Shown here in pieces: positions 1-64,000 of a DNA stretch of 64,000 nt. This stretch comes from Dyella terrae (GTDB lineage Bacteria; Pseudomonadota; Gammaproteobacteria; Xanthomonadales; Rhodanobacteraceae): the NCBI RefSeq assembly GCF_004322705.1, contig NZ_SIZZ01000001.1, forward strand, positions 1,116,001-1,180,000, given 5' to 3'. A program made the translations under genes and the position numbers. The notes under the pieces are model-generated. The model worked only from the letters and a program-made list of their open reading frames with translations. It had not been told where the DNA came from and ran no database searches. Within the stretch, counting starts at the first letter, position 1, and each line of letters opens with the position of its first letter.

Positions 1-2673
<2,673 letters not shown>

Positions 2674-2682
2674 GGCTCAACG

Positions 2683-2713
2683 AAGAACGCCGCCCGAGGG
2701 CGGCGTTCTTCTA
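2683..2713 (+). terminator. Rho-independent terminator of acnA
   Basis: Perfect 13-bp inverted repeat, AAGAACGCCGCCC (2683-2695) and GGGCGGCGTTCTT (2698-2710), with a tight GA/CGAG loop, starting 9 bases after the acnA stop. The A-rich left arm and T-rich right arm mean it can work on both strands, so it may also end transcription of the convergent lipoprotein gene. Confidence 0.85.
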
Positions 2714-2729
2714 TGGACGATGCGAGCGG

Positions 2730-3182
2730 CTAGCCATCGCCAAGACGTTCCCACGTCGCGGAGAAGCACTTCCATTCTTTGCCGTCTTTCCGCCACGCCG
2801 TCTCCACTTTGTACATGCCGATGCTCGACGGCAGCAGCTTGCCGCCGCTTCCGAGCGTGACGGTGAAACGCGCCACGTACCGATCGCCCCGGGGCTCCAC
2901 CTCGACCGGCCCCATCAGCACATGCAGCGTCTCCCCGCGAAGCTTCGCCAGGCGGAGCATGTTGGCGAAGTCCTTGGGGACCAGCTCGCCACCATTGCCA
3001 TCGAAATCGTCGGTGAGATGCGCGAGCGTGCCGGAAGCGTCAACCGCGCCCGCCGCTTTGGCCGATTCGGCGATCGCTTCGCGGATGCGGGTTTCGTCAG
3101 GCGTGCCGCGACAGGCGGCGAGCGCCGTCAGGGCCAGCGAAACAAACAGAAGGCGATGAAGCACTTGCGTCCATCGGGGCAT
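2730..3182 (-). CDS. Small putative lipoprotein
   Basis: 150-residue protein of unknown function. The N-terminus MPRWTQVLHRLLFVSLALTA is a signal peptide ending in a lipobox-like LAAC, so the mature protein is probably lipid-anchored. The body resembles a small NTF2-like/cystatin-like alpha+beta fold by eye (helix, then strands such as YVARFTVTLGSGG and YKVETAWRKDGKEWKC), but this is only a guess. I chose the ATG at 3182 because GAGGAAA lies about 6 bases upstream and the signal peptide starts there; an ATG at 3236 would add 18 residues before the signal. Convergent with acnA. Confidence 0.7.
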   Translation of the reverse strand: MPRWTQVLHRLLFVSLALTALAACRGTPDETRIREAIAESAKAAGAVDASGTLAHLTDDFDGNGGELVPKDFANMLRLAKLRGETLHVLMGPVEVEPRGDRYVARFTVTLGSGGKLLPSSIGMYKVETAWRKDGKEWKCFSATWERLGDG

Positions 3183-3308
3183 GGAAATTTCCTCGTTGCA
3201 GCGCGGCTTGCCGCTATACGCGGGCGTATGCTCCAATGCCGTGACAACATCATGCCATGCGCGTCACAGGGCGCGCCCGGCAGTCGAAACAGGAGCTAAG
3301 GATCCAAC

Positions 3309-4991
3309 ATGAGCAATGAGCGTCCGTGGCTGGCCCACTACCCGGCAGGCGTACCCGCGCAGATCGACATCAACGCCTACGCCTCGGTTGCCGCGGTGCT
3401 GGATGAAGCCTTTGAGCGCTTCAGCGGTCGCCCTGCTTTCTCCAATTTCGGCACGGCGCTGACCTACGCCGAGATCGATGCCGCCAGTCGTCAGTTCGCC
3501 GGCTACCTCACCGGCGTCCTCAAGCTCGCCAAGGGCGATCGCGTCGCGATCATGATGCCCAACGTCCTGCAGTATCCGATCGCCCTGTTCGGCGCGCTGC
3601 GCGCTGGCCTCGTGGTGGTCAATACCAACCCGATGTACACCGCGCGCGAGCTTAAGCACCAGCTTGAAGACTCCGGCGCCAAGGCCATCGTGGTGCTCGA
3701 CAACTTCGCCGCCACGCTGCAGGAAGTCGTCGCGGAGACGAAGGTCAAGCACATCGTCACCACCGGCATCGGCGACCTGCTCGGCTTCCCGAAGAGCCTG
3801 GTCTACAACTTTGTTGTCAAGCATGTGCAGAAGATGGTGCCGGCGTACTCGCTGCCGCAGGCCGTGCGCTTCCGTGATGCGCTCAGCCAGGGGGCATCGC
3901 ACGCGCTGCCATCGGTCGAGCTGACCCACGACGACATCGCCTTCCTGCAGTACACCGGCGGCACCACCGGCGTCGCCAAGGGCGCGATGCTCACGCACGG
4001 CAACATGATCGCCAACATGCTGCAGGCCAGTGCCTGGATCGGCGCCAGCGCCAAGCCGGGTGAAGAAGTGATCATCACGGCCCTGCCGCTGTATCACATC
4101 TTCTCGCTGACGGCGAACGGCCTGGTCTTCATGCGCCTCGGTGGCCTGAACTGGCTCATCACCAACCCGCGCGACATGCCGAAGTTCGTCAAGGAGTTGA
4201 AGCAGTCCGGCTTCACCGCCATGACCGGCGTGAACACACTCTTCAATGGCCTGCTCAATACGCCCGGCTTTGCCGAGGTCGATTTCTCCAAGGTGCATCT
4301 GACCCTCGGTGGTGGCATGGCCGTGCAGCGCGCCGTGGCCGAACGCTGGAAGAAGGTCACCGGTGTGACGCTCGCCGAGGCTTACGGCCTTACCGAAACC
4401 TCGCCGGCGGTCTGCATCAATCCGCTGGATATCCCCGACTACAACAGCTCCATCGGCCTGCCGATCCCGTCCACCGACGTCGCCATCTGGTCCGAAGAAG
4501 GCCAGCCGCTGCCGATCGGCGAAGTGGGTGAGCTGATGGTGCGCGGCCCGCAGGTCATGAAGGGCTACTGGCAGCGTCCCGATGAAACCGCCAAGGTGCT
4601 CGAGCCCAGCGGCTGGCTGCACACCGGCGATATCGCCCGCATGGACGAGCGCGGCTACGTCTATATCGTCGATCGCAAGAAGGACATGATCCTGGTGTCC
4701 GGCTTCAACGTGTACCCCAATGAAGTCGAAGACATCATCATGCAGCACCCCGGCGTGGCCGAAGTGGCCGCCGTCGGCGTGCAGGATGAGCATTCAGGCG
4801 AAGTCGTGAAGCTCTTCGTGGTCCGCAAGGACCCGTCGCTGACGGTGGAGCAGATCAAGGAATTCGCCCGCGAAAACCTTACCGGCTACAAGCGCCCGAA
4901 GGTGATCGAGTTCCGCGACAGCCTGCCCAAGACGAACGTCGGCAAGATCCTTCGTCGCGAACTGCGCGACGAGAAGAAGGCTAGCGCCTGA
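3309..4991 (+). CDS. fadD: Long-chain-fatty-acid--CoA ligase
   Basis: 560-residue acyl-adenylate-forming enzyme that activates long-chain fatty acids to acyl-CoA for beta-oxidation or lipid synthesis; normally associated with the inner face of the cytoplasmic membrane. ANL-family motifs are in order: P-loop TGGTTGVAKGAML around residues 217-229, YGLTETSP around 358-365, GWLHTGDIA near 435, and the hinge/C-terminal DRKKDMILVSGFNVYPNEVE near 455. The terminal KTNVGKILRREL holds the catalytic lysine. Length equals E. coli FadD (561). The ATG at 3309 is preceded by AGGAGCTAAGG. Monocistronic, with its own terminator. Confidence 0.95.
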   Translation: MSNERPWLAHYPAGVPAQIDINAYASVAAVLDEAFERFSGRPAFSNFGTALTYAEIDAASRQFAGYLTGVLKLAKGDRVAIMMPNVLQYPIALFGALRAGLVVVNTNPMYTARELKHQLEDSGAKAIVVLDNFAATLQEVVAETKVKHIVTTGIGDLLGFPKSLVYNFVVKHVQKMVPAYSLPQAVRFRDALSQGASHALPSVELTHDDIAFLQYTGGTTGVAKGAMLTHGNMIANMLQASAWIGASAKPGEEVIITALPLYHIFSLTANGLVFMRLGGLNWLITNPRDMPKFVKELKQSGFTAMTGVNTLFNGLLNTPGFAEVDFSKVHLTLGGGMAVQRAVAERWKKVTGVTLAEAYGLTETSPAVCINPLDIPDYNSSIGLPIPSTDVAIWSEEGQPLPIGEVGELMVRGPQVMKGYWQRPDETAKVLEPSGWLHTGDIARMDERGYVYIVDRKKDMILVSGFNVYPNEVEDIIMQHPGVAEVAAVGVQDEHSGEVVKLFVVRKDPSLTVEQIKEFARENLTGYKRPKVIEFRDSLPKTNVGKILRRELRDEKKASA

Positions 4992-4993
4992 GT

Positions 4994-5023
4994 AAAAAAA
5001 GCGCCCTTCGGGGCGCTTTTTTT
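4994..5023 (+). terminator. Rho-independent terminator of fadD
   Basis: Stem GCGCCC-TTCG-GGGCGC with a stable UUCG tetraloop, flanked by seven A and seven T, directly after the fadD stop. The symmetric A/T tracts allow function in both directions, serving the convergent pilZ gene as well. Confidence 0.93.
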
Positions 5024-5026
5024 GTG

Positions 5027-5088
5027 AACCGTAAACGGTAAACAGTAAGAGCAGAGCTTTTACCGTTTACTGTTGACCGTTTACCGTT
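5027..5088. repeat. Short inverted array of 7-bp repeats
   Basis: The left arm (5027-5048) is made of GTAAACG/GTAAACA-type heptamers and the right arm (5060-5088) of the complementary CCGTTTA/CTGTTTA-type units, with about 11 bases between them, so the element can fold into a long imperfect hairpin. It lies between the fadD terminator and the end of the convergent pilZ gene. It resembles the ends of the large heptamer array at 19437-19862. Confidence 0.75.
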
Positions 5089-5094
5089 CCTCCC

Positions 5095-5466
5095 TTAGTC
5101 GTCCCGCCACATCTCCAGGATGTCGGCGTAGCCCCCGAGCAGGTTCCACAACGGCACCTGCTTGTCTTCGGGGATCCGGGTATAGGCCAGCCCGATATGG
5201 CGATCGGAGACGCGGGCCACCTGTGCTTCCAGATGGATATGGAGGTCGTGGCCGAAAATGATGTCCAGCACCCAGCTCTGTCCCACTTCGCCTTGCCAGC
5301 CCAAGGGGCGGCGCAGAAGTGCACCGGTGGCGGAGATATCGACCAGCTCTGTGGGCTGTGACTGACTGCCACGGCTCATGAGCACAGTGGTCTCGATGCG
5401 CATGCGCGCGGGGCGCAGGTGCTCCGGTTCTTGACCACTGCTGGTCTTGCCATCGGTTTTGGTCAT
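5095..5466 (-). CDS. PilZ-domain protein
   Basis: 123-residue single PilZ-like domain, the family that binds the second messenger c-di-GMP. The DISATG stretch matches the D/NxSxxG half of the c-di-GMP motif; the Arg-rich LRPARMR just upstream stands where RxxxR is expected but does not match it exactly, so ligand binding is uncertain. The later strands HIHLEAQVARVSDRHIGLAY fit a PilZ barrel. The ATG at 5466 is chosen because GGGAGGAAC precedes it by a few bases; an in-frame ATG at 5544 would overlap dinB and lacks that signal. It lies 74 bases downstream of dinB on the same strand, which may be read-through rather than functional linkage. Confidence 0.8.
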   Translation of the reverse strand: MTKTDGKTSSGQEPEHLRPARMRIETTVLMSRGSQSQPTELVDISATGALLRRPLGWQGEVGQSWVLDIIFGHDLHIHLEAQVARVSDRHIGLAYTRIPEDKQVPLWNLLGGYADILEMWRDD

Positions 5467-5540
5467 GCTGTTCCTCCCGTCGCAACGCCTTCCCGCGATG
5501 CTTTTCGTACCCCCGCCCACCATGCCAGATGGGTCGGGTC

Positions 5541-6725
5541 TCATTCCGGCTCGCGGGTGCGAAGACTCCCCGCGCGAACCAGGCTGCCGTTGCCAAAGCG
5601 CAGATTGATCCGGTCCTGCACCTGATCGGTCGCCGCTCCCCTGGCGCCTTCGACGAACATGTCCTCCTGTGGCAGCCGATCAAACCCCGAGAGACTGACA
5701 CCGAGCAGGCGCAGGCGCGGCTTGGGCTGCGTCTGCCACCAAGCACCAAGCAAGCGTCGTGCCACCTCGAAAATCTCGCTGGCCGATGCGCTTGGCGCAG
5801 CCAGCGAGGCCTGCCGCGTGTACGTCGTGAAGGGCGGTTCGCGTAGCTTCACTGTCACGGTGGCGCCGCGCAAGTTGCGGGCTCGTACGCGCGCCGCAAC
5901 GCGCTCGCATTGCTTGAGCAGCCACGCTTCGGCAAGGTTGCGGTCGGCCACATCGGTGTCAAACGTGTGCTCCGAACCGATGGACTGCTCGGCCCGCTCC
6001 GACTCCACGGCACGGCTGTCTTCGCCTCGCGCCAGCGCCTGCAATACCGGCGCCTGACGTCCCAGCGCACGGGTCAGACGCGAAGGGTCACATGCTGCCA
6101 ATTCGCCGATCGTATGGATGCCGATGCGATGCAGGGTCTGCTCGGTGACCTTGCCCACAGTCCACAGGCGCCCCACCGGCAGCGGCGCCAGTTTCGTACG
6201 CGCCTCGCCTCCGCGGATGCGCAGGAAACCGTCGGGCTTCGACATTTCACTGGCCAGTTTGGCCACCAGCTTGTTCGGTCCCATGCCGACGGACGCCACC
6301 AGCCCGGTGCGCTCAAGAATGGACCGCTTGATCCGCCGTCCGATCGACTCAACGGTCCCAAGCAGCTTGAGACTGGCGGTGACGTCCAGGAACGCTTCGT
6401 CCAGGGACAAGCCCTCGACCTGGGGCGTCACCTCATGGAACACCTCGAATACGATGGCCGACGCCTCGCTGTAGCGCTCAATCCGGGGCACCAGGTAGAC
6501 CCCGTCCGGGCACAGCCGCCGGGCTTGCGCTGTCGGCATGGCCGAGCGGACACCGTACGGTCGGGCCTCGTAGCTGCAGGTCGAGACCACCCCGCGCGGC
6601 CCGAGGCCGCCCACGATCACCGGCCTCCCCCGCAGCTCCGGGCGATCAAGCTGCTCCACTGACGCGTAGAACGCGTCCATGTCGACGTGGATGATCGATC
6701 GTTCAGAGGCTGCCATCGGAGACAT
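5541..6725 (-). CDS. dinB: DNA polymerase IV
   Basis: 394-residue Y-family translesion polymerase that extends mismatched or damaged templates during stress. Seen: the N-terminal catalytic motif HVDMDAFYASVE (first metal aspartate), SYEARPYGVRSAMP, and the second acidic motif LSLDEAFLDV in the palm. Then come the helix-hairpin-helix segment (VGKVTEQTLHRIGIHTIGEL) and the little-finger domain with RARNLRGATVTVKLR. A beta-clamp-binding peptide is not obvious: the C-terminus ends in RAGSLRTREPE. No LexA box was evident upstream. Start as given; an ATG three codons in (MAASERS) is also possible. Confidence 0.95.
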   Translation of the reverse strand: MSPMAASERSIIHVDMDAFYASVEQLDRPELRGRPVIVGGLGPRGVVSTCSYEARPYGVRSAMPTAQARRLCPDGVYLVPRIERYSEASAIVFEVFHEVTPQVEGLSLDEAFLDVTASLKLLGTVESIGRRIKRSILERTGLVASVGMGPNKLVAKLASEMSKPDGFLRIRGGEARTKLAPLPVGRLWTVGKVTEQTLHRIGIHTIGELAACDPSRLTRALGRQAPVLQALARGEDSRAVESERAEQSIGSEHTFDTDVADRNLAEAWLLKQCERVAARVRARNLRGATVTVKLREPPFTTYTRQASLAAPSASASEIFEVARRLLGAWWQTQPKPRLRLLGVSLSGFDRLPQEDMFVEGARGAATDQVQDRINLRFGNGSLVRAGSLRTREPE

Positions 6726-7197
6726 TTTGCCTAGGCCTTACGCCGCTGTGTACTGGAAGCGTTCATGCCCACACACTGGACTTAAGCCCATGTAGCCGTT
6801 AATCTTGGAATCGCGTGGGTCAGAGGGTGCACACGCGTCGGTTTAGCCCCGGCGCCTTGAGCACCCGCCCGATGCACTCAGCAGACCTCTTGTATCGTCC
6901 GTGACGCAGCTATCACGCGCCTCGGCTTGCGCCCTGCCCGCAGTTTCGGCAACGACGCACAAAGGTCCCTCTCGGCCAGCATGACCTGAAATCGCCGCAG
7001 CGCGTTTTCATCATGGCGTTCCGTGACGTTGGCGCAATCGGCGCAACGGCTGGGCATCGCGCAAGTAGCTATACGGGTGTCGCCTGACGGCCCTCACCTG
7101 AGCGGGGACATTCCTGAGCGAATGCCGGTGGAACGAAACGTTCCGAACGTGTTGAACGCACAGCAAGCCGACTTTGAGCGGCCCAACGACATTATTG
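6726..7197. other. Non-coding stretch between dinB and scpA
   Basis: About 470 bases between two divergent genes. Short open frames on both strands lack ribosome binding sites and protein-like composition. It should hold the promoters of dinB (leftward) and of the scpA operon (rightward), but no convincing -35/-10 pair or operator could be picked out by eye. Confidence 0.5.
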
Positions 7198-8103
7198 ATG
7201 AGCACTGAGCCAGTCGAGCCTCAGCCCGTAGCAGCATCGATGGACGCGTTTGCGTCCATTCCGCAACAGCAGGAAATGCCGCTGGCCATCGTGCGCGGCG
7301 AACCGCTGCTGCAGATGCCGCAAGACCTGTATATCCCCCCGGATGCCCTCGAGGTCATCCTGGAGGCGTTTGAAGGTCCCCTGGATCTGCTGCTCTACCT
7401 GATCCGTCGACAGAACCTCGACATCCTCGATATTCCGATCGCCGAGATCACCCGGCAGTACATGGAATACATCGACATGATGCGCGACGTCATGCGACTG
7501 GAACTGGCGGCTGAGTATTTGCTCATGGCCGCGATCCTGGCCGAGATCAAATCGCGCCTGCTGTTGCCGCGTCCACCCGCGGAAGAAGGGGTGGAAGAAG
7601 ATCCCCGCGCCGAGCTGGTCCGCCGGTTGCAGGAATACGAGCGGTTCAAGAAAGCCGCCGAGGACATCGAAGCCCTGCCCCGCGTCGAGCGCGACACGGT
7701 GCCGGTGCACGCCGATTCGGGTGAGCGCACGGTCATCAAGTTGCCGCCGCCGCTGGACCTCAAGGAGCTGTTGCTCGCGCTCAAGGACGTCATGCACCGG
7801 GCAGAGCTGTTCGGCCACCACGCGATCAAACGTGAGGCCCTCAGCGTCCGCCAGCGCATGGGCGAGTTGCTGGGCAAGCTCAACGACGCCAGTTTCCATC
7901 GCTTCGAGACGCTGTTTGACGTCACCGAAGGCCGCCTTGGCGTCGTGGTCACCTTCCTGGCCATGCTGGAGCTGGCCAAGGAAATGCTGGTGGAAATCGT
8001 GCAGGAAGAATCACTGGGCCCGATCTACGTGAAAGCCAAGGTCACCCAGGCCGACGAGTCCATCGAAGAAGACACGCCCGAACGGGCTTCCGCCGGCGAA
8101 TAA
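7198..8103 (+). CDS. scpA: Segregation and condensation protein A
   Basis: 301-residue kleisin subunit of the SMC-ScpAB condensin, which compacts and resolves newly replicated chromosomes. The kleisin N-terminal signature FEGPLDLLLYLIRRQNLDILDIPI is present around residues 50-75, followed by the helical ITRQYMEYI and the typical RLLLPRP. The C-terminal winged helix runs from about residue 215 to 275. A non-conserved N-terminal extension of about 45 residues precedes the kleisin motif. The ATG at 7198 is taken as start; a TTG at 7174 would add 8 residues, and neither has a strong Shine-Dalgarno. First gene of scpA-scpB-rluB. Confidence 0.94.
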   Translation: MSTEPVEPQPVAASMDAFASIPQQQEMPLAIVRGEPLLQMPQDLYIPPDALEVILEAFEGPLDLLLYLIRRQNLDILDIPIAEITRQYMEYIDMMRDVMRLELAAEYLLMAAILAEIKSRLLLPRPPAEEGVEEDPRAELVRRLQEYERFKKAAEDIEALPRVERDTVPVHADSGERTVIKLPPPLDLKELLLALKDVMHRAELFGHHAIKREALSVRQRMGELLGKLNDASFHRFETLFDVTEGRLGVVVTFLAMLELAKEMLVEIVQEESLGPIYVKAKVTQADESIEEDTPERASAGE

Positions 8104-8139
8104 GCCGGCTCTCCACCAGGCAACCGCATCCGATCAGCC

Positions 8140-9132
8140 ATGCAGATCGAGCTACTGAAGAACATCATCGAGGCAGCCCTGCTTGCCGCCAGCCAGCCCA
8201 TGACGGTGCAGCAGCTGGGCGATCTTTTCGTCGAAGAAGACGAAGTCGACCGCGAGCAGATCGCCAAGGCGCTCGAAGCGCTGGCCGCGGATTGCACCGG
8301 TCGCGGCGTCGAGCTGCGGGAGGTCGCCTCGGGTTTCCGCTACCAGGTGCGCTTCGACGTCCATCCGTGGATTTCGCGCATGTGGACGGAAAAGCCCAGC
8401 CGCTACTCGCGCGCTCTGCTGGAAACCCTGTCGCTGATCGCTTACCGCCAACCGATCACCCGACCTGAAATCGAACAGATTCGTGGCGTGGTGGTGTCGT
8501 CCAACATCATCAAGACCCTGGAAGAGCGCGAGTGGATCCGCGTGGTGGGCTACCGCGACGTGCCGGGCAAGCCCGCCCTTTTTGGCACCACGCGCGCCTT
8601 CCTCGACTACTTCAACCTGAAGTCGCTGGACGAGCTGCCGCCGCTGGCCGAAATCCGCGACATGGAAGATCCGCAGATGCGCTTTGCGGATGAAAGCGTC
8701 CCGCCCAAGGCGAAGGATCTTCCGATCGATCCGGATGGCGATGCCGAAGCAGAAGCCGAAGCGCTGGCCCGTGCGGCAGCCGAGGCGGAAGCCGGGGAAA
8801 CATCGGAAGCCGGCGAAGCCAGCATCACGCACACCGAATCCGGCGAAGACGCAGCCATGACGCCCGATGACGAATCATCGGACAACACCACGGAAGAAGA
8901 AGACTCCGAATTCCACGTTGGCGGCATCGCCGTCGCCGACGCCGAGGTCGACGAAGCCCCCCATTCCGTCGAACCCATCGAAGAACCCGAGCTGGCCAGT
9001 GATGCCAGCGAATCGACCGAACCCGGCGACGCACTCGCCGAGAATCAAACCATCACTGCCGCCGAGGCAGAGACCGCCGCGGACGCCGACGAAGGCGACG
9101 CGACAGAAGACACTGAGGAGTACCGCGCATGA
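8140..9132 (+). CDS. scpB: Segregation and condensation protein B, acidic tail
   Basis: 330-residue partner of ScpA, with two winged-helix domains in the first 185 residues (motifs LLETLSLIAYRQPITRPEIE and GRDVPGKPALFGTTRAFLDYF-like segments). From about residue 190 to the end the protein is a low-complexity acidic tail rich in Glu, Asp and Ala, which roughly doubles the size of a standard ScpB. The tail is likely disordered. Stop and the rluB start overlap as ATGA (9129-9132), so translation is coupled. Confidence 0.93.
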   Translation: MQIELLKNIIEAALLAASQPMTVQQLGDLFVEEDEVDREQIAKALEALAADCTGRGVELREVASGFRYQVRFDVHPWISRMWTEKPSRYSRALLETLSLIAYRQPITRPEIEQIRGVVVSSNIIKTLEEREWIRVVGYRDVPGKPALFGTTRAFLDYFNLKSLDELPPLAEIRDMEDPQMRFADESVPPKAKDLPIDPDGDAEAEAEALARAAAEAEAGETSEAGEASITHTESGEDAAMTPDDESSDNTTEEEDSEFHVGGIAVADAEVDEAPHSVEPIEEPELASDASESTEPGDALAENQTITAAEAETAADADEGDATEDTEEYRA

Positions 9133-10781
9133 ATGCGCCACAGAAATCCGTTTTGACCCTTAAGCGCGAAGCGCGCACCGAAACCGCCGCCCCCGCCCTG
9201 GAAGAGCGCCTGCACAAGGTGCTTGCCAATGCCGGCCTCGGCTCGCGTCGCATGCTCGAACAGCGCATCCAGAATGGCGAAGTCGAAGTCAACGGCACGC
9301 CCGCCACCATCGGCGCCAGCGTCCATGCCGGCGACCGCGTGGTCATCGACAGCAAGCAGTTCGTCGTCGCCACCGATAACCGCGACGAAACCGAAGTGCT
9401 GGTCTACCACAAGCCCGAAGGCGTGGTGACCACCCGCGAAGATCCCGAAGGCCGTCCCACGGTGTTTGAACAGCTACCGCGACTGAAGGGCGCGCGCTGG
9501 GTCGCCGTCGGTCGCCTGGACATCAACACCACCGGCCTGCTCCTGCTCACCACCGATGGCGAACTCGCCAACGCGCTGATGCATCCGAAGAGCGGCCTCG
9601 AACGTGAATACCTTTGCCGCGTCCACGGTGAAGTGCCCGACGAGATGATCGAAAAGCTCAAGGCGGGCGTGGAGCTGGAAGACGGCCCCGCCCGCTTCGA
9701 CGAAATCGGCATCATCAGCCGCGGCGGCAGCCACAGCTGGTTCCGCGTCGTCATCCGCGAAGGTCGCAACCGCGAAGTCCGTCGTTTGTGGGACTCGCAG
9801 GGTTTCCTGGTCAGCCGCCTCAAGCGCATCCGCTACGGCAGCGTGGAACTCCCGCGCATGCTCCGTCGCGGCGACTGCGAAGCGCTGGGCGAAGAAGCCG
9901 TCAAGCAGTTGCGCCAGACCAGCGGCCTGGGCGCACCCCAGCCGGTGCTGACGCTGAGCCCGGTGCTGCATCAGCGCCGCGCCAACCGCAACGTCACCGA
10001 GTACCGCCCCGAGCGCGGCGCCGGTGCCAACTGGAGCGGTTCGTACCACGACGAAGCCCGCGAAATTCGCGCCTTCGATCGTATTCGCGAAGAACCCGCG
10101 CGCGGCAAGCAGCAGCGCCGCAAGCCGGGCAAGGAAGTGAACGGTAACGTCGCACGCCCCGAGCGCGCGGGCGGAGCAGGCGGCCCCGGTCGTGGTCGCA
10201 AGGGTGGTGGCAAGCGCGGCGTGGCGCCGGGTCAGGAGCTGCCGTCGGTGCGCACCTGGTTCGCGGGTGAGACGCGCGAAGGCGGTGCCGGCGGCGGTGG
10301 TCGCGGCGGCTTTGGCGGTGGTCAGCGTGATGGCGGTCGTGGTGGTTTCGGCGGCGGCCAGCGTGAAGGCGGTCGTGGCGGCTTCGGCGGCGGCCAGCGC
10401 GAAGGTAATCGCGGCGGCTTCGGTGGCGGTCAGCGCGAAGGCGGCCGTGGTGGTTTCGGCGGCGGTCAGCAGCGCGATGGCAACCGCGGCGGCTTCGGCG
10501 GCGGTCAGGCCCGCGATGGCAATCGTGCCGGTGGTCGTGGCGGCAAGCCGCAGGGCCAGGGCGGCGGTAGCCCCTACGGCGGCTTCGGCGGCGGCGAAGG
10601 CAATCGTTCGCGTGGCGGCGGTGCCGGCGGCGGCAATCGCAGCGCCGGTGGCCAGGGTGGTCGTCCGCAGCAGCGCGGCGGCAATCGTCCCCAGGGTCAC
10701 GGCGGCGGTCGCCCCCATGGCGGCGGCGGTGGCGGTCGCGGTGGACGCAGCGGCGGCGGCAATCGTGGCGGCAACTTTTAA
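9129..10781 (+). CDS. rluB: 23S rRNA pseudouridine(2605) synthase with RGG-rich tail
   Basis: 550-residue RsuA-family pseudouridine synthase that modifies U2605 of 23S rRNA. Order of domains: N-terminal S4 RNA-binding domain (ERLHKVLANAGLGSRRMLEQ, residues about 25-85), then the catalytic domain with GRLDINTTGLLLLTTDGEL (aspartate nucleophile) and REGRNREVRRLW. After about residue 290 the enzyme fold ends and a 260-residue Gly/Arg/Gln tail follows. This tail contains at least six near-identical copies of RGGFGGGQ(R) between bases about 10300 and 10515, encoded by diverged tandem repeats. The tail resembles RGG/RNA-binding disordered regions; the extension is much larger than in E. coli RluB (291 residues). 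Confidence 0.93.
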   Translation: MNAPQKSVLTLKREARTETAAPALEERLHKVLANAGLGSRRMLEQRIQNGEVEVNGTPATIGASVHAGDRVVIDSKQFVVATDNRDETEVLVYHKPEGVVTTREDPEGRPTVFEQLPRLKGARWVAVGRLDINTTGLLLLTTDGELANALMHPKSGLEREYLCRVHGEVPDEMIEKLKAGVELEDGPARFDEIGIISRGGSHSWFRVVIREGRNREVRRLWDSQGFLVSRLKRIRYGSVELPRMLRRGDCEALGEEAVKQLRQTSGLGAPQPVLTLSPVLHQRRANRNVTEYRPERGAGANWSGSYHDEAREIRAFDRIREEPARGKQQRRKPGKEVNGNVARPERAGGAGGPGRGRKGGGKRGVAPGQELPSVRTWFAGETREGGAGGGGRGGFGGGQRDGGRGGFGGGQREGGRGGFGGGQREGNRGGFGGGQREGGRGGFGGGQQRDGNRGGFGGGQARDGNRAGGRGGKPQGQGGGSPYGGFGGGEGNRSRGGGAGGGNRSAGGQGGRPQQRGGNRPQGHGGGRPHGGGGGGRGGRSGGGNRGGNF

Positions 10782-10793
10782 GTTGCCCCAGCG

Positions 10794-11144
10794 ATGAACC
10801 ACGTTCGGATCTACCACAACGCCCGTTGTTCCAAATCGCGTGCCACGCTGGCGTTGCTGGAAGAACGCGGCTGCGTGTGCGACGTCGTCAATTATCTCGA
10901 AACGCCTCCGAGCATTGAGGAACTCACCCAGCTGCTGACGCAGCTGGGCATGACGCCGCGCGAACTGATCCGCAAAGGTGAGGCCGAGTACGCTGAGCTG
11001 GGTCTCGATGATCCGACGCTCAGCGACACCCTGCTGATCACCGCGATGGCCGAGCACCCGCACCTGATCGAGCGACCCATTGTGGTGTCGAACGGCAAGG
11101 CGGCCATCGGTCGTCCGCCGGAAGCGGTGCTGTCGATTCTTTGA
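10794..11144 (+). CDS. arsC: Arsenate reductase, glutaredoxin-dependent type
   Basis: 116-residue ArsC/Spx/YffB-fold protein. The N-terminal IYHNARCSKSRATLALLEE carries the single redox cysteine (Cys12) in the position used to attack arsenate, and the C-terminal half has the RPIVVSNGKAAIGRPPE segment with the arginines typical of ArsC. It reduces arsenate to arsenite with glutathione/glutaredoxin. No ArsR or arsenite pump is adjacent; the gene sits 12 bases after rluB and ends at its own terminator, so it seems to be carried by the scp-rluB transcript. Confidence 0.88.
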   Translation: MNHVRIYHNARCSKSRATLALLEERGCVCDVVNYLETPPSIEELTQLLTQLGMTPRELIRKGEAEYAELGLDDPTLSDTLLITAMAEHPHLIERPIVVSNGKAAIGRPPEAVLSIL

Positions 11145-11165
11145 TGACGCGCGGGTCGCTGCACG

Positions 11166-11197
11166 AAAAAGGCCGGGCAAATGCCCGGCCTTTTCTT
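11166..11197 (+). terminator. Terminator after arsC
   Basis: Stem GGCCGGGC-AAAT-GCCCGGCC with five A before and TTTTCTTTT after. It ends the scpA-scpB-rluB-arsC transcript and can also act on the opposite strand for the convergent amidase gene. Confidence 0.93.
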
Positions 11198-11216
11198 TTC
11201 CAGCTTCGATAACGCG

Positions 11217-12020
11217 TCAGTCGAGCGACAGCGAAAACTCGTCCGCATCCATCCACGCCGGGAAGCGCTCGCGATGTGCCAACAGCGGTGCCGGATCCAG
11301 CGTCACCGTGGTGACCTGCTCCTGCGAACCCAGTTCGACCAGCGCTTCACCCACTGGGTCGATCACTGCGCTGTCGCCCGCATACGGCAAATCATTGCCA
11401 TCCACGCCGACGCGGTTGACGCCCACGACGTAACTGAGGTTTTCGATCGCGCGTGCCCGCAACAATGTGCGCCACGGCTGGCGACGCGGCGCCGGCCAGT
11501 TGGCGACGAAAATCGCCAGGTCGTAATCCATGCCACCGGCTGCACTCTCAAGCCGACGATTGCGCAGCCACACGGGGAAGCGCAGGTCATAGCAAACCTG
11601 CGGAAGAATGCGCCACCCCTTCAGCTCCACGACCAGGCGCTCGTTGCCACCGCCGTAACGCGTGTGCTCGCCGGCCATGCGAAACAGATGTCGCTTGTCG
11701 TACTGCGCGAACGTGCCGTCGGGACGCGCCCAGATCAGACGGTTGTAAACCGTGCCGCCTTCGCGAATGGCCAGGCTGCCGCAGATCACGGCATCCACTT
11801 CCTGGGCCAGCGCGCGAATCCACGCCACGCCTTCGCCATCCATCGTGTCCGCACTTGCACGCGTGTCGTTGCTGAAGCCTGACAACAGTGTTTCCGGCAG
11901 CACGATCAGATCGCTCTGCCCTGCCACGCTGCGCGCCAGCTTGCCGTAGTAATCGCGGTTCGCCGGCGCGTCATGCCAACGCGTGGCGCCCTGAATCAGC
12001 GAGACTCTCAGAGCTTGCAT
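11217..12020 (-). CDS. Omega-amidase, nitrilase superfamily (YafV/Nit2 type)
   Basis: 267-residue C-N hydrolase. The catalytic triad is visible: Glu in LPETLLSGF, Lys in QYDKRHLF, Cys in PQVCYDLRFP. Close resemblance to YafV/Nit2 suggests hydrolysis of alpha-ketoglutaramate (and alpha-ketosuccinamate), the deaminated product left by glutamine transaminases. The ATG at 12020 is chosen because it begins the conserved strand MQALRVSLIQ; an upstream in-frame start would add 44 residues deep inside the neighbouring aminotransferase gene. It overlaps the end of that gene by 13 bases, so the two are almost certainly co-transcribed and functionally linked. Confidence 0.9.
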   Translation of the reverse strand: MQALRVSLIQGATRWHDAPANRDYYGKLARSVAGQSDLIVLPETLLSGFSNDTRASADTMDGEGVAWIRALAQEVDAVICGSLAIREGGTVYNRLIWARPDGTFAQYDKRHLFRMAGEHTRYGGGNERLVVELKGWRILPQVCYDLRFPVWLRNRRLESAAGGMDYDLAIFVANWPAPRRQPWRTLLRARAIENLSYVVGVNRVGVDGNDLPYAGDSAVIDPVGEALVELGSQEQVTTVTLDPAPLLAHRERFPAWMDADEFSLSLD

Positions 12021-13153
12021 AGGCGCTCCGCAGCGGCTTCCATCGTGGCATCGCTCTTGGCGAAGCACAGGCGCACCAGGCGCGTGTTCGGCGCCTTGTC
12101 GTAGAACGGTGTCAGCGGAATCGCCGCTACGCCGCCTTCCTTCACCAGCCACTCGCAGAAGGCCACGTCGGACTCGTCGCGAATGGCCGAGTAATCGACC
12201 AGCTGGAAGTAGCCGCCGGGCACGTCCAGCAGCTTCAGACGCGAGGGCTTGATCAGATCACGAAAACGATCGCGCTTGGCCTGGTAGAACGCCGGCAGTT
12301 CGAGGTAATGCTCCGGCGTGCTCGCCATGAATTCGGCAAAGGCGACCTGCGCGGGATGGAAGGTGCAGAACGTGAGGTACTGGTGCACCTTGCGGAACTC
12401 CGCCGACAAGGCCTTTGGCGCCACCGCATAGCCGACCTTCCAACCGGTGCAGTGATAGGTCTTGCCAAACGAAGACACCACGATGCTGCGCTCGGCCAGC
12501 TCCGCGTGGCGCAGCACGCTCTGATGCAGCGCGCCGTCAAACACGATGTGTTCGTACACTTCGTCCGACAGCACGATGATGTTCGTATCGCGCACAATGG
12601 CGGCCAGTTCATCCAGGTCGCCGGAAGACAGCACCGCGCCAGACGGATTGTGCGGGCTGTTCACCAGGATCATGCGCGTGCGCGGCGTAATCGCGTCGCG
12701 TACCTGCTGCCAATCGATGCCGAAGCTCGGCACCGTCAGCGGGATGTGCACCGCTTTCGCGCCCTGCAGATCAATCGCCGGCTCGTAGCTGTCATACGCC
12801 GGATCGAACACGATCACTTCGTCGCCCGCGCTCACGACGGCTGCGATGGCGGCGAACAGGGCCTCGGTCGCGCCCGAGGTCACCGTCACGTCCGTATCGG
12901 CGTTGATGCGGCGACCGTACATGCGCTCGGTCTTCAGCGCGATCTGCTCGCGCAGCGATTGCAGGCCGATACCCGGCGCGTATTGATTCTTGCCCTCGCC
13001 CATCGCGCGGGCCACCGCATCGCGCAGCGCCTGCGGCGGCTCGAAATCCGGAAAGCCCTGGCCGAGATTGACGGCCTTGTGCTCGACCGCGAGCTGGCTC
13101 ATGACGCTGAAGATGGTGGTTCCCACCTTCGGGAGCTTGGTATCGATATGCAT
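12008..13153 (-). CDS. PLP-dependent aminotransferase, methionine/glutamine type (YbdL-like)
   Basis: 381-residue class I/II aminotransferase. Seen: NLGQGFPDFEPP at the N-terminus, VTSGATEALFAA, the NSPHNPSG substrate/PLP motif, LSDEVYEHI, and the PLP lysine in SSFGKTYHCTGWK; Arg in RLVRLCFAK binds the substrate carboxylate. The family (YbdL/kynurenine aminotransferase-like) prefers methionine and aromatic keto acids with glutamine as amino donor. Its overlap with an omega-amidase gene supports the last step of methionine salvage: keto-methylthiobutyrate plus glutamine gives methionine plus ketoglutaramate, which the amidase removes. Confidence 0.9.
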   Translation of the reverse strand: MHIDTKLPKVGTTIFSVMSQLAVEHKAVNLGQGFPDFEPPQALRDAVARAMGEGKNQYAPGIGLQSLREQIALKTERMYGRRINADTDVTVTSGATEALFAAIAAVVSAGDEVIVFDPAYDSYEPAIDLQGAKAVHIPLTVPSFGIDWQQVRDAITPRTRMILVNSPHNPSGAVLSSGDLDELAAIVRDTNIIVLSDEVYEHIVFDGALHQSVLRHAELAERSIVVSSFGKTYHCTGWKVGYAVAPKALSAEFRKVHQYLTFCTFHPAQVAFAEFMASTPEHYLELPAFYQAKRDRFRDLIKPSRLKLLDVPGGYFQLVDYSAIRDESDVAFCEWLVKEGGVAAIPLTPFYDKAPNTRLVRLCFAKSDATMEAAAERLCKL

Positions 13154-13205
13154 GGGATTTGGGGGTATGGAAGGCTAAACCAAGGATGCTAGCACGCCGC
13201 GCCGC

Positions 13206-14171
13206 TCAGGCTGCCGGCTCGGGCCGCTTGCTGCATTGCTCGTGTTTTTCACGTGTCGCTTCAGGCAACCGCTCGGCCAGGAAGTCCACGAAGGCGCGCA
13301 CGCCCGGCAGCAGGCCGCGACGGCTGGGGTAGACAAAATGCATGGTGCCCTGGGGCACGCTCCAGTCCGGAAGCACCACCTCAAGCTGACCGGCCTTGAT
13401 CGCGGGCGCGCAGACAAATTCCGGCAGCAGCGTCACACCGATGCCATAGATGGCCGCCTGCAGCAGAGCCGCAAATTCACCGCAGATGAGCCGGGGCTGG
13501 ATATCCACCACCACGCGCTGGCCTTGCGCATCGATCAGTTCCCAGTTGTGGGCGCCTTCGTGCTCGTTCATGGTCAGGGCGGGCATCGTGGCCAGCTCGT
13601 CGGGCGACTTGGGGTGCCCCAGGCGCTTGAGCAGCTCGGGGCTTGCCACCGGCAGTACGCGCGACTGGCCAAAAGTGCGCACGACCAGCATGGCGTCGGT
13701 GTCGAGCTTGTTGCGCACGCGAATGGAGACGTCGAAGCCTTCGCCGATCACGTCGACACGACGATTGGTGGCCTGCAGGCGCACCTGGACCTTGGGGTAC
13801 TTAGCCAGGAACTCTGGCAGCACGTGCCCCACGACGGTCTGGGCGAGTGAATTGGGGCAACTGACGCGGACCACGCCACGCGGCTCGGCGCGCAGCTCAT
13901 CGACGGCATCCTGGGCAGCCCGGGCCTCTTCGAGCACCGCCCGGCAGTGCGTATAAAAGCGTTCGCCGACCTCGGTGACCACGAAACGGCGCGTGGTGCG
14001 CTGGAGCAGTCGGACGCCCAGGCGATCTTCCAACTGCGCGATACGCTTGCTCAGGCGCGACTTGGGGATGCCAAGGGCGCGCCCGGCAGCCGAGAAACCA
14101 CCGTATTCCACCACGGAGGCGAAGAAATACAGGTCATTGAGGTCCTGCAGGGCGCCGTCCAATACCGTCAT
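13206..14171 (-). CDS. LysR-family transcriptional regulator
   Basis: 321-residue regulator. The N-terminal winged helix (DLYFFASVVEYGGFSAAGRA ... PKSRLSKRIAQLEDRLGVRLLQRTTRR) is followed by a type 2 periplasmic-binding-like effector domain, VRVSCPNSLAQTVV through LLPEFVCAPAIKAGQLEVVLPDW. The sequence is of the AaeR/DsdC-like subgroup common next to NAD(P)H:quinone or azo reductases. It is transcribed divergently from azoR with 115 bases between the starts, the usual arrangement for a LysR regulator and its target. Confidence 0.92.
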   Translation of the reverse strand: MTVLDGALQDLNDLYFFASVVEYGGFSAAGRALGIPKSRLSKRIAQLEDRLGVRLLQRTTRRFVVTEVGERFYTHCRAVLEEARAAQDAVDELRAEPRGVVRVSCPNSLAQTVVGHVLPEFLAKYPKVQVRLQATNRRVDVIGEGFDVSIRVRNKLDTDAMLVVRTFGQSRVLPVASPELLKRLGHPKSPDELATMPALTMNEHEGAHNWELIDAQGQRVVVDIQPRLICGEFAALLQAAIYGIGVTLLPEFVCAPAIKAGQLEVVLPDWSVPQGTMHFVYPSRRGLLPGVRAFVDFLAERLPEATREKHEQCSKRPEPAA

Positions 14172-14174
14172 TAG

Positions 14175-14200
14175 TGTTCTCTTGTGCGAACAATACGTTC
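14175..14200. promoter_or_regulatory. Candidate LysR operator between regulator and azoR
   Basis: Two overlapping dyads sit just upstream of the regulator: TGTTC-N8-GAACA (14175-14192) and GAAC-N5-GTTC (14188-14200). A further GTTCAAG occurs at about 14196 and 14227. LysR proteins bind interrupted dyads of the T-N11-A type in such divergent regions. Position and symmetry support an operator; binding is inferred. Confidence 0.45.
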
Positions 14201-14286
14201 AAGAATACCCGACTTATCGCCTGATTGTTCAAGGAGCATCCTTATTCACGTCGCCGGCCCCGCCGGCTCGTCATCGAGGAATAGCC

Positions 14287-14868
14287 ATGAACGTCCTGCA
14301 CATCGACTCCAGCGCCCTGGGTGCCCACTCTGTGTCGCGCGGCCTGACCGCAGCCATCGTAACTGAGCTGAAGCATGAACAGCCGGGCCTGAACGTGACC
14401 TACCGCGACGTGGCCGCCAATCCCCTGCCGCACTGGGCCCCCGTAGCCGACGCCGCCGACCCGGCCGCCACCATGGGCGCCGACGTGATGGACGAATTCC
14501 TGGCCGCCGACGTCGTCGTCATCGGCGCCCCGATGTACAACTTCGGTATCCCCAGCGCGCTGAAGGCGTGGATCGATCGCATCGCCGTCGCCGGCAAGAC
14601 CTTCCGCTACACCGCCGAAGGCCCGGAAGGCCTGGCCAAGGGCAAGCGCGTGATCGTGGCTTCCAGCCGCGGTGGCTTCTATAGCGCCGGTGCCGCTGCC
14701 GCCATGGATTTCCAGGAAAGCTACCTGCGCGCCGTGTTGGGCTTTATCGGCATCACCGACGTTGAATTCGTCCGCGCCGAAGGCGTGAACGTCAGCGCCG
14801 ATCACAAGAACGAAGCGTTGCAGTCGGCGCAAGCCGCCATCGGTGGCGTGATTCGCAAGGCCGCGTAA
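14287..14868 (+). CDS. azoR: FMN-dependent NADH:azoreductase / quinone reductase
   Basis: 193-residue flavodoxin-like reductase. The start MNVLHIDSSALGAHSVSRGL has the FMN phosphate-binding SS-(X)n-S pattern, PMYNFGIPSALKAWIDRI is the hallmark of AzoR, and SSRGGFY near residue 125 binds the isoalloxazine. The enzyme reduces azo compounds and quinones with NADH and is usually a defence against electrophilic stress. The ATG at 14287 starts the conserved strand; longer frames upstream overlap the lysR gene and are ignored. Probably controlled by the divergent LysR protein. Confidence 0.93.
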   Translation: MNVLHIDSSALGAHSVSRGLTAAIVTELKHEQPGLNVTYRDVAANPLPHWAPVADAADPAATMGADVMDEFLAADVVVIGAPMYNFGIPSALKAWIDRIAVAGKTFRYTAEGPEGLAKGKRVIVASSRGGFYSAGAAAAMDFQESYLRAVLGFIGITDVEFVRAEGVNVSADHKNEALQSAQAAIGGVIRKAA

Positions 14869-14892
14869 GACGGTTGGCCGGACGATGACGGA

Positions 14893-14920
14893 CTCCCCCT
14901 GCTTGCAGGGGGAGCTTTCT
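14893..14920. terminator. Terminator between azoR and amidohydrolase gene
   Basis: Perfect 10-bp stem CTCCCCCTGC (14893-14902), TT loop, GCAGGGGGAG (14905-14914), followed by CTTTCT. It lies 24 bases after the azoR stop. The T run is weak, so efficiency is uncertain. Confidence 0.6.
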
Positions 14921-15021
14921 GTTGTTGGCCTGCGTGGACCGACTCTTCAGCTCGGCATGACCTGACAGCACGGGCCTGACATGGCCGACGACTTTGCCGT
15001 CAGCCGTGTCGGTGTTGTCGC

Positions 15022-16698
15022 TTACTTGCTCGTGCTTGCCTGACCGGCCTTGTAAACGACCTGACCGTCGACCCAGGTACTGAGCGGCTTCAGCTCGGCA
15101 ATCTGGCGCGGCTCGATGGTCAGCGGATCGGCATTGAGCATCACGAAGTCAGCGCGCATGCCGGCCTTCAGCATGCCTACTTCGTTCTCCATGAAGGCCG
15201 CATAGGCGGCCGTGCGCGTGAAGCCGGCGATGGCCTGAATGCGGCTGACGCGCTGGTCCGGATACCAACCACCCGGCGGATGACCTGCCAGATCCTGACG
15301 CGTCACTGCGGCATACAAGCCAAGCATCGGGTTGGCGCTTTCCACCGGGAAGTCCGAACCAAAGGCGAGCGGCACTTTTTCATGCAGGAAGCGCTGCCAG
15401 GCGTATGCGCCCTTGAGGCGATCCTTGCCCAGGCGCTGTTCGGCCCACGGCATGTCCGAGGTGGCATGCGTCGGCTGCATCGAAGCGATCAGACCCAACT
15501 GAGCGAAGCGCGGAATATCGTCCAGCGCCACGATCTGCGCGTGCTCAACACGCCAGCGATGGTCGGTCGCCGAATCCTTGCCCAGCACGGCCTGGTAGGT
15601 ATCCAGCACCATGCGATTCCCGCGGTCGCCGATCGCATGCGTCGCTACCTGGACATGGCAACCGTGCGCCTTTTCGACGGCGACGCGATAGTCCTCCGGC
15701 GAAGTCACGAAGATGCCTTTGTTGCCGTGATCGTCGCTGTAGTCCGTGAGCAGTGCGGCGCCACGGCTGCCGAGCGCGCCGTCCATATAGAGCTTGACCG
15801 TCTGCATGCGCAGTCGTGCCGTAGGATCGGCCCAGTGACCGCCCTGTGAGCAAAGCCACGCGAGTGCCTCGTGGTTGCCGTCAGCCATTTCGTACAGGCG
15901 CAGCGGGATTTCGCCATCCTTCGCCATGGCCTGCAGGACCTTGAAGTCCTTCAGGCTGACGCCCGCGTCGTGCACGCCCGTCAGACCGTAGGAGATAGCC
16001 TCCTTGAAGGCGAGCTGGTATGCCTCGCGCGTCTGCGCCGGGGTCATCGGCGGAATGGCGTCGGAGACCAGTAACACGGCTCCGTCGACCAGGATGCCAT
16101 TCGCGCGCTTGCCGACACGCAGGATACGACCGCCGTCCGGCTGCCAGTCGCCATCCAGCGGCTTGACGGCCTTCTTCATGGCGGCGGTGTTCACCCATGC
16201 GGCGTGTCCGTCGATGCGCTCCAGGTAGACCGGGCGATCCGGGAAGGCGGCGTCGAGATCGGCGGCCGTCGGGAAGTGCTTTTCCGGCCAGCGGTTCTGA
16301 TCCCAGCCGCGACCGATCAGCCACGCGTCCTTGGGCAACTTGGCCGCCCAATCCTTCAAACGCTGCAGCACTTCGGCCCGCGAATTGGCGCCCACCAGAT
16401 CCACCTGGCTACGTGCCATGCCCAGACCCAACAAGTGGCCGTGGGCGTCAATCAGCCCTGGAATGATGGTGGCGCCCTGAGCATCGATCTTGGTGGCGTC
16501 GGCAAATTTCGCCGTCAGGTCCTTGGCGTCGCCCAGGGCCTCCAGGCGGCCGTCGTTACCCCACACCATGGCCGAGACCTGCGGTTTGTCGGGATCCATC
16601 GTGTGGATGCGTGCGTTGTACAGCAAGGTGGTGGCGTGCAACGGCAGCACGGCAAAGGCAAGAGCGGACAGGACAGCACGACGAAGCGACACATTCAT
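15022..16698 (-). CDS. Exported amidohydrolase, YtcJ-like (Amidohydrolase_3)
   Basis: 558-residue metal-dependent hydrolase with a Sec signal peptide (MNVSLRRAVLSALAFAVLPL followed by HA), so it acts in the periplasm or outside. The TIM-barrel metal motif HGH is in GLIDAHGHLLG; further metal/catalytic residues appear in QTVKLYMDGALGSRG (carbamylated Lys position), VATHAIGDRGN, RVEHAQIV and GSDFPVESANP. YtcJ/N-substituted formamide deformylase relatives have diverse substrates, so none is assigned. Monocistronic by spacing, facing azoR across a terminator. Confidence 0.87.
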   Translation of the reverse strand: MNVSLRRAVLSALAFAVLPLHATTLLYNARIHTMDPDKPQVSAMVWGNDGRLEALGDAKDLTAKFADATKIDAQGATIIPGLIDAHGHLLGLGMARSQVDLVGANSRAEVLQRLKDWAAKLPKDAWLIGRGWDQNRWPEKHFPTAADLDAAFPDRPVYLERIDGHAAWVNTAAMKKAVKPLDGDWQPDGGRILRVGKRANGILVDGAVLLVSDAIPPMTPAQTREAYQLAFKEAISYGLTGVHDAGVSLKDFKVLQAMAKDGEIPLRLYEMADGNHEALAWLCSQGGHWADPTARLRMQTVKLYMDGALGSRGAALLTDYSDDHGNKGIFVTSPEDYRVAVEKAHGCHVQVATHAIGDRGNRMVLDTYQAVLGKDSATDHRWRVEHAQIVALDDIPRFAQLGLIASMQPTHATSDMPWAEQRLGKDRLKGAYAWQRFLHEKVPLAFGSDFPVESANPMLGLYAAVTRQDLAGHPPGGWYPDQRVSRIQAIAGFTRTAAYAAFMENEVGMLKAGMRADFVMLNADPLTIEPRQIAELKPLSTWVDGQVVYKAGQASTSK

Positions 16699-17107
16699 GG
16701 GCGGATTCCGACAAAGGACCGTCGCACTTTGCCGACTTCATATCGGTGAAACAAGATTCGGAGGGTGTCGTGGAAGCCGATGTGCCGTCTGCGGCCCATG
16801 GTGCTGTGCAACACGGTCATGCACGGCGCCGGATCATCGGGTGGCCTACCCGCAAGGGAAGGCTCTGCAGTCAGCTGACTCGAACTGAGGGCGAATGAAG
16901 GATCGAAAACCCGAATGCGCCGTTTCGATAACAGGTGCGTCGCGAAGCCTGGAAAGTGAGGATGCTCGGGAGCTGACCGGATGGTCGGCAGCTTCGCGCT
17001 GGCAGCGCGGCGCTGCGTGGCGGAAAAAGCTCAGCACTTCGGGAGAACGGAAAATGCAGCGATGACGGAGCGACCGGCATCGGGCCGCTGACGTCACGTG
17101 CAAGCTC
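16699..17107. other. Non-coding stretch upstream of amidohydrolase gene
   Basis: About 410 bases holding overlapping short frames on both strands, none with a ribosome binding site or recognisable protein. It should contain the leftward promoter of the amidohydrolase gene and possibly the 3' UTR of the small gene at 17108. I see no RNA gene or repeat in it. Confidence 0.45.
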
Positions 17108-17347
17108 TCAGGCCGCCGCCGCCTGCAGCATCATCTCCGGCCGTGCGTACTGCGCAAGACGAATGCTCGATTCCAGGCCAGGCATCTCCACGCACACGGC
17201 GCGACCCGAGCGGGCGTGTTCATCACGCGCGACTTCGCGGGCGAGGTTGATCGCCGCACCAAGGCGAAGATTGCTGAAAAGGGAAAAGCCGGAACGACAA
17301 ACGCTCCAATGACCTTCAGGGGACTGCTTGAGCGAGTACACGATCAT
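17108..17347 (-). CDS. Small conserved-looking hypothetical protein
   Basis: 79-residue soluble protein, not assigned. It starts MIVYSLKQSPEGHWSVCRSG and continues with a helix (AAINLAREVARDEHARSGRAVCVEM) and an alpha-helical end. The N-terminal two-strand plus helix shape resembles small DUF2188-like domains by eye only. The start at 17347 is supported by AAAGGA 8 bases upstream. Frame composition is protein-like and no competing frame is present. No operon partner. Confidence 0.6.
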   Translation of the reverse strand: MIVYSLKQSPEGHWSVCRSGFSLFSNLRLGAAINLAREVARDEHARSGRAVCVEMPGLESSIRLAQYARPEMMLQAAAA

Positions 17348-17558
17348 CAGTGGGTCCTTTGTAGGGAAGGAGCCAATTGCTCGGACATGACCCTTTGCTC
17401 GAATGCAGCTGTGTCCTTACAACTGAGCAAGTAAATACTGACGTGTATTGCCATATCCGCCTATCGGACACAGACACTTACGCATGTAGGCGAACGACTA
17501 CTTCAACGCGCGCATGTATCGGAAGTGCAACACCGCAGAAAGCCAGGGGCCCAGAATG

Positions 17559-17585
17559 AAAAAAGCGCCTCGGGGGGCGAGGCGC
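17559..17585 (-). terminator. Strong minus-strand terminator without an assigned upstream gene
   Basis: On the minus strand: GCGCCTCG-CCCCC-CGAGGCGC followed by six T. It lies about 340 bases beyond the end of the EF-hand gene, which has its own hairpin, so a separate short leftward transcript probably ends here (see the 27-codon frame at 17599-17682). Confidence 0.85.
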
Positions 17586-17598
17586 CAAAGCAGAGGCT

Positions 17599-17682
17599 CA
17601 GGGGCATGAGCCATGCATGAAGAACGCCCCGGTCATCGGCTGACGTGAATCGTGGGATACACCGCCTGACTCACGGGGCATG
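17599..17682 (-). CDS. Possible 27-residue microprotein or sRNA-embedded frame
   Basis: ATG at 17682, 27 codons and a TGA ending 13 bases before the strong terminator stem at 17565-17585. The peptide begins MPRESGGVSHDSR and ends FFMHGSCP. A purine-rich GAGCATTCTGATC precedes the ATG, with only a weak Shine-Dalgarno. It is listed because an otherwise empty 580-base gap contains a well-formed leftward terminator that needs a transcript. The RNA itself rather than the peptide may be the product. Low confidence. Confidence 0.25.
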
Positions 17683-17892
17683 ATCAGAATGCTCTCAACG
17701 AATATTCCGACCAAGCAGGCATCCCCGTCAGGTCATGTAGGGGAATTCTGATCTGTGTGGAGACTTTGTGAGGAAAACCCAGTGAAACTGTGTTTCTCCC
17801 GGCACAAATTCTTTCGACATGGACGACTTACAAAACGAGCTCGAAATCCATCAACTGAAGGCGCGACGATCAGCGCGGGCCGACAGACGCAG

Positions 17893-17919
17893 CTCCACGG
17901 ATGTCAGTCATCCGTGGAG
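17893..17919 (-). terminator. Hairpin after EF-hand gene
   Basis: Perfect 11-bp stem CTCCACGGATG (17893-17903) and CATCCGTGGAG (17909-17919) with a 5-base loop, 10 bases past the stop of the leftward EF-hand gene. No clear T run follows on the minus strand (GCTGCG), so it could instead be a transcript-stabilising 3' structure. Confidence 0.55.
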
Positions 17920-17929
17920 TTGCCCTGCC

Positions 17930-18256
17930 TCATGGCTTGGCCGTTGATCCAGCCGCTGCCGGTGCGGCCGCGGGAGCGGGCTTGCGCACGGACTTGATGT
18001 ATTCGACGACGTCTTCCTTGGACACCTTGCCAGCGTGGTTCTTGTCGATCTTGTCGAAGTGCGCGCCGATAAAGGGCGTCGAACCGGAGTTCGCTTCTTC
18101 CTTGGTCAGGAAGCCGTCGTGATCCTTGTCGGCGACGTCGAAATTCTTCGCCGCGTTGGCCATCTTGTTCGCAATGGCACCATAGCCGCTCTGCGCCATG
18201 ACCGGCATCGCCGCACCCAGGGCCAGGGCCAGCACCCAGTAACGCATCGTCTGCAT
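17930..18256 (-). CDS. Exported EF-hand calcium-binding protein
   Basis: 108-residue small protein with a signal peptide (MRYWVLALALGAAMPVMAQ, cleavage after AQA-like MAQ), so probably periplasmic. The first EF-hand loop DKDHDGFLTKEE (residues 43-54) is canonical. The second, DKNHAGKVSKED (71-82), has Ala at loop position 5 and Asp instead of Glu at position 12, so its calcium affinity should be weaker. The C-terminus is a Pro/Ala-rich linker (KPAPAAAPAAAG). Either ATG at 18256 or the one three codons later can be the start. Confidence 0.85.
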   Translation of the reverse strand: MQTMRYWVLALALGAAMPVMAQSGYGAIANKMANAAKNFDVADKDHDGFLTKEEANSGSTPFIGAHFDKIDKNHAGKVSKEDVVEYIKSVRKPAPAAAPAAAGSTAKP

Positions 18257-18464
18257 GTGTCGTCTCCGGAGGAAAATGCCTTATCAGTATGGCACCGCCG
18301 TCAGTCGGCAAAATGCGAAGGTCGAGGGCTGATTCAGCCAACCTGCAGGAGGGTGCGCGCCGACCAGCGTGTAAGAGAACCACGCGCCTGACCCAGCTCA
18401 AGCAACGTTCGTCCGGTCCGCTATGCTTTTGGGATGCGGACACGACTGACGGCCAGGAGCCCCC

Positions 18465-19418
18465 ATGCACCTTGATGTCGCCTACAGCCTGGAGTGGAAG
18501 GACTACATCACGGCCGAAGAGGCCTACGAGCTCTTCTGGTCAGCCCACATCAAGGACAAACGCGCCTTTCAGTGCCCTGAAGACGTGTGCGACGGCCAGG
18601 TGACCTGCGCCAACATGGACAAACCCGAGCAGAGCCTTAAGGTGCAGCCATACTTCAAGGCTTACTCGCACTCACCTGCCTGCCCGATCCTCTTGGCCGA
18701 GCAGTCCCGCGACCAGGCAGCAGAAGGCGGCGACCCAACGGCAGAGGGCCTGGGCGAAGACGTCTTCCAGCTTTCCCGCCCCGCGAGCCACGACGCCCGA
18801 GACAAGGGTGAGCCTGCTGGCAGCGGCTTCCGCATCGGCCAGGGCACTTCGCCTGCACGCAATCGCACTCGCGGCCCGGTTCGACGCCAACTGTTTACCG
18901 TGCGCAGTCTGGTCACCCGATGGGTCAAGCACCGGCAGTCCGATACCGACACCCGGGCGACGGTGAGCGTCGGTGAAGCGGAAGGCGTTCCCTACAACAC
19001 GCTCTTCGAATCCATCTACCCAAACCGGAAAGCGCCCATCCTGGTGCGTCCTCGCGTTTATTGGGGCAAAGCGTGGGTCACCGCCATGAACAACGGCGAC
19101 TATCGCATCGCCTTCCATTCCGGCATCGAGCTGCAAGACGATGCAGGTGCCCCACTCGCCCACGAAAAGCCCGCCATCTTCGTCGACAAATCAAGCCTCG
19201 AAAGCTACCGGACCCAACGCCTGCTCGAACCCCAGCTGCGTGAAGCCGCAGAAGGCAAGAAGCCCGTGCTTGCTTTCGTTTATGCGACTCCCAAGGTGCG
19301 AACGACGCAGCATCCAACCAAGGGTGACCGCATCTTCATCAACTTCGACGCCAGCAACCTGGACATGCTTTGCCTGCATCCGATGGCGTTCTTCGAAGAA
19401 CTCAAGCGCGACAGCTGA
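18465..19418 (+). CDS. Orphan hypothetical protein with N-terminal Cys/His cluster
   Basis: 317-residue soluble protein that I do not recognise. The first 75 residues contain a putative zinc site, FQCPEDVC, VTCAN, then SHSPACP after YFKAYS, a spacing reminiscent of CoiA-like or other nucleic-acid-linked zinc folds. Residues about 85-160 are low complexity, Arg/Gly/Ser rich and probably a disordered linker. The C-terminal 150 residues are an alpha/beta domain (LFESIYPNRKAPILVRPRVY, then the strand-rich GDRIFINFDASNLDMLCL). No signal peptide or membrane segment. It stands alone between an EF-hand gene and the heptamer array, which suggests an accessory locus. Confidence 0.7.
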   Translation: MHLDVAYSLEWKDYITAEEAYELFWSAHIKDKRAFQCPEDVCDGQVTCANMDKPEQSLKVQPYFKAYSHSPACPILLAEQSRDQAAEGGDPTAEGLGEDVFQLSRPASHDARDKGEPAGSGFRIGQGTSPARNRTRGPVRRQLFTVRSLVTRWVKHRQSDTDTRATVSVGEAEGVPYNTLFESIYPNRKAPILVRPRVYWGKAWVTAMNNGDYRIAFHSGIELQDDAGAPLAHEKPAIFVDKSSLESYRTQRLLEPQLREAAEGKKPVLAFVYATPKVRTTQHPTKGDRIFINFDASNLDMLCLHPMAFFEELKRDS

Positions 19419-19436
19419 GGAGGCGCAGTTAGCAGA

Positions 19437-19862
19437 TAACAGTGAACAGTGAACAGTGAACAGTCAACGGTTAGCGGTTGGCGGTTAGCGGTTAGCGGTT
19501 AGCGGTTAGCGGTTGGCTGTTGGCTGTTGGCGGTTGGCTGTTGGCGGTTGGCTGTTGGCGGTTGGCTGTTGGCTGTTGGCTGTTGGCTGTTGGCTGTTGG
19601 CTGTTGGCTGTTGGCTGTTGGCTGTTGGCTGTTGGCTGTTGGCTGTTGGCTGTTGGCTGTTGGCTGTTGGCTGTTGGCTGTTGGCTGTTGGCTGTTGGCT
19701 GTTGGCTGTTCACTATTCACTATTCACTATTCACTGTTCGCTGTTCGCTGTTCGCTGTTCGCTGTTCGCTGTTCGCTGTTCGCTGTTCGCCGTTCACCGT
19801 TCACCGTTCACCGTTCACCGTTCACCGTTCACCGTTCACCGTTCACAGTTCACCGTTCACTA
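19437..19862. repeat. Large 7-bp tandem repeat array
   Basis: About 60 consecutive heptamers in diverged blocks: GTGAACA at the left end, then GTTAGCG, then a long homogeneous run of GTTGGCT, then ATTCACT, GTTCGCT and finally GTTCACC at the right end. The left-end GTGAAC units are the reverse complement of the right-end GTTCAC units, so the ends of the array can pair. Because 7 is not a multiple of 3, every plus frame is open and encodes a 7-residue repeat; this is an artefact, not a gene. It starts about 20 bases after the stop of the orphan gene. Confidence 0.95.
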
Positions 19863-19969
19863 CTCTCCCCGCATTCACGGCCCTTACTCAGTCCTTCCCC
19901 CACCCTGACGTTAAAGCTTTCCCCGCAACTGCCGTCAATCAAGCAGAGACCACCACTTGATCAGCAGAC

Positions 19970-20245
19970 ATGCGCAATCTCGCCATTGCCCTTGGATTGT
20001 CGTTGTGTGCGCTGCCCTGGACCGCGCACGGGAAAGAATCTGCCGCCGTGCCGGTTAGCCTGACCATTCGCGAGAGTTGCCTGATTGAGCGGCCAGCGCC
20101 CGCTGTCAGCCCGAAAGAACGTCCCGATGTTTCATGCCTGCACCACGCGGCCGCGCAGATCCGCTTTGTGTCACGCGGACTACCCGTCGATGAACCTTCA
20201 GCACCCGACGAGCCGAGCGTCGACTATTGGCTCGTCGAGTTCTGA
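19970..20245 (+). CDS. Small exported hypothetical protein
   Basis: 91-residue protein with a clear Sec signal peptide (MRNLAIALGLSLCALPWTAH, G). The mature part has two cysteines (IRESCLIE and DVSCLHH) that may form a disulfide, and ends VDYWLVEF. The strand VPVSLTIRESC recalls the start of spore-coat-U/fimbrial domains, and it lies beside such an operon but on the opposite strand, facing it. Not assigned. Confidence 0.6.
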   Translation: MRNLAIALGLSLCALPWTAHGKESAAVPVSLTIRESCLIERPAPAVSPKERPDVSCLHHAAAQIRFVSRGLPVDEPSAPDEPSVDYWLVEF

Positions 20246-20400
20246 TGCCGCCACGTGCTGAAGTTCGTCAAGGCATCTGACGCAAAGACAACGCGCAACG
20301 ACTGACTCACGCTGTGCGCCGCAATCGGCCCCATGCCAACGCCCAAGACCGCACGCACCGAGCCAGAGCCTCCGGGGTACCGAGGATTAAAGCGACTCGC

Positions 20401-21387
20401 TCAGAACTCAATGGTGGCAATGATGGTGTCACTGTAACTTCCCGGCGCAGGAGCGGTTTGCGCCGGCACCCTTCCGTACACGCTGAGACTTTGCGCCAGA
20501 CCGGTCCCCGTGCCCGTAGCGCGACTCGTACCGGATGTTCCATCGCCCCATGGCGTCGTCAGGGCGCTGTCGAGATATAGCTGGTAACTCACCGCACTAC
20601 CGCCCGTCTTCCTCATGGTCCTTGCGGCGACATTGCCACTGCTTCCGCCATTGAGCGATATGCGGTATGCACCTCCGTTGGTACAGCGCGCGGATACGGT
20701 ACCCTTGGCGCTCAGGTTGCTGCGTAGCGATGCCGCCGTGCCGAAGCTGACGTTCGTCGCGGAGATCAGACAGTTGCTGACCACCGTTGCACTGGCCGTG
20801 AATGGAAACGTACCGTTCGATATGGTCAGCGTCCCGCACGTAGGGGCGATAAGCGCGTAGAAGGCGACATTGAGCGATGTCTGGTTGCCCTGAAAACCCT
20901 GGCTATAGACCGTATTGGCGCTCGCCTCGATGGGAATCGTTGGCTGATTTGCCGCTATGCGTCCGTAATAAGGGACCGTCACGCTCGCCGTGGTGCCCGT
21001 GGCGGGCTTGGTGAGAATGACCGGCATCGGATTACTTGCGTTGTAGACCGATCCCCAGATCAGGCTGCGCGCGGCGTCCTGGTAAAGATCGTAAGTCATG
21101 CCCCGACTGGCGTGCGTCAGCGAGCGCGGGCTCGTACCGCCACCCAGGTTGAGGCAGACGAGCGCGGAAGGTGTCAGCGTGATCGCCGACCACGTGCACT
21201 GAACGGTGACGGTTCCTGCCGCATCGACCGAAGCCCCTGAGACAGGACTGACATTGCCAAAGTCGATCGATGTCGCGGTGGCCGAGCAGGTTTCTGCGCG
21301 GACACTCTCACCGAACAACAACCAGGCCAGCGCAACGGAAAGGCACACCAACCACTTGGCGGCACAGCGACTCATGGCGAATGACAC
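20401..21387 (-). CDS. Two-domain spore coat U (SCPU) fimbrial protein, probable tip adhesin
   Basis: 328-residue exported protein with a signal peptide (CLSVALAWLLFGESVRAE). Two SCPU/Csu-type domains follow: residues about 34-185 (CSATATSIDFGNVSP ... YGRIAA) and about 190-328 (CGTLTISNGTF ... YGRVPAQTAPAPGSYSDTI). Single-domain subunits of the archaic chaperone-usher family are pilins; two-domain ones such as CsuE are tip adhesins. It is the last gene of the operon and overlaps the usher gene by 16 bases, the place CsuE has in Csu clusters. Confidence 0.88.
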   Translation of the reverse strand: MSFAMSRCAAKWLVCLSVALAWLLFGESVRAETCSATATSIDFGNVSPVSGASVDAAGTVTVQCTWSAITLTPSALVCLNLGGGTSPRSLTHASRGMTYDLYQDAARSLIWGSVYNASNPMPVILTKPATGTTASVTVPYYGRIAANQPTIPIEASANTVYSQGFQGNQTSLNVAFYALIAPTCGTLTISNGTFPFTASATVVSNCLISATNVSFGTAASLRSNLSAKGTVSARCTNGGAYRISLNGGSSGNVAARTMRKTGGSAVSYQLYLDSALTTPWGDGTSGTSRATGTGTGLAQSLSVYGRVPAQTAPAPGSYSDTIIATIEF

Positions 21388-23723
21388 GTGAGGTGCTCCG
21401 CTGATTGCGTGCCCGGCCCATTCAGCGGGGACGCATCGAACCGAACGATGCAGTGGCGCCCCGGCCCTTCGACAATCAGCCGATTCGAAGCATGCACGTC
21501 TTCCACGTAGGTCGCTCCGTCGTATCCGGTCACCGTCTCCGCGCCACTCTCCGCGTGTCTTACGCGAAGACCCGGCGGCAGCGGCTTGCCATCCACGTCC
21601 CGCAGCAGGAGATATGCTCCGGGGCGATGCGTAATGCCAAAGCGAGCAAGCACGCCCGACTGCGCCTGCGGCACCACCGCCATGCGCGTCTGTTCGATCT
21701 GCGCCCCAAGGGGAATGTTCATCGCATCGATGGAGACACGGTTGATCTGGTACGCATTCAAATCGGGAACAAGGAAATGCCCTCCCCCATCCGTCGTACC
21801 GATGACCCGATTGTCATGCAGCACCGGAACGCCGGCCTGGCCACTGGTCGAGACCAGCGCAAATGCGTCCTGCACGGTGCGCGCGGGCTTCATGCGGCCA
21901 TCCATGAAAACCACGGCACCAAGCCATTCCATCGACGCCGTGCGCCGCCCTGCCATGGCATCCACCGTGGTGTTCCATTGCCCAACGCTGCCAAGGCGCT
22001 GCAGCTGCGCCTGTCGATACGTCGACCCACTGCTGCCACCGGACTGCAACGACCAACCCCACCCACCGTCATAGTCCGGCGAGCGCAAGGCACTTGCATG
22101 GGTATAGGGACGCCCGTCCTGGCGCCCCGCCGCCAGGTTCACGGAGATGCGATCGTCCAGCGCGATGTTGAAGCCTGCGAAGAAGCCCTGATCCCGCGAA
22201 CGCGCGAAGTCCCGGTAGCCACTGACAAACATCGACATGCGCCGAGACAGGGTCACGTTGTACGACATGGAACCCACGCGCGACTTCGCCCGGCCCGGCA
22301 ACTTGTAACCGATATAGCTCACCGCCCAGGTCTGCTGGCCGCCAAATGGCAAGGCGAAACTCACTTGCTCGGTGGAGGCCAGCACAGGCGCACCTTCACG
22401 AACGGCCAGATCGCCATAACGTCCGAAGCTGCGCGTCGCTTCGACGCTGATCGAAAGCCTTGGCGAAATCCACTGGTAGCCCAGGTTGAGCTGGCTGCCC
22501 CGCCAGCGACCGCGACTGACAGCCAGCGCGCCATTGACCACGCCAACCGACCCCAGGCCAAGCAGTGCGCCTGCGCCGCCGTTGAACAGGCCAGACGCTC
22601 CTTCCGCGTGGCCTTCGAGCGTCAGGCGATTACTCACGCCGTAACGCACGGAACCGCTACCCGACGGACTCGACGCGTAGTCGTTGGAAACCCAGCCATA
22701 ACGCCGACGCACCAAACCCACCTCCATCGAATGGCTGGACAGTCCCTTGGTCAGCAAACGCGAATCCACATACAGCGGCAATACCGTGGTCGACAATCGA
22801 CCCAGCGCATCGCGAGTGACCAGCGTCGCCTGCCCCGCGCCCGTGATACCGGGCACCTGGATGACATCGAACGGGCCCGAGGGCACTTCGGTCTGCATCT
22901 GGCGCACGTTGTTGATATAGACATCCACCGATGACGGCACCGCCGCCGAACCTGACAACGTCGGCAGGGGAAAGGTGACCAGATCCGGCCGCAACGCGAA
23001 ATTGCTGCGCCACTGCCAGCCCGCCATGCGAACCGATCGCGACCATGTCAGCGACGTCGAAATGAAATCGCCTAGCTGGATGGTCGTTAGCGACGCGGGA
23101 TCGGAGTGACTCCACGACGTGTCGAAGCGGATATATCGGCGACGCGTCGTGTTGACATACGCCACGCCAATGTTGCTGAACACGCCACGCTGATCAAAGT
23201 AGCGTTGTTCGGACCACAAGGCTGCGCGCGAATGGGCATCCGATTGGACAAGCGCGTCGTAGTTCACGAGAAATCCGCGACCCGATGTTGCCGACGGCGC
23301 CTCCTGAACCTGTCTCGCGTTGACCGTATGCGTGCCACGCAGGCGCCAATCTGCATCGATATCCACGCGCTGGCTGGCGGCGTCGTAGCGATACGTCAGA
23401 CCCTGCAGCGCATCGAGGGCCACTTCATCCATGCGGCCCGTATCCACCTTGCTCATGTCCAGTCCCATGGCGTCGAGCGTCGACCGGTCGACAAACAGCC
23501 GGCCGCCAAGATCGGAGAACCGGAGCAACGAAGGTAGCGGCTCGCCGTTGAGCATCACCTCGAGATAGACCGACTGCGAATGCACGCTCGCCTGCTCAAA
23601 TGCCATGGCGTCCACGGCATCGATCGGCTGACTGGGCGTCTCTGCATCCGCAGTGGGTATCGCCAGCATGGCCAGGACCATGCAGCGGATGGCGGCGGGG
23701 GTTTCCTGCACTTCGCGATCCAT
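21372..23723 (-). CDS. Outer-membrane fimbrial usher, archaic (CsuD-like)
   Basis: 783-residue outer-membrane usher that receives chaperone-subunit complexes and threads the pilus through a beta-barrel pore. Seen: a usher N-terminal domain (QSVYLEVMLNGEPLPSLLRF), barrel strands with repeated RYG/Y-rich amphipathic segments, plug region (SVDVYINNVRQMQTEVPSGPF with the usher FDVIQVPGITGAGQ motif), and C-terminal Ig-like domains (NRVIGTTDGGGHFLVPDLN and GKPLPPGLRV). A signal peptide is compact (MVLAMLAIPTADAE) and begins about 14 residues in, so an internal start is possible; the given ATG has GGAG 5 bases upstream. It follows the chaperone gene by 63 bases. Confidence 0.92.
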   Translation of the reverse strand: MDREVQETPAAIRCMVLAMLAIPTADAETPSQPIDAVDAMAFEQASVHSQSVYLEVMLNGEPLPSLLRFSDLGGRLFVDRSTLDAMGLDMSKVDTGRMDEVALDALQGLTYRYDAASQRVDIDADWRLRGTHTVNARQVQEAPSATSGRGFLVNYDALVQSDAHSRAALWSEQRYFDQRGVFSNIGVAYVNTTRRRYIRFDTSWSHSDPASLTTIQLGDFISTSLTWSRSVRMAGWQWRSNFALRPDLVTFPLPTLSGSAAVPSSVDVYINNVRQMQTEVPSGPFDVIQVPGITGAGQATLVTRDALGRLSTTVLPLYVDSRLLTKGLSSHSMEVGLVRRRYGWVSNDYASSPSGSGSVRYGVSNRLTLEGHAEGASGLFNGGAGALLGLGSVGVVNGALAVSRGRWRGSQLNLGYQWISPRLSISVEATRSFGRYGDLAVREGAPVLASTEQVSFALPFGGQQTWAVSYIGYKLPGRAKSRVGSMSYNVTLSRRMSMFVSGYRDFARSRDQGFFAGFNIALDDRISVNLAAGRQDGRPYTHASALRSPDYDGGWGWSLQSGGSSGSTYRQAQLQRLGSVGQWNTTVDAMAGRRTASMEWLGAVVFMDGRMKPARTVQDAFALVSTSGQAGVPVLHDNRVIGTTDGGGHFLVPDLNAYQINRVSIDAMNIPLGAQIEQTRMAVVPQAQSGVLARFGITHRPGAYLLLRDVDGKPLPPGLRVRHAESGAETVTGYDGATYVEDVHASNRLIVEGPGRHCIVRFDASPLNGPGTQSAEHLTCHSP

Positions 23724-23786
23724 GCTCCAAACGGGCGGCGTGTCGCGCGACCGCCGGAGGCGACCTCACCACGCAACACGCACCCT

Positions 23787-24515
23787 TCATTCCGACGGCA
23801 ACACCTGAACCGTTGCCTCTTCCGACTGGCCGTTGATCTTCGCGCGAAGGCGCAATGGCCCCCGGATCGATGCATCCGCCAGCGGTACCTTCCAGTGCCG
23901 TTCGTGACCGGGCAGCACGTAACCAAGCAGCCCCTGGTTCAATGCCTGTTCGCCGCGGTCTGTCACCACCGTCACCTCGCCCACCTGGCCGTGGCGCTCG
24001 CCCGAGTTCGTCGCGCAGAGCAGCCAGCCTTCGCCAGCACGCTTCAGTTGCCACGACAGCACCGGCGCACCTGCCAATGCCGGCGGTTGGACGAAAACAG
24101 GCACGGAGTAGCGCAAACGAATCGTGATGCTGTCGCTGGCGACCGTACCGGGCTGCGGGATCTCATCGATCAAGACGCGAAAGCTGCGCTCGACCGACAC
24201 CGGCTCCCGCACCGGGCGAATCAACCTGATCAGCTGTTCCCCGTGCGGTGGCACCTTGACCAGCGGCGGGCTGGCGACGATTTCCTGCGTCGGTTCCAAT
24301 GTGTCGTCCAGGACACTCTGGTCCCAGCGGTACACCCGCACCTGCCCGTAAACCGGCTCATCGCCCGGATTGGTCAAGGTCATGCCCACCGCATTGGCGT
24401 GGGCCGGCATCTCGATCAGGACCGGCGATATCTGCAAGGACGTCGCCAGCGCATCGGTAGCCAACACCCCGACGCCCAGGGCGACGATCCCTGCCGCCTT
24501 TCGCGCGAATCGCAT
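23787..24515 (-). CDS. Periplasmic pilus chaperone (CsuC/PapD-like)
   Basis: 242-residue two-Ig-domain chaperone with a signal peptide (ALGVGVLATDALA). It donates a strand to unfolded pilus subunits and delivers them to the usher. The G1-type edge strand pattern and the subunit-anchoring basic residues appear in SLQISPVLIEMPAHANAVGM, VYRWDQSVLDD and GEQLIRLIRP; the second domain contains RYSVPVFVQPP. It starts 4 bases after the pilin stop, so it is cotranscribed with the pilin and usher genes. Confidence 0.92.
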   Translation of the reverse strand: MRFARKAAGIVALGVGVLATDALATSLQISPVLIEMPAHANAVGMTLTNPGDEPVYGQVRVYRWDQSVLDDTLEPTQEIVASPPLVKVPPHGEQLIRLIRPVREPVSVERSFRVLIDEIPQPGTVASDSITIRLRYSVPVFVQPPALAGAPVLSWQLKRAGEGWLLCATNSGERHGQVGEVTVVTDRGEQALNQGLLGYVLPGHERHWKVPLADASIRGPLRLRAKINGQSEEATVQVLPSE

Positions 24516-24519
24516 CGGC

Positions 24520-25137
24520 TTAGAAATTCACCGTCGCAGTGATACTGGTCAGGTAGTTATCCGGTCGCGGCGTAAACGCCTGCACCGGCACCTGACCGTA
24601 GACGGTGAGTGTCTGCGTGACGCCCGTACCCGTACCGGTCACCGTGTCCGTGCCTGGCGTATTGCCCCAGATCGTCGTACGCGCCACATCCGTAAACAAC
24701 TGGAACTGCACCGTGGAGCCCGTGTTGCCCGCCGCCGTACCTGCCATGAGTCGATTCGCAATCGTCGACGTCGGCACCGAACCCGCATCAAGGCCGACGT
24801 TATAGGGCGTTGTATTCGTACAGGTGATCGACAGCGTCGTCTGCTGATTGATTGCCGTGCCCAGTACACCGGCCGAACCGAAATTCAGGGGATTGGCCGC
24901 GATCGTGCAGCCGGCCGTCAGGGTGAGAGTGACATTGAAGTTGGCGGTGGCCGTGGCGTTGACACGCATCTCCGCATGGGCCGCAGGTAACGCCAACATG
25001 ATCAGTGCGACGAGGGATGACGAGGCAAGTTGAAAGCACTTCAAAGCAATTCTCCGGAACGCAGAAGGAGCCGGCACGCCGTTGGATACTTGCTTGATGC
25101 GATCATCGTGATCGCTGTAACCATCCATGGAGTGCAT
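24520..25137 (-). CDS. Spore coat U (SCPU) domain pilin, major subunit
   Basis: 205-residue exported subunit. A long N-region precedes the signal peptide (LASSSLVALIMLALPAAHAE), so the real start may be an internal ATG or alternative codon; the ATG at 25137 is simply the longest. The single SCPU domain runs from about residue 62 to the end, with CTIAANPLNFGSAG, ITCTNTTPYNVGLDAG and VYGQVPVQAFTPRPDNYLTS matching CsuA/B. First gene of the pilus operon, upstream of chaperone and usher; probably the rod-forming pilin. Confidence 0.88.
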   Translation of the reverse strand: MHSMDGYSDHDDRIKQVSNGVPAPSAFRRIALKCFQLASSSLVALIMLALPAAHAEMRVNATATANFNVTLTLTAGCTIAANPLNFGSAGVLGTAINQQTTLSITCTNTTPYNVGLDAGSVPTSTIANRLMAGTAAGNTGSTVQFQLFTDVARTTIWGNTPGTDTVTGTGTGVTQTLTVYGQVPVQAFTPRPDNYLTSITATVNF

Positions 25138-26090
25138 GCCGACCAGGACTCAAATGAAACAATGTCTGGTGGTGAAACCGGGGCGACGTTCATCAAACGA
25201 ACACGCCACGAACAACACCAACACAGCTTGAACGCATTCCCGTCAGGATGGGATCGGACGAGCACCCTGCGGCGTTAGCGATGCTTCACAAAGGGCATCG
25301 GAAGAATCCTGCCCGGCTAGCCGGTCGGCGAACGATCGTCACGGATTTTGCGACGCTTCCTAGTGGATCGCCTCAGGCGACAGGGCAGCAACATCAAGCG
25401 TCAAGCTCCGAATCACCGAAGACAGAGCTCGCTTCACGCATCGCGGATACCAAAAATTCAGCGCTTTTCAGCGTCGCGCGTGCGACTTCAGAACAACCCC
25501 ACGACGGTCATGCACCATCCATACGCATTAGAGATGGAGGGCGCAGCGCGACTATTCAGATGCTCAGAGCACGCGATTCACGAAACGCTCAACCCTTACA
25601 GACATCGACGAATCGTTTTTGGTAGGGTCGCACCACTGCTTGCTCGTCATTGCAACGGCCACGCAAGCAGTCATCGCCGAAGCGAAGAAGCGCGGGCCAA
25701 GGGTGCAGCAACACCACAAGGCCCGCTGACCATCACCAACTGAGAGTAAGTTGAAATGGCTATGACGGATTGTACGTCATCCCCTCCCCGTCGCATCCCC
25801 TGCGACAAACCACTCGGAAGTCCCCGGGCCGTCTGCGATACATCCAGGCACGGTTGACGAATAGAGCGCAGCCTTTCGGGCGCTTCCGAAGCGTGTGTCT
25901 GGACCACATGCTGGCGTACTAGGAGCGCCAGCGCCCCGTGCTGCCCAACGTTCAAGACCAAACCACCCGGCGCTCGGACACGAGCAGGCCGACGAGACTT
26001 CATTGCTCACGCGATGCGTAGTCGCTTCACTCGTGGCACGTCCGTGGACGTACGGCGTGCCACACCTCATCCAACAACAAGGAGCACTTC
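25138..26090. other. Long non-coding stretch upstream of the pilus operon
   Basis: About 950 bases without a convincing gene. Short frames on both strands have no ribosome binding site and Arg/His/Ser-rich translations typical of chance frames. It should hold the leftward pilus promoter; AT-richer tracts lie around 25430-25480 and 25735-25780. I see no tRNA, repeat array or clear terminator. Its size makes it a candidate for a complex promoter or a decayed gene. Confidence 0.45.
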
Positions 26091-26390
26091 ATGACGGACT
26101 CATGCGAACACTGGGCCATCGGCGACGGCAGCCATGTCATCAACAAGGAAGCCACCATCGAAACGCTACTCAATGATTCGATTGAGTGGCTGATGCATGC
26201 GTGGATCATCGCGGAAGACGCCCAGCACAACGCCTCGGACAACAGCCTGGAAGAAGCCGCCATGCTGCGGTGTCGGCTGAGCAACTTGTTTATCTTTGTG
26301 CGGATGACATTGCAGTGCGTGCGGGAGGCGCGGGGGAAGATGGATGATGAGGAGCTGCAACGGAGGATTTGCTGCCCCTGCGAGGGTTAG
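26091..26390 (+). CDS. Small helical hypothetical protein
   Basis: 99-residue acidic, mostly helical protein of unknown function. The start is well supported by AAGGAGCACTTC right before the ATG. Central helices TLLNDSIEWLMHAWIIAEDAQ and AAMLRCRLSNLFIFVRMTLQ could form a helical bundle, and the C-terminus is Cys-rich (RRICCPCEG), a possible metal or redox site. No signal peptide. The general shape recalls short Pseudomonas-type DUF3077-like proteins, but I cannot confirm a family. Convergent with the Cys-rich gene at 26508-26657. Confidence 0.7.
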   Translation: MTDSCEHWAIGDGSHVINKEATIETLLNDSIEWLMHAWIIAEDAQHNASDNSLEEAAMLRCRLSNLFIFVRMTLQCVREARGKMDDEELQRRICCPCEG

Positions 26391-26507
26391 GCCACTTCGC
26401 CCGAATGGACGAATTACCTGACACCCGAGGCACAGCTGCGCTCGGAACACCCTGGGCTCCACGAAAAAGCCAAAGTGTTCCGAGCCCCCACTGCCAGATG
26501 ACCGACC

Positions 26508-26657
26508 TCAATCCGTCCCGCAACCGCACGCAGCGCCACGCTGGCACCCGCACTGACAACCCTGCGGCGGCGCCACCTCAACCCGCTGACATCCGCAGGT
26601 GCAATCCGCCCCGCTGCAAGCCACGCAGCCGCAGTTTGTTTCATTCGCTTCGTTCAT
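26508..26657 (-). CDS. Cys-rich metallothionein-like protein, 49 residues
   Basis: A 50-codon frame read on the minus strand encodes a peptide with 11 cysteines at residues 9, 11, 14, 19, 21, 23, 34, 36, 38, 44 and 46. They form two clusters (9-23 and 34-46) of CxC and CxxC motifs separated by a Pro-containing linker (VEVAPPQG), with no aromatic or large hydrophobic residues after the N-terminus. This is the signature composition of metallothioneins, which sequester Zn, Cd or Cu(I). The ATG has TGGAGCGAAACC just upstream. It lies 96 bases downstream of an AraC gene on the same strand, which may regulate it. It is shorter than many gene callers accept. Alternative: a chance Cys-rich frame, considered unlikely. 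Confidence 0.72.
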   Translation of the reverse strand: MNEANETNCGCVACSGADCTCGCQRVEVAPPQGCQCGCQRGAACGCGTD

Positions 26658-26753
26658 GGTTTCGCTCCAGTCTGTGGTGAGTAACGGAGCGCATTCTGCT
26701 CAGGGCCCTGGGGAAAGGCTTGAACGTAAGGGCTGACTTCGCCCGGGATCGCC

Positions 26754-27557
26754 CTATTCGGATTTGCCGAGCATGGTCGGGGCGAAACCGAACATCCGGC
26801 GGAACGTGCGGCTCAAGTGCGCCGCATCGGCAAACCCGACCTCTTGTGCTGCGTTGGTCCAGGAGGTGCCGGAAAGGCCCAGGACGACAGCTTGATTTAC
26901 GCGTGCCCAAAGAACGTAGGCGCGGAATGAAATGCCGGTTTGGGCGACGAAGAGGTGGCGGAAGCGGCCTGGGGAGAGGTGGGTCGTTGCGGCGACGTCT
27001 GAAAGCGACAGCTCGTCACCAAGGTGGTCTTGAATCCACTCGAGGGCGCGGGTGATGCGTGGATCGACGATGGCCACGTGTTCTGGTTGGCCGGCAAAGA
27101 GCTGTGCCAGGGCTTGCGCTTGCGTCACAAGCACGTCGTCTGCCGCGTCGGCTTCGAATTGATCGAGAAGCTCGCGCGCCCCTTCTTGAATGGCGGGCGC
27201 CGCCGTAACGGTAATGTCCCGCTCCCCACACCTTCCTGCGATGGCGCGCCCTACCCTTGTTTCGGGCTCAATAAAGATGATCAAAGCATCGTGCCCACCA
27301 CCATCGATCTGATGCGTTCGATCGTGGCGAATTATGGCGGCGCGCGTCTCAAGCCACTCGCCTGAGTTACCAGAGCGAATCCGGATGGGATGCCCAGGTG
27401 CCAAAGTCAGCTGGATCGCGTGATGCGCGTGTGGGGCGACCTGCCCGGTACCGCGGCTGATCCAGACGCTGCCGCCACGCCACATGAGGACGCGGCCCGT
27501 GCTGGCGGCAGCATGGGGTGCAGGCGTGTGATTGAGGCTCCCCAGCACTTGGGTCAT
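26754..27557 (-). CDS. AraC-family transcriptional regulator
   Basis: 267-residue regulator. The C-terminal 100 residues are a double helix-turn-helix domain: ELSLSDVAATTHLSPGRFRHLF, GISFRAYVLWARVNQAV, and the second recognition unit NAAQEVGFADAAHLSRTFRRMFG, ending in the usual FAPTML. The N-terminal part (RGGSVWISRGTGQVAPHAHHAIQL) looks like a cupin-type sensor with a His-rich face that could bind metal. The ATG at 27557 (MTQVLGSLN) is preferred; the longest frame adds 34 unconserved residues. It is directly upstream of the metallothionein-like gene. Confidence 0.88.
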   Translation of the reverse strand: MTQVLGSLNHTPAPHAAASTGRVLMWRGGSVWISRGTGQVAPHAHHAIQLTLAPGHPIRIRSGNSGEWLETRAAIIRHDRTHQIDGGGHDALIIFIEPETRVGRAIAGRCGERDITVTAAPAIQEGARELLDQFEADAADDVLVTQAQALAQLFAGQPEHVAIVDPRITRALEWIQDHLGDELSLSDVAATTHLSPGRFRHLFVAQTGISFRAYVLWARVNQAVVLGLSGTSWTNAAQEVGFADAAHLSRTFRRMFGFAPTMLGKSE

Positions 27558-27707
27558 GCGCCAGCGCTCCAAGCACCAATAGTGATGCGTTGGCACTATC
27601 TCAGATATGGACGATGGATGCTGAGTCGGCCGCAGAGGCTGGGTGACAAGAGTAATCACCGCGAGTACTGCGAGACTCCGCGCTGGGCGCCCCCGCCGAA
27701 GAAAGCT

Positions 27708-28331
27708 CTACCTGCTCACCCCAAGCGTTCTAAGAATCGAAATTTCGGAATCAAGCCAGGCCTCATGCTCTTTAAGCACGCGAGCAAAATTTGAATCCGA
27801 GTAGTACTCGTTCACGCTTAGCCCCGAACCTTCGAAGCTCATGCAATCTGGCGAGTCATATGGCCACCCCCAATTGCTCCAGAAGCCTGACAATTCACTT
27901 AGCCCATAGATCGGATCGCTTTCAAGGGTTGAAATAACCGCCTCCAACGATCCCGCGCGCCAGACACGCATTGAATGAATCAAATCAGTGGAAAGCGACT
28001 GACAAATCTTCCACAAGATTGGCTCAATCTCTCGCGTATCCATGTTCGCCCCAGTCGCAATCTCGACAATGGGAACCAACAACGGATCGTCAATATCGAG
28101 GTCCGTCAATGTTTCCGAGGCAAAGCGGTTCAGCGCTTGGTCGCTGAGGCGACAGGAAAAACCAGGTACGCCGGCTACTCCATGGTAGGCGACGCCCCAG
28201 TCAGCCAGACCATGACCGACTATTATTTTGAAGACTTCGTCACGCATAACTGACCAAGATTCCTCTTCAGCGGCTCCATTAGGCAAAGACAATTCTTGGA
28301 TTGCAATGGGTTCGCGACACTCTCGCAGCAA
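27708..28331 (-). CDS. Accessory hypothetical protein, immunity-like
   Basis: Up to 207 residues, acidic and soluble; not recognised. Sequence features such as LADWGVAYHGVAGVPGFSC, a Trp/Asp/Glu-rich end (FWSNWGWPYDSPDC) and no catalytic motif are like those of small immunity or phage-accessory proteins, but this is impression only. Start is uncertain: the longest version begins at a TTG (28331) and an ATG exists at 28247 (MRDEVFKII). Codon use is more AT-rich than the flanking core genes. One copy of a 25-bp element (28345-28369) abuts its 5' end. Confidence 0.6.
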   Translation of the reverse strand: MLRECREPIAIQELSLPNGAAEEESWSVMRDEVFKIIVGHGLADWGVAYHGVAGVPGFSCRLSDQALNRFASETLTDLDIDDPLLVPIVEIATGANMDTREIEPILWKICQSLSTDLIHSMRVWRAGSLEAVISTLESDPIYGLSELSGFWSNWGWPYDSPDCMSFEGSGLSVNEYYSDSNFARVLKEHEAWLDSEISILRTLGVSR

Positions 28332-28344
28332 ACTTTTGGGCCAA

Positions 28345-28456
28345 TCTTTTGGGGTCAGAACACTCTTCTGCCGCTAATTGTAGGCCAAGCAATCAGAGCC
28401 GCCCCAGGTCTACTCACTACCGAGTTAGGGGTCTTTTGAGGTCAGAACACTTTTCT
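28345..28456. repeat. Pair of 25-bp direct repeats (TCTTTTGGGGTCAGAACAC type)
   Basis: Two copies at 28345-28369 and 28432-28456 share TCTTTTG(G/A)GGTCAGAACAC followed by T-rich TCT, differing at two or three positions and spaced 87 bases apart. The GGTCAGA-CACTTTT core resembles end sequences often seen around REP-associated tyrosine transposase (RAYT) elements in proteobacteria. No transposase gene is left between them. Together they look like the scar of a mobile element next to an accessory gene. Confidence 0.65.
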
Positions 28457-28682
28457 AGTTCCCACGCCACTAAGTGACGGAGAAGGCTCGCAGCTCCAGA
28501 ATTAGTCCCCACGCACGCGTACAGCATCTTTTACCGGAGGCAGCCTTGCCTTACTTTGATGGGGGGGGCCGAACTCACAGTCTGAGAGGGTGGCCGCAAG
28601 GGAGCGCACGGCTTGTCGTTATCAACCCAAATACTCATCTAAGCGTATACATCTGCGTCGCTCAACTTGGGCATTTGAACTC

Positions 28683-29015
28683 ATGAAGGCATTGCTGCTC
28701 GCCGCTCTCCTATCAGTCCCGTCGATGCCTGCACTCGCCCAGGATCACAGAGAATTTTTGTCTTGGTATAACGGCTGGACGGTGCACACCATTTGGGGTG
28801 TCGGGAAAATCAGTGGCAGCTACGTCGGCACGAAGATCAAATGCGGAAGCGTCAGCATTCCGGTACGACCGGTCTACGACACTCATCAGCGCACTGCCCC
28901 ACCGACGGAGGAACAGTCGAGTGACTTTGCAGCGAAGGCAAACTTTGCGCTCCTGCATAGTCTTGAAGCCAATGGCACCAAATGCCAGTTCGAGTTTGTC
29001 GCCGATAAGTCTTAG
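28683..29015 (+). CDS. Small exported hypothetical protein
   Basis: 110-residue protein with a typical signal peptide (MKALLLAALLSVPSMPALAQ, cut before DHREF). The mature part is a small beta-rich domain (GWTVHTIWGVGKISGSYVGT, KIKCGSVSIPVRPV, KCQFEFVADKS) with two cysteines that probably pair. The ATG at 28683 is chosen because it begins the signal peptide; upstream in-frame codons lack coding character. A strong terminator follows. No family recognised. Confidence 0.7.
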   Translation: MKALLLAALLSVPSMPALAQDHREFLSWYNGWTVHTIWGVGKISGSYVGTKIKCGSVSIPVRPVYDTHQRTAPPTEEQSSDFAAKANFALLHSLEANGTKCQFEFVADKS

Positions 29016-29052
29016 GTATGGTTTCAACCCTGATCTAGATTTCTTAGGGCAC

Positions 29053-29081
29053 AAAAAAACCCGCAACATGCGGGTTTTTTT
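29053..29081 (+). terminator. Terminator after the exported protein gene
   Basis: AAAAAAACCCGCA-ACA-TGCGGGTTTTTTT, with a 6-bp G+C stem extended by A-T pairs. The symmetric A/T runs also allow it to stop the leftward transcript coming from secG and tRNA-Leu. Confidence 0.92.
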
Positions 29082-29123
29082 GATTGTCCCATCGAGTCAA
29101 TCCTGACTCTCTGAAACCAGTAT

Positions 29124-29208
29124 TGGTGCCCAAGGGGGGACTCGAACCCCCACGACTCTCGTCGCTACCACCTCAAGGTAGTGCGTCTACCAATTCCGCC
29201 ACCTGGGC
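29124..29208 (-). tRNA. tRNA-Leu (anticodon GAG)
   Basis: 85-nt leucine tRNA including an encoded CCA. On the minus strand it starts GCCCAGGTGGCGGAATTGGT, has the anticodon stem-loop CTACCTTGAGGTGGTAG with anticodon GAG, a class II long variable arm (CGACGAGAGTCG), and the T-arm GGGGGTTCGAGTCCCCC. The acceptor stem GCCCAGG/CCTTGGGC-type pairing closes it. Directly follows secG on the same strand, an order common in gammaproteobacteria. Confidence 0.97.
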
Positions 29209-29228
29209 AAGTGTTTTACGTTTTGCTG

Positions 29229-29681
29229 TTACTTCTTCGCCGGTTCGGTCGCTGCCGGGACGTCGCCGTTGGTGGTTGCCGGCTGCTGGGTAGCAGTGGG
29301 AACTTCGCTGGCGGGGGCGGCGGCCGGTTTGGTGGCCTGCGGGATTTCCGCGTTGGCCGGTGCGGCGGGCTGCGCATTCTGCGTGGGAGCGGTCGGATTA
29401 GCAAGCCCCGACATCACACCCAGATCGGTATTTGTTGCCTGCGGCGCGCCGTGGCGGCTCAGGTAGATACCCATGCCGAGGCTGAGCAGGAAGAACAGGC
29501 CGGCGAGCACGCCCGTGGCACGGGTCATGAAGCTGGACGAGCCGCGTGCACCGAAGACCGTGGCGGAAGCACCGCCGCCGAAGCCAGAGCCTGCGTCGGC
29601 GCCAGCGCCGCGCTGCATAAGGATCAGCACGATCATCGCCGCAGCGATCAGGATGTAGAAGACGCTGAAAATGACGAACAT
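29229..29681 (-). CDS. secG: Protein-export membrane protein SecG
   Basis: 150-residue SecG, the third subunit of the SecYEG translocon, which aids SecA cycling. Two transmembrane helices are visible (VIFSVFYILIAAAMIVLILM and the LAGLFFLLSLGMGIYLS segment) around the conserved cytosolic loop QRGAGADAGSGFGGGASATVFGARGS. After residue 90 a Pro/Ala/Thr-rich tail of about 60 residues follows, longer than in E. coli SecG (110). It follows tpiA by 22 bases. Confidence 0.95.
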   Translation of the reverse strand: MFVIFSVFYILIAAAMIVLILMQRGAGADAGSGFGGGASATVFGARGSSSFMTRATGVLAGLFFLLSLGMGIYLSRHGAPQATNTDLGVMSGLANPTAPTQNAQPAAPANAEIPQATKPAAAPASEVPTATQQPATTNGDVPAATEPAKK

Positions 29682-29703
29682 GGGTTCCCAGGAGTCCGTG
29701 CGC

Positions 29704-30453
29704 TCAGTGCGCTGCAGCGCAGATGGCGAGAAAATCGGTTGCGGTCAATGAAGCGCCGCCGATCAACCCCCCGTCCACGTCCGCTTGCGCGAACAATTCC
29801 GCGGCATTTGCCGCTTTGACACTTCCGCCGTAAAGCAGTCGAGTCAGACGGGCGATCATAGCATCTTCTTTTGCCAGTTGGCTACGGATGAACGCGTGGA
29901 CCTCCTGGGCCTGCTCCGGCGAGGCGGTGCGACCGGTGCCGATGGCCCAGACCGGCTCATACGCGATCACGGCGGTATCGAAGCTGCCGATGCCGTTGAC
30001 GGCCAGCACGGCGGCCAGCTGACGGGCGATAACCTGCTCGGTTTCGCCGGCTTCGCGCTGTTCCAGGGTTTCGCCGAGGCAGAGGATGGGGGTCAGGCCA
30101 CCGGCGCGGGCGGCGGCGAACTTGCGCGCCACCAGCTCGTCGCTCTCGCCGTGATACTGGCGGCGCTCGGAGTGGCCGACCAGAGCCCACTGCGCGCCGA
30201 CGTCGGCCAGCATCGCGGCGGAGACTTCACCCGTGTAGGCGCCCTGCCCCTCGTGCTCGCTGACGTCCTGGCCGCCGATGGCGACACCGGAGCTGGCATG
30301 GGCATCGCTGAGGCCCGCGATGTAGGGGAACGGCGGAAAGACGGCCACGTCGACGTCGGCAGGCTTGCCGGCCACGATCTCGACGACCAGCGCCTGCGCC
30401 ATCGAGCGGCTGCCGTGCATCTTCCAGTTTCCGGCGACGAGCTTTCTGCGCAT
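29704..30453 (-). CDS. tpiA: Triosephosphate isomerase
   Basis: 249-residue TIM barrel that interconverts dihydroxyacetone phosphate and glyceraldehyde 3-phosphate. Catalytic residues are seen in GNWKMHG (Lys), VGHSERRQ (His) and [20 protein letters not shown] (Glu and flexible loop 6), with [11 protein letters not shown] binding phosphate. The start has AAGGAAG upstream. Same strand as secG and tRNA-Leu, forming the conserved tpiA-secG-tRNA-Leu run. Confidence 0.98.
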
Positions 30454-30580
30454 GGCGACTTCCTTGGGTTCGTTCCAAAGCGCGAGAGCTTAGCGAACCC
30501 GGCGGAAATCCGGAATCCGCTGGCGCGAAGCGTTGCCGCTAGGCAAGATCGACGGACCGCCCACTTTTGTGCACAACACC

Positions 30581-31396
30581 ATGACTCCTGCTCGTCCTAC
30601 GTCGCTGATTACAGGCGCTTCTGCTGGCATTGGCGCTGCGTTTGCACGCGATCTCGCCAAACGCGGACATGACTTGATCCTGACCGCGCGTCGCGCGGAT
30701 CGCCTGGAAGCGCTGGCGACGGAGCTGCGTGACGCGCATGGCGGCAAGGTCACGATCCTGCCTTGCGATCTTGCCAATCCGGATGCGTCGGAGAAGCTTT
30801 GTGCGGATATTGAGGCGCTCGGCCTGCATGTCGACTGGCTGGTGAACAATGCCGGTTATGGCGTGCCCGGCACCTTCGAGGCCAATGCCTGGCAAACGCA
30901 TGCGGACTTTATCCAGGTGCTGATGACGGCGCCCGCGGAACTGGCCTGGCGCCTGCTGCCGGGCATGCGCGAGCGCCGCTATGGCCGGATCATCAACGTC
31001 GCTTCGCTGGCCGGGCATGTGCCGGGCTCGGCGGGACATACGTTGTATGCGGCATCCAAGGCTTACCTGATCAAGTTCTCGCAGTCACTGGCGCTGGAAA
31101 ACCAGATGCTCGGCGTGCACGTCTGCGCGCTCTGCCCGGGCTTTACGTGGTCCGAGTTCCACGATGTCACCGGCACGCGCGAACTGATGAACAAGCTGCC
31201 GGGCTTCATGTGGCAGACGGCCGAGGTGGTCGTGAGCGAAGGCGTCGAAGCGGTTGAGCGTGGCGAGATCGTGCATGTCACGGGCTCGGTGAATCGTTTC
31301 ATCAAGGCCTTGATGAAGTTGCTGCCGGATCGGCTGACGCTGTGGCTGTCGGCGCGGGAATCGCGGCGGTATCGGCAGCTGGAAGCCGCGCCGTAA
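30581..31396 (+). CDS. Short-chain dehydrogenase/reductase
   Basis: 271-residue classical-type SDR oxidoreductase. NAD(P)-binding motif TGASAGIGAAFARDL, the following Arg pair in TARRADRLEAL (favouring NADP), NNAGYG, and catalytic Ser/Tyr/Lys in NVASLAGHVPGSAGHTLYAASKAYL. Substrate unknown; the DltE/YqjQ-like subgroup acts on diverse ketones and lipids. The ATG at 30581 (MTPARPTSL) is chosen; the longer frame adds 16 residues without support. It is inserted, on the opposite strand, between tpiA and the oxygenase gene. Confidence 0.88.
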   Translation: MTPARPTSLITGASAGIGAAFARDLAKRGHDLILTARRADRLEALATELRDAHGGKVTILPCDLANPDASEKLCADIEALGLHVDWLVNNAGYGVPGTFEANAWQTHADFIQVLMTAPAELAWRLLPGMRERRYGRIINVASLAGHVPGSAGHTLYAASKAYLIKFSQSLALENQMLGVHVCALCPGFTWSEFHDVTGTRELMNKLPGFMWQTAEVVVSEGVEAVERGEIVHVTGSVNRFIKALMKLLPDRLTLWLSARESRRYRQLEAAP

Positions 31397-31398
31397 CG

Positions 31399-31430
31399 AA
31401 AAACGGCCTGATTGCTCAGGCCGTTTCATT
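31399..31430. terminator. Bidirectional terminator between SDR and oxygenase genes
   Basis: Perfect 10-bp stem AACGGCCTGA (31402-31411), TTGC loop, TCAGGCCGTT (31416-31425). It is preceded by an A run and followed by TTCATTT, so it can end both the rightward SDR gene and the leftward oxygenase gene that converge here. Confidence 0.88.
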
Positions 31431-31457
31431 TGCACGTTGCCCAGTTTCTCGCGAACG

Positions 31458-32393
31458 TCAGATCAGCTTGATCTCACGCAGGCGCTCGAGCAGGTACTCG
31501 TGCGAGGTGATGGAGGTGTCGTAGCGGCTCGGGTTGTCCGGGGTGATGCACTCGGCGACCGGGTCGAGGACGACGTCGGGGTTCGGGTGCAGGAAGTACG
31601 GGACCGAGTAGCGCGGCTTGCGGGCGTTGTCGTTCTGCGGGTTCACCACGCGGTGGGTGGTGGACGGGTACACGTGGTTGGTGAGGCGCTGCAGCATGTC
31701 GCCGATGTTCACCACGATGGCGTCGCCTTCGGTGGTGATCGGCAGCCAGTCGCCTTCGCGCGTCAGCACTTCCAGACCTTCGGCGCTGGCACCGACGAGC
31801 AGCGTGATGAAGTTGATGTCTTCATGCGCGCCGGCGCGAACGTTCGGGACGTTTTCTTCGGTGATCGGCGGGTAGTGGATCGGACGCAGGATCGAGTTGC
31901 CCTGGTCGGTCTTGTCCTGGAAGTAGTTCTCCGGGAGGTTGATGTGCAGGGCCAGGGCGCGCAGCACGCGCGAGCCGAGCTGGTCCAGCGCATCGAACAG
32001 GCCGTAGCCGTACTTTTCGAACTGGGGCACTTCCTTCGGCCACACGTTCGGCGCCATCACGTCCGCGAAGCGCGAATCGCGCGGGATTTCGCGACCGACG
32101 TGCCAGAACTCCTTGAGGTCGGCGTACTTGCTGTCCTTGGCGGTTTCGACCTTGAACGGCGTGTAGCCTCGCGCGCCGCCGGTGCCCTTGAGGTGGTACT
32201 GGAGCTTGGTTTCGGCAGGCAGGGCGAAGAATGTCTGGAAAGCCTCGTAGGCGCCGTCGATCAGTTCGCGCGGGATGCCGTGGCCGGAGATGCAGCAGAA
32301 GCCATATTCACGGTAGGCGGCGCCGATTTCGGCGACAAAAGCGTCGCGATCAGTCTCGTAACGACGGATGTCGAGGGTAGGTACTTTTTTCAT
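31458..32393 (-). CDS. 2-oxoglutarate/Fe(II) oxygenase, isopenicillin N synthase-like
   Basis: 311-residue non-haem iron oxygenase. The N-terminal DIOX_N region (YREYGFCCISGHGIP) and the C-terminal double-stranded beta-helix are present. The metal triad is HxD...H: His and Asp in GAHEDINFITLL, distal His in TTHRVVNP, followed by the substrate/2OG-binding RYSVPYFLHP (Arg-x-Ser). Bacterial members of this family hydroxylate or desaturate small molecules of unknown identity. It precedes glmM's downstream end by about 100 bases and is on the same strand, so it may be read from the glmM transcript. Confidence 0.9.
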   Translation of the reverse strand: MKKVPTLDIRRYETDRDAFVAEIGAAYREYGFCCISGHGIPRELIDGAYEAFQTFFALPAETKLQYHLKGTGGARGYTPFKVETAKDSKYADLKEFWHVGREIPRDSRFADVMAPNVWPKEVPQFEKYGYGLFDALDQLGSRVLRALALHINLPENYFQDKTDQGNSILRPIHYPPITEENVPNVRAGAHEDINFITLLVGASAEGLEVLTREGDWLPITTEGDAIVVNIGDMLQRLTNHVYPSTTHRVVNPQNDNARKPRYSVPYFLHPNPDVVLDPVAECITPDNPSRYDTSITSHEYLLERLREIKLI

Positions 32394-32497
32394 TGTCGTG
32401 ATCCAGGTTGGCGTGCGGTCGATTCGATTCCGTCACCGCAGGGGCGGGCACGTCGGGCCATTCCATGGCGACCTGGGTAGAAGCCTCTTCTACCGGT

Positions 32498-33841
32498 TCA
32501 CGAGCGTTCGGCGACGGATTTTACGACGTCTGCCAGGGTTTCTGCCACGTGCCGCACTTCGGCCTCGTCGGCCGCCTCCACCGTCACGCGCACCAGGGGC
32601 TCGGTGCCGGAGGCCCGCAACACCACGCGGCCACGGCCTTCGAGGGTCTTTTCGGCGTGGGCCAGGGCCTGTTTCACTTCGTCGCTTTGCAGGGATTCCC
32701 GGGCACCGTCGGCCCGGACGTTGATCATCAGCTGGGGCATTTTGTGAAGGCCCTTGCGGGCGTCGGCCAGATCCCGGCCGTTGAGCGCCTCCATCACGGC
32801 CAGGGCCGACACGATGCCGTCGCCGGTGGTGGCGCGATCCAGGCACAGGATGTGGCCGGACGTCTCACCGCCGAGCAGGCCGCCGAACTGCTTGAGCTGC
32901 TGCATGACGTAGCGGTCGCCGACATTGGCGCGGATGAACTCCACGCCCAGCTCGCCCAGCACCTTCTGCAGGCCGTAGTTGCTCATCAGGGTGCCGACGA
33001 CGGGACCGGTGAGGCGCCCCTGCTCCAGCCAGCTGAGCGCGATGACGTACATCAGGTCGTCGCCGTCGGCGATCTCGCCGTTGCGGTCGACCATCTGCAC
33101 GCGATCGCCATCGCCGTCGAAGGCAATACCCAGGTCCGCGCGATGCTCCAGCACCGCTTCGCGCAGCGCCTGCGGATGGGTGGAACCGACGTTGCGGTTG
33201 ATGTTGAAGCCATCGGGCTTGTCGCCGATGGCGATCACCTCGGCACCCAACTCACGGAATACCTTGGGCGCCACCTGATACGTGGCGCCGTTCGCGCAGT
33301 CGAGCACGATGCGCGCGCCGTTGAGGCTGAAATGCTCGTCGACGGTGGCCTTGCAGAATTCGGTGTAGCGCGTCACCGCATCGTCGATTCGGATGGCCTT
33401 GCCGAGTTTTTCCGAGGAGACGGTGGTGAATTCCGCATCGAGCTCGATCTCGATCGCGTGCTCCAGCTCGTCGGACAGCTTTTCGCCCGAGGCCGAGAAG
33501 AACTTGATGCCGTTGTCCTGGTGCGGGTTATGCGAGGCGCTGATGACGATGCCGGCCTGCGCGCGCAGCGAGCGCGTGAGGAAGGCCACGGCCGGGGTCG
33601 GCATGGGGCCGAGCAGCCCGACGTCGACGCCCGCGGCCACGAGGCCCGCTTCAAGCGCGGATTCGAACATGTAGCCTGACACGCGGGTGTCCTTGCCGAT
33701 CAGCACCTTCGGGCGCTTGCCTTCCCGCGCGAGTGCCACACCGGCAGCGCGGCCGAGTCGCAGCATGAAATCCGCGCTGATCGGCCATTGACCGACGGGA
33801 CCGCGAATGCCATCCGTGCCGAAGTACTTGCGTGCCGTCAT
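32498..33841 (-). CDS. glmM: Phosphoglucosamine mutase
   Basis: 447-residue alpha-D-phosphohexomutase that converts glucosamine 6-phosphate to glucosamine 1-phosphate for UDP-GlcNAc, peptidoglycan and LPS synthesis. Active-site phosphoserine in [19 protein letters not shown], metal loop DGDGDR, sugar-binding GETSGH and the phosphate-binding [11 protein letters not shown]. Starts [12 protein letters not shown] as expected. Follows folP by 42 bases on the same strand, the conserved folP-glmM pair. Confidence 0.97.
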
Positions 33842-33883
33842 CTTGATACGTCCTTTTCGAGCCGCGCCAATGCGCGGGCTGTC

Positions 33884-34792
33884 TTATTCGTCGTCGGGCC
33901 AGCGCGGCATGGCGGGACGGTCGTCGCGGCGCGGTGCCGCATCGCCTTTCGCCACGGCTTGCCATACGGCCAACGCATCTACGGTGGCGGCCACATCGTG
34001 TACACGCACGATGCGTGCGCCGCGTTGCACCGCAATCATCGCCGCAGCCACCGAGCCGGCGGCGCGATCCTGCGGCGCCTTGCGCCCGGTGATCTCGCCG
34101 ATCATTGATTTGCGCGAGAGACCGATATACACGCCGCTGCCAAGATTCGCGAAGCGTTCGGTCGCGCGCAGCAGCGCGAGGTTGTGTTCGAGGTTCTTGC
34201 CGAAGCCGAAGCCCGGGTCGACCATCACCTGCCGCTTGTCGATACCCGCCAGTTCGCAGGCAAACAGGCGATCGGTGAGGAAGCGATGCACGTCGCCTAC
34301 CACGTCGTCGTAATGAGGCTCGTCCTGCATGCTGCGCGGCTCACCCTGCATGTGCATGAGGCACACGGCCACGCGAAGTTCCGCCACGGCATCGAGCGCG
34401 CCTTCGCGGCGCAGCGCATAGACGTCGTTGATCATGCCCGCGCCCGCGGCCACGGCAGCGCGCATGACTTCGGGCTTGGACGTGTCCACGGCAATGGGCA
34501 GCGTCGTGCGCGCGGCCAGCTGTTCAATGACCGGGATGACGCGGCGCAACTCATCCTCGACCGACACATCCGCGGCGCCGGGCCGGGTCGACTCGCCACC
34601 AACGTCGAGCATGTCCGCGCCCTCCTCCGCCAGCTTCAGGCCGTGGGCCACGGCCGCTTCGGTGGTGGCGTGGCTGCCGCCGTCGGAGAAGGAGTCAGGC
34701 GTGACATTGACGATGCCGACTACACGCGCGCGATCGAGGCGGAGCGGACGGCCGGCGCAGTCAAGAACGGGCGCGAACAGATCGACGGACAT
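33884..34792 (-). CDS. folP: Dihydropteroate synthase
   Basis: 302-residue TIM-barrel enzyme that joins 4-aminobenzoate to the pterin pyrophosphate in folate synthesis; the sulfonamide target. Motifs VGIVNVTPDSFSDGG, DVGGESTRPGA, GMINDVYALR, DPGFGFGKNLEHN and a terminal IVRVHDVAATVDAL are all present. Length is slightly above E. coli FolP (282), with a short acidic C-terminal extension. Upstream of glmM. Confidence 0.97.
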   Translation of the reverse strand: MSVDLFAPVLDCAGRPLRLDRARVVGIVNVTPDSFSDGGSHATTEAAVAHGLKLAEEGADMLDVGGESTRPGAADVSVEDELRRVIPVIEQLAARTTLPIAVDTSKPEVMRAAVAAGAGMINDVYALRREGALDAVAELRVAVCLMHMQGEPRSMQDEPHYDDVVGDVHRFLTDRLFACELAGIDKRQVMVDPGFGFGKNLEHNLALLRATERFANLGSGVYIGLSRKSMIGEITGRKAPQDRAAGSVAAAMIAVQRGARIVRVHDVAATVDALAVWQAVAKGDAAPRRDDRPAMPRWPDDE

Positions 34793-34831
34793 GCCGGATT
34801 CCCTTGTTGTAACGAGCGTGCCGAAGCGAGC

Positions 34832-35392
34832 TCAACCAGCGCCGCCGAGGGCGCCCATGTACTGGCGGTAATAGCGCAATTCGTCGATCGAGTCGCGAAT
34901 GTCGGACAGCGCCGTATGCGCCGATTCCTTGCTGAAACCCTTGCCGATGCTCGGCGACCATCGGCGCGACAGCTCCTTGAGCGTCGATACGTCGAGGTTG
35001 CGGTAATGGAAGAAGCGCTCCAGGCGCGACATCTGGCGATGCAGGAAGCGGCGATCCTGGCAGATCGAATTGCCGCACATCGGCGACTTGCCCGGTCCTA
35101 CCCACTGCTTGAGGAATTCCAGCGTGGCCTGCTCGGCGATCGCGTGATCGTCGGTCGAGGCCAGCACCTGATCCCACAGGCCGGACTTGCGGTGCTGGTT
35201 GCGATTCCATGCGTCCATCGCTTCAAGCTGCTCCAGCGTGTGCCGGATGGCGAACACGGGGCCTTCGGCCAGGATGTTCAGATCCTTGTCGGTCACGATG
35301 GTGGCGATTTCGAGAACGGAATCGTTGTCGGTATCCAGACCGGTCATTTCCAGGTCGATCCAGATTAGATTGTCGTCGTTCGCTTGGCTCAT
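34832..35392 (-). CDS. orn: Oligoribonuclease
   Basis: 186-residue DEDDh 3'-5' exonuclease that degrades 2-5-nt RNAs and pGpG, the final step of mRNA and c-di-GMP turnover. Exo motifs: IDLEMTGLD (Exo I), [15 protein letters not shown] (Exo II) and [18 protein letters not shown] (Exo III with His/Asp). Homodimeric cytosolic enzyme, essential in many gammaproteobacteria. Same strand as folP, 40 bases upstream of it; divergent from sbcB. Confidence 0.97.
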
Positions 35393-35482
35393 GCGCCCTC
35401 CTGGCGGCGGAGTCTAGCAGCAGCGCCCCTTACATGAGGCCGACGGGCGTCATAGTCCGTTTGTCGTGCGATCATCAGGCCC

Positions 35483-36934
35483 ATGCAGACTTTCTTCTGG
35501 CACGACTACGAAACCAGCGGCGCTGACCCCTGGCGCGACCGCCCCCTGCAGTTCGCGGGCATCCGTACCGACATGGACCTGCAGATCATCGGCGAGCCCG
35601 TGATGTTCTACGGCAAGCCGCCCCGCGAGATGCCGCCCCACCCGGAAGCCTGCCTGATCACGGGCATTACGCCCCAGCGGGCCGAGCGTGAAGGCCTGAT
35701 CGAAGCGGATTTTGCCGCGCGCGTGCACGAGCAGCTGGGTGCCCCGGGCACCTGCGGCGTGGGCTACAACTCGCTGCGCTTCGACGATGAAATCACCCGC
35801 CAGATGCTGTACCGCAATTTCTTCGACCCCTACGGGCGCGAATGGGAGAACGGCAATTCGCGCTGGGACCTGATCGACCTGGTGCGCATGTGCCAGGCCC
35901 TGCGCCCGGAAGGCATCCATTGGCCCATGCGTGAAGACGGCACGCCCAGCTTCAAGCTGGAGCACCTTGCGAGCGCGAACCAGCTCACGCAGGAACGCGC
36001 GCACGACGCGCTTTCCGACGTGCATGCCCTGATCGATCTGGCACGCCTGATCCGCGTTCGCCAGCCGCGCCTGTGGGACTGGCACTTCGCGCTGCGGCGC
36101 AAGCAGAAGGTGTTCGAGCTGCTGGACGTGGTGAACATGACGCCGGTCGTGCACGTGTCGTCACGCTATCCGGCCAGTCGCCATTGCATCGCCATCGTGT
36201 TGCCCATCGCGCCTCATCCGAGCCGCGCGGGCGAGGTCATCGTCTATGACCTCGGCGTCGATCCGGCGCCCTTGCTCGCCCTGGACGAGGACGGCATTGC
36301 CGAGCGCGTATTCACGTCTCGGGACGACCTGCCGGAAGGCGTCGAGCGCATTCCCCTGCGCACCATCCGGGCCAACAAATCCCCCGCCCTGGCACCGCTA
36401 TCCGTGCTGAAGGGCGCCGACCTGGGCCGCCTGCAACTGGACGTGGAACTGGCCATGGAGCGCAGGAATGCGCTGGCCGCTGCGGAAGGCTTGCCGGCCA
36501 AGCTGCGGCGCGTATTCGAGCGTGCCAGCGACCTGCCGCCCGCCGCCGATCCCGAACTGGCGATCTACGGCAGCTTTCTGCCCGATGCCGACAAACGCCT
36601 CCTGGCCGACGTCCGCGGCACCCCGCCCGAACAGCTCGCCGCGCGTCCGATGCCCTTCCGCGATCCGCGCTACCCGGAGCTGTTGTTCCGATATCGCGCG
36701 CGCAACTGGCCGCACACGCTCTCCGCCGACGAACAGGCGCGCTGGCACGCGTTCCGCCGGGCCCGCCTGTTCGAGCACACGCCACTGACCGGCCTGACCC
36801 TGCCGGAGTATCGCGAGCGCATCACTCAACTCCGCCAGGAGCACGCCAGCGATCCGTCGAAAATCGACCTCCTCGACCAGCTCCTCGCCTGGGGCGACGA
36901 GCTTGGCGCCGAATTCATCTCACTGCCTGCCTGA
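35483..36934 (+). CDS. sbcB: Exodeoxyribonuclease I
   Basis: 483-residue processive 3'-5' single-strand DNA exonuclease used in mismatch repair and recombination. N-terminal DEDDh domain: FFWHDYETSGADPWRDRPLQF (Exo I), GYNSLRFDDEI (Exo II) and HDALSDVHALIDLARLI (Exo III). The SH3-like and C-terminal helical ExoI domains follow (RDPRYPELLFRYRARNWP). Length matches E. coli ExoI (475). It ends 13 bases before the next gene, so the two are likely one operon. Confidence 0.96.
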   Translation: MQTFFWHDYETSGADPWRDRPLQFAGIRTDMDLQIIGEPVMFYGKPPREMPPHPEACLITGITPQRAEREGLIEADFAARVHEQLGAPGTCGVGYNSLRFDDEITRQMLYRNFFDPYGREWENGNSRWDLIDLVRMCQALRPEGIHWPMREDGTPSFKLEHLASANQLTQERAHDALSDVHALIDLARLIRVRQPRLWDWHFALRRKQKVFELLDVVNMTPVVHVSSRYPASRHCIAIVLPIAPHPSRAGEVIVYDLGVDPAPLLALDEDGIAERVFTSRDDLPEGVERIPLRTIRANKSPALAPLSVLKGADLGRLQLDVELAMERRNALAAAEGLPAKLRRVFERASDLPPAADPELAIYGSFLPDADKRLLADVRGTPPEQLAARPMPFRDPRYPELLFRYRARNWPHTLSADEQARWHAFRRARLFEHTPLTGLTLPEYRERITQLRQEHASDPSKIDLLDQLLAWGDELGAEFISLPA

Positions 36935-36946
36935 CACCAACCCACC

Positions 36947-37633
36947 ATGGCCCAAAGTTACTTTTCGCCCGCTACGTTTCGTTTCCTGCGCGCACTCGAT
37001 CGCAACAACAGCCGCGAGTGGTTCCAGGAACACAAGGCACAGTACGAGCGCGACGTGCGCGACCCGTCCCTGCAATTCATCACCGATATGCAGGCACCGT
37101 TGTCGAAGATCAGCGCGCACTACCGCGCCGACCCGCGCAAGAACGGCGGCTCACTGTTCCGCATCTATCGCGACACGCGCTTCTCCAACAACAAGCTGCC
37201 GTACAAGCCGTGGCAAGGCGCGCGATTCTTCCACGAGCGTCGGCATGAAATTCCCGCACCGTCGTTCTACATCCATATCCAGCCCGGCGATTGTTTTGCG
37301 GGCGGCGGCATGTGGCATCCCGAATCAGACGCGCTGAAGAAGATCCGCGAGTTTCTGCACGACAATCCCGCGGCATGGAAGCGGGCGACGCAGAGCAAGA
37401 CGTTCCGCGATCACTTCACGTTCTGGGGCGAAACCCTGAGCCGTCCACCGCGCGGTTACGACGCCAGCCATGAGCTGATCGAGGACATCAAGCGCAAGGA
37501 TTTCGCGGCTGGCGAAAACTTCGACGAGAAGCTCGCCTGCTCCGCCGAGCTGCTGCCCTGGGTGGTCGATACCTACAAGCGCCTCGCCCCCATGAACGAT
37601 TACCTGTGCGCGGCGATGGAGCTTGAGTTCTAG
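36947..37633 (+). CDS. DUF2461 (TIGR02453) family protein
   Basis: 228-residue conserved bacterial protein of unknown function. Family hallmarks are clear: FLRALDRNNSREWFQEHK at the N-terminus, FRIYRDTRFSNNKLPYKPW in the middle, YIHIQPGDCFAGGGMWHP, and the C-terminal PRGYDASHELIEDIKRKDF. No signal peptide or membrane helix. Co-directional with sbcB and close behind it; its stop overlaps the stop of the convergent MHS transporter by 4 bases. Confidence 0.92.
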   Translation: MAQSYFSPATFRFLRALDRNNSREWFQEHKAQYERDVRDPSLQFITDMQAPLSKISAHYRADPRKNGGSLFRIYRDTRFSNNKLPYKPWQGARFFHERRHEIPAPSFYIHIQPGDCFAGGGMWHPESDALKKIREFLHDNPAAWKRATQSKTFRDHFTFWGETLSRPPRGYDASHELIEDIKRKDFAAGENFDEKLACSAELLPWVVDTYKRLAPMNDYLCAAMELEF

Positions 37634-38934
37634 GACTCAGGCTCCGGCTTGCGCATCAGCCAGATCGCGACGACGACGGCGACCAGCGCCGTGAACGCCA
37701 CGTAGTGTGCAGGGGCCATGCGCCCCAGCCACTGGGCCAGCGTTTCAATCACAAGGGCCGTCGTGGCACCGAACAGAGCATAGGCCACGTTGTATCCAAA
37801 CGAGAGCCCCGAAAACCGCACCGGCGCCGGAAATGCCTTCACCATCACGGTAGGCACGACGCCAACCGCGCCAACCAGGAAGCCGACCAGCGGATACAGC
37901 CACAGGAACCGTGCACCGCCGGCCGCCAGGTCAAAGAACAGCAGATAGGTACCGATCGTCAGCGCGACCGCACCGACGAGCAACGCAAGACGGTCACCGA
38001 TACGGTCAACCAGCAAGCCGTAGGCCAGGCAGCCCACGCACAGGCACAACGCCGCAAGGCTGTTGCCAAGGAAGGCGGCATCGGCCGATATGCCGAATTG
38101 CTTCTGCACCATGTTCGGCAACACCAGGATCAACACCAGGATGGCGGCCGTCAGCATCCAGGTTACGAGCATCGAAACCACCACGCCGCTGCGATGTTCG
38201 GCAAACACGGTGCGCAGAGGCAACCCGCGACTGAGCTCCTTGCGTTCGCGCAGCGCCGTGAATACCGGCGTTTCGCTCAGCCAGCGACGCAGCCACACGG
38301 CAACGAAGCCAAATACGCCGCCAAGCAGGAACGGCAGGCGCCAACCCCAGGCGAGGATCTCATCGTGCGTCAGGTGATGATTGATCCAGGCGGCCGACAG
38401 CGAGCCGATCAGGATGCCCACGGTAAGACCCGAGGTCAGACTGGCGCAGGCGAAACCCACCTTGCCGCGCGGCGCATGTTCGGCCACGAATACCCAGGCA
38501 CCCGGCACTTCGCCGCCAATCGCCACGCCCTGCACGATGCGCAGGAACAACAGGAGCATCGGCGCCAACAGGCCAACCTGGGCATAGATGGGCAAGAGAC
38601 CTATCGCCAGGGTGGGCAATGCCATCAGGAACACGCTGAGCGCGAACATGCGCTTGCGCCCAAGGCGATCGCCGAAGTGCGCCATCACGATGCCACCAAG
38701 GGGACGCGCCAGATAACCCGCTGCAAAAATGCCGTATACCTGCATCGTGGCAAGCCAGGCCGGTGTGTCCTTCGGAAAGAACAACTCGCTCAGCGGCAGC
38801 GCGAAGAAGACAAACACCACGAAGTCGTAGAACTCCAGCGCTCCACCGAGGGCCGCCAGAAACAGCGTACGAATGTCATTGCGGGACAGCGGTGCGGCGC
38901 CGAGCGGCGGAACGGCAGGAGCAACTTGCGTCAT
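37630..38934 (-). CDS. MHS-family metabolite:H+ symporter (MFS)
   Basis: 434-residue inner-membrane transporter with 12 predicted helices. The MFS signature between helices 2 and 3 is ARPLGGIVMAHFGDRLGRKRMF, and the start GGALEFYDFVVFVFFALPLS is typical of the metabolite:proton symporters (ShiA, ProP, KgtP, citrate carriers). GGEVPGAWVFVAEHAP in helix 4-5 supports this. The substrate is probably an organic acid or osmolyte, not resolvable from sequence. Confidence 0.88.
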   Translation of the reverse strand: MTQVAPAVPPLGAAPLSRNDIRTLFLAALGGALEFYDFVVFVFFALPLSELFFPKDTPAWLATMQVYGIFAAGYLARPLGGIVMAHFGDRLGRKRMFALSVFLMALPTLAIGLLPIYAQVGLLAPMLLLFLRIVQGVAIGGEVPGAWVFVAEHAPRGKVGFACASLTSGLTVGILIGSLSAAWINHHLTHDEILAWGWRLPFLLGGVFGFVAVWLRRWLSETPVFTALRERKELSRGLPLRTVFAEHRSGVVVSMLVTWMLTAAILVLILVLPNMVQKQFGISADAAFLGNSLAALCLCVGCLAYGLLVDRIGDRLALLVGAVALTIGTYLLFFDLAAGGARFLWLYPLVGFLVGAVGVVPTVMVKAFPAPVRFSGLSFGYNVAYALFGATTALVIETLAQWLGRMAPAHYVAFTALVAVVVAIWLMRKPEPES

Positions 38935-39178
38935 GGACCGGGCTGGCTTGATCGTGGCGAAGGTCGAAACATAGCACTGCCAACGCCTCCAGGCGCACGC
39001 CCGCCGATGAGCGATTTTTCATGTTCCGGCCACCCGGCCCGCTGCCGCGCCGCCACATCCCTTCCACAAAGGCCTTTGCTAGGCTACGCCCACGCTGGCC
39101 GGACGCCAGCGGCGAGCTGTGCGCCATCAGGGGTTAGACGTTCACGCTTCTCTTCCCGCAACGCAAGGAGACCTGTTC

Positions 39179-39877
39179 ATGAGCATGGGCAAGCGTTTCA
39201 CGGCTGAATTGTTCGGCACGTTCTGGTTGGTTTTCGGTGGTTGCGGCAGCGCGGTGCTGGCTGCGGCCTTCCCTGACCTGGGCATTGGCTTCGCGGGCGT
39301 CGCCCTCGCCTTCGGCCTTACCGTGGTCACCATGGCCTACGCGGTCGGCCATATTTCCGGCGGCCATTTCAACCCGGCCGTTACTGTTGGCCTCTGCGCG
39401 GGCGGGCGCTTCCCGGCCAAAGATGTCATCCCGTATATCGTGGCCCAGGTGATTGGCGGTATCGCGGCGGGCGCGGTGCTTTACGTCATTGCCAGCGGCA
39501 AGGCCGGCTTCGATGCCAGCGCGGGCTTCGCTTCCAACGGTTATGGCGACCATTCACCGGGCGGCTATTCGCTGCATGCCGCCATCGTGGCGGAACTGGT
39601 GCTCACGGCGCTCTTCCTGATCGTCATCCATGGCGCAACGGACAAGCGGGCGCCGGCCGGTTTCGCCCCGCTGGCGATCGGCCTGACGCTGACGCTGATC
39701 CATCTGATCTCGATCCCGGTAACGAACACCTCGGTCAATCCGGCGCGCAGCACCGGCGTAGCCCTGTTCCAGGGAAGCTGGGCGATCGGGCAGTTGTGGG
39801 TGTTCTGGCTGGTGCCGTTGATTGGCGGTGCCATTGGCGGGTTGATCTATCGCCACCTGCTGGAAACGCGGGACTGA
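39179..39877 (+). CDS. aqpZ: Aquaporin Z
   Basis: 232-residue water channel of the MIP family. Two NPA boxes, [10 protein letters not shown] and [10 protein letters not shown], with the selectivity-filter Arg after the second, and [19 protein letters not shown] in helix 1 as in E. coli AqpZ (231 residues). Six membrane helices plus two half-helices. The ATG at 39179 follows GCAAGGAGACCTGTTC; a second ATG two codons in is equally plausible. Confidence 0.96.
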
Positions 39878-39886
39878 CGTGATCGC

Positions 39887-39912
39887 GATGCACCCGGCTC
39901 GCCGGGTGCATC
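39887..39912. terminator. Hairpin between aqpZ and VOC gene
   Basis: Perfect 12-bp inverted repeat GATGCACCCGGC / GCCGGGTGCATC with a 2-base TC centre, sitting between the two convergent stops. It lacks a clear T run on either strand, so it may act as a bidirectional barrier or 3' stabiliser rather than a classical terminator. Confidence 0.6.
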
Positions 39913-39914
39913 CA

Positions 39915-40310
39915 TCAGGCTTCGTAGAGTTCGATGGGCAGATCGTCCGGATCGGCAAAGAACGTGAAGCGTCGACCGGTGTACTCGTCGATGCGAATCG
40001 GCTCGCATTCGACGCCGCGCGCGTTCAGGCTGCGCACTGCCGCGTCGACATCTGGCACGGCGAAAGCCAGATGGCGAAGGCCCTGCGCTTCCGGTCGCGA
40101 TGGGCGCGGCGGCGGCGAGGGAAAGGAAAACAGCTCCAGCTGCACGCCGGGGCTGATCTCCAGATCGCACTTCCAGGATTGCCGCGCCTCGCGATAGACC
40201 TCGCGCACGATGCGCAGGCCCAGCACCTCGCTATAGAAATGGCGCGAACGCTGATAGTCGGAACAGATCAGCGCCACATGATGAATCGCAGCAAGCAGGG
40301 GCTCGCTCAT
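39915..40310 (-). CDS. VOC/glyoxalase-fold protein, YaeR (GloA2) type
   Basis: 131-residue vicinal oxygen chelate protein made of two beta-alpha-beta-beta-beta repeats. Metal-ligand positions are the His in AIHHVALICSDYQRS, Glu in VQLELFSFP, His in LRHLAFAVPDVDAAV and Glu in DLPIELYEA, as in E. coli YaeR/GloA2. Substrate unknown. Same strand as the small membrane protein gene upstream. Confidence 0.88.
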   Translation of the reverse strand: MSEPLLAAIHHVALICSDYQRSRHFYSEVLGLRIVREVYREARQSWKCDLEISPGVQLELFSFPSPPPRPSRPEAQGLRHLAFAVPDVDAAVRSLNARGVECEPIRIDEYTGRRFTFFADPDDLPIELYEA

Positions 40311-40322
40311 GCCAGCGAATCG

Positions 40323-40490
40323 TCAGCTGCGGGCGCTGCCGCGAAAGAACATGCCAATGCCCAGCGCGATCAGCACCACGGGCCACCACGTGGCGAACAA
40401 CTGACCCAGGTGCAGGTCAAAGCCAAGATTTCGCAGCAGGAACAGCACGCCGATCACGATCAGGATGATGCCGGGAACGCTCGGTTTCAT
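40323..40490 (-). CDS. 55-residue membrane protein, LiaF-TM/DUF5668-like
   Basis: A short minus-strand gene between epmA and the VOC gene. It reads MKPSVPGIILIVIGVLFLLR, then NLGFDLHLGQLFATWWPVVL, then IALGIGMFFRGSARS: two hydrophobic helices with the Gly-rich turn and the TWWPVVLIALG pattern of the LiaI/LiaF transmembrane (DUF5668) family, implicated in envelope-stress sensing. It starts 91 bases downstream of epmA and ends 12 bases before the VOC gene, so the three are probably cotranscribed. Confidence 0.8.
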   Translation of the reverse strand: MKPSVPGIILIVIGVLFLLRNLGFDLHLGQLFATWWPVVLIALGIGMFFRGSARS

Positions 40491-40581
40491 TGCAGTCTCG
40501 CTGTAGGTGGACGGGCGCCACTGTGGGAGTTCGGGCGCCAGTCGTCAATCTTGCAGGCAGGCGCGTCGCCACCCTGTTCAG

Positions 40582-44451
<3,870 letters not shown>

Positions 44452-44492
44452 AGCGGTGTCCTGTCCGGTGGCGCCGCCCGGCGCCATCTACA

Positions 44493-44526
44493 CAAAAAAT
44501 TCGCGCCGGGGCGAGGACCCCGGCGC
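44493..44526 (-). terminator. Minus-strand terminator in the rnk leader
   Basis: On the minus strand: GCGCCGGGG-TCCTCG-CCCCGGCGC (44526 down to 44503) followed by GAATTTTTTG. It is oriented with rnk and lies about 42 bases before its start, where no upstream gene exists. It therefore looks like the end of a short leader RNA, an attenuator, or an independent small RNA. Confidence 0.7.
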
Positions 44527-44733
44527 GGCGATGTTGGGCGGATCGCTCGCGCGATCGCGGACCTGCAGGCCCGTGTTGAGGACTTTGGGGGCGTGGAACG
44601 CGAAAAGCAAGGGCTTGCGGGGCGTTCGCGTCCCCCGCAGCCATCACCCGTTCGCTGCGATACCCGCAACATCCATGTCAAATGACAGATGTTTCAGCGT
44701 TTCGCAGGGTCGAAACCAGTAACATGTGCGGCC

Positions 44734-46200
44734 ATGCCCCAGCACATTGTCGCTACGGAAGTGCCCCCGGCTTCCGAACTTCCCGGCCAGGACGCGCCCA
44801 CGGACACGCCCGAGCGCATGCCTTCGCACCACCAGCACCGCGGACTGATCTGGCTGGTGGCTGCCGCCTTTTTCATGCAGGCGCTGGATTCGACCATCGT
44901 CAACACCGCTGTGCCGGCGATGGCCGAAGCGCTGGATGTCACGCCATTGGGCATGCGAATTGCGCTGACCAGCTACGTGCTGACCCTCGCGATTTTCATT
45001 CCCGCCAGCCCATGGGTGTGCGACCGCTTCGGCACCCGGCGCGTCTTTGCCGTGGCTATCGGCGTGTTCACCGTGGGCTCGCTGCTGTGCGGCATGTCGC
45101 AGACCTTGCCCCAGCTCGTGGCCGCGCGCGTGCTGCAAGGCCTTGGCGGCGCAGCGCTCATGCCCGTGGGCCGCTACGTCCTGGTGCGCAGCATCGACAA
45201 GCGCGACTTCGTGCGATCGATGAGCACGGTGGCTACGGTCGGCCTCCTCGGCTCGGTCCTCGGTCCACTGCTCGGTGGCATCCTGGCGCAGTACACCTCC
45301 TGGCGACTGATCTTCCTGATCAACGTGCCCGTGGGCCTGATCGGCATGTGGATGAATCGCCGCGAGATGCCCGATTACCGGCTCGACGATCCGCATCGTT
45401 TCGACCTGGTGGGCTTCCTTCTGTTCGCCGCCGCGTCGGCGATGCTGCTCACCGCGTCGGAAGTGGCCAGCGGTGGTGGCGGCAAATGGCTCAATATCGC
45501 CATCAGCGGCGTGCTGGCGCTGGTGTTCGGCAGCATCTACGTGTGGCACAGCCGCCGCACCGATCACCCGGTGGCCGATCTGAACCTCCTGCGCGTGCGC
45601 AGCGTGTGGGTCGCATTGGCGGGCAACTTGTTCACGCGCCTGGGCGTGTCGGGCATGTTCCTGCTGCTGGTGCTGTTCCTGCAGGTGGGGTGCGGCTGGT
45701 CGCCTACGATGGCCGGTCTGATGATGGTGCCGCAGGCGCTGGGTTCGATCGCGGCGAAATGGGTGATCAATCGCCTGCTGGTGAGCATGGGTTATCGACG
45801 CTTCCTGTTGACCAACACGCTGATCGTCGCGGTTCTGCTGTGCTCATTCGGGCTGCTCGGCCGCGGATCGCCGATGTGGCTCATCGCATTGATGGTATTT
45901 ACGTATGGCGGCTTCATGGGCCTGCAGTACACCGCCATGAACACGCTCATCTACAACGACCTCGACGTGAAGTACGCCTCGATGGCGTCGTCCATGGCGT
46001 CGACCGCGCAATATCTGTCGATGAGCTTCGGCATTGCGCTGGCTTCATTGCTGATGGAAGCGCTGCTGCAGGGCCACGCCCACGAAGACTATGTCGTGTC
46101 GTTCCGCTGGACAGTCGTCCTGCTGGGCATCGTGACGGCCACGGCGAGCTGGGTGTTCAGCCGGCTGTCTCGGGATCATCCCAAACGCGCGAGGGCGTAA
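44734..46200 (+). CDS. DHA2-family multidrug exporter (MFS, MdtD/EmrB-like)
   Basis: 488-residue inner-membrane drug:H+ antiporter with about 13-14 predicted helices. Signature motifs: ALDSTIVNTAVPAMAEAL (helix 1), SPWVCDRFGTRRVF (motif A), RVLQGLGGAALMPVGR (motif B) and LGSVLGPLLGGILAQYTSWR (motif C, antiporter). No membrane-fusion protein partner is adjacent, which fits MdtD better than EmrB. The start is ambiguous between ATG at 44689 and 44734; neither has a good Shine-Dalgarno, and the extra 15 residues are not conserved-looking. Confidence 0.9.
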   Translation: MPQHIVATEVPPASELPGQDAPTDTPERMPSHHQHRGLIWLVAAAFFMQALDSTIVNTAVPAMAEALDVTPLGMRIALTSYVLTLAIFIPASPWVCDRFGTRRVFAVAIGVFTVGSLLCGMSQTLPQLVAARVLQGLGGAALMPVGRYVLVRSIDKRDFVRSMSTVATVGLLGSVLGPLLGGILAQYTSWRLIFLINVPVGLIGMWMNRREMPDYRLDDPHRFDLVGFLLFAAASAMLLTASEVASGGGGKWLNIAISGVLALVFGSIYVWHSRRTDHPVADLNLLRVRSVWVALAGNLFTRLGVSGMFLLLVLFLQVGCGWSPTMAGLMMVPQALGSIAAKWVINRLLVSMGYRRFLLTNTLIVAVLLCSFGLLGRGSPMWLIALMVFTYGGFMGLQYTAMNTLIYNDLDVKYASMASSMASTAQYLSMSFGIALASLLMEALLQGHAHEDYVVSFRWTVVLLGIVTATASWVFSRLSRDHPKRARA

Positions 46201-46269
46201 GCCGCATCCGGCAGCATTTGCCGGATCGAGGATGTAGCATGCAAGGATACCGCGCTCACCGGGACCCGC

Positions 46270-47460
46270 ATGCACCACGCCAGCGATATTCTGCTCACCT
46301 TGTTCATCGTTTTCGTCGCCGCCCAGATCGGTGGCGAGATCGCGCAACGCCTGAAGCTTCCTGGCGTTGTCGGTGAGATTGCCGCGGGCTGCATCGTCGG
46401 CCCCTCCGTGCTTGGCTGGATTACGCCCGATCAGATCGCCGTCGGTACGCCTCTCGATGTGCTCGCGGAAATCGGTGTGGTGCTGCTGTTGTTTGCCGTG
46501 GGCCTGGAAACGCGGCTGGAAGATCTCAAGCGCGTCGGCAAGGTGGCGTTCCTCGTCGGCGTGCTCGGCGTCATCGTGCCTTTCGCCATGGGCGGCACGT
46601 GGGCGCACGCGAGTGGCTTCGACTGGGGCAAGTCGCTGTTCGTCGCGGCGGCGTTCGTTGCAACGTCAGCTGGCATTACGGCGCGCGTGTTGCAGGAGCT
46701 CAACGCGCTGCAGCGTACCGAGAGCAAGGTGATTCTCGGTGCCGCGGTCATCGATGACATTCTCGCGATGTTGCTGCTGGGCGTCGTGGTATCGCTGCAG
46801 GGCGGCCAGGGTGTCAATCCGGTTCACCTGCTGACCGTCATGGGCAGCGCCGTCGCCTTCATTGCCGTGATCGGCTGGGGCGGCTCGCGCGTGATGCGCT
46901 GGAATTCGGGCTGGCTGGACAAGCCGCACAGCCAGCACTCGGCCCTCGCCATCGTGCTCGCGCTATGCCTGGGCCTGGCCTACGTCTCCACCCTGTTTGG
47001 CCTGGCGGCCATCATCGGTGCCTTCCTCGCCGGCATGATCGCCTCGGAAACCCGTCAGCAGCACACGCTGGAAAAACAAGTACAGCCCCTGCTCGCCCTG
47101 CTCACGCCGTTCTTCTTCGTGATCACCGGCAGCAAGATCGACCTGGGCCAGCTGGGTAATGCGAGCGCACTGATGGCGCTTGGCGTGGTGACGCTCATCG
47201 CCATCGTGTCGAAGCTGGTCGGTGGCTTCCTGGGTTCGATGGCCCTTGGCAGGCGCAGCGCCACCATTGTCGGATTCGGCATGGTGCCGCGTGGCGAAGT
47301 AGGCGTGGTCATCGCCAGCCTGGGCCTCGCAGCAGGCGTCTTCAGCGATCGCATGTACGCGATCATCGTGGCGATGTCGCTGCTTACCGCCATGGTGACG
47401 CCGCCGGTTCTTGCGTGGCTGCTGCGCCGCTGGCCCGAGCCTGCCCGCAAGGAAGCATGA
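46270..47460 (+). CDS. CPA2-family cation:proton antiporter
   Basis: 396-residue membrane antiporter of the KefB/GerN/NapA type, with about 12-13 helices. Features: LKLPGVVGEIAAGCIVGPSVLG, EIGVVLLLFAVGLETRLEDL, the ion-binding Asp pair in ILGAAVIDDILAMLLLG, and GMVPRGEVGVVIASLGLAAG near the end. The cytosolic RCK/TrkA-N domain of Kef proteins is absent, so it is the short form that exchanges Na+ or K+ for H+. It lies 69 bases after the DHA2 exporter and may share its transcript. Confidence 0.9.
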   Translation: MHHASDILLTLFIVFVAAQIGGEIAQRLKLPGVVGEIAAGCIVGPSVLGWITPDQIAVGTPLDVLAEIGVVLLLFAVGLETRLEDLKRVGKVAFLVGVLGVIVPFAMGGTWAHASGFDWGKSLFVAAAFVATSAGITARVLQELNALQRTESKVILGAAVIDDILAMLLLGVVVSLQGGQGVNPVHLLTVMGSAVAFIAVIGWGGSRVMRWNSGWLDKPHSQHSALAIVLALCLGLAYVSTLFGLAAIIGAFLAGMIASETRQQHTLEKQVQPLLALLTPFFFVITGSKIDLGQLGNASALMALGVVTLIAIVSKLVGGFLGSMALGRRSATIVGFGMVPRGEVGVVIASLGLAAGVFSDRMYAIIVAMSLLTAMVTPPVLAWLLRRWPEPARKEA

Positions 47461-47911
47461 GCCTTCGGCTTACGCCAGACTGTCGCCGCGAATAGCTACG
47501 CTTTTCGGCGCAAGTTCCACACATTTTTCACGTGAGCTACACGACACTCCGCGGCCGGGGTGTTCGCGCGATGGGGTACTGAACGTACCGTCATCGCTGG
47601 GGTAAGCAGCCGATAACGGCTGCCGCGACGTTGGTGATTCTGGATCTACCGGCACCGCACTGTCCGCCAGGACGGCAGGATCCCCTGCCTTGCATCACCT
47701 GCCGACGAACGATGCCGGCCCATGCCATCGGGCTGCGACACCAGGTGGGGAGAGTTTCGGCAAGCATGTAACAAGCCTGATACATCGGGCCTGTTACGCG
47801 CGTCCCTTGTGCGTCTTCGACGCATGGGCGCATGCGTTCTGTCGAGCGCCACTCCGTAGCGCCACCCGATGCGTGACTCGCTTGCAGCGCTTCACGACGG
47901 AGGGTTGGGAC
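47461..47911. other. Non-coding leader of the giant two-gene module
   Basis: 450 bases between the antiporter stop and the ATG of the first giant gene. The longest in-frame extension (to 47690) has Cys/His/Arg-rich translation without coding character, so I treat it as leader. Two small dyads are visible: GGCAGGATCCCCTGCC near 47673-47688 and the GACGCATGGGCGCATGCGTT repeat near 47818-47838. A promoter could not be assigned. Confidence 0.45.
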
Positions 47912-50900
47912 ATGGCCAGCAACATTCGGCGCGGCACCATCAAGACCCAGGGCGATCTGGCCAAACTGGCCAGCGACCCGACGTTTCTCGAAGGCTTCGA
48001 TCGCGCATCACTGTCGCGCGTCGACCTGACGCCCGGTGGCGTCGCTGCGATTGTCGATCTCGGGCAAGCGGTCATCCGCTCGGACGACTTTCTCTCGATC
48101 AACTTCTCGTTGATCAACCTCGACGTCGTCGCCGCGCAAGATGGCGGTCCCGCCACCCTGCAACCCAAGGCTGGCAAGACGGCGTACATCGTGCTGCGCT
48201 TCGCGCCGCAATCGATTTCGGAAGAAGCCTTCTATCAGATCCTGCCGTCGGATCCGCCGATCGATCCCAACTTCGTCGGGCCTTCCGACCCGAATGCGGG
48301 CCAGGAAGACCCGCGCAAACCGCCGGTGAAGTCGCGCATTGCCAACGGCAGCCGCGCCGTGTTCCGATTCGACGCCAAGGCACTGGCCGCGGCGAACATG
48401 GCATCCGTGCCCTATACGCTGCAGGGCATTCTCGACGCCTGCATGCATTTGCCGCTGAGCATTACGGCCAATGCGGCACGCGCACCCGTCAGGCGCCTGG
48501 TGATCGGGCCACTGTCAGGCGTATTGCTGAAGCGGCAGCGCGCCGCGTATGCAAGGCTCTCTCCCGGCGAACAGGCTCGCACGCTTTCAGCAGCATTGCG
48601 CAATCTGCGCATCGTCCAGAACGCGGGTGCCGGCGCAGCCCATTTGTTGATGCGGCGCGCCGAATTGCGCGCGGATGCGCTGACGCTCAACCCCAGCGAC
48701 GGCGCGATCGACAACCTCGCCAACGCGGTGTCGCCCGCTACCGCGCAACACCAGTCGCTGCACAGCAGTTCGGCGATGGCGACGTATGGCGTCATCGGCG
48801 CGGCGGGACTACAAGTGGTAAAAACCCCGTCGGTCACATGGCGCATCGCGCCTGGACCCGTCGCACCTACGGCCACGCAAACCGCGCTTGAGCTCCCGTA
48901 TCGCCTCCTGCTTTCGCCCAACGAAACCGGTCGCATGCTCCATGCGTCGACGGCCAGGGTTTTTGCGCCCACCGGCAACACGCCTTTGTGGCATTCGCGG
49001 CTCGCCTATTTCGACGACAAGACCGGCGTCACCACCGAAGGGCCGGGCAGCGGTACCGAATTGCGCGCCATCTGGGCGCGGGTCGGTCCGGAGTCCATCC
49101 CGAAGACCTTCAACGGCAACTACCCTCAGGGTGATCGTCCGCAGCCCGGCAACACGCCGTTCCGCCAGGTCATGGACGACTTCGATCGTTTCGAGATCGT
49201 CCACGAATCGAGCAATTTCCGCATTCGCGATGGCCTGCAGGAACCCATCGCCTGCAATCGACTGATGCTCTCCGCGCTCGGCGGATGGCTCGATGTCCAT
49301 GGCGGCTGGAAAGTGCCCGCCGGCTTCAGCGTGGAGCAGTGGGTCCATCAGGCCACGCAGGCGCGCGATCACTACGTCAAGGTGGTCTACAAGGGTTACC
49401 TGTTGCCTTTCGGCCACCCTGCGTCCCTGGTCAAAGTAACCGAACGCAAATTCCATCACGACAAGCCCGGCAATCCCGCATACCTGAGGCAGCGCCAGTT
49501 CCTGATCGTGCGCGAGCCGCTCGTCACCTTTCCGACCATGACGCTTCCGGCCACGGGTCCTCGACCAGACCGTCCGCAGAATTTCACCCGTTACTACCAT
49601 CGCCAGTTCTTCTTCACTCAGATCAAATGCCTCACGCACGTCACGCCGGACCTGATGGACGCGGCCTCCACCGATGTCAACGCGCACCGGCAACTTATGT
49701 TCTGGCCGTGCATCCCGTCAGCCAGCGGTGCTTTCCCCTTCAAGTTCAGCTATGTCGGAACAGACCTCGACGGACACGAACAGCAGTTTGATCTTGCAGC
49801 CATGTTCATCGGCAACGGATTGGCGAATCCGGCCAATGACCAGGACCGGCATCTGGCCGAGAACTATTTCAAGGAAGCGCAGACGGCGTACTGGGCCAAG
49901 GGCCCCGACTACCGCGGCGCCGACTTCAAGCAGCAACGCGTGACGGTGGCGCCAAGCCTGAAGTCCGGCGATACCGTCGTCGAACTGGGCAAAGTGATGT
50001 TCGGCGCGGAAGTCGAGCAGCTGCGCCTTGACCCGGCGACGCGCACCGGACCGCTGATTTATCCCATGGTCGACACGGCCGAAACACTCATCCCGTCGCT
50101 GGCCTATCTCACCAGCAACAAGAAGCCGAGCGTTATCTCGATGAACGGGCAGTTCATCGCCCGCAGGAAGGATTTCGACATCGGCGAGGTGTTTGCCGAC
50201 GTAAAACCCAACGGTCCGGTGCTGGACTTCACGTCGCAGGGCAATCGATCGGGCGGCTTCGTGCAACCCAATCTGGCACCGACCGGTTTGTCGCGACTGG
50301 CGGGGCCAATCTCCGGCCTGGCGTCGGATTTCAACACCGGCACCTTCGACGGTGGCAAGTTCTTCGAGAGCGTCAGCCCCTTGCTGTTTGGCTGCATTCC
50401 TCTTGGCGAACTGCTCAAGGCGCTCTCGTTCGACACCAGCAAGCTCGACAAACTGCCAAAGTTCGTCACCGAGGCGATGGATGCGGCGCAAACTTTCTTC
50501 AGCGCGCTGGGCCAGGCCAATGACCTGGTCGGTCAGCTGGAGACCATGGCGCGTGCGGCGGCGGAAGCCGCGTTGCAGCAAGCCATCAAGATCGCGCTCG
50601 ATCAGCTCAAGCCCCAGATCCAGGCGCTGGATGCCGCGACGTCGGCCATCTCCAACCAGATCGATCAGGTCAGCAACGCGGCTGACGCTCTGATCAACGC
50701 CATCCATACCACCGAGAAGATCTTCGAGCCGCCCCATGCGACGCTCAATGGCGTGATCGGCAATGTCGAAAGCACGCTCGACGGCCTGCTCAATGCGGTC
50801 AACCAGCGCATCTCGCAGCTTCCCGCCAGCGGCCTCTCCACCGCCGTGCAGAACGTGGTGTCGCAGCAACTGGTGCCGATCCGCACGCGCATCGCGCAGA

Positions 50901-52252
50901 TCCAGGCCATCGTCGATGACCTCAAGCAGATCCCTGCCCTGCTGGGGCCGGCGGGCCAGCTTTACGATGCCATCAGCGCCTTCCTCGTGCCGCCGGATCA
51001 ATTGGCGGACCTGCTCAAGGACGAGGGACAGCTGCAGTCGAAGATCCAGGCTGTCGGCACGGCGCTCGGCACCTTCCAAACGGCGTTCGACACGATCCAG
51101 CTCTTTGCCGGCGCAGTGCGCGGCACCATCGTCAAAATCGCCACAACCCTGCGCGCCATCACGGACAAGGCGGCCGACATCGCGCAACTGCTTTCGTCCC
51201 TGCTCGGCGACGAGATCACGATCAAGTTCGACTGGAATCCGACCATCCAGTCGTGGCCGCAACCGGGTAACGCGCTTTACAGCGGCCTCGGCACCCTGTT
51301 TCTCCCGCATAACCCCGATGCCTTCGTCGTGGGCGTGGAAGCGAAGATCAAGAAAAGTTCGGGCGAGGCGAAGGTCAATGTCTTGTGCGGGCTGAAGGCC
51401 TTCGATCTGATCCTCCTCGGCGACAAGCACTCGTTCATGAAGCTGGTGTTCGAGAAAATCGAGTTCCGCGCTGACTCGTCCGCCAAGATGGACGTCGACG
51501 TGAAGTTCGATGGCATCCATTTCCTGGGGCCGCTGAAGTTCGTTGAAACGCTCAAGGACCTGATCCCGCTCGACGGCTTCTCGGATCCACCCGCCCTGAG
51601 CATTTCGGAGAAAGGCATCGATGCCAGTTTCTCGATGGCCTTGCCCAGCCTTGCGGTCGGCGTGCTGAACCTGAGTAACCTCAGCCTCGGCGCCGGCTTC
51701 ACCGTGCCGTTCATCGGCCAGCCGCTGTCCGTTCGCTTCAACTTCTGCACGCGCGAGCAGCCGTTCTGCCTGACGGTGTCGATGTTCGGTGGTGGCGGCT
51801 TCTTCGGCATCACCATCGATCCGCACGGCGTGCAGTTGATGGAAGCCGCCTTCGAGTTCGGTGCCGCCATCGCTGTCGACTTCGGCGTAGCCTCCGGCGG
51901 CGTGCACGTGATGGCAGGCATTTACTTCCGCATGGAGCAGGACAAGTGCACGCTCACCGGCTATTTCCGCATGGGTGGCGAAGTCAGCGTGCTGGGCATC
52001 ATTTCGGTGTCCATCGAACTCTATCTCGCACTCAGTTATGAGTCGGACACCGGCAAAGCCAAGGGTGAGGCCACGCTGACGATCTCGGTGAGCGTCTTCA
52101 TGTTCTCCGTCAGCGCGTCGATCCACTGCGAGCGCAAGTTCGCCGGCTCCAACGGCGACCCTTCGTTCGCCGCACTGATGGGACCGGACAGTGGCCCCGT
52201 CACCGACACCACGACCTACCCCTGGCGCGACTACGTCGAAGCCTTCGCCTGA
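47912..52252 (+). CDS. Giant protein A of an unassigned two-gene module
   Basis: 1446-residue protein I cannot assign to a family. No signal peptide or hydrophobic membrane helix is seen. Residues 1 to about 850 look beta-rich and modular (for example the strand pattern SINFSLINLDVVAAQDGG, and later the folded segment YYHRQFFFTQIKCLTHVTPD). Residues about 855-1100 form a long heptad-rich helical region (QLETMARAAAEAALQQAIKI, then ISNQIDQVSNAADALINAIH), a likely coiled coil. Residues about 1100-1446 are a repetitive beta-rich domain with GGGGFFGITIDPHGV and ASGGVHVMAGIYFRM, recalling beta-helix or lipid-binding-type sheets. The ATG at 47912 follows GGAGGGTTGGGAC. It ends 24 bases before the second giant gene. 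Confidence 0.85.
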   Translation: MASNIRRGTIKTQGDLAKLASDPTFLEGFDRASLSRVDLTPGGVAAIVDLGQAVIRSDDFLSINFSLINLDVVAAQDGGPATLQPKAGKTAYIVLRFAPQSISEEAFYQILPSDPPIDPNFVGPSDPNAGQEDPRKPPVKSRIANGSRAVFRFDAKALAAANMASVPYTLQGILDACMHLPLSITANAARAPVRRLVIGPLSGVLLKRQRAAYARLSPGEQARTLSAALRNLRIVQNAGAGAAHLLMRRAELRADALTLNPSDGAIDNLANAVSPATAQHQSLHSSSAMATYGVIGAAGLQVVKTPSVTWRIAPGPVAPTATQTALELPYRLLLSPNETGRMLHASTARVFAPTGNTPLWHSRLAYFDDKTGVTTEGPGSGTELRAIWARVGPESIPKTFNGNYPQGDRPQPGNTPFRQVMDDFDRFEIVHESSNFRIRDGLQEPIACNRLMLSALGGWLDVHGGWKVPAGFSVEQWVHQATQARDHYVKVVYKGYLLPFGHPASLVKVTERKFHHDKPGNPAYLRQRQFLIVREPLVTFPTMTLPATGPRPDRPQNFTRYYHRQFFFTQIKCLTHVTPDLMDAASTDVNAHRQLMFWPCIPSASGAFPFKFSYVGTDLDGHEQQFDLAAMFIGNGLANPANDQDRHLAENYFKEAQTAYWAKGPDYRGADFKQQRVTVAPSLKSGDTVVELGKVMFGAEVEQLRLDPATRTGPLIYPMVDTAETLIPSLAYLTSNKKPSVISMNGQFIARRKDFDIGEVFADVKPNGPVLDFTSQGNRSGGFVQPNLAPTGLSRLAGPISGLASDFNTGTFDGGKFFESVSPLLFGCIPLGELLKALSFDTSKLDKLPKFVTEAMDAAQTFFSALGQANDLVGQLETMARAAAEAALQQAIKIALDQLKPQIQALDAATSAISNQIDQVSNAADALINAIHTTEKIFEPPHATLNGVIGNVESTLDGLLNAVNQRISQLPASGLSTAVQNVVSQQLVPIRTRIAQIQAIVDDLKQIPALLGPAGQLYDAISAFLVPPDQLADLLKDEGQLQSKIQAVGTALGTFQTAFDTIQLFAGAVRGTIVKIATTLRAITDKAADIAQLLSSLLGDEITIKFDWNPTIQSWPQPGNALYSGLGTLFLPHNPDAFVVGVEAKIKKSSGEAKVNVLCGLKAFDLILLGDKHSFMKLVFEKIEFRADSSAKMDVDVKFDGIHFLGPLKFVETLKDLIPLDGFSDPPALSISEKGIDASFSMALPSLAVGVLNLSNLSLGAGFTVPFIGQPLSVRFNFCTREQPFCLTVSMFGGGGFFGITIDPHGVQLMEAAFEFGAAIAVDFGVASGGVHVMAGIYFRMEQDKCTLTGYFRMGGEVSVLGIISVSIELYLALSYESDTGKAKGEATLTISVSVFMFSVSASIHCERKFAGSNGDPSFAALMGPDSGPVTDTTTYPWRDYVEAFA

Positions 52253-52276
52253 GCAGCGCGTCCCAAGGAGAACACC

Positions 52277-55200
52277 ATGGCCGAGAAGATCGTCTGGACC
52301 GTGCTCCCGCATGGCTTCGATGCACGCGGACAACTGCGTGTCTCCATCGTGATGTCACCCCGCCTGACACCCGACGCCGGACACGAAAACCAGCAGGCGC
52401 TCCTGTCAGGCTGGCCCGATTTCCTGGACTGGCCCAAAGCCCTGGCGCAGATCGGTTTCCAGCTGAAGATCGATGGCATCACCTACAAGCTCAAGCTCGA
52501 CCAGGTGGCCGAGAGCGCGTTGTGGACCCGGCTGTTTACGCCCGACATGAGCGTCGCGCCCTTCGTGTTCACGGACATGAGCCAGCACAACCTCAACTCC
52601 TTTCCGGTGCGCCACGTCGTGCGCTTTCTGAAGGATCATTACGGCGACCTGGCCGCGCAGCAGGGATTGCAGCGACCATCGCTGTTTCCGATCGATGGCA
52701 GTCCGCTTGGCCCCATGATCAAGTCCGCCGCAGGGGGCGAGCAATACAACCCGCGCATTTATCTGCAGCGGCGCCCCAACGGCATCGGCGATTTGTTGGT
52801 CAACGGAGCGATCGACGAACGCGTGCGTGGCATGTACTTCGGCAAAGACATCAAGGAAGTGCCGCCTACCGTCCGTGGCATTGATGGCAAACCAACGGCC
52901 AACAAGAAGCACACGCCCATCCGCGCGCTCCCGGCCGACCTGCCCGGCTCGCTGTCGCCCCTGTTCAATGCAAGCGCGCCCGCCTATGCGCTGTACCAGG
53001 CGAACCGCTTCTATTCACGGCCGGAGACGAAGGCGGCGCCGTATCGCGAGCAACCCGACCCGGCATCGAAGTCCCAGCCGATCAAGCCACCGGCATACGA
53101 CTTTCATCAGGTCGTGGCGTCGTTTAGCGATGCGCCCAGCCTGATGCGTCGCCTGGGCCTGGTTATCGACGCGACGGTCGAGGCCAGCGGTGATCTGGTC
53201 ACCAAGGCCAAGACGACCGCTGGCGGCACGCAGGGCCTGATGCAGCTCGCCATCCAGCGCCGCTCGCGCGTCCACGGCGCCGATTCGACGCCGCAAACGG
53301 CCTGGCAAATGTCGGGCACGCGCTTCGTGGTGCGCAGTCGCGACAACCACGATCATCGCGACGGCTTGCTGGCCCTGCAGAACGTCACCGAAGTCGTGCG
53401 CACGGACGATGCCAAGGGTGGCAACGATCGCCTGCCATTCAACGTGGTCCAGGTCGACGCCGATGGCTCGTCGGTGAAAACGATCAACTTCGTCAACAGC
53501 ACCCTGACGCTGCTGCAAAGCACGCCGTATCCCGACGCCGCCGAAGCGCTGGAGCGGGCCGGAGGCGCCACCTACACCACCAACGAAAACCAGGAATCCG
53601 TCCCCGCGTTGAGGTCGGGCGGCCTTACGCTGACGCGCCACAACCGGGCCAGCGATACGGCGCAGGATCTGGCATCGAACGCATTGAAAAGCGACGCGCT
53701 GGACGACGCAGGCCAGTCCGCACAGGTCGTGCTTTTTGCCGAAGACGTACTGCGCGGCTATCGCGTCGACGTGCGCGAGAACCGCACGGCGAAGTGGCGC
53801 TCGCTCTGTGCCCGCGTCGCTACGTACCGTGCGACGAAGGATCGAAGCTCGCTCGGCGGCGACGTGCACGACGAAGGTTTCGTGCATGCCACGTCGACCA
53901 CGACGCAGGCGGCGCCCGACGACGTCAACCAGAACAAGGGCACGCAGGATCACTATCTGCACGAAGCACTGTTCAAGTGGACCGGCTGGAGTCTGGTGGC
54001 GGCGCGGCCGGGACGCCGTATCGTGCCAGTCAATGAGCATGGCCTGATCCAGGAAGAAACGGTCAAAGCGCAGTCGGACGACGACTCGGTCGGAGGCGCA
54101 AGCCCCGTACTCACCACGACGACGTGGCAGCCCGGCACCCTGCCGCGGTTGCGCTTTGGGGAAACCTACCGATTGCGCGCACGCCTGGTGGACCTTGCCG
54201 GCAACAGCCTGGGACTCGACGACGGTTCACTCGGCGACCTGGAACAGGCAACCGAAGAAATCACCTACCGTCGCCTCGAGCCGCTCGATCCGCCTGCCCT
54301 GGCCCTGTTCGGGCGACTGTCCGAAGGCGAGTCGCTGGAACGCGCGGTCATTCGCTCCGATGTGATCAAGACCGACAGCGGTTACCAGAGCCTCTCGACC
54401 AGCCAGTACATCCAGCAAGGCGCTTACGCGACCAACGATCCGGGCAAGAGCGGCTTCGCTTACGTCGATACGAACATTCGCCATGTCGTGCCACCCAAGG
54501 GATCGCAGACGCTGGCCGAACACCACGGGTGTTTCGACAAGGCTTTCGATGCCGCCAGTCAGAGCGGAGGCGCCGCCATCATTCGGCAGGCATACGAACT
54601 GATCACCAAGCGTGAAGCCGGAACACTCTACGACGGCGGCGCAAGCGTCAAACTCATCACGCCACCGGTGGACAACGTCTCCACTGAGCAACCGCTCGAT
54701 CCCGCGCCACCCGAGGGTTTTCGGCTGCAACCGGGCCAGTACGTGGTGCACAGCGAGAAGCACCTCGCCACGCCTTACCTGCCCGATCCGCTCGCCGCGG
54801 CTATCGTGCTCCGTGGCGTGCCCGGCCTCACCGGCCCAACCGTGCTCGACGCGACGGACAACGTCCACGCCGACTACATCCCGTTTACCAAGGAACTGGT
54901 GCTTTACGTTCCGCTAAAGGGCAGCTGGCCGGACATCGATGGATTCCGCATCGCCATGGCTGAATTGCCCGAGGCCATCGATGCCGTGCCCTGCGTGGAC
55001 GCCATCGACCCGAATCGCGCGGTGCCGACGTGGAGCGGTGGCGATCGCGTGCTGACGATTTACTTGCGCAAAGGCGAGATCGCGCCAGTGCGCTACGCCA
55101 GCGCCGTGCGACTGGACATGATGACGCACATGGCCTTGCCCGCATGGACGGCGAATGCCTATGCGGGCATCTGGACCGCGATCCTGGCGATCTGCGGCTC

Positions 55201-57013
55201 AAACTGGATGATGACGCCCGATCGCACGCTGACACTCGTCCACGCCACGCAGCATCCCGTCTGCGAACCGACATTCAGGAACATCAGCGTCCGACGCCCC
55301 GAGGGTGCCACCTTCGCCGACTTCGGTCGCGAAACCTTCGTGCGATATCACGCGCGCAGCACGGGCCAGCTGGAGGTGCTGGGCGAGTGGATGGAATGGG
55401 TGGATGATCCGACGTCCGGCAAGTCGCCGTATCGCCGACACATGACGGCACGACTCAAGCCCGTCGCCCTGGCGCAACCAGGAATCGACGAAAGCGAGCC
55501 GCACCTGTCCGACTACGCCATCCTCGGCCCAGAGCCCGCGCTGGACCAGGCACGCCCGCATATCCGCCACGACTTCGGTGACCAGAAGTTTCGCTTCCTG
55601 CGCTACAGCCTGCTGGCCACCACCCGGTTCCGGGAATACCTGCCTCCGTCCATCACCGCCGATCTGGAACAAATCACCCGCCAGGGCGCGCCGTACCTCC
55701 GAGATGCACTCAGCCTGCCGCCGGGCTACTACGACGAGACCATCGACGCGGCCAGCATCGAATGCGCCGCGCCACTCCTGGCGTCGCAGAGCGCGCCACA
55801 GGGCTACGTGGTGCCGGCATCGGGTCGCCCGCAGCCACCGCAGATCGCCTACATCGTTCCCACGCAACACTGGACGGATACGGACAGCAACGGCGTGCAT
55901 CGGGTGATTCGCGATGGCGGCACCCTGCGCGTCTATCTCGAACGCCCATGGTTCACGTCGGGGGACGGTGAGTTGCTGGGCGTGATCGTCACGGCCGCTC
56001 CGCCCGATGCGCGCAAGCTGGCCGAATTGAAGGGCGATCCCAGCGAAAGCTATGTCACGCAGTGGGGACTGGATCCGCTGTTCGACTCCACGCTACCGCG
56101 TGGCACGCTGACGGCTTCAGCCTTTCCGCAGGCGGTCTGCGTCCAGAATGTGCGCTTGCCGGATGCCAACCATGATGTTGTCGTGGCTGGACACCGCGTG
56201 TACTTCGACGGTGAGCGCAATCAATGGTTCGCCGATATCCGCATCGACGCCGGTGACAGCTACATGCCCTTCGTGCGTTTGAGCCTGGTGCGTTTCCAGC
56301 CCTGGGCCATCGACAACGCGCACATTTCAACGCCGGTGCCTGCGCCCTTTGCGCAGCTGCTTCCACGCCGCCGCGTCGACGTCACGCATGCACGCGACAC
56401 CTACCTGTTTAATGTGTATGGCCCGGTTCCACTGCAGGGGCCGGCCTCGAGCTGGGGACTTTATCCCTCGCCAGCATTCAGCGCCTTTGTCCGCGATGTA
56501 TTCGGCCCGGGCCCCGGCCACAACCGCATCGAAGTGGTGCTGCAGTGGCAGAACACGACCCATGCCACCGATCTCGACTGGTTTGACGTACCCAACGCGC
56601 CGCATCCCAGCGCCGATGCCACGCCGCAACAGGCCGCGGTGGACTTCCTCCATCAGATTGGCGCCACGGCGCTCACCGGCTTCGATCACGTCCGGGCCAC
56701 GGCAGAGACATCTCCCCAGGTCGCATTGACACGCAGTACCGCGAGCGCGGCCAATCAAGCGATGCAGCTCACGCATCTGACGCCGGACTTCCTTGCACAG
56801 CTGGTCGCCCTCGACACCTGTGTCTGGACCGGGCGTATCAGCCTGCCGGCCGATGTGCGGGGCAAACGCCTGCGCCTGATGTTGCGAGAGTACGAACGGC
56901 ATTTCTCCGACGACCAGGTCAAGGTGGCGCCCTTCAACATTACCCAGCCCAAGGTGGTGGAACGGTTGGTGTTCGCGCGCGAGTTTCCCGTCACCTTGAC
57001 GACCCGGAGCTAG
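52277..57013 (+). CDS. Giant protein B of an unassigned two-gene module
   Basis: 1578-residue protein, not assigned. It starts MAEKIVWTVLPHGFDARGQL and has no signal peptide or membrane helix. Recurrent features: a Trp/Asp-rich N-terminal domain (GWPDFLDWPKALAQIGFQLK), a central RLRFGETYRLRARLVDLAGNSL segment resembling an Ig/fibronectin-like strand, many proline-rich loops and beta strands, and a C-terminal FDHVRATAE ... RLMLREYERHFSDDQ helical end. Start is firm: AAGGAGAACACC just before the ATG. It follows giant gene A by 24 bases, so the two form one operon and probably one complex or assembly. It converges with photolyase 4 bases downstream. Confidence 0.85.
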   Translation: MAEKIVWTVLPHGFDARGQLRVSIVMSPRLTPDAGHENQQALLSGWPDFLDWPKALAQIGFQLKIDGITYKLKLDQVAESALWTRLFTPDMSVAPFVFTDMSQHNLNSFPVRHVVRFLKDHYGDLAAQQGLQRPSLFPIDGSPLGPMIKSAAGGEQYNPRIYLQRRPNGIGDLLVNGAIDERVRGMYFGKDIKEVPPTVRGIDGKPTANKKHTPIRALPADLPGSLSPLFNASAPAYALYQANRFYSRPETKAAPYREQPDPASKSQPIKPPAYDFHQVVASFSDAPSLMRRLGLVIDATVEASGDLVTKAKTTAGGTQGLMQLAIQRRSRVHGADSTPQTAWQMSGTRFVVRSRDNHDHRDGLLALQNVTEVVRTDDAKGGNDRLPFNVVQVDADGSSVKTINFVNSTLTLLQSTPYPDAAEALERAGGATYTTNENQESVPALRSGGLTLTRHNRASDTAQDLASNALKSDALDDAGQSAQVVLFAEDVLRGYRVDVRENRTAKWRSLCARVATYRATKDRSSLGGDVHDEGFVHATSTTTQAAPDDVNQNKGTQDHYLHEALFKWTGWSLVAARPGRRIVPVNEHGLIQEETVKAQSDDDSVGGASPVLTTTTWQPGTLPRLRFGETYRLRARLVDLAGNSLGLDDGSLGDLEQATEEITYRRLEPLDPPALALFGRLSEGESLERAVIRSDVIKTDSGYQSLSTSQYIQQGAYATNDPGKSGFAYVDTNIRHVVPPKGSQTLAEHHGCFDKAFDAASQSGGAAIIRQAYELITKREAGTLYDGGASVKLITPPVDNVSTEQPLDPAPPEGFRLQPGQYVVHSEKHLATPYLPDPLAAAIVLRGVPGLTGPTVLDATDNVHADYIPFTKELVLYVPLKGSWPDIDGFRIAMAELPEAIDAVPCVDAIDPNRAVPTWSGGDRVLTIYLRKGEIAPVRYASAVRLDMMTHMALPAWTANAYAGIWTAILAICGSNWMMTPDRTLTLVHATQHPVCEPTFRNISVRRPEGATFADFGRETFVRYHARSTGQLEVLGEWMEWVDDPTSGKSPYRRHMTARLKPVALAQPGIDESEPHLSDYAILGPEPALDQARPHIRHDFGDQKFRFLRYSLLATTRFREYLPPSITADLEQITRQGAPYLRDALSLPPGYYDETIDAASIECAAPLLASQSAPQGYVVPASGRPQPPQIAYIVPTQHWTDTDSNGVHRVIRDGGTLRVYLERPWFTSGDGELLGVIVTAAPPDARKLAELKGDPSESYVTQWGLDPLFDSTLPRGTLTASAFPQAVCVQNVRLPDANHDVVVAGHRVYFDGERNQWFADIRIDAGDSYMPFVRLSLVRFQPWAIDNAHISTPVPAPFAQLLPRRRVDVTHARDTYLFNVYGPVPLQGPASSWGLYPSPAFSAFVRDVFGPGPGHNRIEVVLQWQNTTHATDLDWFDVPNAPHPSADATPQQAAVDFLHQIGATALTGFDHVRATAETSPQVALTRSTASAANQAMQLTHLTPDFLAQLVALDTCVWTGRISLPADVRGKRLRLMLREYERHFSDDQVKVAPFNITQPKVVERLVFAREFPVTLTTRS

Positions 57014-57017
57014 GACA

Positions 57018-58436
57018 TCAGCGCTGGCGGCGCATCGCCTGATACGCAGCCAGCGCCGCTTCGCGCGATTCACCCAGGTCAACCAGTGGCGCGGGGTAGC
57101 CTGTGCGGTCCAGAAGCGCGGGATCTTTCCAGGGTTCATGCAGCAGCGGCAGCGGTGCGTCAGCCAGCTCGGGCAACCAGCGCCGCAGATACTCGCCTTC
57201 CGGATCGAACTTCTTCGCCTGCGTGACCGGATTGAACACGCGAAAGTAAGGGGCTGCATCAGCCCCACTGCCAGCCACCCACTGCCAACCCAGCGTGTTG
57301 TTGGCCAGATCGGCATCGACCAGCGTATCCCAGAACCAGCGTGCGCCATGATGCCAGTGCAGGCGGAGGTTCTTGGTGAGAAAACTCGCCACGATCATGC
57401 GCACGCGGTTGTGCATCCAGCCGGTGCGCCATAGCTCGCGCATGCCGGCGTCGACGATCGGAATACCCGTTCTTCCCTGCTGCCAGCGGCGCAGCGCGCC
57501 GTCGTGGTCATCGGCCCAGGGAAAACCTGTAAACGAAGGCTGGAACGGTTCGCGCGGTGTCTTCGGGAAGTGGTAGAGCAAGTGGTGGGCGAATTCGCGC
57601 CAGCCGAGCTCGCGCAGGAAAGGCTCCAGGTCGGGACGACGCCTGGCGATGCCCTGCTGGGTGCGCTCATGCAAGATCCAGTGGATCTGTCGCGGGGATA
57701 CCTCACCGAAATGGAGATGGGGAGAGAGGCGCGACGTACCATGGCGCGCCGGCAAGTCACGAAGTCTCTCATAGCCCTTCAGGGCGTCATCGATGAAAAG
57801 CTCCAGCGCCTCGTGGGCACCGCGCTCACCGGGCTGCCAGGTGTCGTCGAGGCCTTCGTGCCACCGGATCCCCGGCATCAGGCCAAGCGTCTCGAGCGGC
57901 ACGTCTCCGGCGGCTTTGACCGAACTCATGAGGGGTATCGACAGCGGGCAATCCGGCTGAATCTGCGTCCGCAGGTTGCGCCAGAACGGCGTGAACACGC
58001 GATAGGGCTCGCCTTGTTGGGTCGCGACCTGCCAGGGTTCGCGCCACAGGGACGCACTGAAACTCTCCGCCACCATGCCTGCACCGCGTAGCGCTTTCTT
58101 TATCGCGGCATCGCGCTTAATGGCCCGGGGCTCATAGCAACGATTCCAGTAAACGGCCTCGGCGCCGGTGGCTTTGACCAGGCGCGCGAGCACGTCGGCG
58201 CCCGTGCCCTGCGCTACGTGAAGATGCGCCTTGTGTTGCGCCAGCGAGCGGCCGAGCTGATCGAGCGATCGATGCAGCCACCAGCGACTTGCACCGCCGG
58301 CCTTCCAGGCGCCTTCGTCGTCCGGCGCATGGATATACACCGGCAGCACCTGGTCGTGGCGCTTGCAGGCTTCGGTCAACGCGGGGTTATCGGCGAGACG
58401 AAGATCGCGACGAAACCAGACGATGGCAACGGACAT
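57018..58436 (-). CDS. phrB: Deoxyribodipyrimidine photolyase
   Basis: 472-residue class I CPD photolyase, which splits UV-induced cyclobutane pyrimidine dimers with FAD and blue light. N-terminal alpha/beta antenna domain (IVWFRRDLRLADNPAL) and the FAD/DNA-binding helical domain with HGTSRLSPHLHFGEVSPRQI, LRELGWREFAHHLLYHFP, GRTGIPIVDAGMRELWRTGWMHNRVRM and DADLANNTLGWQWVAGSGADA. The tryptophans of the electron-transfer triad are in these segments. Ends 4 bases from giant gene B, convergent. Confidence 0.96.
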   Translation of the reverse strand: MSVAIVWFRRDLRLADNPALTEACKRHDQVLPVYIHAPDDEGAWKAGGASRWWLHRSLDQLGRSLAQHKAHLHVAQGTGADVLARLVKATGAEAVYWNRCYEPRAIKRDAAIKKALRGAGMVAESFSASLWREPWQVATQQGEPYRVFTPFWRNLRTQIQPDCPLSIPLMSSVKAAGDVPLETLGLMPGIRWHEGLDDTWQPGERGAHEALELFIDDALKGYERLRDLPARHGTSRLSPHLHFGEVSPRQIHWILHERTQQGIARRRPDLEPFLRELGWREFAHHLLYHFPKTPREPFQPSFTGFPWADDHDGALRRWQQGRTGIPIVDAGMRELWRTGWMHNRVRMIVASFLTKNLRLHWHHGARWFWDTLVDADLANNTLGWQWVAGSGADAAPYFRVFNPVTQAKKFDPEGEYLRRWLPELADAPLPLLHEPWKDPALLDRTGYPAPLVDLGESREAALAAYQAMRRQR

Positions 58437-58536
58437 GAAAACGCGAACTCCCCTGGGTCAGACAGCGAGCCAAGATCGGGGCCCATTCCACCATGAATCA
58501 TGATGTCCTCATGCGGTCGCGTGATGAGGCTCATGG

Positions 58537-59919
58537 ATGAACCATGAAACTTGCGCTCCCACGTCAAACACATCAACACCCATGCCTACAGTGACAGCAT
58601 CGCATACGCGAAGCCTTATCCCCAGCCGAGCGGTCGCAAGCACGCCAACGCCCCCGACCGGTCGCTTTGTCAGAAGCCTCACCTCCCGATTGCCGCGCTG
58701 GCGACCACCGGGTTCACGGCCGAACGAGACGGGAACGCCGGATGGCCCGCTCGCCGCATCAGCAGCACCCTGCCGCGCGCTCGAACACACGATGGTGTCG
58801 ATCGCCCGGGAACCGGATACCGTCAGGCAGCGGGCCGGATTCGCGGCGCTGTGTGAGCAACTCGCTGCTGCGTCGCTAGCTGGCGGCGAGGACGCGCCGG
58901 GCACGTCCATGCTGGAGCGCGTGGCGGCCGTGTGCGCCGCCGCAATCGACGCGGGCGTGGCCAGCGCAAGGGACGTGCGTCGCTTCGTTGAGTGCCTCAG
59001 CGCGACGGAGTTGCGCGAGATGTCGGACCGGCTCCACGACAGCGAGAGCGCTGGCGGCTCGCGCCTTGCTGCCACACTGACGAGAGTCGCCACCGATCGC
59101 CTTATGCATGCGCATGCCAAGCTCGGCCACCTCCTGCAACTGGAGGTCGCCCCACCCGAAGATTTCGATATGGAATCCCATCGCCTTCGGGAGATCCGGG
59201 CGTTCATTGAGATGGCGGTCTCGCTGCAAACCCAGGGTGTCGGACAGGCTATTGATGAGCCGGCACTGCGCGAGCGCTGGCAGGGCTGGTTCGCGGAATT
59301 CGGCCTGTGGACGAGCGTCGACGATTTGTCCGTTTGCCCGGATGCCGACATTCTCCGGCTTCGTGACAGCCTCGAGGCCATGGACATCGATGCGGGAGCA
59401 CGCGCCGTGCAGGCCAACATCAAGGGCAGGAAGCAAGCGGCACTCATTCAGCTGGACATCCATTTCAGGCGTTGCCTGTTTCTCGCCACCGCCCCGCCCT
59501 GCGATGACCACGAAGGCCGTGCTGGTGACCTGAAGGATTATGTCGAGAGCCTTCGACAGATCACCTTCAGCATGGTTCGACTGCACGACTACGACACTAT
59601 GCCCTTTGGATCGGCCAGCCGGGCTTCGAAGGACGCTTTTCGAAAGCAGATGCATTCGCGCCGTCTTTCCGAACTTGGCCAAGGAGTTTCGGCTGCGGCA
59701 CTGAATTTTCTTCAGTCATCGTCAACGCGCGAAGCCGTAGTCGCCAGCAACCCAGGGATCGCAGACATCGATTTGCTCGAAGAACATGATCACCTGACGC
59801 TCGCGGCCGAGGCCCTGTCCTGCGGGGGCCCCATCGGAACCCCTGCTCAAGCCTTCCGCCGATCTGCCGATAGTTCTTCCATTTCGCCGCCCACGGCAAT
59901 CCGGGAAACCGCTCGATGA
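58537..59919 (+). CDS. Hypothetical protein with Ser/Thr/Pro-rich N-terminus, possible secreted effector
   Basis: 460-residue protein I do not recognise. Residues 1-70 are rich in Ser, Thr, Pro and Arg (NTSTPMPTVTASHTRSLIPS) and look disordered, a feature of secretion-signal regions of type III effectors. From about 85 onward it is predicted all-helical (RQRAGFAALCEQLAAASLAG, RRFVECLSATELREMSDRLH), with a Cys/His segment LATAPPCDDHEG. No signal peptide. An internal ATG at 58792 (MVSIAREPD) is an alternative start. It overlaps the next gene by 4 bases (ATGA), so the two act as a unit. Function unknown. Confidence 0.6.
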   Translation: MNHETCAPTSNTSTPMPTVTASHTRSLIPSRAVASTPTPPTGRFVRSLTSRLPRWRPPGSRPNETGTPDGPLAASAAPCRALEHTMVSIAREPDTVRQRAGFAALCEQLAAASLAGGEDAPGTSMLERVAAVCAAAIDAGVASARDVRRFVECLSATELREMSDRLHDSESAGGSRLAATLTRVATDRLMHAHAKLGHLLQLEVAPPEDFDMESHRLREIRAFIEMAVSLQTQGVGQAIDEPALRERWQGWFAEFGLWTSVDDLSVCPDADILRLRDSLEAMDIDAGARAVQANIKGRKQAALIQLDIHFRRCLFLATAPPCDDHEGRAGDLKDYVESLRQITFSMVRLHDYDTMPFGSASRASKDAFRKQMHSRRLSELGQGVSAAALNFLQSSSTREAVVASNPGIADIDLLEEHDHLTLAAEALSCGGPIGTPAQAFRRSADSSSISPPTAIRETAR

Positions 59920-60272
59920 TCGGGACTTCAAGGCCAACCCTGCACGTCGCCACGCCGCCCTATCTGCTGGCCGTCTTTGCGTTCATCGTCGTTGCATCGG
60001 TCATGGTGGTGATCTGGCGTGCGCCAAGAATGGAACGGCGCTTCGTTCCGCTGTCGGTGATATCGCTACTGGTCTTCGCGTTCGTCCTCATCGTGATGGC
60101 GCTGGTGGGTATTTACCGGTCGACCACCGTGGCAAGTCGGGAGGCCGGATCCATGCCAGGCCATCGCCACGTCGGAAGCGTACGAACCAACCCGGCCGTG
60201 GCCTCTTCGACAGCGCCATCAGGCGGCGCTGGAACGGAAGCGGCGATCCTTGCGGACCCCGTTACACCTTGA
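59916..60272 (+). CDS. Small two-helix membrane protein
   Basis: 118-residue protein with two clear hydrophobic helices, YLLAVFAFIVVASVMVVIW and FVPLSVISLLVFAFVLIVMA, separated by a short basic loop (RAPRMERR), and a Gly/Ser/Ala-rich C-terminal tail. It starts inside the stop of the preceding gene (ATGA overlap), which suggests obligatory co-expression. Such a membrane partner for a soluble protein could be an immunity protein or an assembly factor; this is inference from architecture only. Confidence 0.65.
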   Translation: MIGTSRPTLHVATPPYLLAVFAFIVVASVMVVIWRAPRMERRFVPLSVISLLVFAFVLIVMALVGIYRSTTVASREAGSMPGHRHVGSVRTNPAVASSTAPSGGAGTEAAILADPVTP

Positions 60273-60276
60273 TACG

Positions 60277-60303
60277 AAAAAGCCCGCGCATGGCGGGCTT
60301 TTT
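60277..60303 (+). terminator. Terminator of the two-gene unit
   Basis: AAAAAGCCCGC-GCATG-GCGGGCTTTTT: an 11-bp stem with A and T ends, 4 bases after the stop. Because the tRNA-Ser fragment sits right after it, it also marks the end of core chromosome. Confidence 0.93.
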
Positions 60304-60309
60304 CACAGG

Positions 60310-60369
60310 TGGCGGAAGAGGTGGGATTCGAACCCACGGAAGGTTTGACCCTTCGCCGGTTTTCAAGAC
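60310..60369 (-). other. 3' fragment of a tRNA-Ser gene, probable attachment (att) site
   Basis: On the minus strand the sequence begins GTCTTGAAAACCGG (anticodon TGA loop and 3' half of its stem), continues through a variable arm and an intact T-arm GTGGGTTCGAATCCCAC, and ends CTCTTCCGCCA. The 5' half of a tRNA-Ser, including the left side of the anticodon stem (CCGGT), is missing upstream, so it cannot fold as a full tRNA. Many islands integrate in the anticodon or T-arm of tRNA genes and leave such a displaced 3' copy. The element should run rightward and rebuild an intact tRNA-Ser at its other end. Confidence 0.82.
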
Positions 60370-60572
60370 TTTTAGTCCTAGAAATTTTGCCCCTTTTCGA
60401 TCAATAGGTTGGACGCACCAAATTCTCAACCACATGATTCGCCGAGAAATGTTGTTGTATCAACCAATCTCAGTCACCACTGACTATTCTTTTGCATGTT
60501 TGACCGGCGTTTGACGGAAACTTATAGATCGAGGCGCCAAAAGGACCGATGCACTAAACGCATTCCTCCGCA

Positions 60573-60869
60573 CTAATGTCCCTCGCCGGGGAAATCACCA
60601 GGCCTCAATTCGGTGAACCAAGCTAGAAGTTCACTCCTCAAGTAGCGCACTGCCCGGCCCCGCTTTCTGTAGGGAGGCCCTTGCCCGATCCAGCGCTGCT
60701 TCTCGAACCAAGCCTTGCTCATCTTGGTTAGAGCTACGGCATCCTTGGTGGTAAGCAGCTCGTCTTGCGCAACCGGAGGCAATTGCGGAGCACCGAAGCC
60801 CTCCCCTAACTCGCGCAGTTCCTGCGATGCCGCCACCCGCGTCTTTCTGGATCGCACCTTATTTGTCAT
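60573..60869 (-). CDS. AlpA-like excisionase/HTH regulator
   Basis: 98-residue protein. The C-terminal MerR-like winged helix LLTTKDAVALTKMSKAWFEK, followed by GPPYRKRGRAVRYLRSELLAWF, matches the AlpA/Xis-type excisionase family encoded by prophages and integrative islands, which bends DNA at att sites or activates integrase. A basic N-terminal stretch (KVRSRKTRV) precedes it. It is divergent from the XRE gene with CTATAG-type repeats between them. Confidence 0.82.
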   Translation of the reverse strand: MTNKVRSRKTRVAASQELRELGEGFGAPQLPPVAQDELLTTKDAVALTKMSKAWFEKQRWIGQGPPYRKRGRAVRYLRSELLAWFTELRPGDFPGEGH

Positions 60870-60881
60870 GACAGGTACGTG

Positions 60882-60937
60882 CCTATAGGCCGTGGACTAT
60901 AGGCTACAATGCCACGAAATTTCCGGCGTGACTATAG
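60882..60937. promoter_or_regulatory. CTATAG repeats between alpA-like and XRE genes
   Basis: Three copies of CTATAG at 60883-60888 (inside the palindrome CCTATAGG), 60897-60902 and 60932-60937, in the divergent space of the two regulators; a TACAAT -10-like box lies at 60905-60910. The spacing suggests operators for the XRE protein and a promoter pointing right. Binding is inferred. Confidence 0.45.
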
Positions 60938-61200
60938 CGCCAATACCAGACATCGGCCCCCTCTTCGGCGAGGTTCTTACCCGCTATCGGACCCGTGCTG
61001 AAATCACTCAAGAGGAGCTTGCGCTACGAGCCGATTTGGACAGAACTTTTGTCTCCAGGCTAGAGCGCGGCATTAGGCAGCCCACGATCACCACTTTATT
61101 TGCGGTAGCTCAAGCGCTTGATGTGCACGCAGCAGACCTTGTTCGCGATACCGAAGACTTGTTACGCCGCAAAACGCCTGGGAAGAAGAACAGTGCTTGA
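60928..61200 (+). CDS. XRE-family HTH regulator
   Basis: 90-residue helix-turn-helix repressor. Typical XRE domain: FGEVLTRYRTRAEITQEELA, LRADLDRTFVSRLERGIRQP, TITTLFAVAQALDVHAADLV. Start taken at GTG 60928 (VTIAPIPDIGPLFGE); another GTG at 60892 adds 12 residues and would run over a promoter-like TACAAT. It lies 65 bases upstream of the RelA/SpoT-domain gene, so it probably regulates that gene or acts as its antitoxin. Confidence 0.85.
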   Translation: MTIAPIPDIGPLFGEVLTRYRTRAEITQEELALRADLDRTFVSRLERGIRQPTITTLFAVAQALDVHAADLVRDTEDLLRRKTPGKKNSA

Positions 61201-61265
61201 ACTAAGAGGCTGAGAGATTTTGGCGGCTTCCGTGGCCGATGAACCAGGGACTTTGGGAGTTCCAC

Positions 61266-62387
61266 ATGCAATGGGAAAGGCCTCGCTACAGTCGCAAAGT
61301 AGTTCGACGAGCTGGCAAACTCCTCGCCTTTGAGGACCCAGTTCCCTTCCATATTGACGTGGATGGACACATAGAACGCGCAGCCGATCTCTTTCGCGAA
61401 CTTAACGCACAGGTCGTTTTCAATAACTGGCGTTCTGCGCATGCGTACCCCCTAAATACCTTCAAAGTCACTCTACGCGACAGGGCAAGGCGCGTTGACC
61501 AAGAAGCGCTCACCGCTCAGCGACTCAAACGCTCACCATCGATAATCGCAAAGCTGCGGCGATTCGAGAATATGGACCTTGCTCGTATGCAAGATATCGG
61601 AGGCTGCAGGGCAATCGTCCGAGACATCCCCGCGGTGTACCAACTGTGGCACGCGTTTGATACAGGACGGCATCGCCATATCCTTGACGACTTCAAGGAC
61701 TACATAGAAGAGCCGAAGGAAGACGGCTATCGCGGCATACACCTCATATACAAGTACGTGGGTCGCGGCAACGGCAGCGTCTATAACGGACTCCGCATCG
61801 AAGTGCAGCTGCGCACCCAAATTCAGCATGCCTGGGCGACAGCTGTTGAGACTGTTGATCTATTTACAAGGCAGGCGATCAAAGCCGGTCAGGGGCAAGT
61901 GCAATGGCGAGAATTCTTTTGCGTCGCAAGTGAAGCGTTCTCAGTTTTGGAACACTCCGAGCCAATGCCAATGGAGGAGAGGTCTCGCATAAAAGCCTTG
62001 TTAGTTGACCTTTCCAGTCAACTTGACGTCTTCAATCGCCTGCATCGCTACAGTGAAGCCGTTCAGCTCGTCGAGCAGATCAAAGAAGCGAGCCAATATC
62101 TCTTGGAGCTCGATCTGGTGAACGATGAACTCCGCGTAAGGGGGTTTACCGCCAAAGAGCGTGACAAAGCGCAGAAGGAGTACACGGAGGCGGAAAAGCG
62201 CCTTGGGGAGAACGGCGACGTCGTTCTTGTATCAGTGGAAAACGTGAACGCCCTTCGCAAGGCTTTTCCGAACTACTTTGCAGACACCACTCTCTTCATA
62301 GCAACACTTGACGAAGTGCTGGCCTGGGAATCCGACGAAGTGAATAACCTCCTGATCGAATGGCTCAGTAAACGCCCTGAAGAATAA
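61266..62387 (+). CDS. RelA/SpoT-domain protein, possible toxSAS or small alarmone synthetase
   Basis: 373-residue single-domain synthetase-type protein. RelA_SpoT motifs: RLKRSPSIIAKLRRFENMDL, MQDIGGCRAIVRDI, DYIEEPKEDGYRGIHLIYKY and the nucleotide site IEVQLRTQIQHAWATAVE. No HD hydrolase, TGS or ACT domain, so it cannot be a housekeeping Rel/SpoT. The C-terminal 150 residues are a helical, charged extension (LVEQIKEASQYLLELDLVND). Start at 61266 is preferred because GGGAG lies 9 bases upstream; ATG at 61239 would add 9 residues. Located in a low-GC island, right after an XRE gene: candidate toxSAS toxin or phage-defence gene. Confidence 0.85.
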   Translation: MQWERPRYSRKVVRRAGKLLAFEDPVPFHIDVDGHIERAADLFRELNAQVVFNNWRSAHAYPLNTFKVTLRDRARRVDQEALTAQRLKRSPSIIAKLRRFENMDLARMQDIGGCRAIVRDIPAVYQLWHAFDTGRHRHILDDFKDYIEEPKEDGYRGIHLIYKYVGRGNGSVYNGLRIEVQLRTQIQHAWATAVETVDLFTRQAIKAGQGQVQWREFFCVASEAFSVLEHSEPMPMEERSRIKALLVDLSSQLDVFNRLHRYSEAVQLVEQIKEASQYLLELDLVNDELRVRGFTAKERDKAQKEYTEAEKRLGENGDVVLVSVENVNALRKAFPNYFADTTLFIATLDEVLAWESDEVNNLLIEWLSKRPEE

Positions 62388-62618
62388 GTCATGCAATAGA
62401 ACGGTTCGTTCTTATCAATCTCCATATGATCGCACCACTTGTGATCCTAGATTCTTCCATCACAACACCGAACAGCTGCTTCGATAATTCAGCGCACATG
62501 CTGTTGGGCCGAGTTGATGGACCGCACGCGGCACGTCTCGGCCCGATGCATGGATAGCGTAAGCTGCGCGTGACCGGCGGTGCTTAAGTGAGGGATTGAA
62601 CCTGCAATCCCCTGCCAC

Positions 62619-63329
62619 TTACCCCGCAGGTTCGGTCACGAATTCCAATAGTTCACGCCCAACCAGTGAAATGATCATCCGCTGAAAATTACTGGAAGCT
62701 AGACGAGTTCCGGCACGATAGTCGTTAGTGAGCAAGCCGCGCGAGTTAAGGTCCCTGAGAACTAGCGCAAGGTATTCGCGGTCAACCCCATCGAGGGCCA
62801 CCAGCTGAGCGAGTCGCTCCAGTGCCTTGTCATCCGACATGTCCACCATGCCTGCGTCAACCCCGAACAACTTGTCGCCGTAAATTTTCAGAACAACAAA
62901 GTGCGATGCGTCCAGTTCATCGACTAACCGAATGAAAAGACGTTTCCGTTCAGCCGGTGCATCTAGTACAGCCGAGTTTGCTACGCATGCAAGTAGACGC
63001 GTTCTCTTTTCGCTGGAAGCCGAACGCCTGCCAGATTCGATGGCCGCAAATACAACGTCCTGGAAGCCCTCGTCATTTGCAAGGCTCGTTGCGGAAATTC
63101 CGCGTTGCTCAAGCGCATTGATAGCGTTCGCAACTTGCTCAAGAAATTCTTGAGTGCGGCGCTGCGCAGGGCTAACGATGGCGAGCTGCACAGCCTCGGA
63201 CAGAAACGGGCCAACAAGGGGCACCGATCCAAGGCCTGCTTTGACAGCCATTGAGTGAATCACATCGCCGGCGGTCGCACGAGAATCGGGAGCAGTCAAT
63301 CGGCCGTCTTTGCTCATTTCATGGTCCAT
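62619..63329 (-). CDS. Accessory hypothetical protein in the island
   Basis: 236-residue protein, not recognised. N-terminal Gly/Pro-rich hydrophobic stretch AVKAGLGSVPLVGPFLSEAV could be membrane-associated; then a helical charged body (RRTQEFLEQVANAINALEQR, FAAIESGRRSASSEKRTRLL) and a winged-helix-like end. AT-richer than the core genes. Start at 63329, or 63317 (MSKDGRL). Its start overlaps by 11 bases the end of an open frame without start codon (63319-63501), suggesting it was the second gene of an operon. Confidence 0.65.
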   Translation of the reverse strand: MDHEMSKDGRLTAPDSRATAGDVIHSMAVKAGLGSVPLVGPFLSEAVQLAIVSPAQRRTQEFLEQVANAINALEQRGISATSLANDEGFQDVVFAAIESGRRSASSEKRTRLLACVANSAVLDAPAERKRLFIRLVDELDASHFVVLKIYGDKLFGVDAGMVDMSDDKALERLAQLVALDGVDREYLALVLRDLNSRGLLTNDYRAGTRLASSNFQRMIISLVGRELLEFVTEPAG

Positions 63330-63501
63330 GAAGGAATGCCAAGCTTGCGAACGATATCAAGCCCGACAGGAGCTGCACCTCAGTAAGGTCAACTTCCTTT
63401 TGAACTTGCTCTTTCGAGAATAGCTCAAGTGCCTCATCACGACTTTCTGACGGGCGCTTGCTGATAACTGTGTCGTCGATAGTCCCATCGATTGATTCAA
63501 A
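63319..63501 (-). pseudogene. C-terminal remnant of a broken gene
   Basis: An open stretch of 60 codons with protein-like content (IDGTIDDTVISKRPSESRDE, ALELFSKEQVQKEVDLTEVQ, LLSGLISFASLAFLHGP) ending in TGA at 63319, overlapping the start of the next gene. It has an in-frame TGA immediately upstream and no ATG, GTG or TTG near its 5' end, so it looks like the surviving C-terminus of a gene lost by deletion or frameshift. The alternative, a frameshifted active gene, cannot be excluded. Confidence 0.35.
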
Positions 63502-63751
63502 TCATTGCGTGCGATCCCGCCCTGACCCGAACTGACTCACGGTATATGCGTTACTTTCAGCAACATCCCTCGCACAGCATTGAGGGATACTGTCGTATCT
63601 GCGAGCCCCAGTTGAATAGGGTAGTAATGGTGAGACTCTCCGATGATTGGCAATCGGCCGCCATTAGATCCCTTGGCAACGCCCGCACTACCGAACGTAT
63701 GTCAGCTCGAAAATTTGCGCACAAGCGATCTGAAAGAGTCCGCAGTTAACT

Positions 63752-64000
63752 TCACTCTGGATCTTCAGAGGCTCCCGCAACAGCGGCAGCTGCAGCTGCC
63801 GCAGGTGCCGTCTTTATTGTTTTCGCGACCGATAGGGCACGACCAGCAAAATCTTTCATCTGCTCGGCAAACCCGGGCACAACCCTTAACGCTTCTTTTA
63901 CTGCGCTTGAAGACAGCAGCTCGTGCCACGGACTTCCATGTGTCTCGGTTTCTACAAGCCTCAGAGGCAATTCATCTAGTCGATTAAGAGCAGATGCGAG
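63752..64000 (-). CDS. C-terminal part of an unassigned protein, cut by window edge
   Basis: The minus-strand frame is open through the right edge (82 visible codons), ending at 63752. Visible sequence includes LASALNRLDELPLRLVETET, the helix GFAEQMKDFAGRALSVAKTI and an Ala-rich C-terminus (KTAPAAAAAAAVAGASEDPE). An internal TTG at 63970 is not taken as start because the frame continues without stop beyond it. Too little remains to name it. The bases between it and the remnant at 63501 (about 250) contain no convincing gene. Confidence 0.5.
   Translation of the reverse strand, partial: LASALNRLDELPLRLVETETHGSPWHELLSSSAVKEALRVVPGFAEQMKDFAGRALSVAKTIKTAPAAAAAAAVAGASEDPE

Follow-up and report, generated by a model that had tools for sequence, protein, structure and literature searches.

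PMC10924467 treats as established the export of heterodimers through the Tat (twin-arginine) translocase with a single signal. In complexes of this type, such as Ni-Fe hydrogenase and formate dehydrogenase, the motif sits on one subunit and the gene of the partner lies adjacent. The gene pair that we analysed here, denoted A and B, has a like layout in many relatives, with a twin-arginine motif on A only, but neither a cofactor motif nor a redox family was found in it, it is far larger, and the signal is missing in the clade of the window (the whole stretch of 64,000 nucleotides of Dyella terrae DNA that was analysed). Outer-membrane beta-barrels such as OmpG, BtuB, LamB and LptD resemble A in another respect, as the model of a relative's A contains a long antiparallel meander that is amphipathic and curved like a barrel; unlike these barrels, A has no Sec signal and no terminal aromatic residue, occurs in actinomycetes, and was modelled with only a partial barrel shape. 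Fibronectin-III/Ig-like proteins, including the alpha-2-macroglobulin family, insulin receptor and phage tail fibres, share a domain type that is predicted for parts of B.

Giant proteins with a strongly amphipathic beta domain are also represented by DUF6603 (Pfam PF20248), and in three gammaproteobacterial loci that we viewed (L090, L091 and L092) other large genes come after the DUF6603 giants (3110-3390 aa). We considered DUF6603 as the parent of the C-terminal domain of A, and this is unproven: the profile-profile comparison gave a probability of 6%, lower than the 14% of the reversed control, and the Pfam model had no match in the A protein of the window or in those of six relatives scanned. 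On inspection by eye, the genes that follow the DUF6603 giant in L090 resemble those in L092, with an LPWER motif.

In the window, gene A occupies positions 47912..52252 of the forward strand (1446 aa), and gene B follows on the same strand at 52277..57013 (1578 aa), after a gap of 24 bases. Both begin with ATG, and ribosome binding sites are present for A (GGAGGG, 47895..47900, forward strand) and for B (AGGAGA, 52266..52271, forward strand). The open frame of A reaches farther 5', to a TTG at 47690; the ATG at 47912 was taken as the start because of the binding site and because the homologue in Dyella japonica (L014) aligns from residue 1. With a GC content of 0.625 for A and 0.644 for B, the pair does not stand out from its neighbours (0.641-0.647). 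Both frames are conserved at 68-69% identity within Dyella, and since they are kept in this genus and present in several proteobacterial classes and other phyla, they are more than chance frames: A and B are genuine genes at these coordinates. A preliminary description, made from the letters of this DNA, had reported two giant adjacent genes with this gap and a ribosome binding site each, flanked by ordinary core genes; we recovered the coordinates and both sites, and Pfam assigns the flanking genes to an MFS transporter, a Na/H exchanger and a photolyase. Elsewhere in the window, a RelA/SpoT-domain protein is encoded at 61239-62387, in a stretch of lower GC (0.55).

No known kind of system fits the pair, judged by the libraries searched and by open-licence papers. 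For A, all matches in Pfam, NCBIfam, PHROGs, PADLOC and PDB sequences fell within the coiled coil or overlapped it, and B had no match at E <= 1 in Pfam, NCBIfam, PHROGs or PDB. Residues 855-1100 of A (50474..51211, forward strand) match coiled-coil-type models only, among them a tape-measure model of PHROGs at E 3e-5, PDB entries of designed coiled coils at E 8e-6 and, as the best Pfam entry, one at E 0.008; a uridine phosphorylase row (E 0.046) overlaps the same section. The preliminary description had recognised a helical section at about these residues and had seen no motif that it could tie to toxins, tail-like injection systems, RHS/Tc proteins or polyketide enzymes; both observations stand, and no strong full-length homology of A to a characterised family was found. 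A and B are not relatives of each other (hhalign E 0.27). Literature searches among open-licence papers returned no description of the pair, nor did the searches made find a solved relative. A set of about 3000 residues in the window, kept paired in proteobacteria, Acidobacteriota and actinomycetes, has no name and no Pfam or NCBIfam family in these searches.

The tape-measure match, together with viral tail proteins among the fold matches of B, could be read as the trace of a phage or contractile-injection remnant in which A was the tape measure and B the tail fibre. However, the PHROG match is confined to the coiled coil, a phage collection contained no relative of the B proteins of the window or of L103, no A relative was confirmed among 136 candidate stretches in viral contigs, and no tail genes were recognised beside the loci viewed. 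Such an origin is hardly credible.

A pattern-based scan of contigs from 84,980 genomes (84,980 species) gave 100 candidate stretches, from which 63 A loci were confirmed. B lies downstream of A on the same strand in 61 of the 63, and the remaining two reach a contig end, with 98 bases of contig left after A in L071 and A itself cut in L072. When the same 398 Pseudomonadota genomes were searched separately with A and B profiles, A was detected in 5 genomes and B in the identical 5. The pairwise distances of A and B are correlated with r = 0.974 (62 pairs; 0/999 permutations). The earlier proposal that the two proteins belong together is thus upheld in all 61 testable loci, in the shared 5 of 398 genomes and in the matched distances, and the co-occurrence search that had been suggested as a check found that full-length A without B is not frequent.

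The pair is rare: among 299 genomes of the order, full-length A is present only in the window's own genome. It is also widely spread, occurring in Alpha-, Beta- and Gammaproteobacteria, Acidobacteriota/Aminicenantia and actinomycetes. In the B tree the window groups with Dyella japonica and next with a betaproteobacterial bin, within a proteobacterial clade of 43 rows. A-B is a rare, ancient pair that is co-inherited across several phyla; A and B behave as a single unit and probably are in physical contact. In one locus (L032) BLAST gave a short match only, and A was found complete on a further look. In Pseudoxanthomonas sp. NC8 (L074) the pair is present with both genes broken into many frames. 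Achromobacter pulmonis ANB-1 carries, upstream of its full A, two partial copies of the start of A (L043:5172-8945) that are 100% identical to its own A over 216 and 621 residues, and these are either a recent tandem duplication or an assembly artefact.

Pairing is not without exceptions. Three rhizobial plasmids carry remnants of B without A (L012, L108 and L109), and one carries a remnant of A without B (L011). In two genomes (G056 and G942) the C-terminal domain of A stands alone, without B, beside a different giant gene (loci L089 and L118); these two next genes are similar to each other (BLASTP E 1e-30) and unlike B. A weak match to the helical part of A in a further genome (G205, E 4.7e-4) was judged to be chance.

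We searched the N-termini for a Tat motif, defined as RRx[FLIVM][LIVMFA] ahead of a hydrophobic stretch free of charged residues, within the first 110 residues, or the first 130 for further loci. The motif was present in 18 of the 70 A proteins and in none of the 66 B proteins; in the further loci 6 of the 7 A proteins had it and none of the 7 B proteins, such that no B row carries it overall (0/73). By clade, it occurs in 24 of the 33 A rows outside the window's proteobacterial clade (counting one gene twice, L002/L089, and including L065 without its start), and in none of the 44 rows inside (which exclude the window itself and include L003 by a C-terminal ORF only and L040 without its start). 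As a background, 28 of 1166 other ORFs of at least 300 aa carry the motif, in a set that still holds some A genes. The A genes with the motif come from actinomycetes, Acidobacteriota/Aminicenantia, Nitrotoga, and rhizobial or roseobacterial plasmids, and on the B tree the motif label requires 5 changes. Curated models support the motif weakly: Pfam TAT_signal scored below cut-off in the A proteins of L006, L008 and L009, and NCBIfam TIGR01409 above cut-off in L008 and below it in L057, leaving the L008 N-terminus as the only one to exceed a curated Tat cut-off. In the same locus, tatA lies 50 bases after B.

The A protein of the window has no twin-arginine motif, neither Pfam nor NCBIfam detects a signal model within its first 140 residues, and a hydropathy survey and family scans revealed no Sec signal peptide; B of the window also has no signal peptide, as the preliminary description had stated for both proteins. 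Its further wording, that the assembly is cytoplasmic or non-classically exported, needs correction for the family, since the Tat-motif relatives point to export, and may apply within the motif-free clade of the window.

The presence of the motif on A only, in many relatives, suggests that the pair exits the cell as a pre-folded complex. We propose, with a probability of roughly 40%, that A and B together make up one giant two-subunit complex, which would be assembled in the cytoplasm and act at the cell envelope or beyond it. Most lineages other than the window's clade have the twin-arginine motif on A and none on B; there, both proteins would fold, form the complex and pass through the Tat translocase together, with B as a hitchhiker on A. 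The C-terminal meander of A would contact membrane or lipid. The window's proteobacterial clade would have lost the signal (we infer loss here rather than gain elsewhere), and its complex may stay inside or use another route. Should the two proteins indeed leave the cell folded and joined, they would make a Tat hitchhiker complex of very large size and would test the capacity of the translocase.

The beta-rich residues 51-850 of A (48062..50461, forward strand) are conserved as far as Acidobacteriota and, in pieces, to actinomycetes. The aligned relatives from streptomycetes and Rhizobium phaseoli lack the coiled-coil insert that follows, which is therefore not essential. Residues 1150-1425 (51359..52186, forward strand) are among the most conserved parts of A; this domain is amphipathic by sequence, and in the model of a relative's A it is predicted to form a beta-meander of strongly amphipathic character that resembles a section of an outer-membrane barrel. 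The domain offers a practical way into the question of binding to membrane or lipid. There is no obvious membrane helix in A or B because the 19-residue hydropathy maxima are only 1.76 and 1.44, respectively, in agreement with the preliminary description; the maximum of A falls within a stretch that aligns to a predicted beta strand.

The likeness to barrels raises the question of whether A is a true outer-membrane beta-barrel, with B as its extracellular or periplasmic partner. Against this, A has no Sec signal, the predicted meander has short turns on both sides, and the domain is kept in actinomycetes, which have no typical outer membrane. In addition, the A proteins of the window and of L057 end in AFA, about 25 residues past the last strand of the model and without a terminal aromatic residue. 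We regard a true barrel as very unlikely.

The order of parts in the window's A, beta - helical - amphipathic beta, fits another reading, in which the window-type pair would be a cytoplasmic lipid-binding particle or scaffold whose amphipathic beta sheet and amphipathic helices would enclose lipid or polymer, as in large lipid transfer proteins, and export would be limited to other branches. All 44 A rows of the window's clade (the window itself excluded) are without a signal, and a Foldseek search matched microsomal triglyceride transfer protein (E 1.5e-3) as well as apolipoprotein B (E 0.025). Yet these rows have Foldseek probabilities of 0.41-0.44 and 0.08, other members lack the helical part, which is a coiled coil, and the Tat-bearing relatives speak for export. 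A lipid particle of this kind seems to us unlikely.

The model of a relative's B matches fibronectin-III/Ig-like domains, consistent with the Ig-like segment noted earlier in B of the window. For the exported complex that we propose, this string of predicted domains may serve as the reach or binding part.

We found no third gene universal to the loci, and no neighbour recurs across phyla; the largest neighbour clusters represent common transporter, regulator or methyltransferase types, or the synteny of close relatives. Among 11 distant pairs (L008, L009, L010, L013, L075, L103-L107 and L110), 4 have a same-strand peptidase gene downstream, a raw count without a background rate of hydrolase neighbours, and one for which the downstream genes of L008, L013, L106, L107 and L110 lay outside the scan. 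B is followed by a trypsin and then a lysozyme-M23 gene in L103, by M35 in L105 and L009 (about 2 kb away in the latter), and by astacin in L010; the next-but-one gene in L104 falls just under the VWA7_N cut-off.

These varied hydrolases, the M23 gene alongside the B fragment of L012, the extensin-like gene after the partner gene in L118 and the barrel-like model of the C-terminal domain of A would suit a platform that delivers or binds exported peptidases and cell-wall hydrolases in bacterial competition or predation, and which the window's clade would keep without an adjacent hydrolase gene. But no hydrolase recurs beside the pair in that clade, 7 of the 11 distant pairs show none (again a raw count), and no family linked to toxins, immunity or secretion turned up; we consider a dedicated platform improbable. 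Under the two-subunit complex favoured here, some distant pairs may cooperate with an exported hydrolase encoded alongside. A more far-reaching version, which we hold to be rather doubtful, is an undescribed export-coupled machine whose giant subunits would preassemble in the cytoplasm, exit folded, contact the membrane via the beta domain and work with lineage-specific hydrolases; the C-terminal domain of A, shared with L089 and L118, might then be the common core of a wider class.

The photolyase gene of the window (57018-58436) lies directly after B in convergent orientation, and a photolyase, likewise convergent, follows B in 9 Acidobacteriota/Aminicenantia loci, with 33% identity in the one pair compared. 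We rejected it as a functional partner and take it as chance or local synteny, because it is not among the called genes beside the pair in the closest relative, Dyella japonica. A patatin gene is nearby in two window-type loci (L053 and L003). The Trypco2 domain is described beside trypsin in conflict systems in PMC7159879; a weak match to it, of 19.5 bits (cut-off 24.2), lies at L118:9572-10021.
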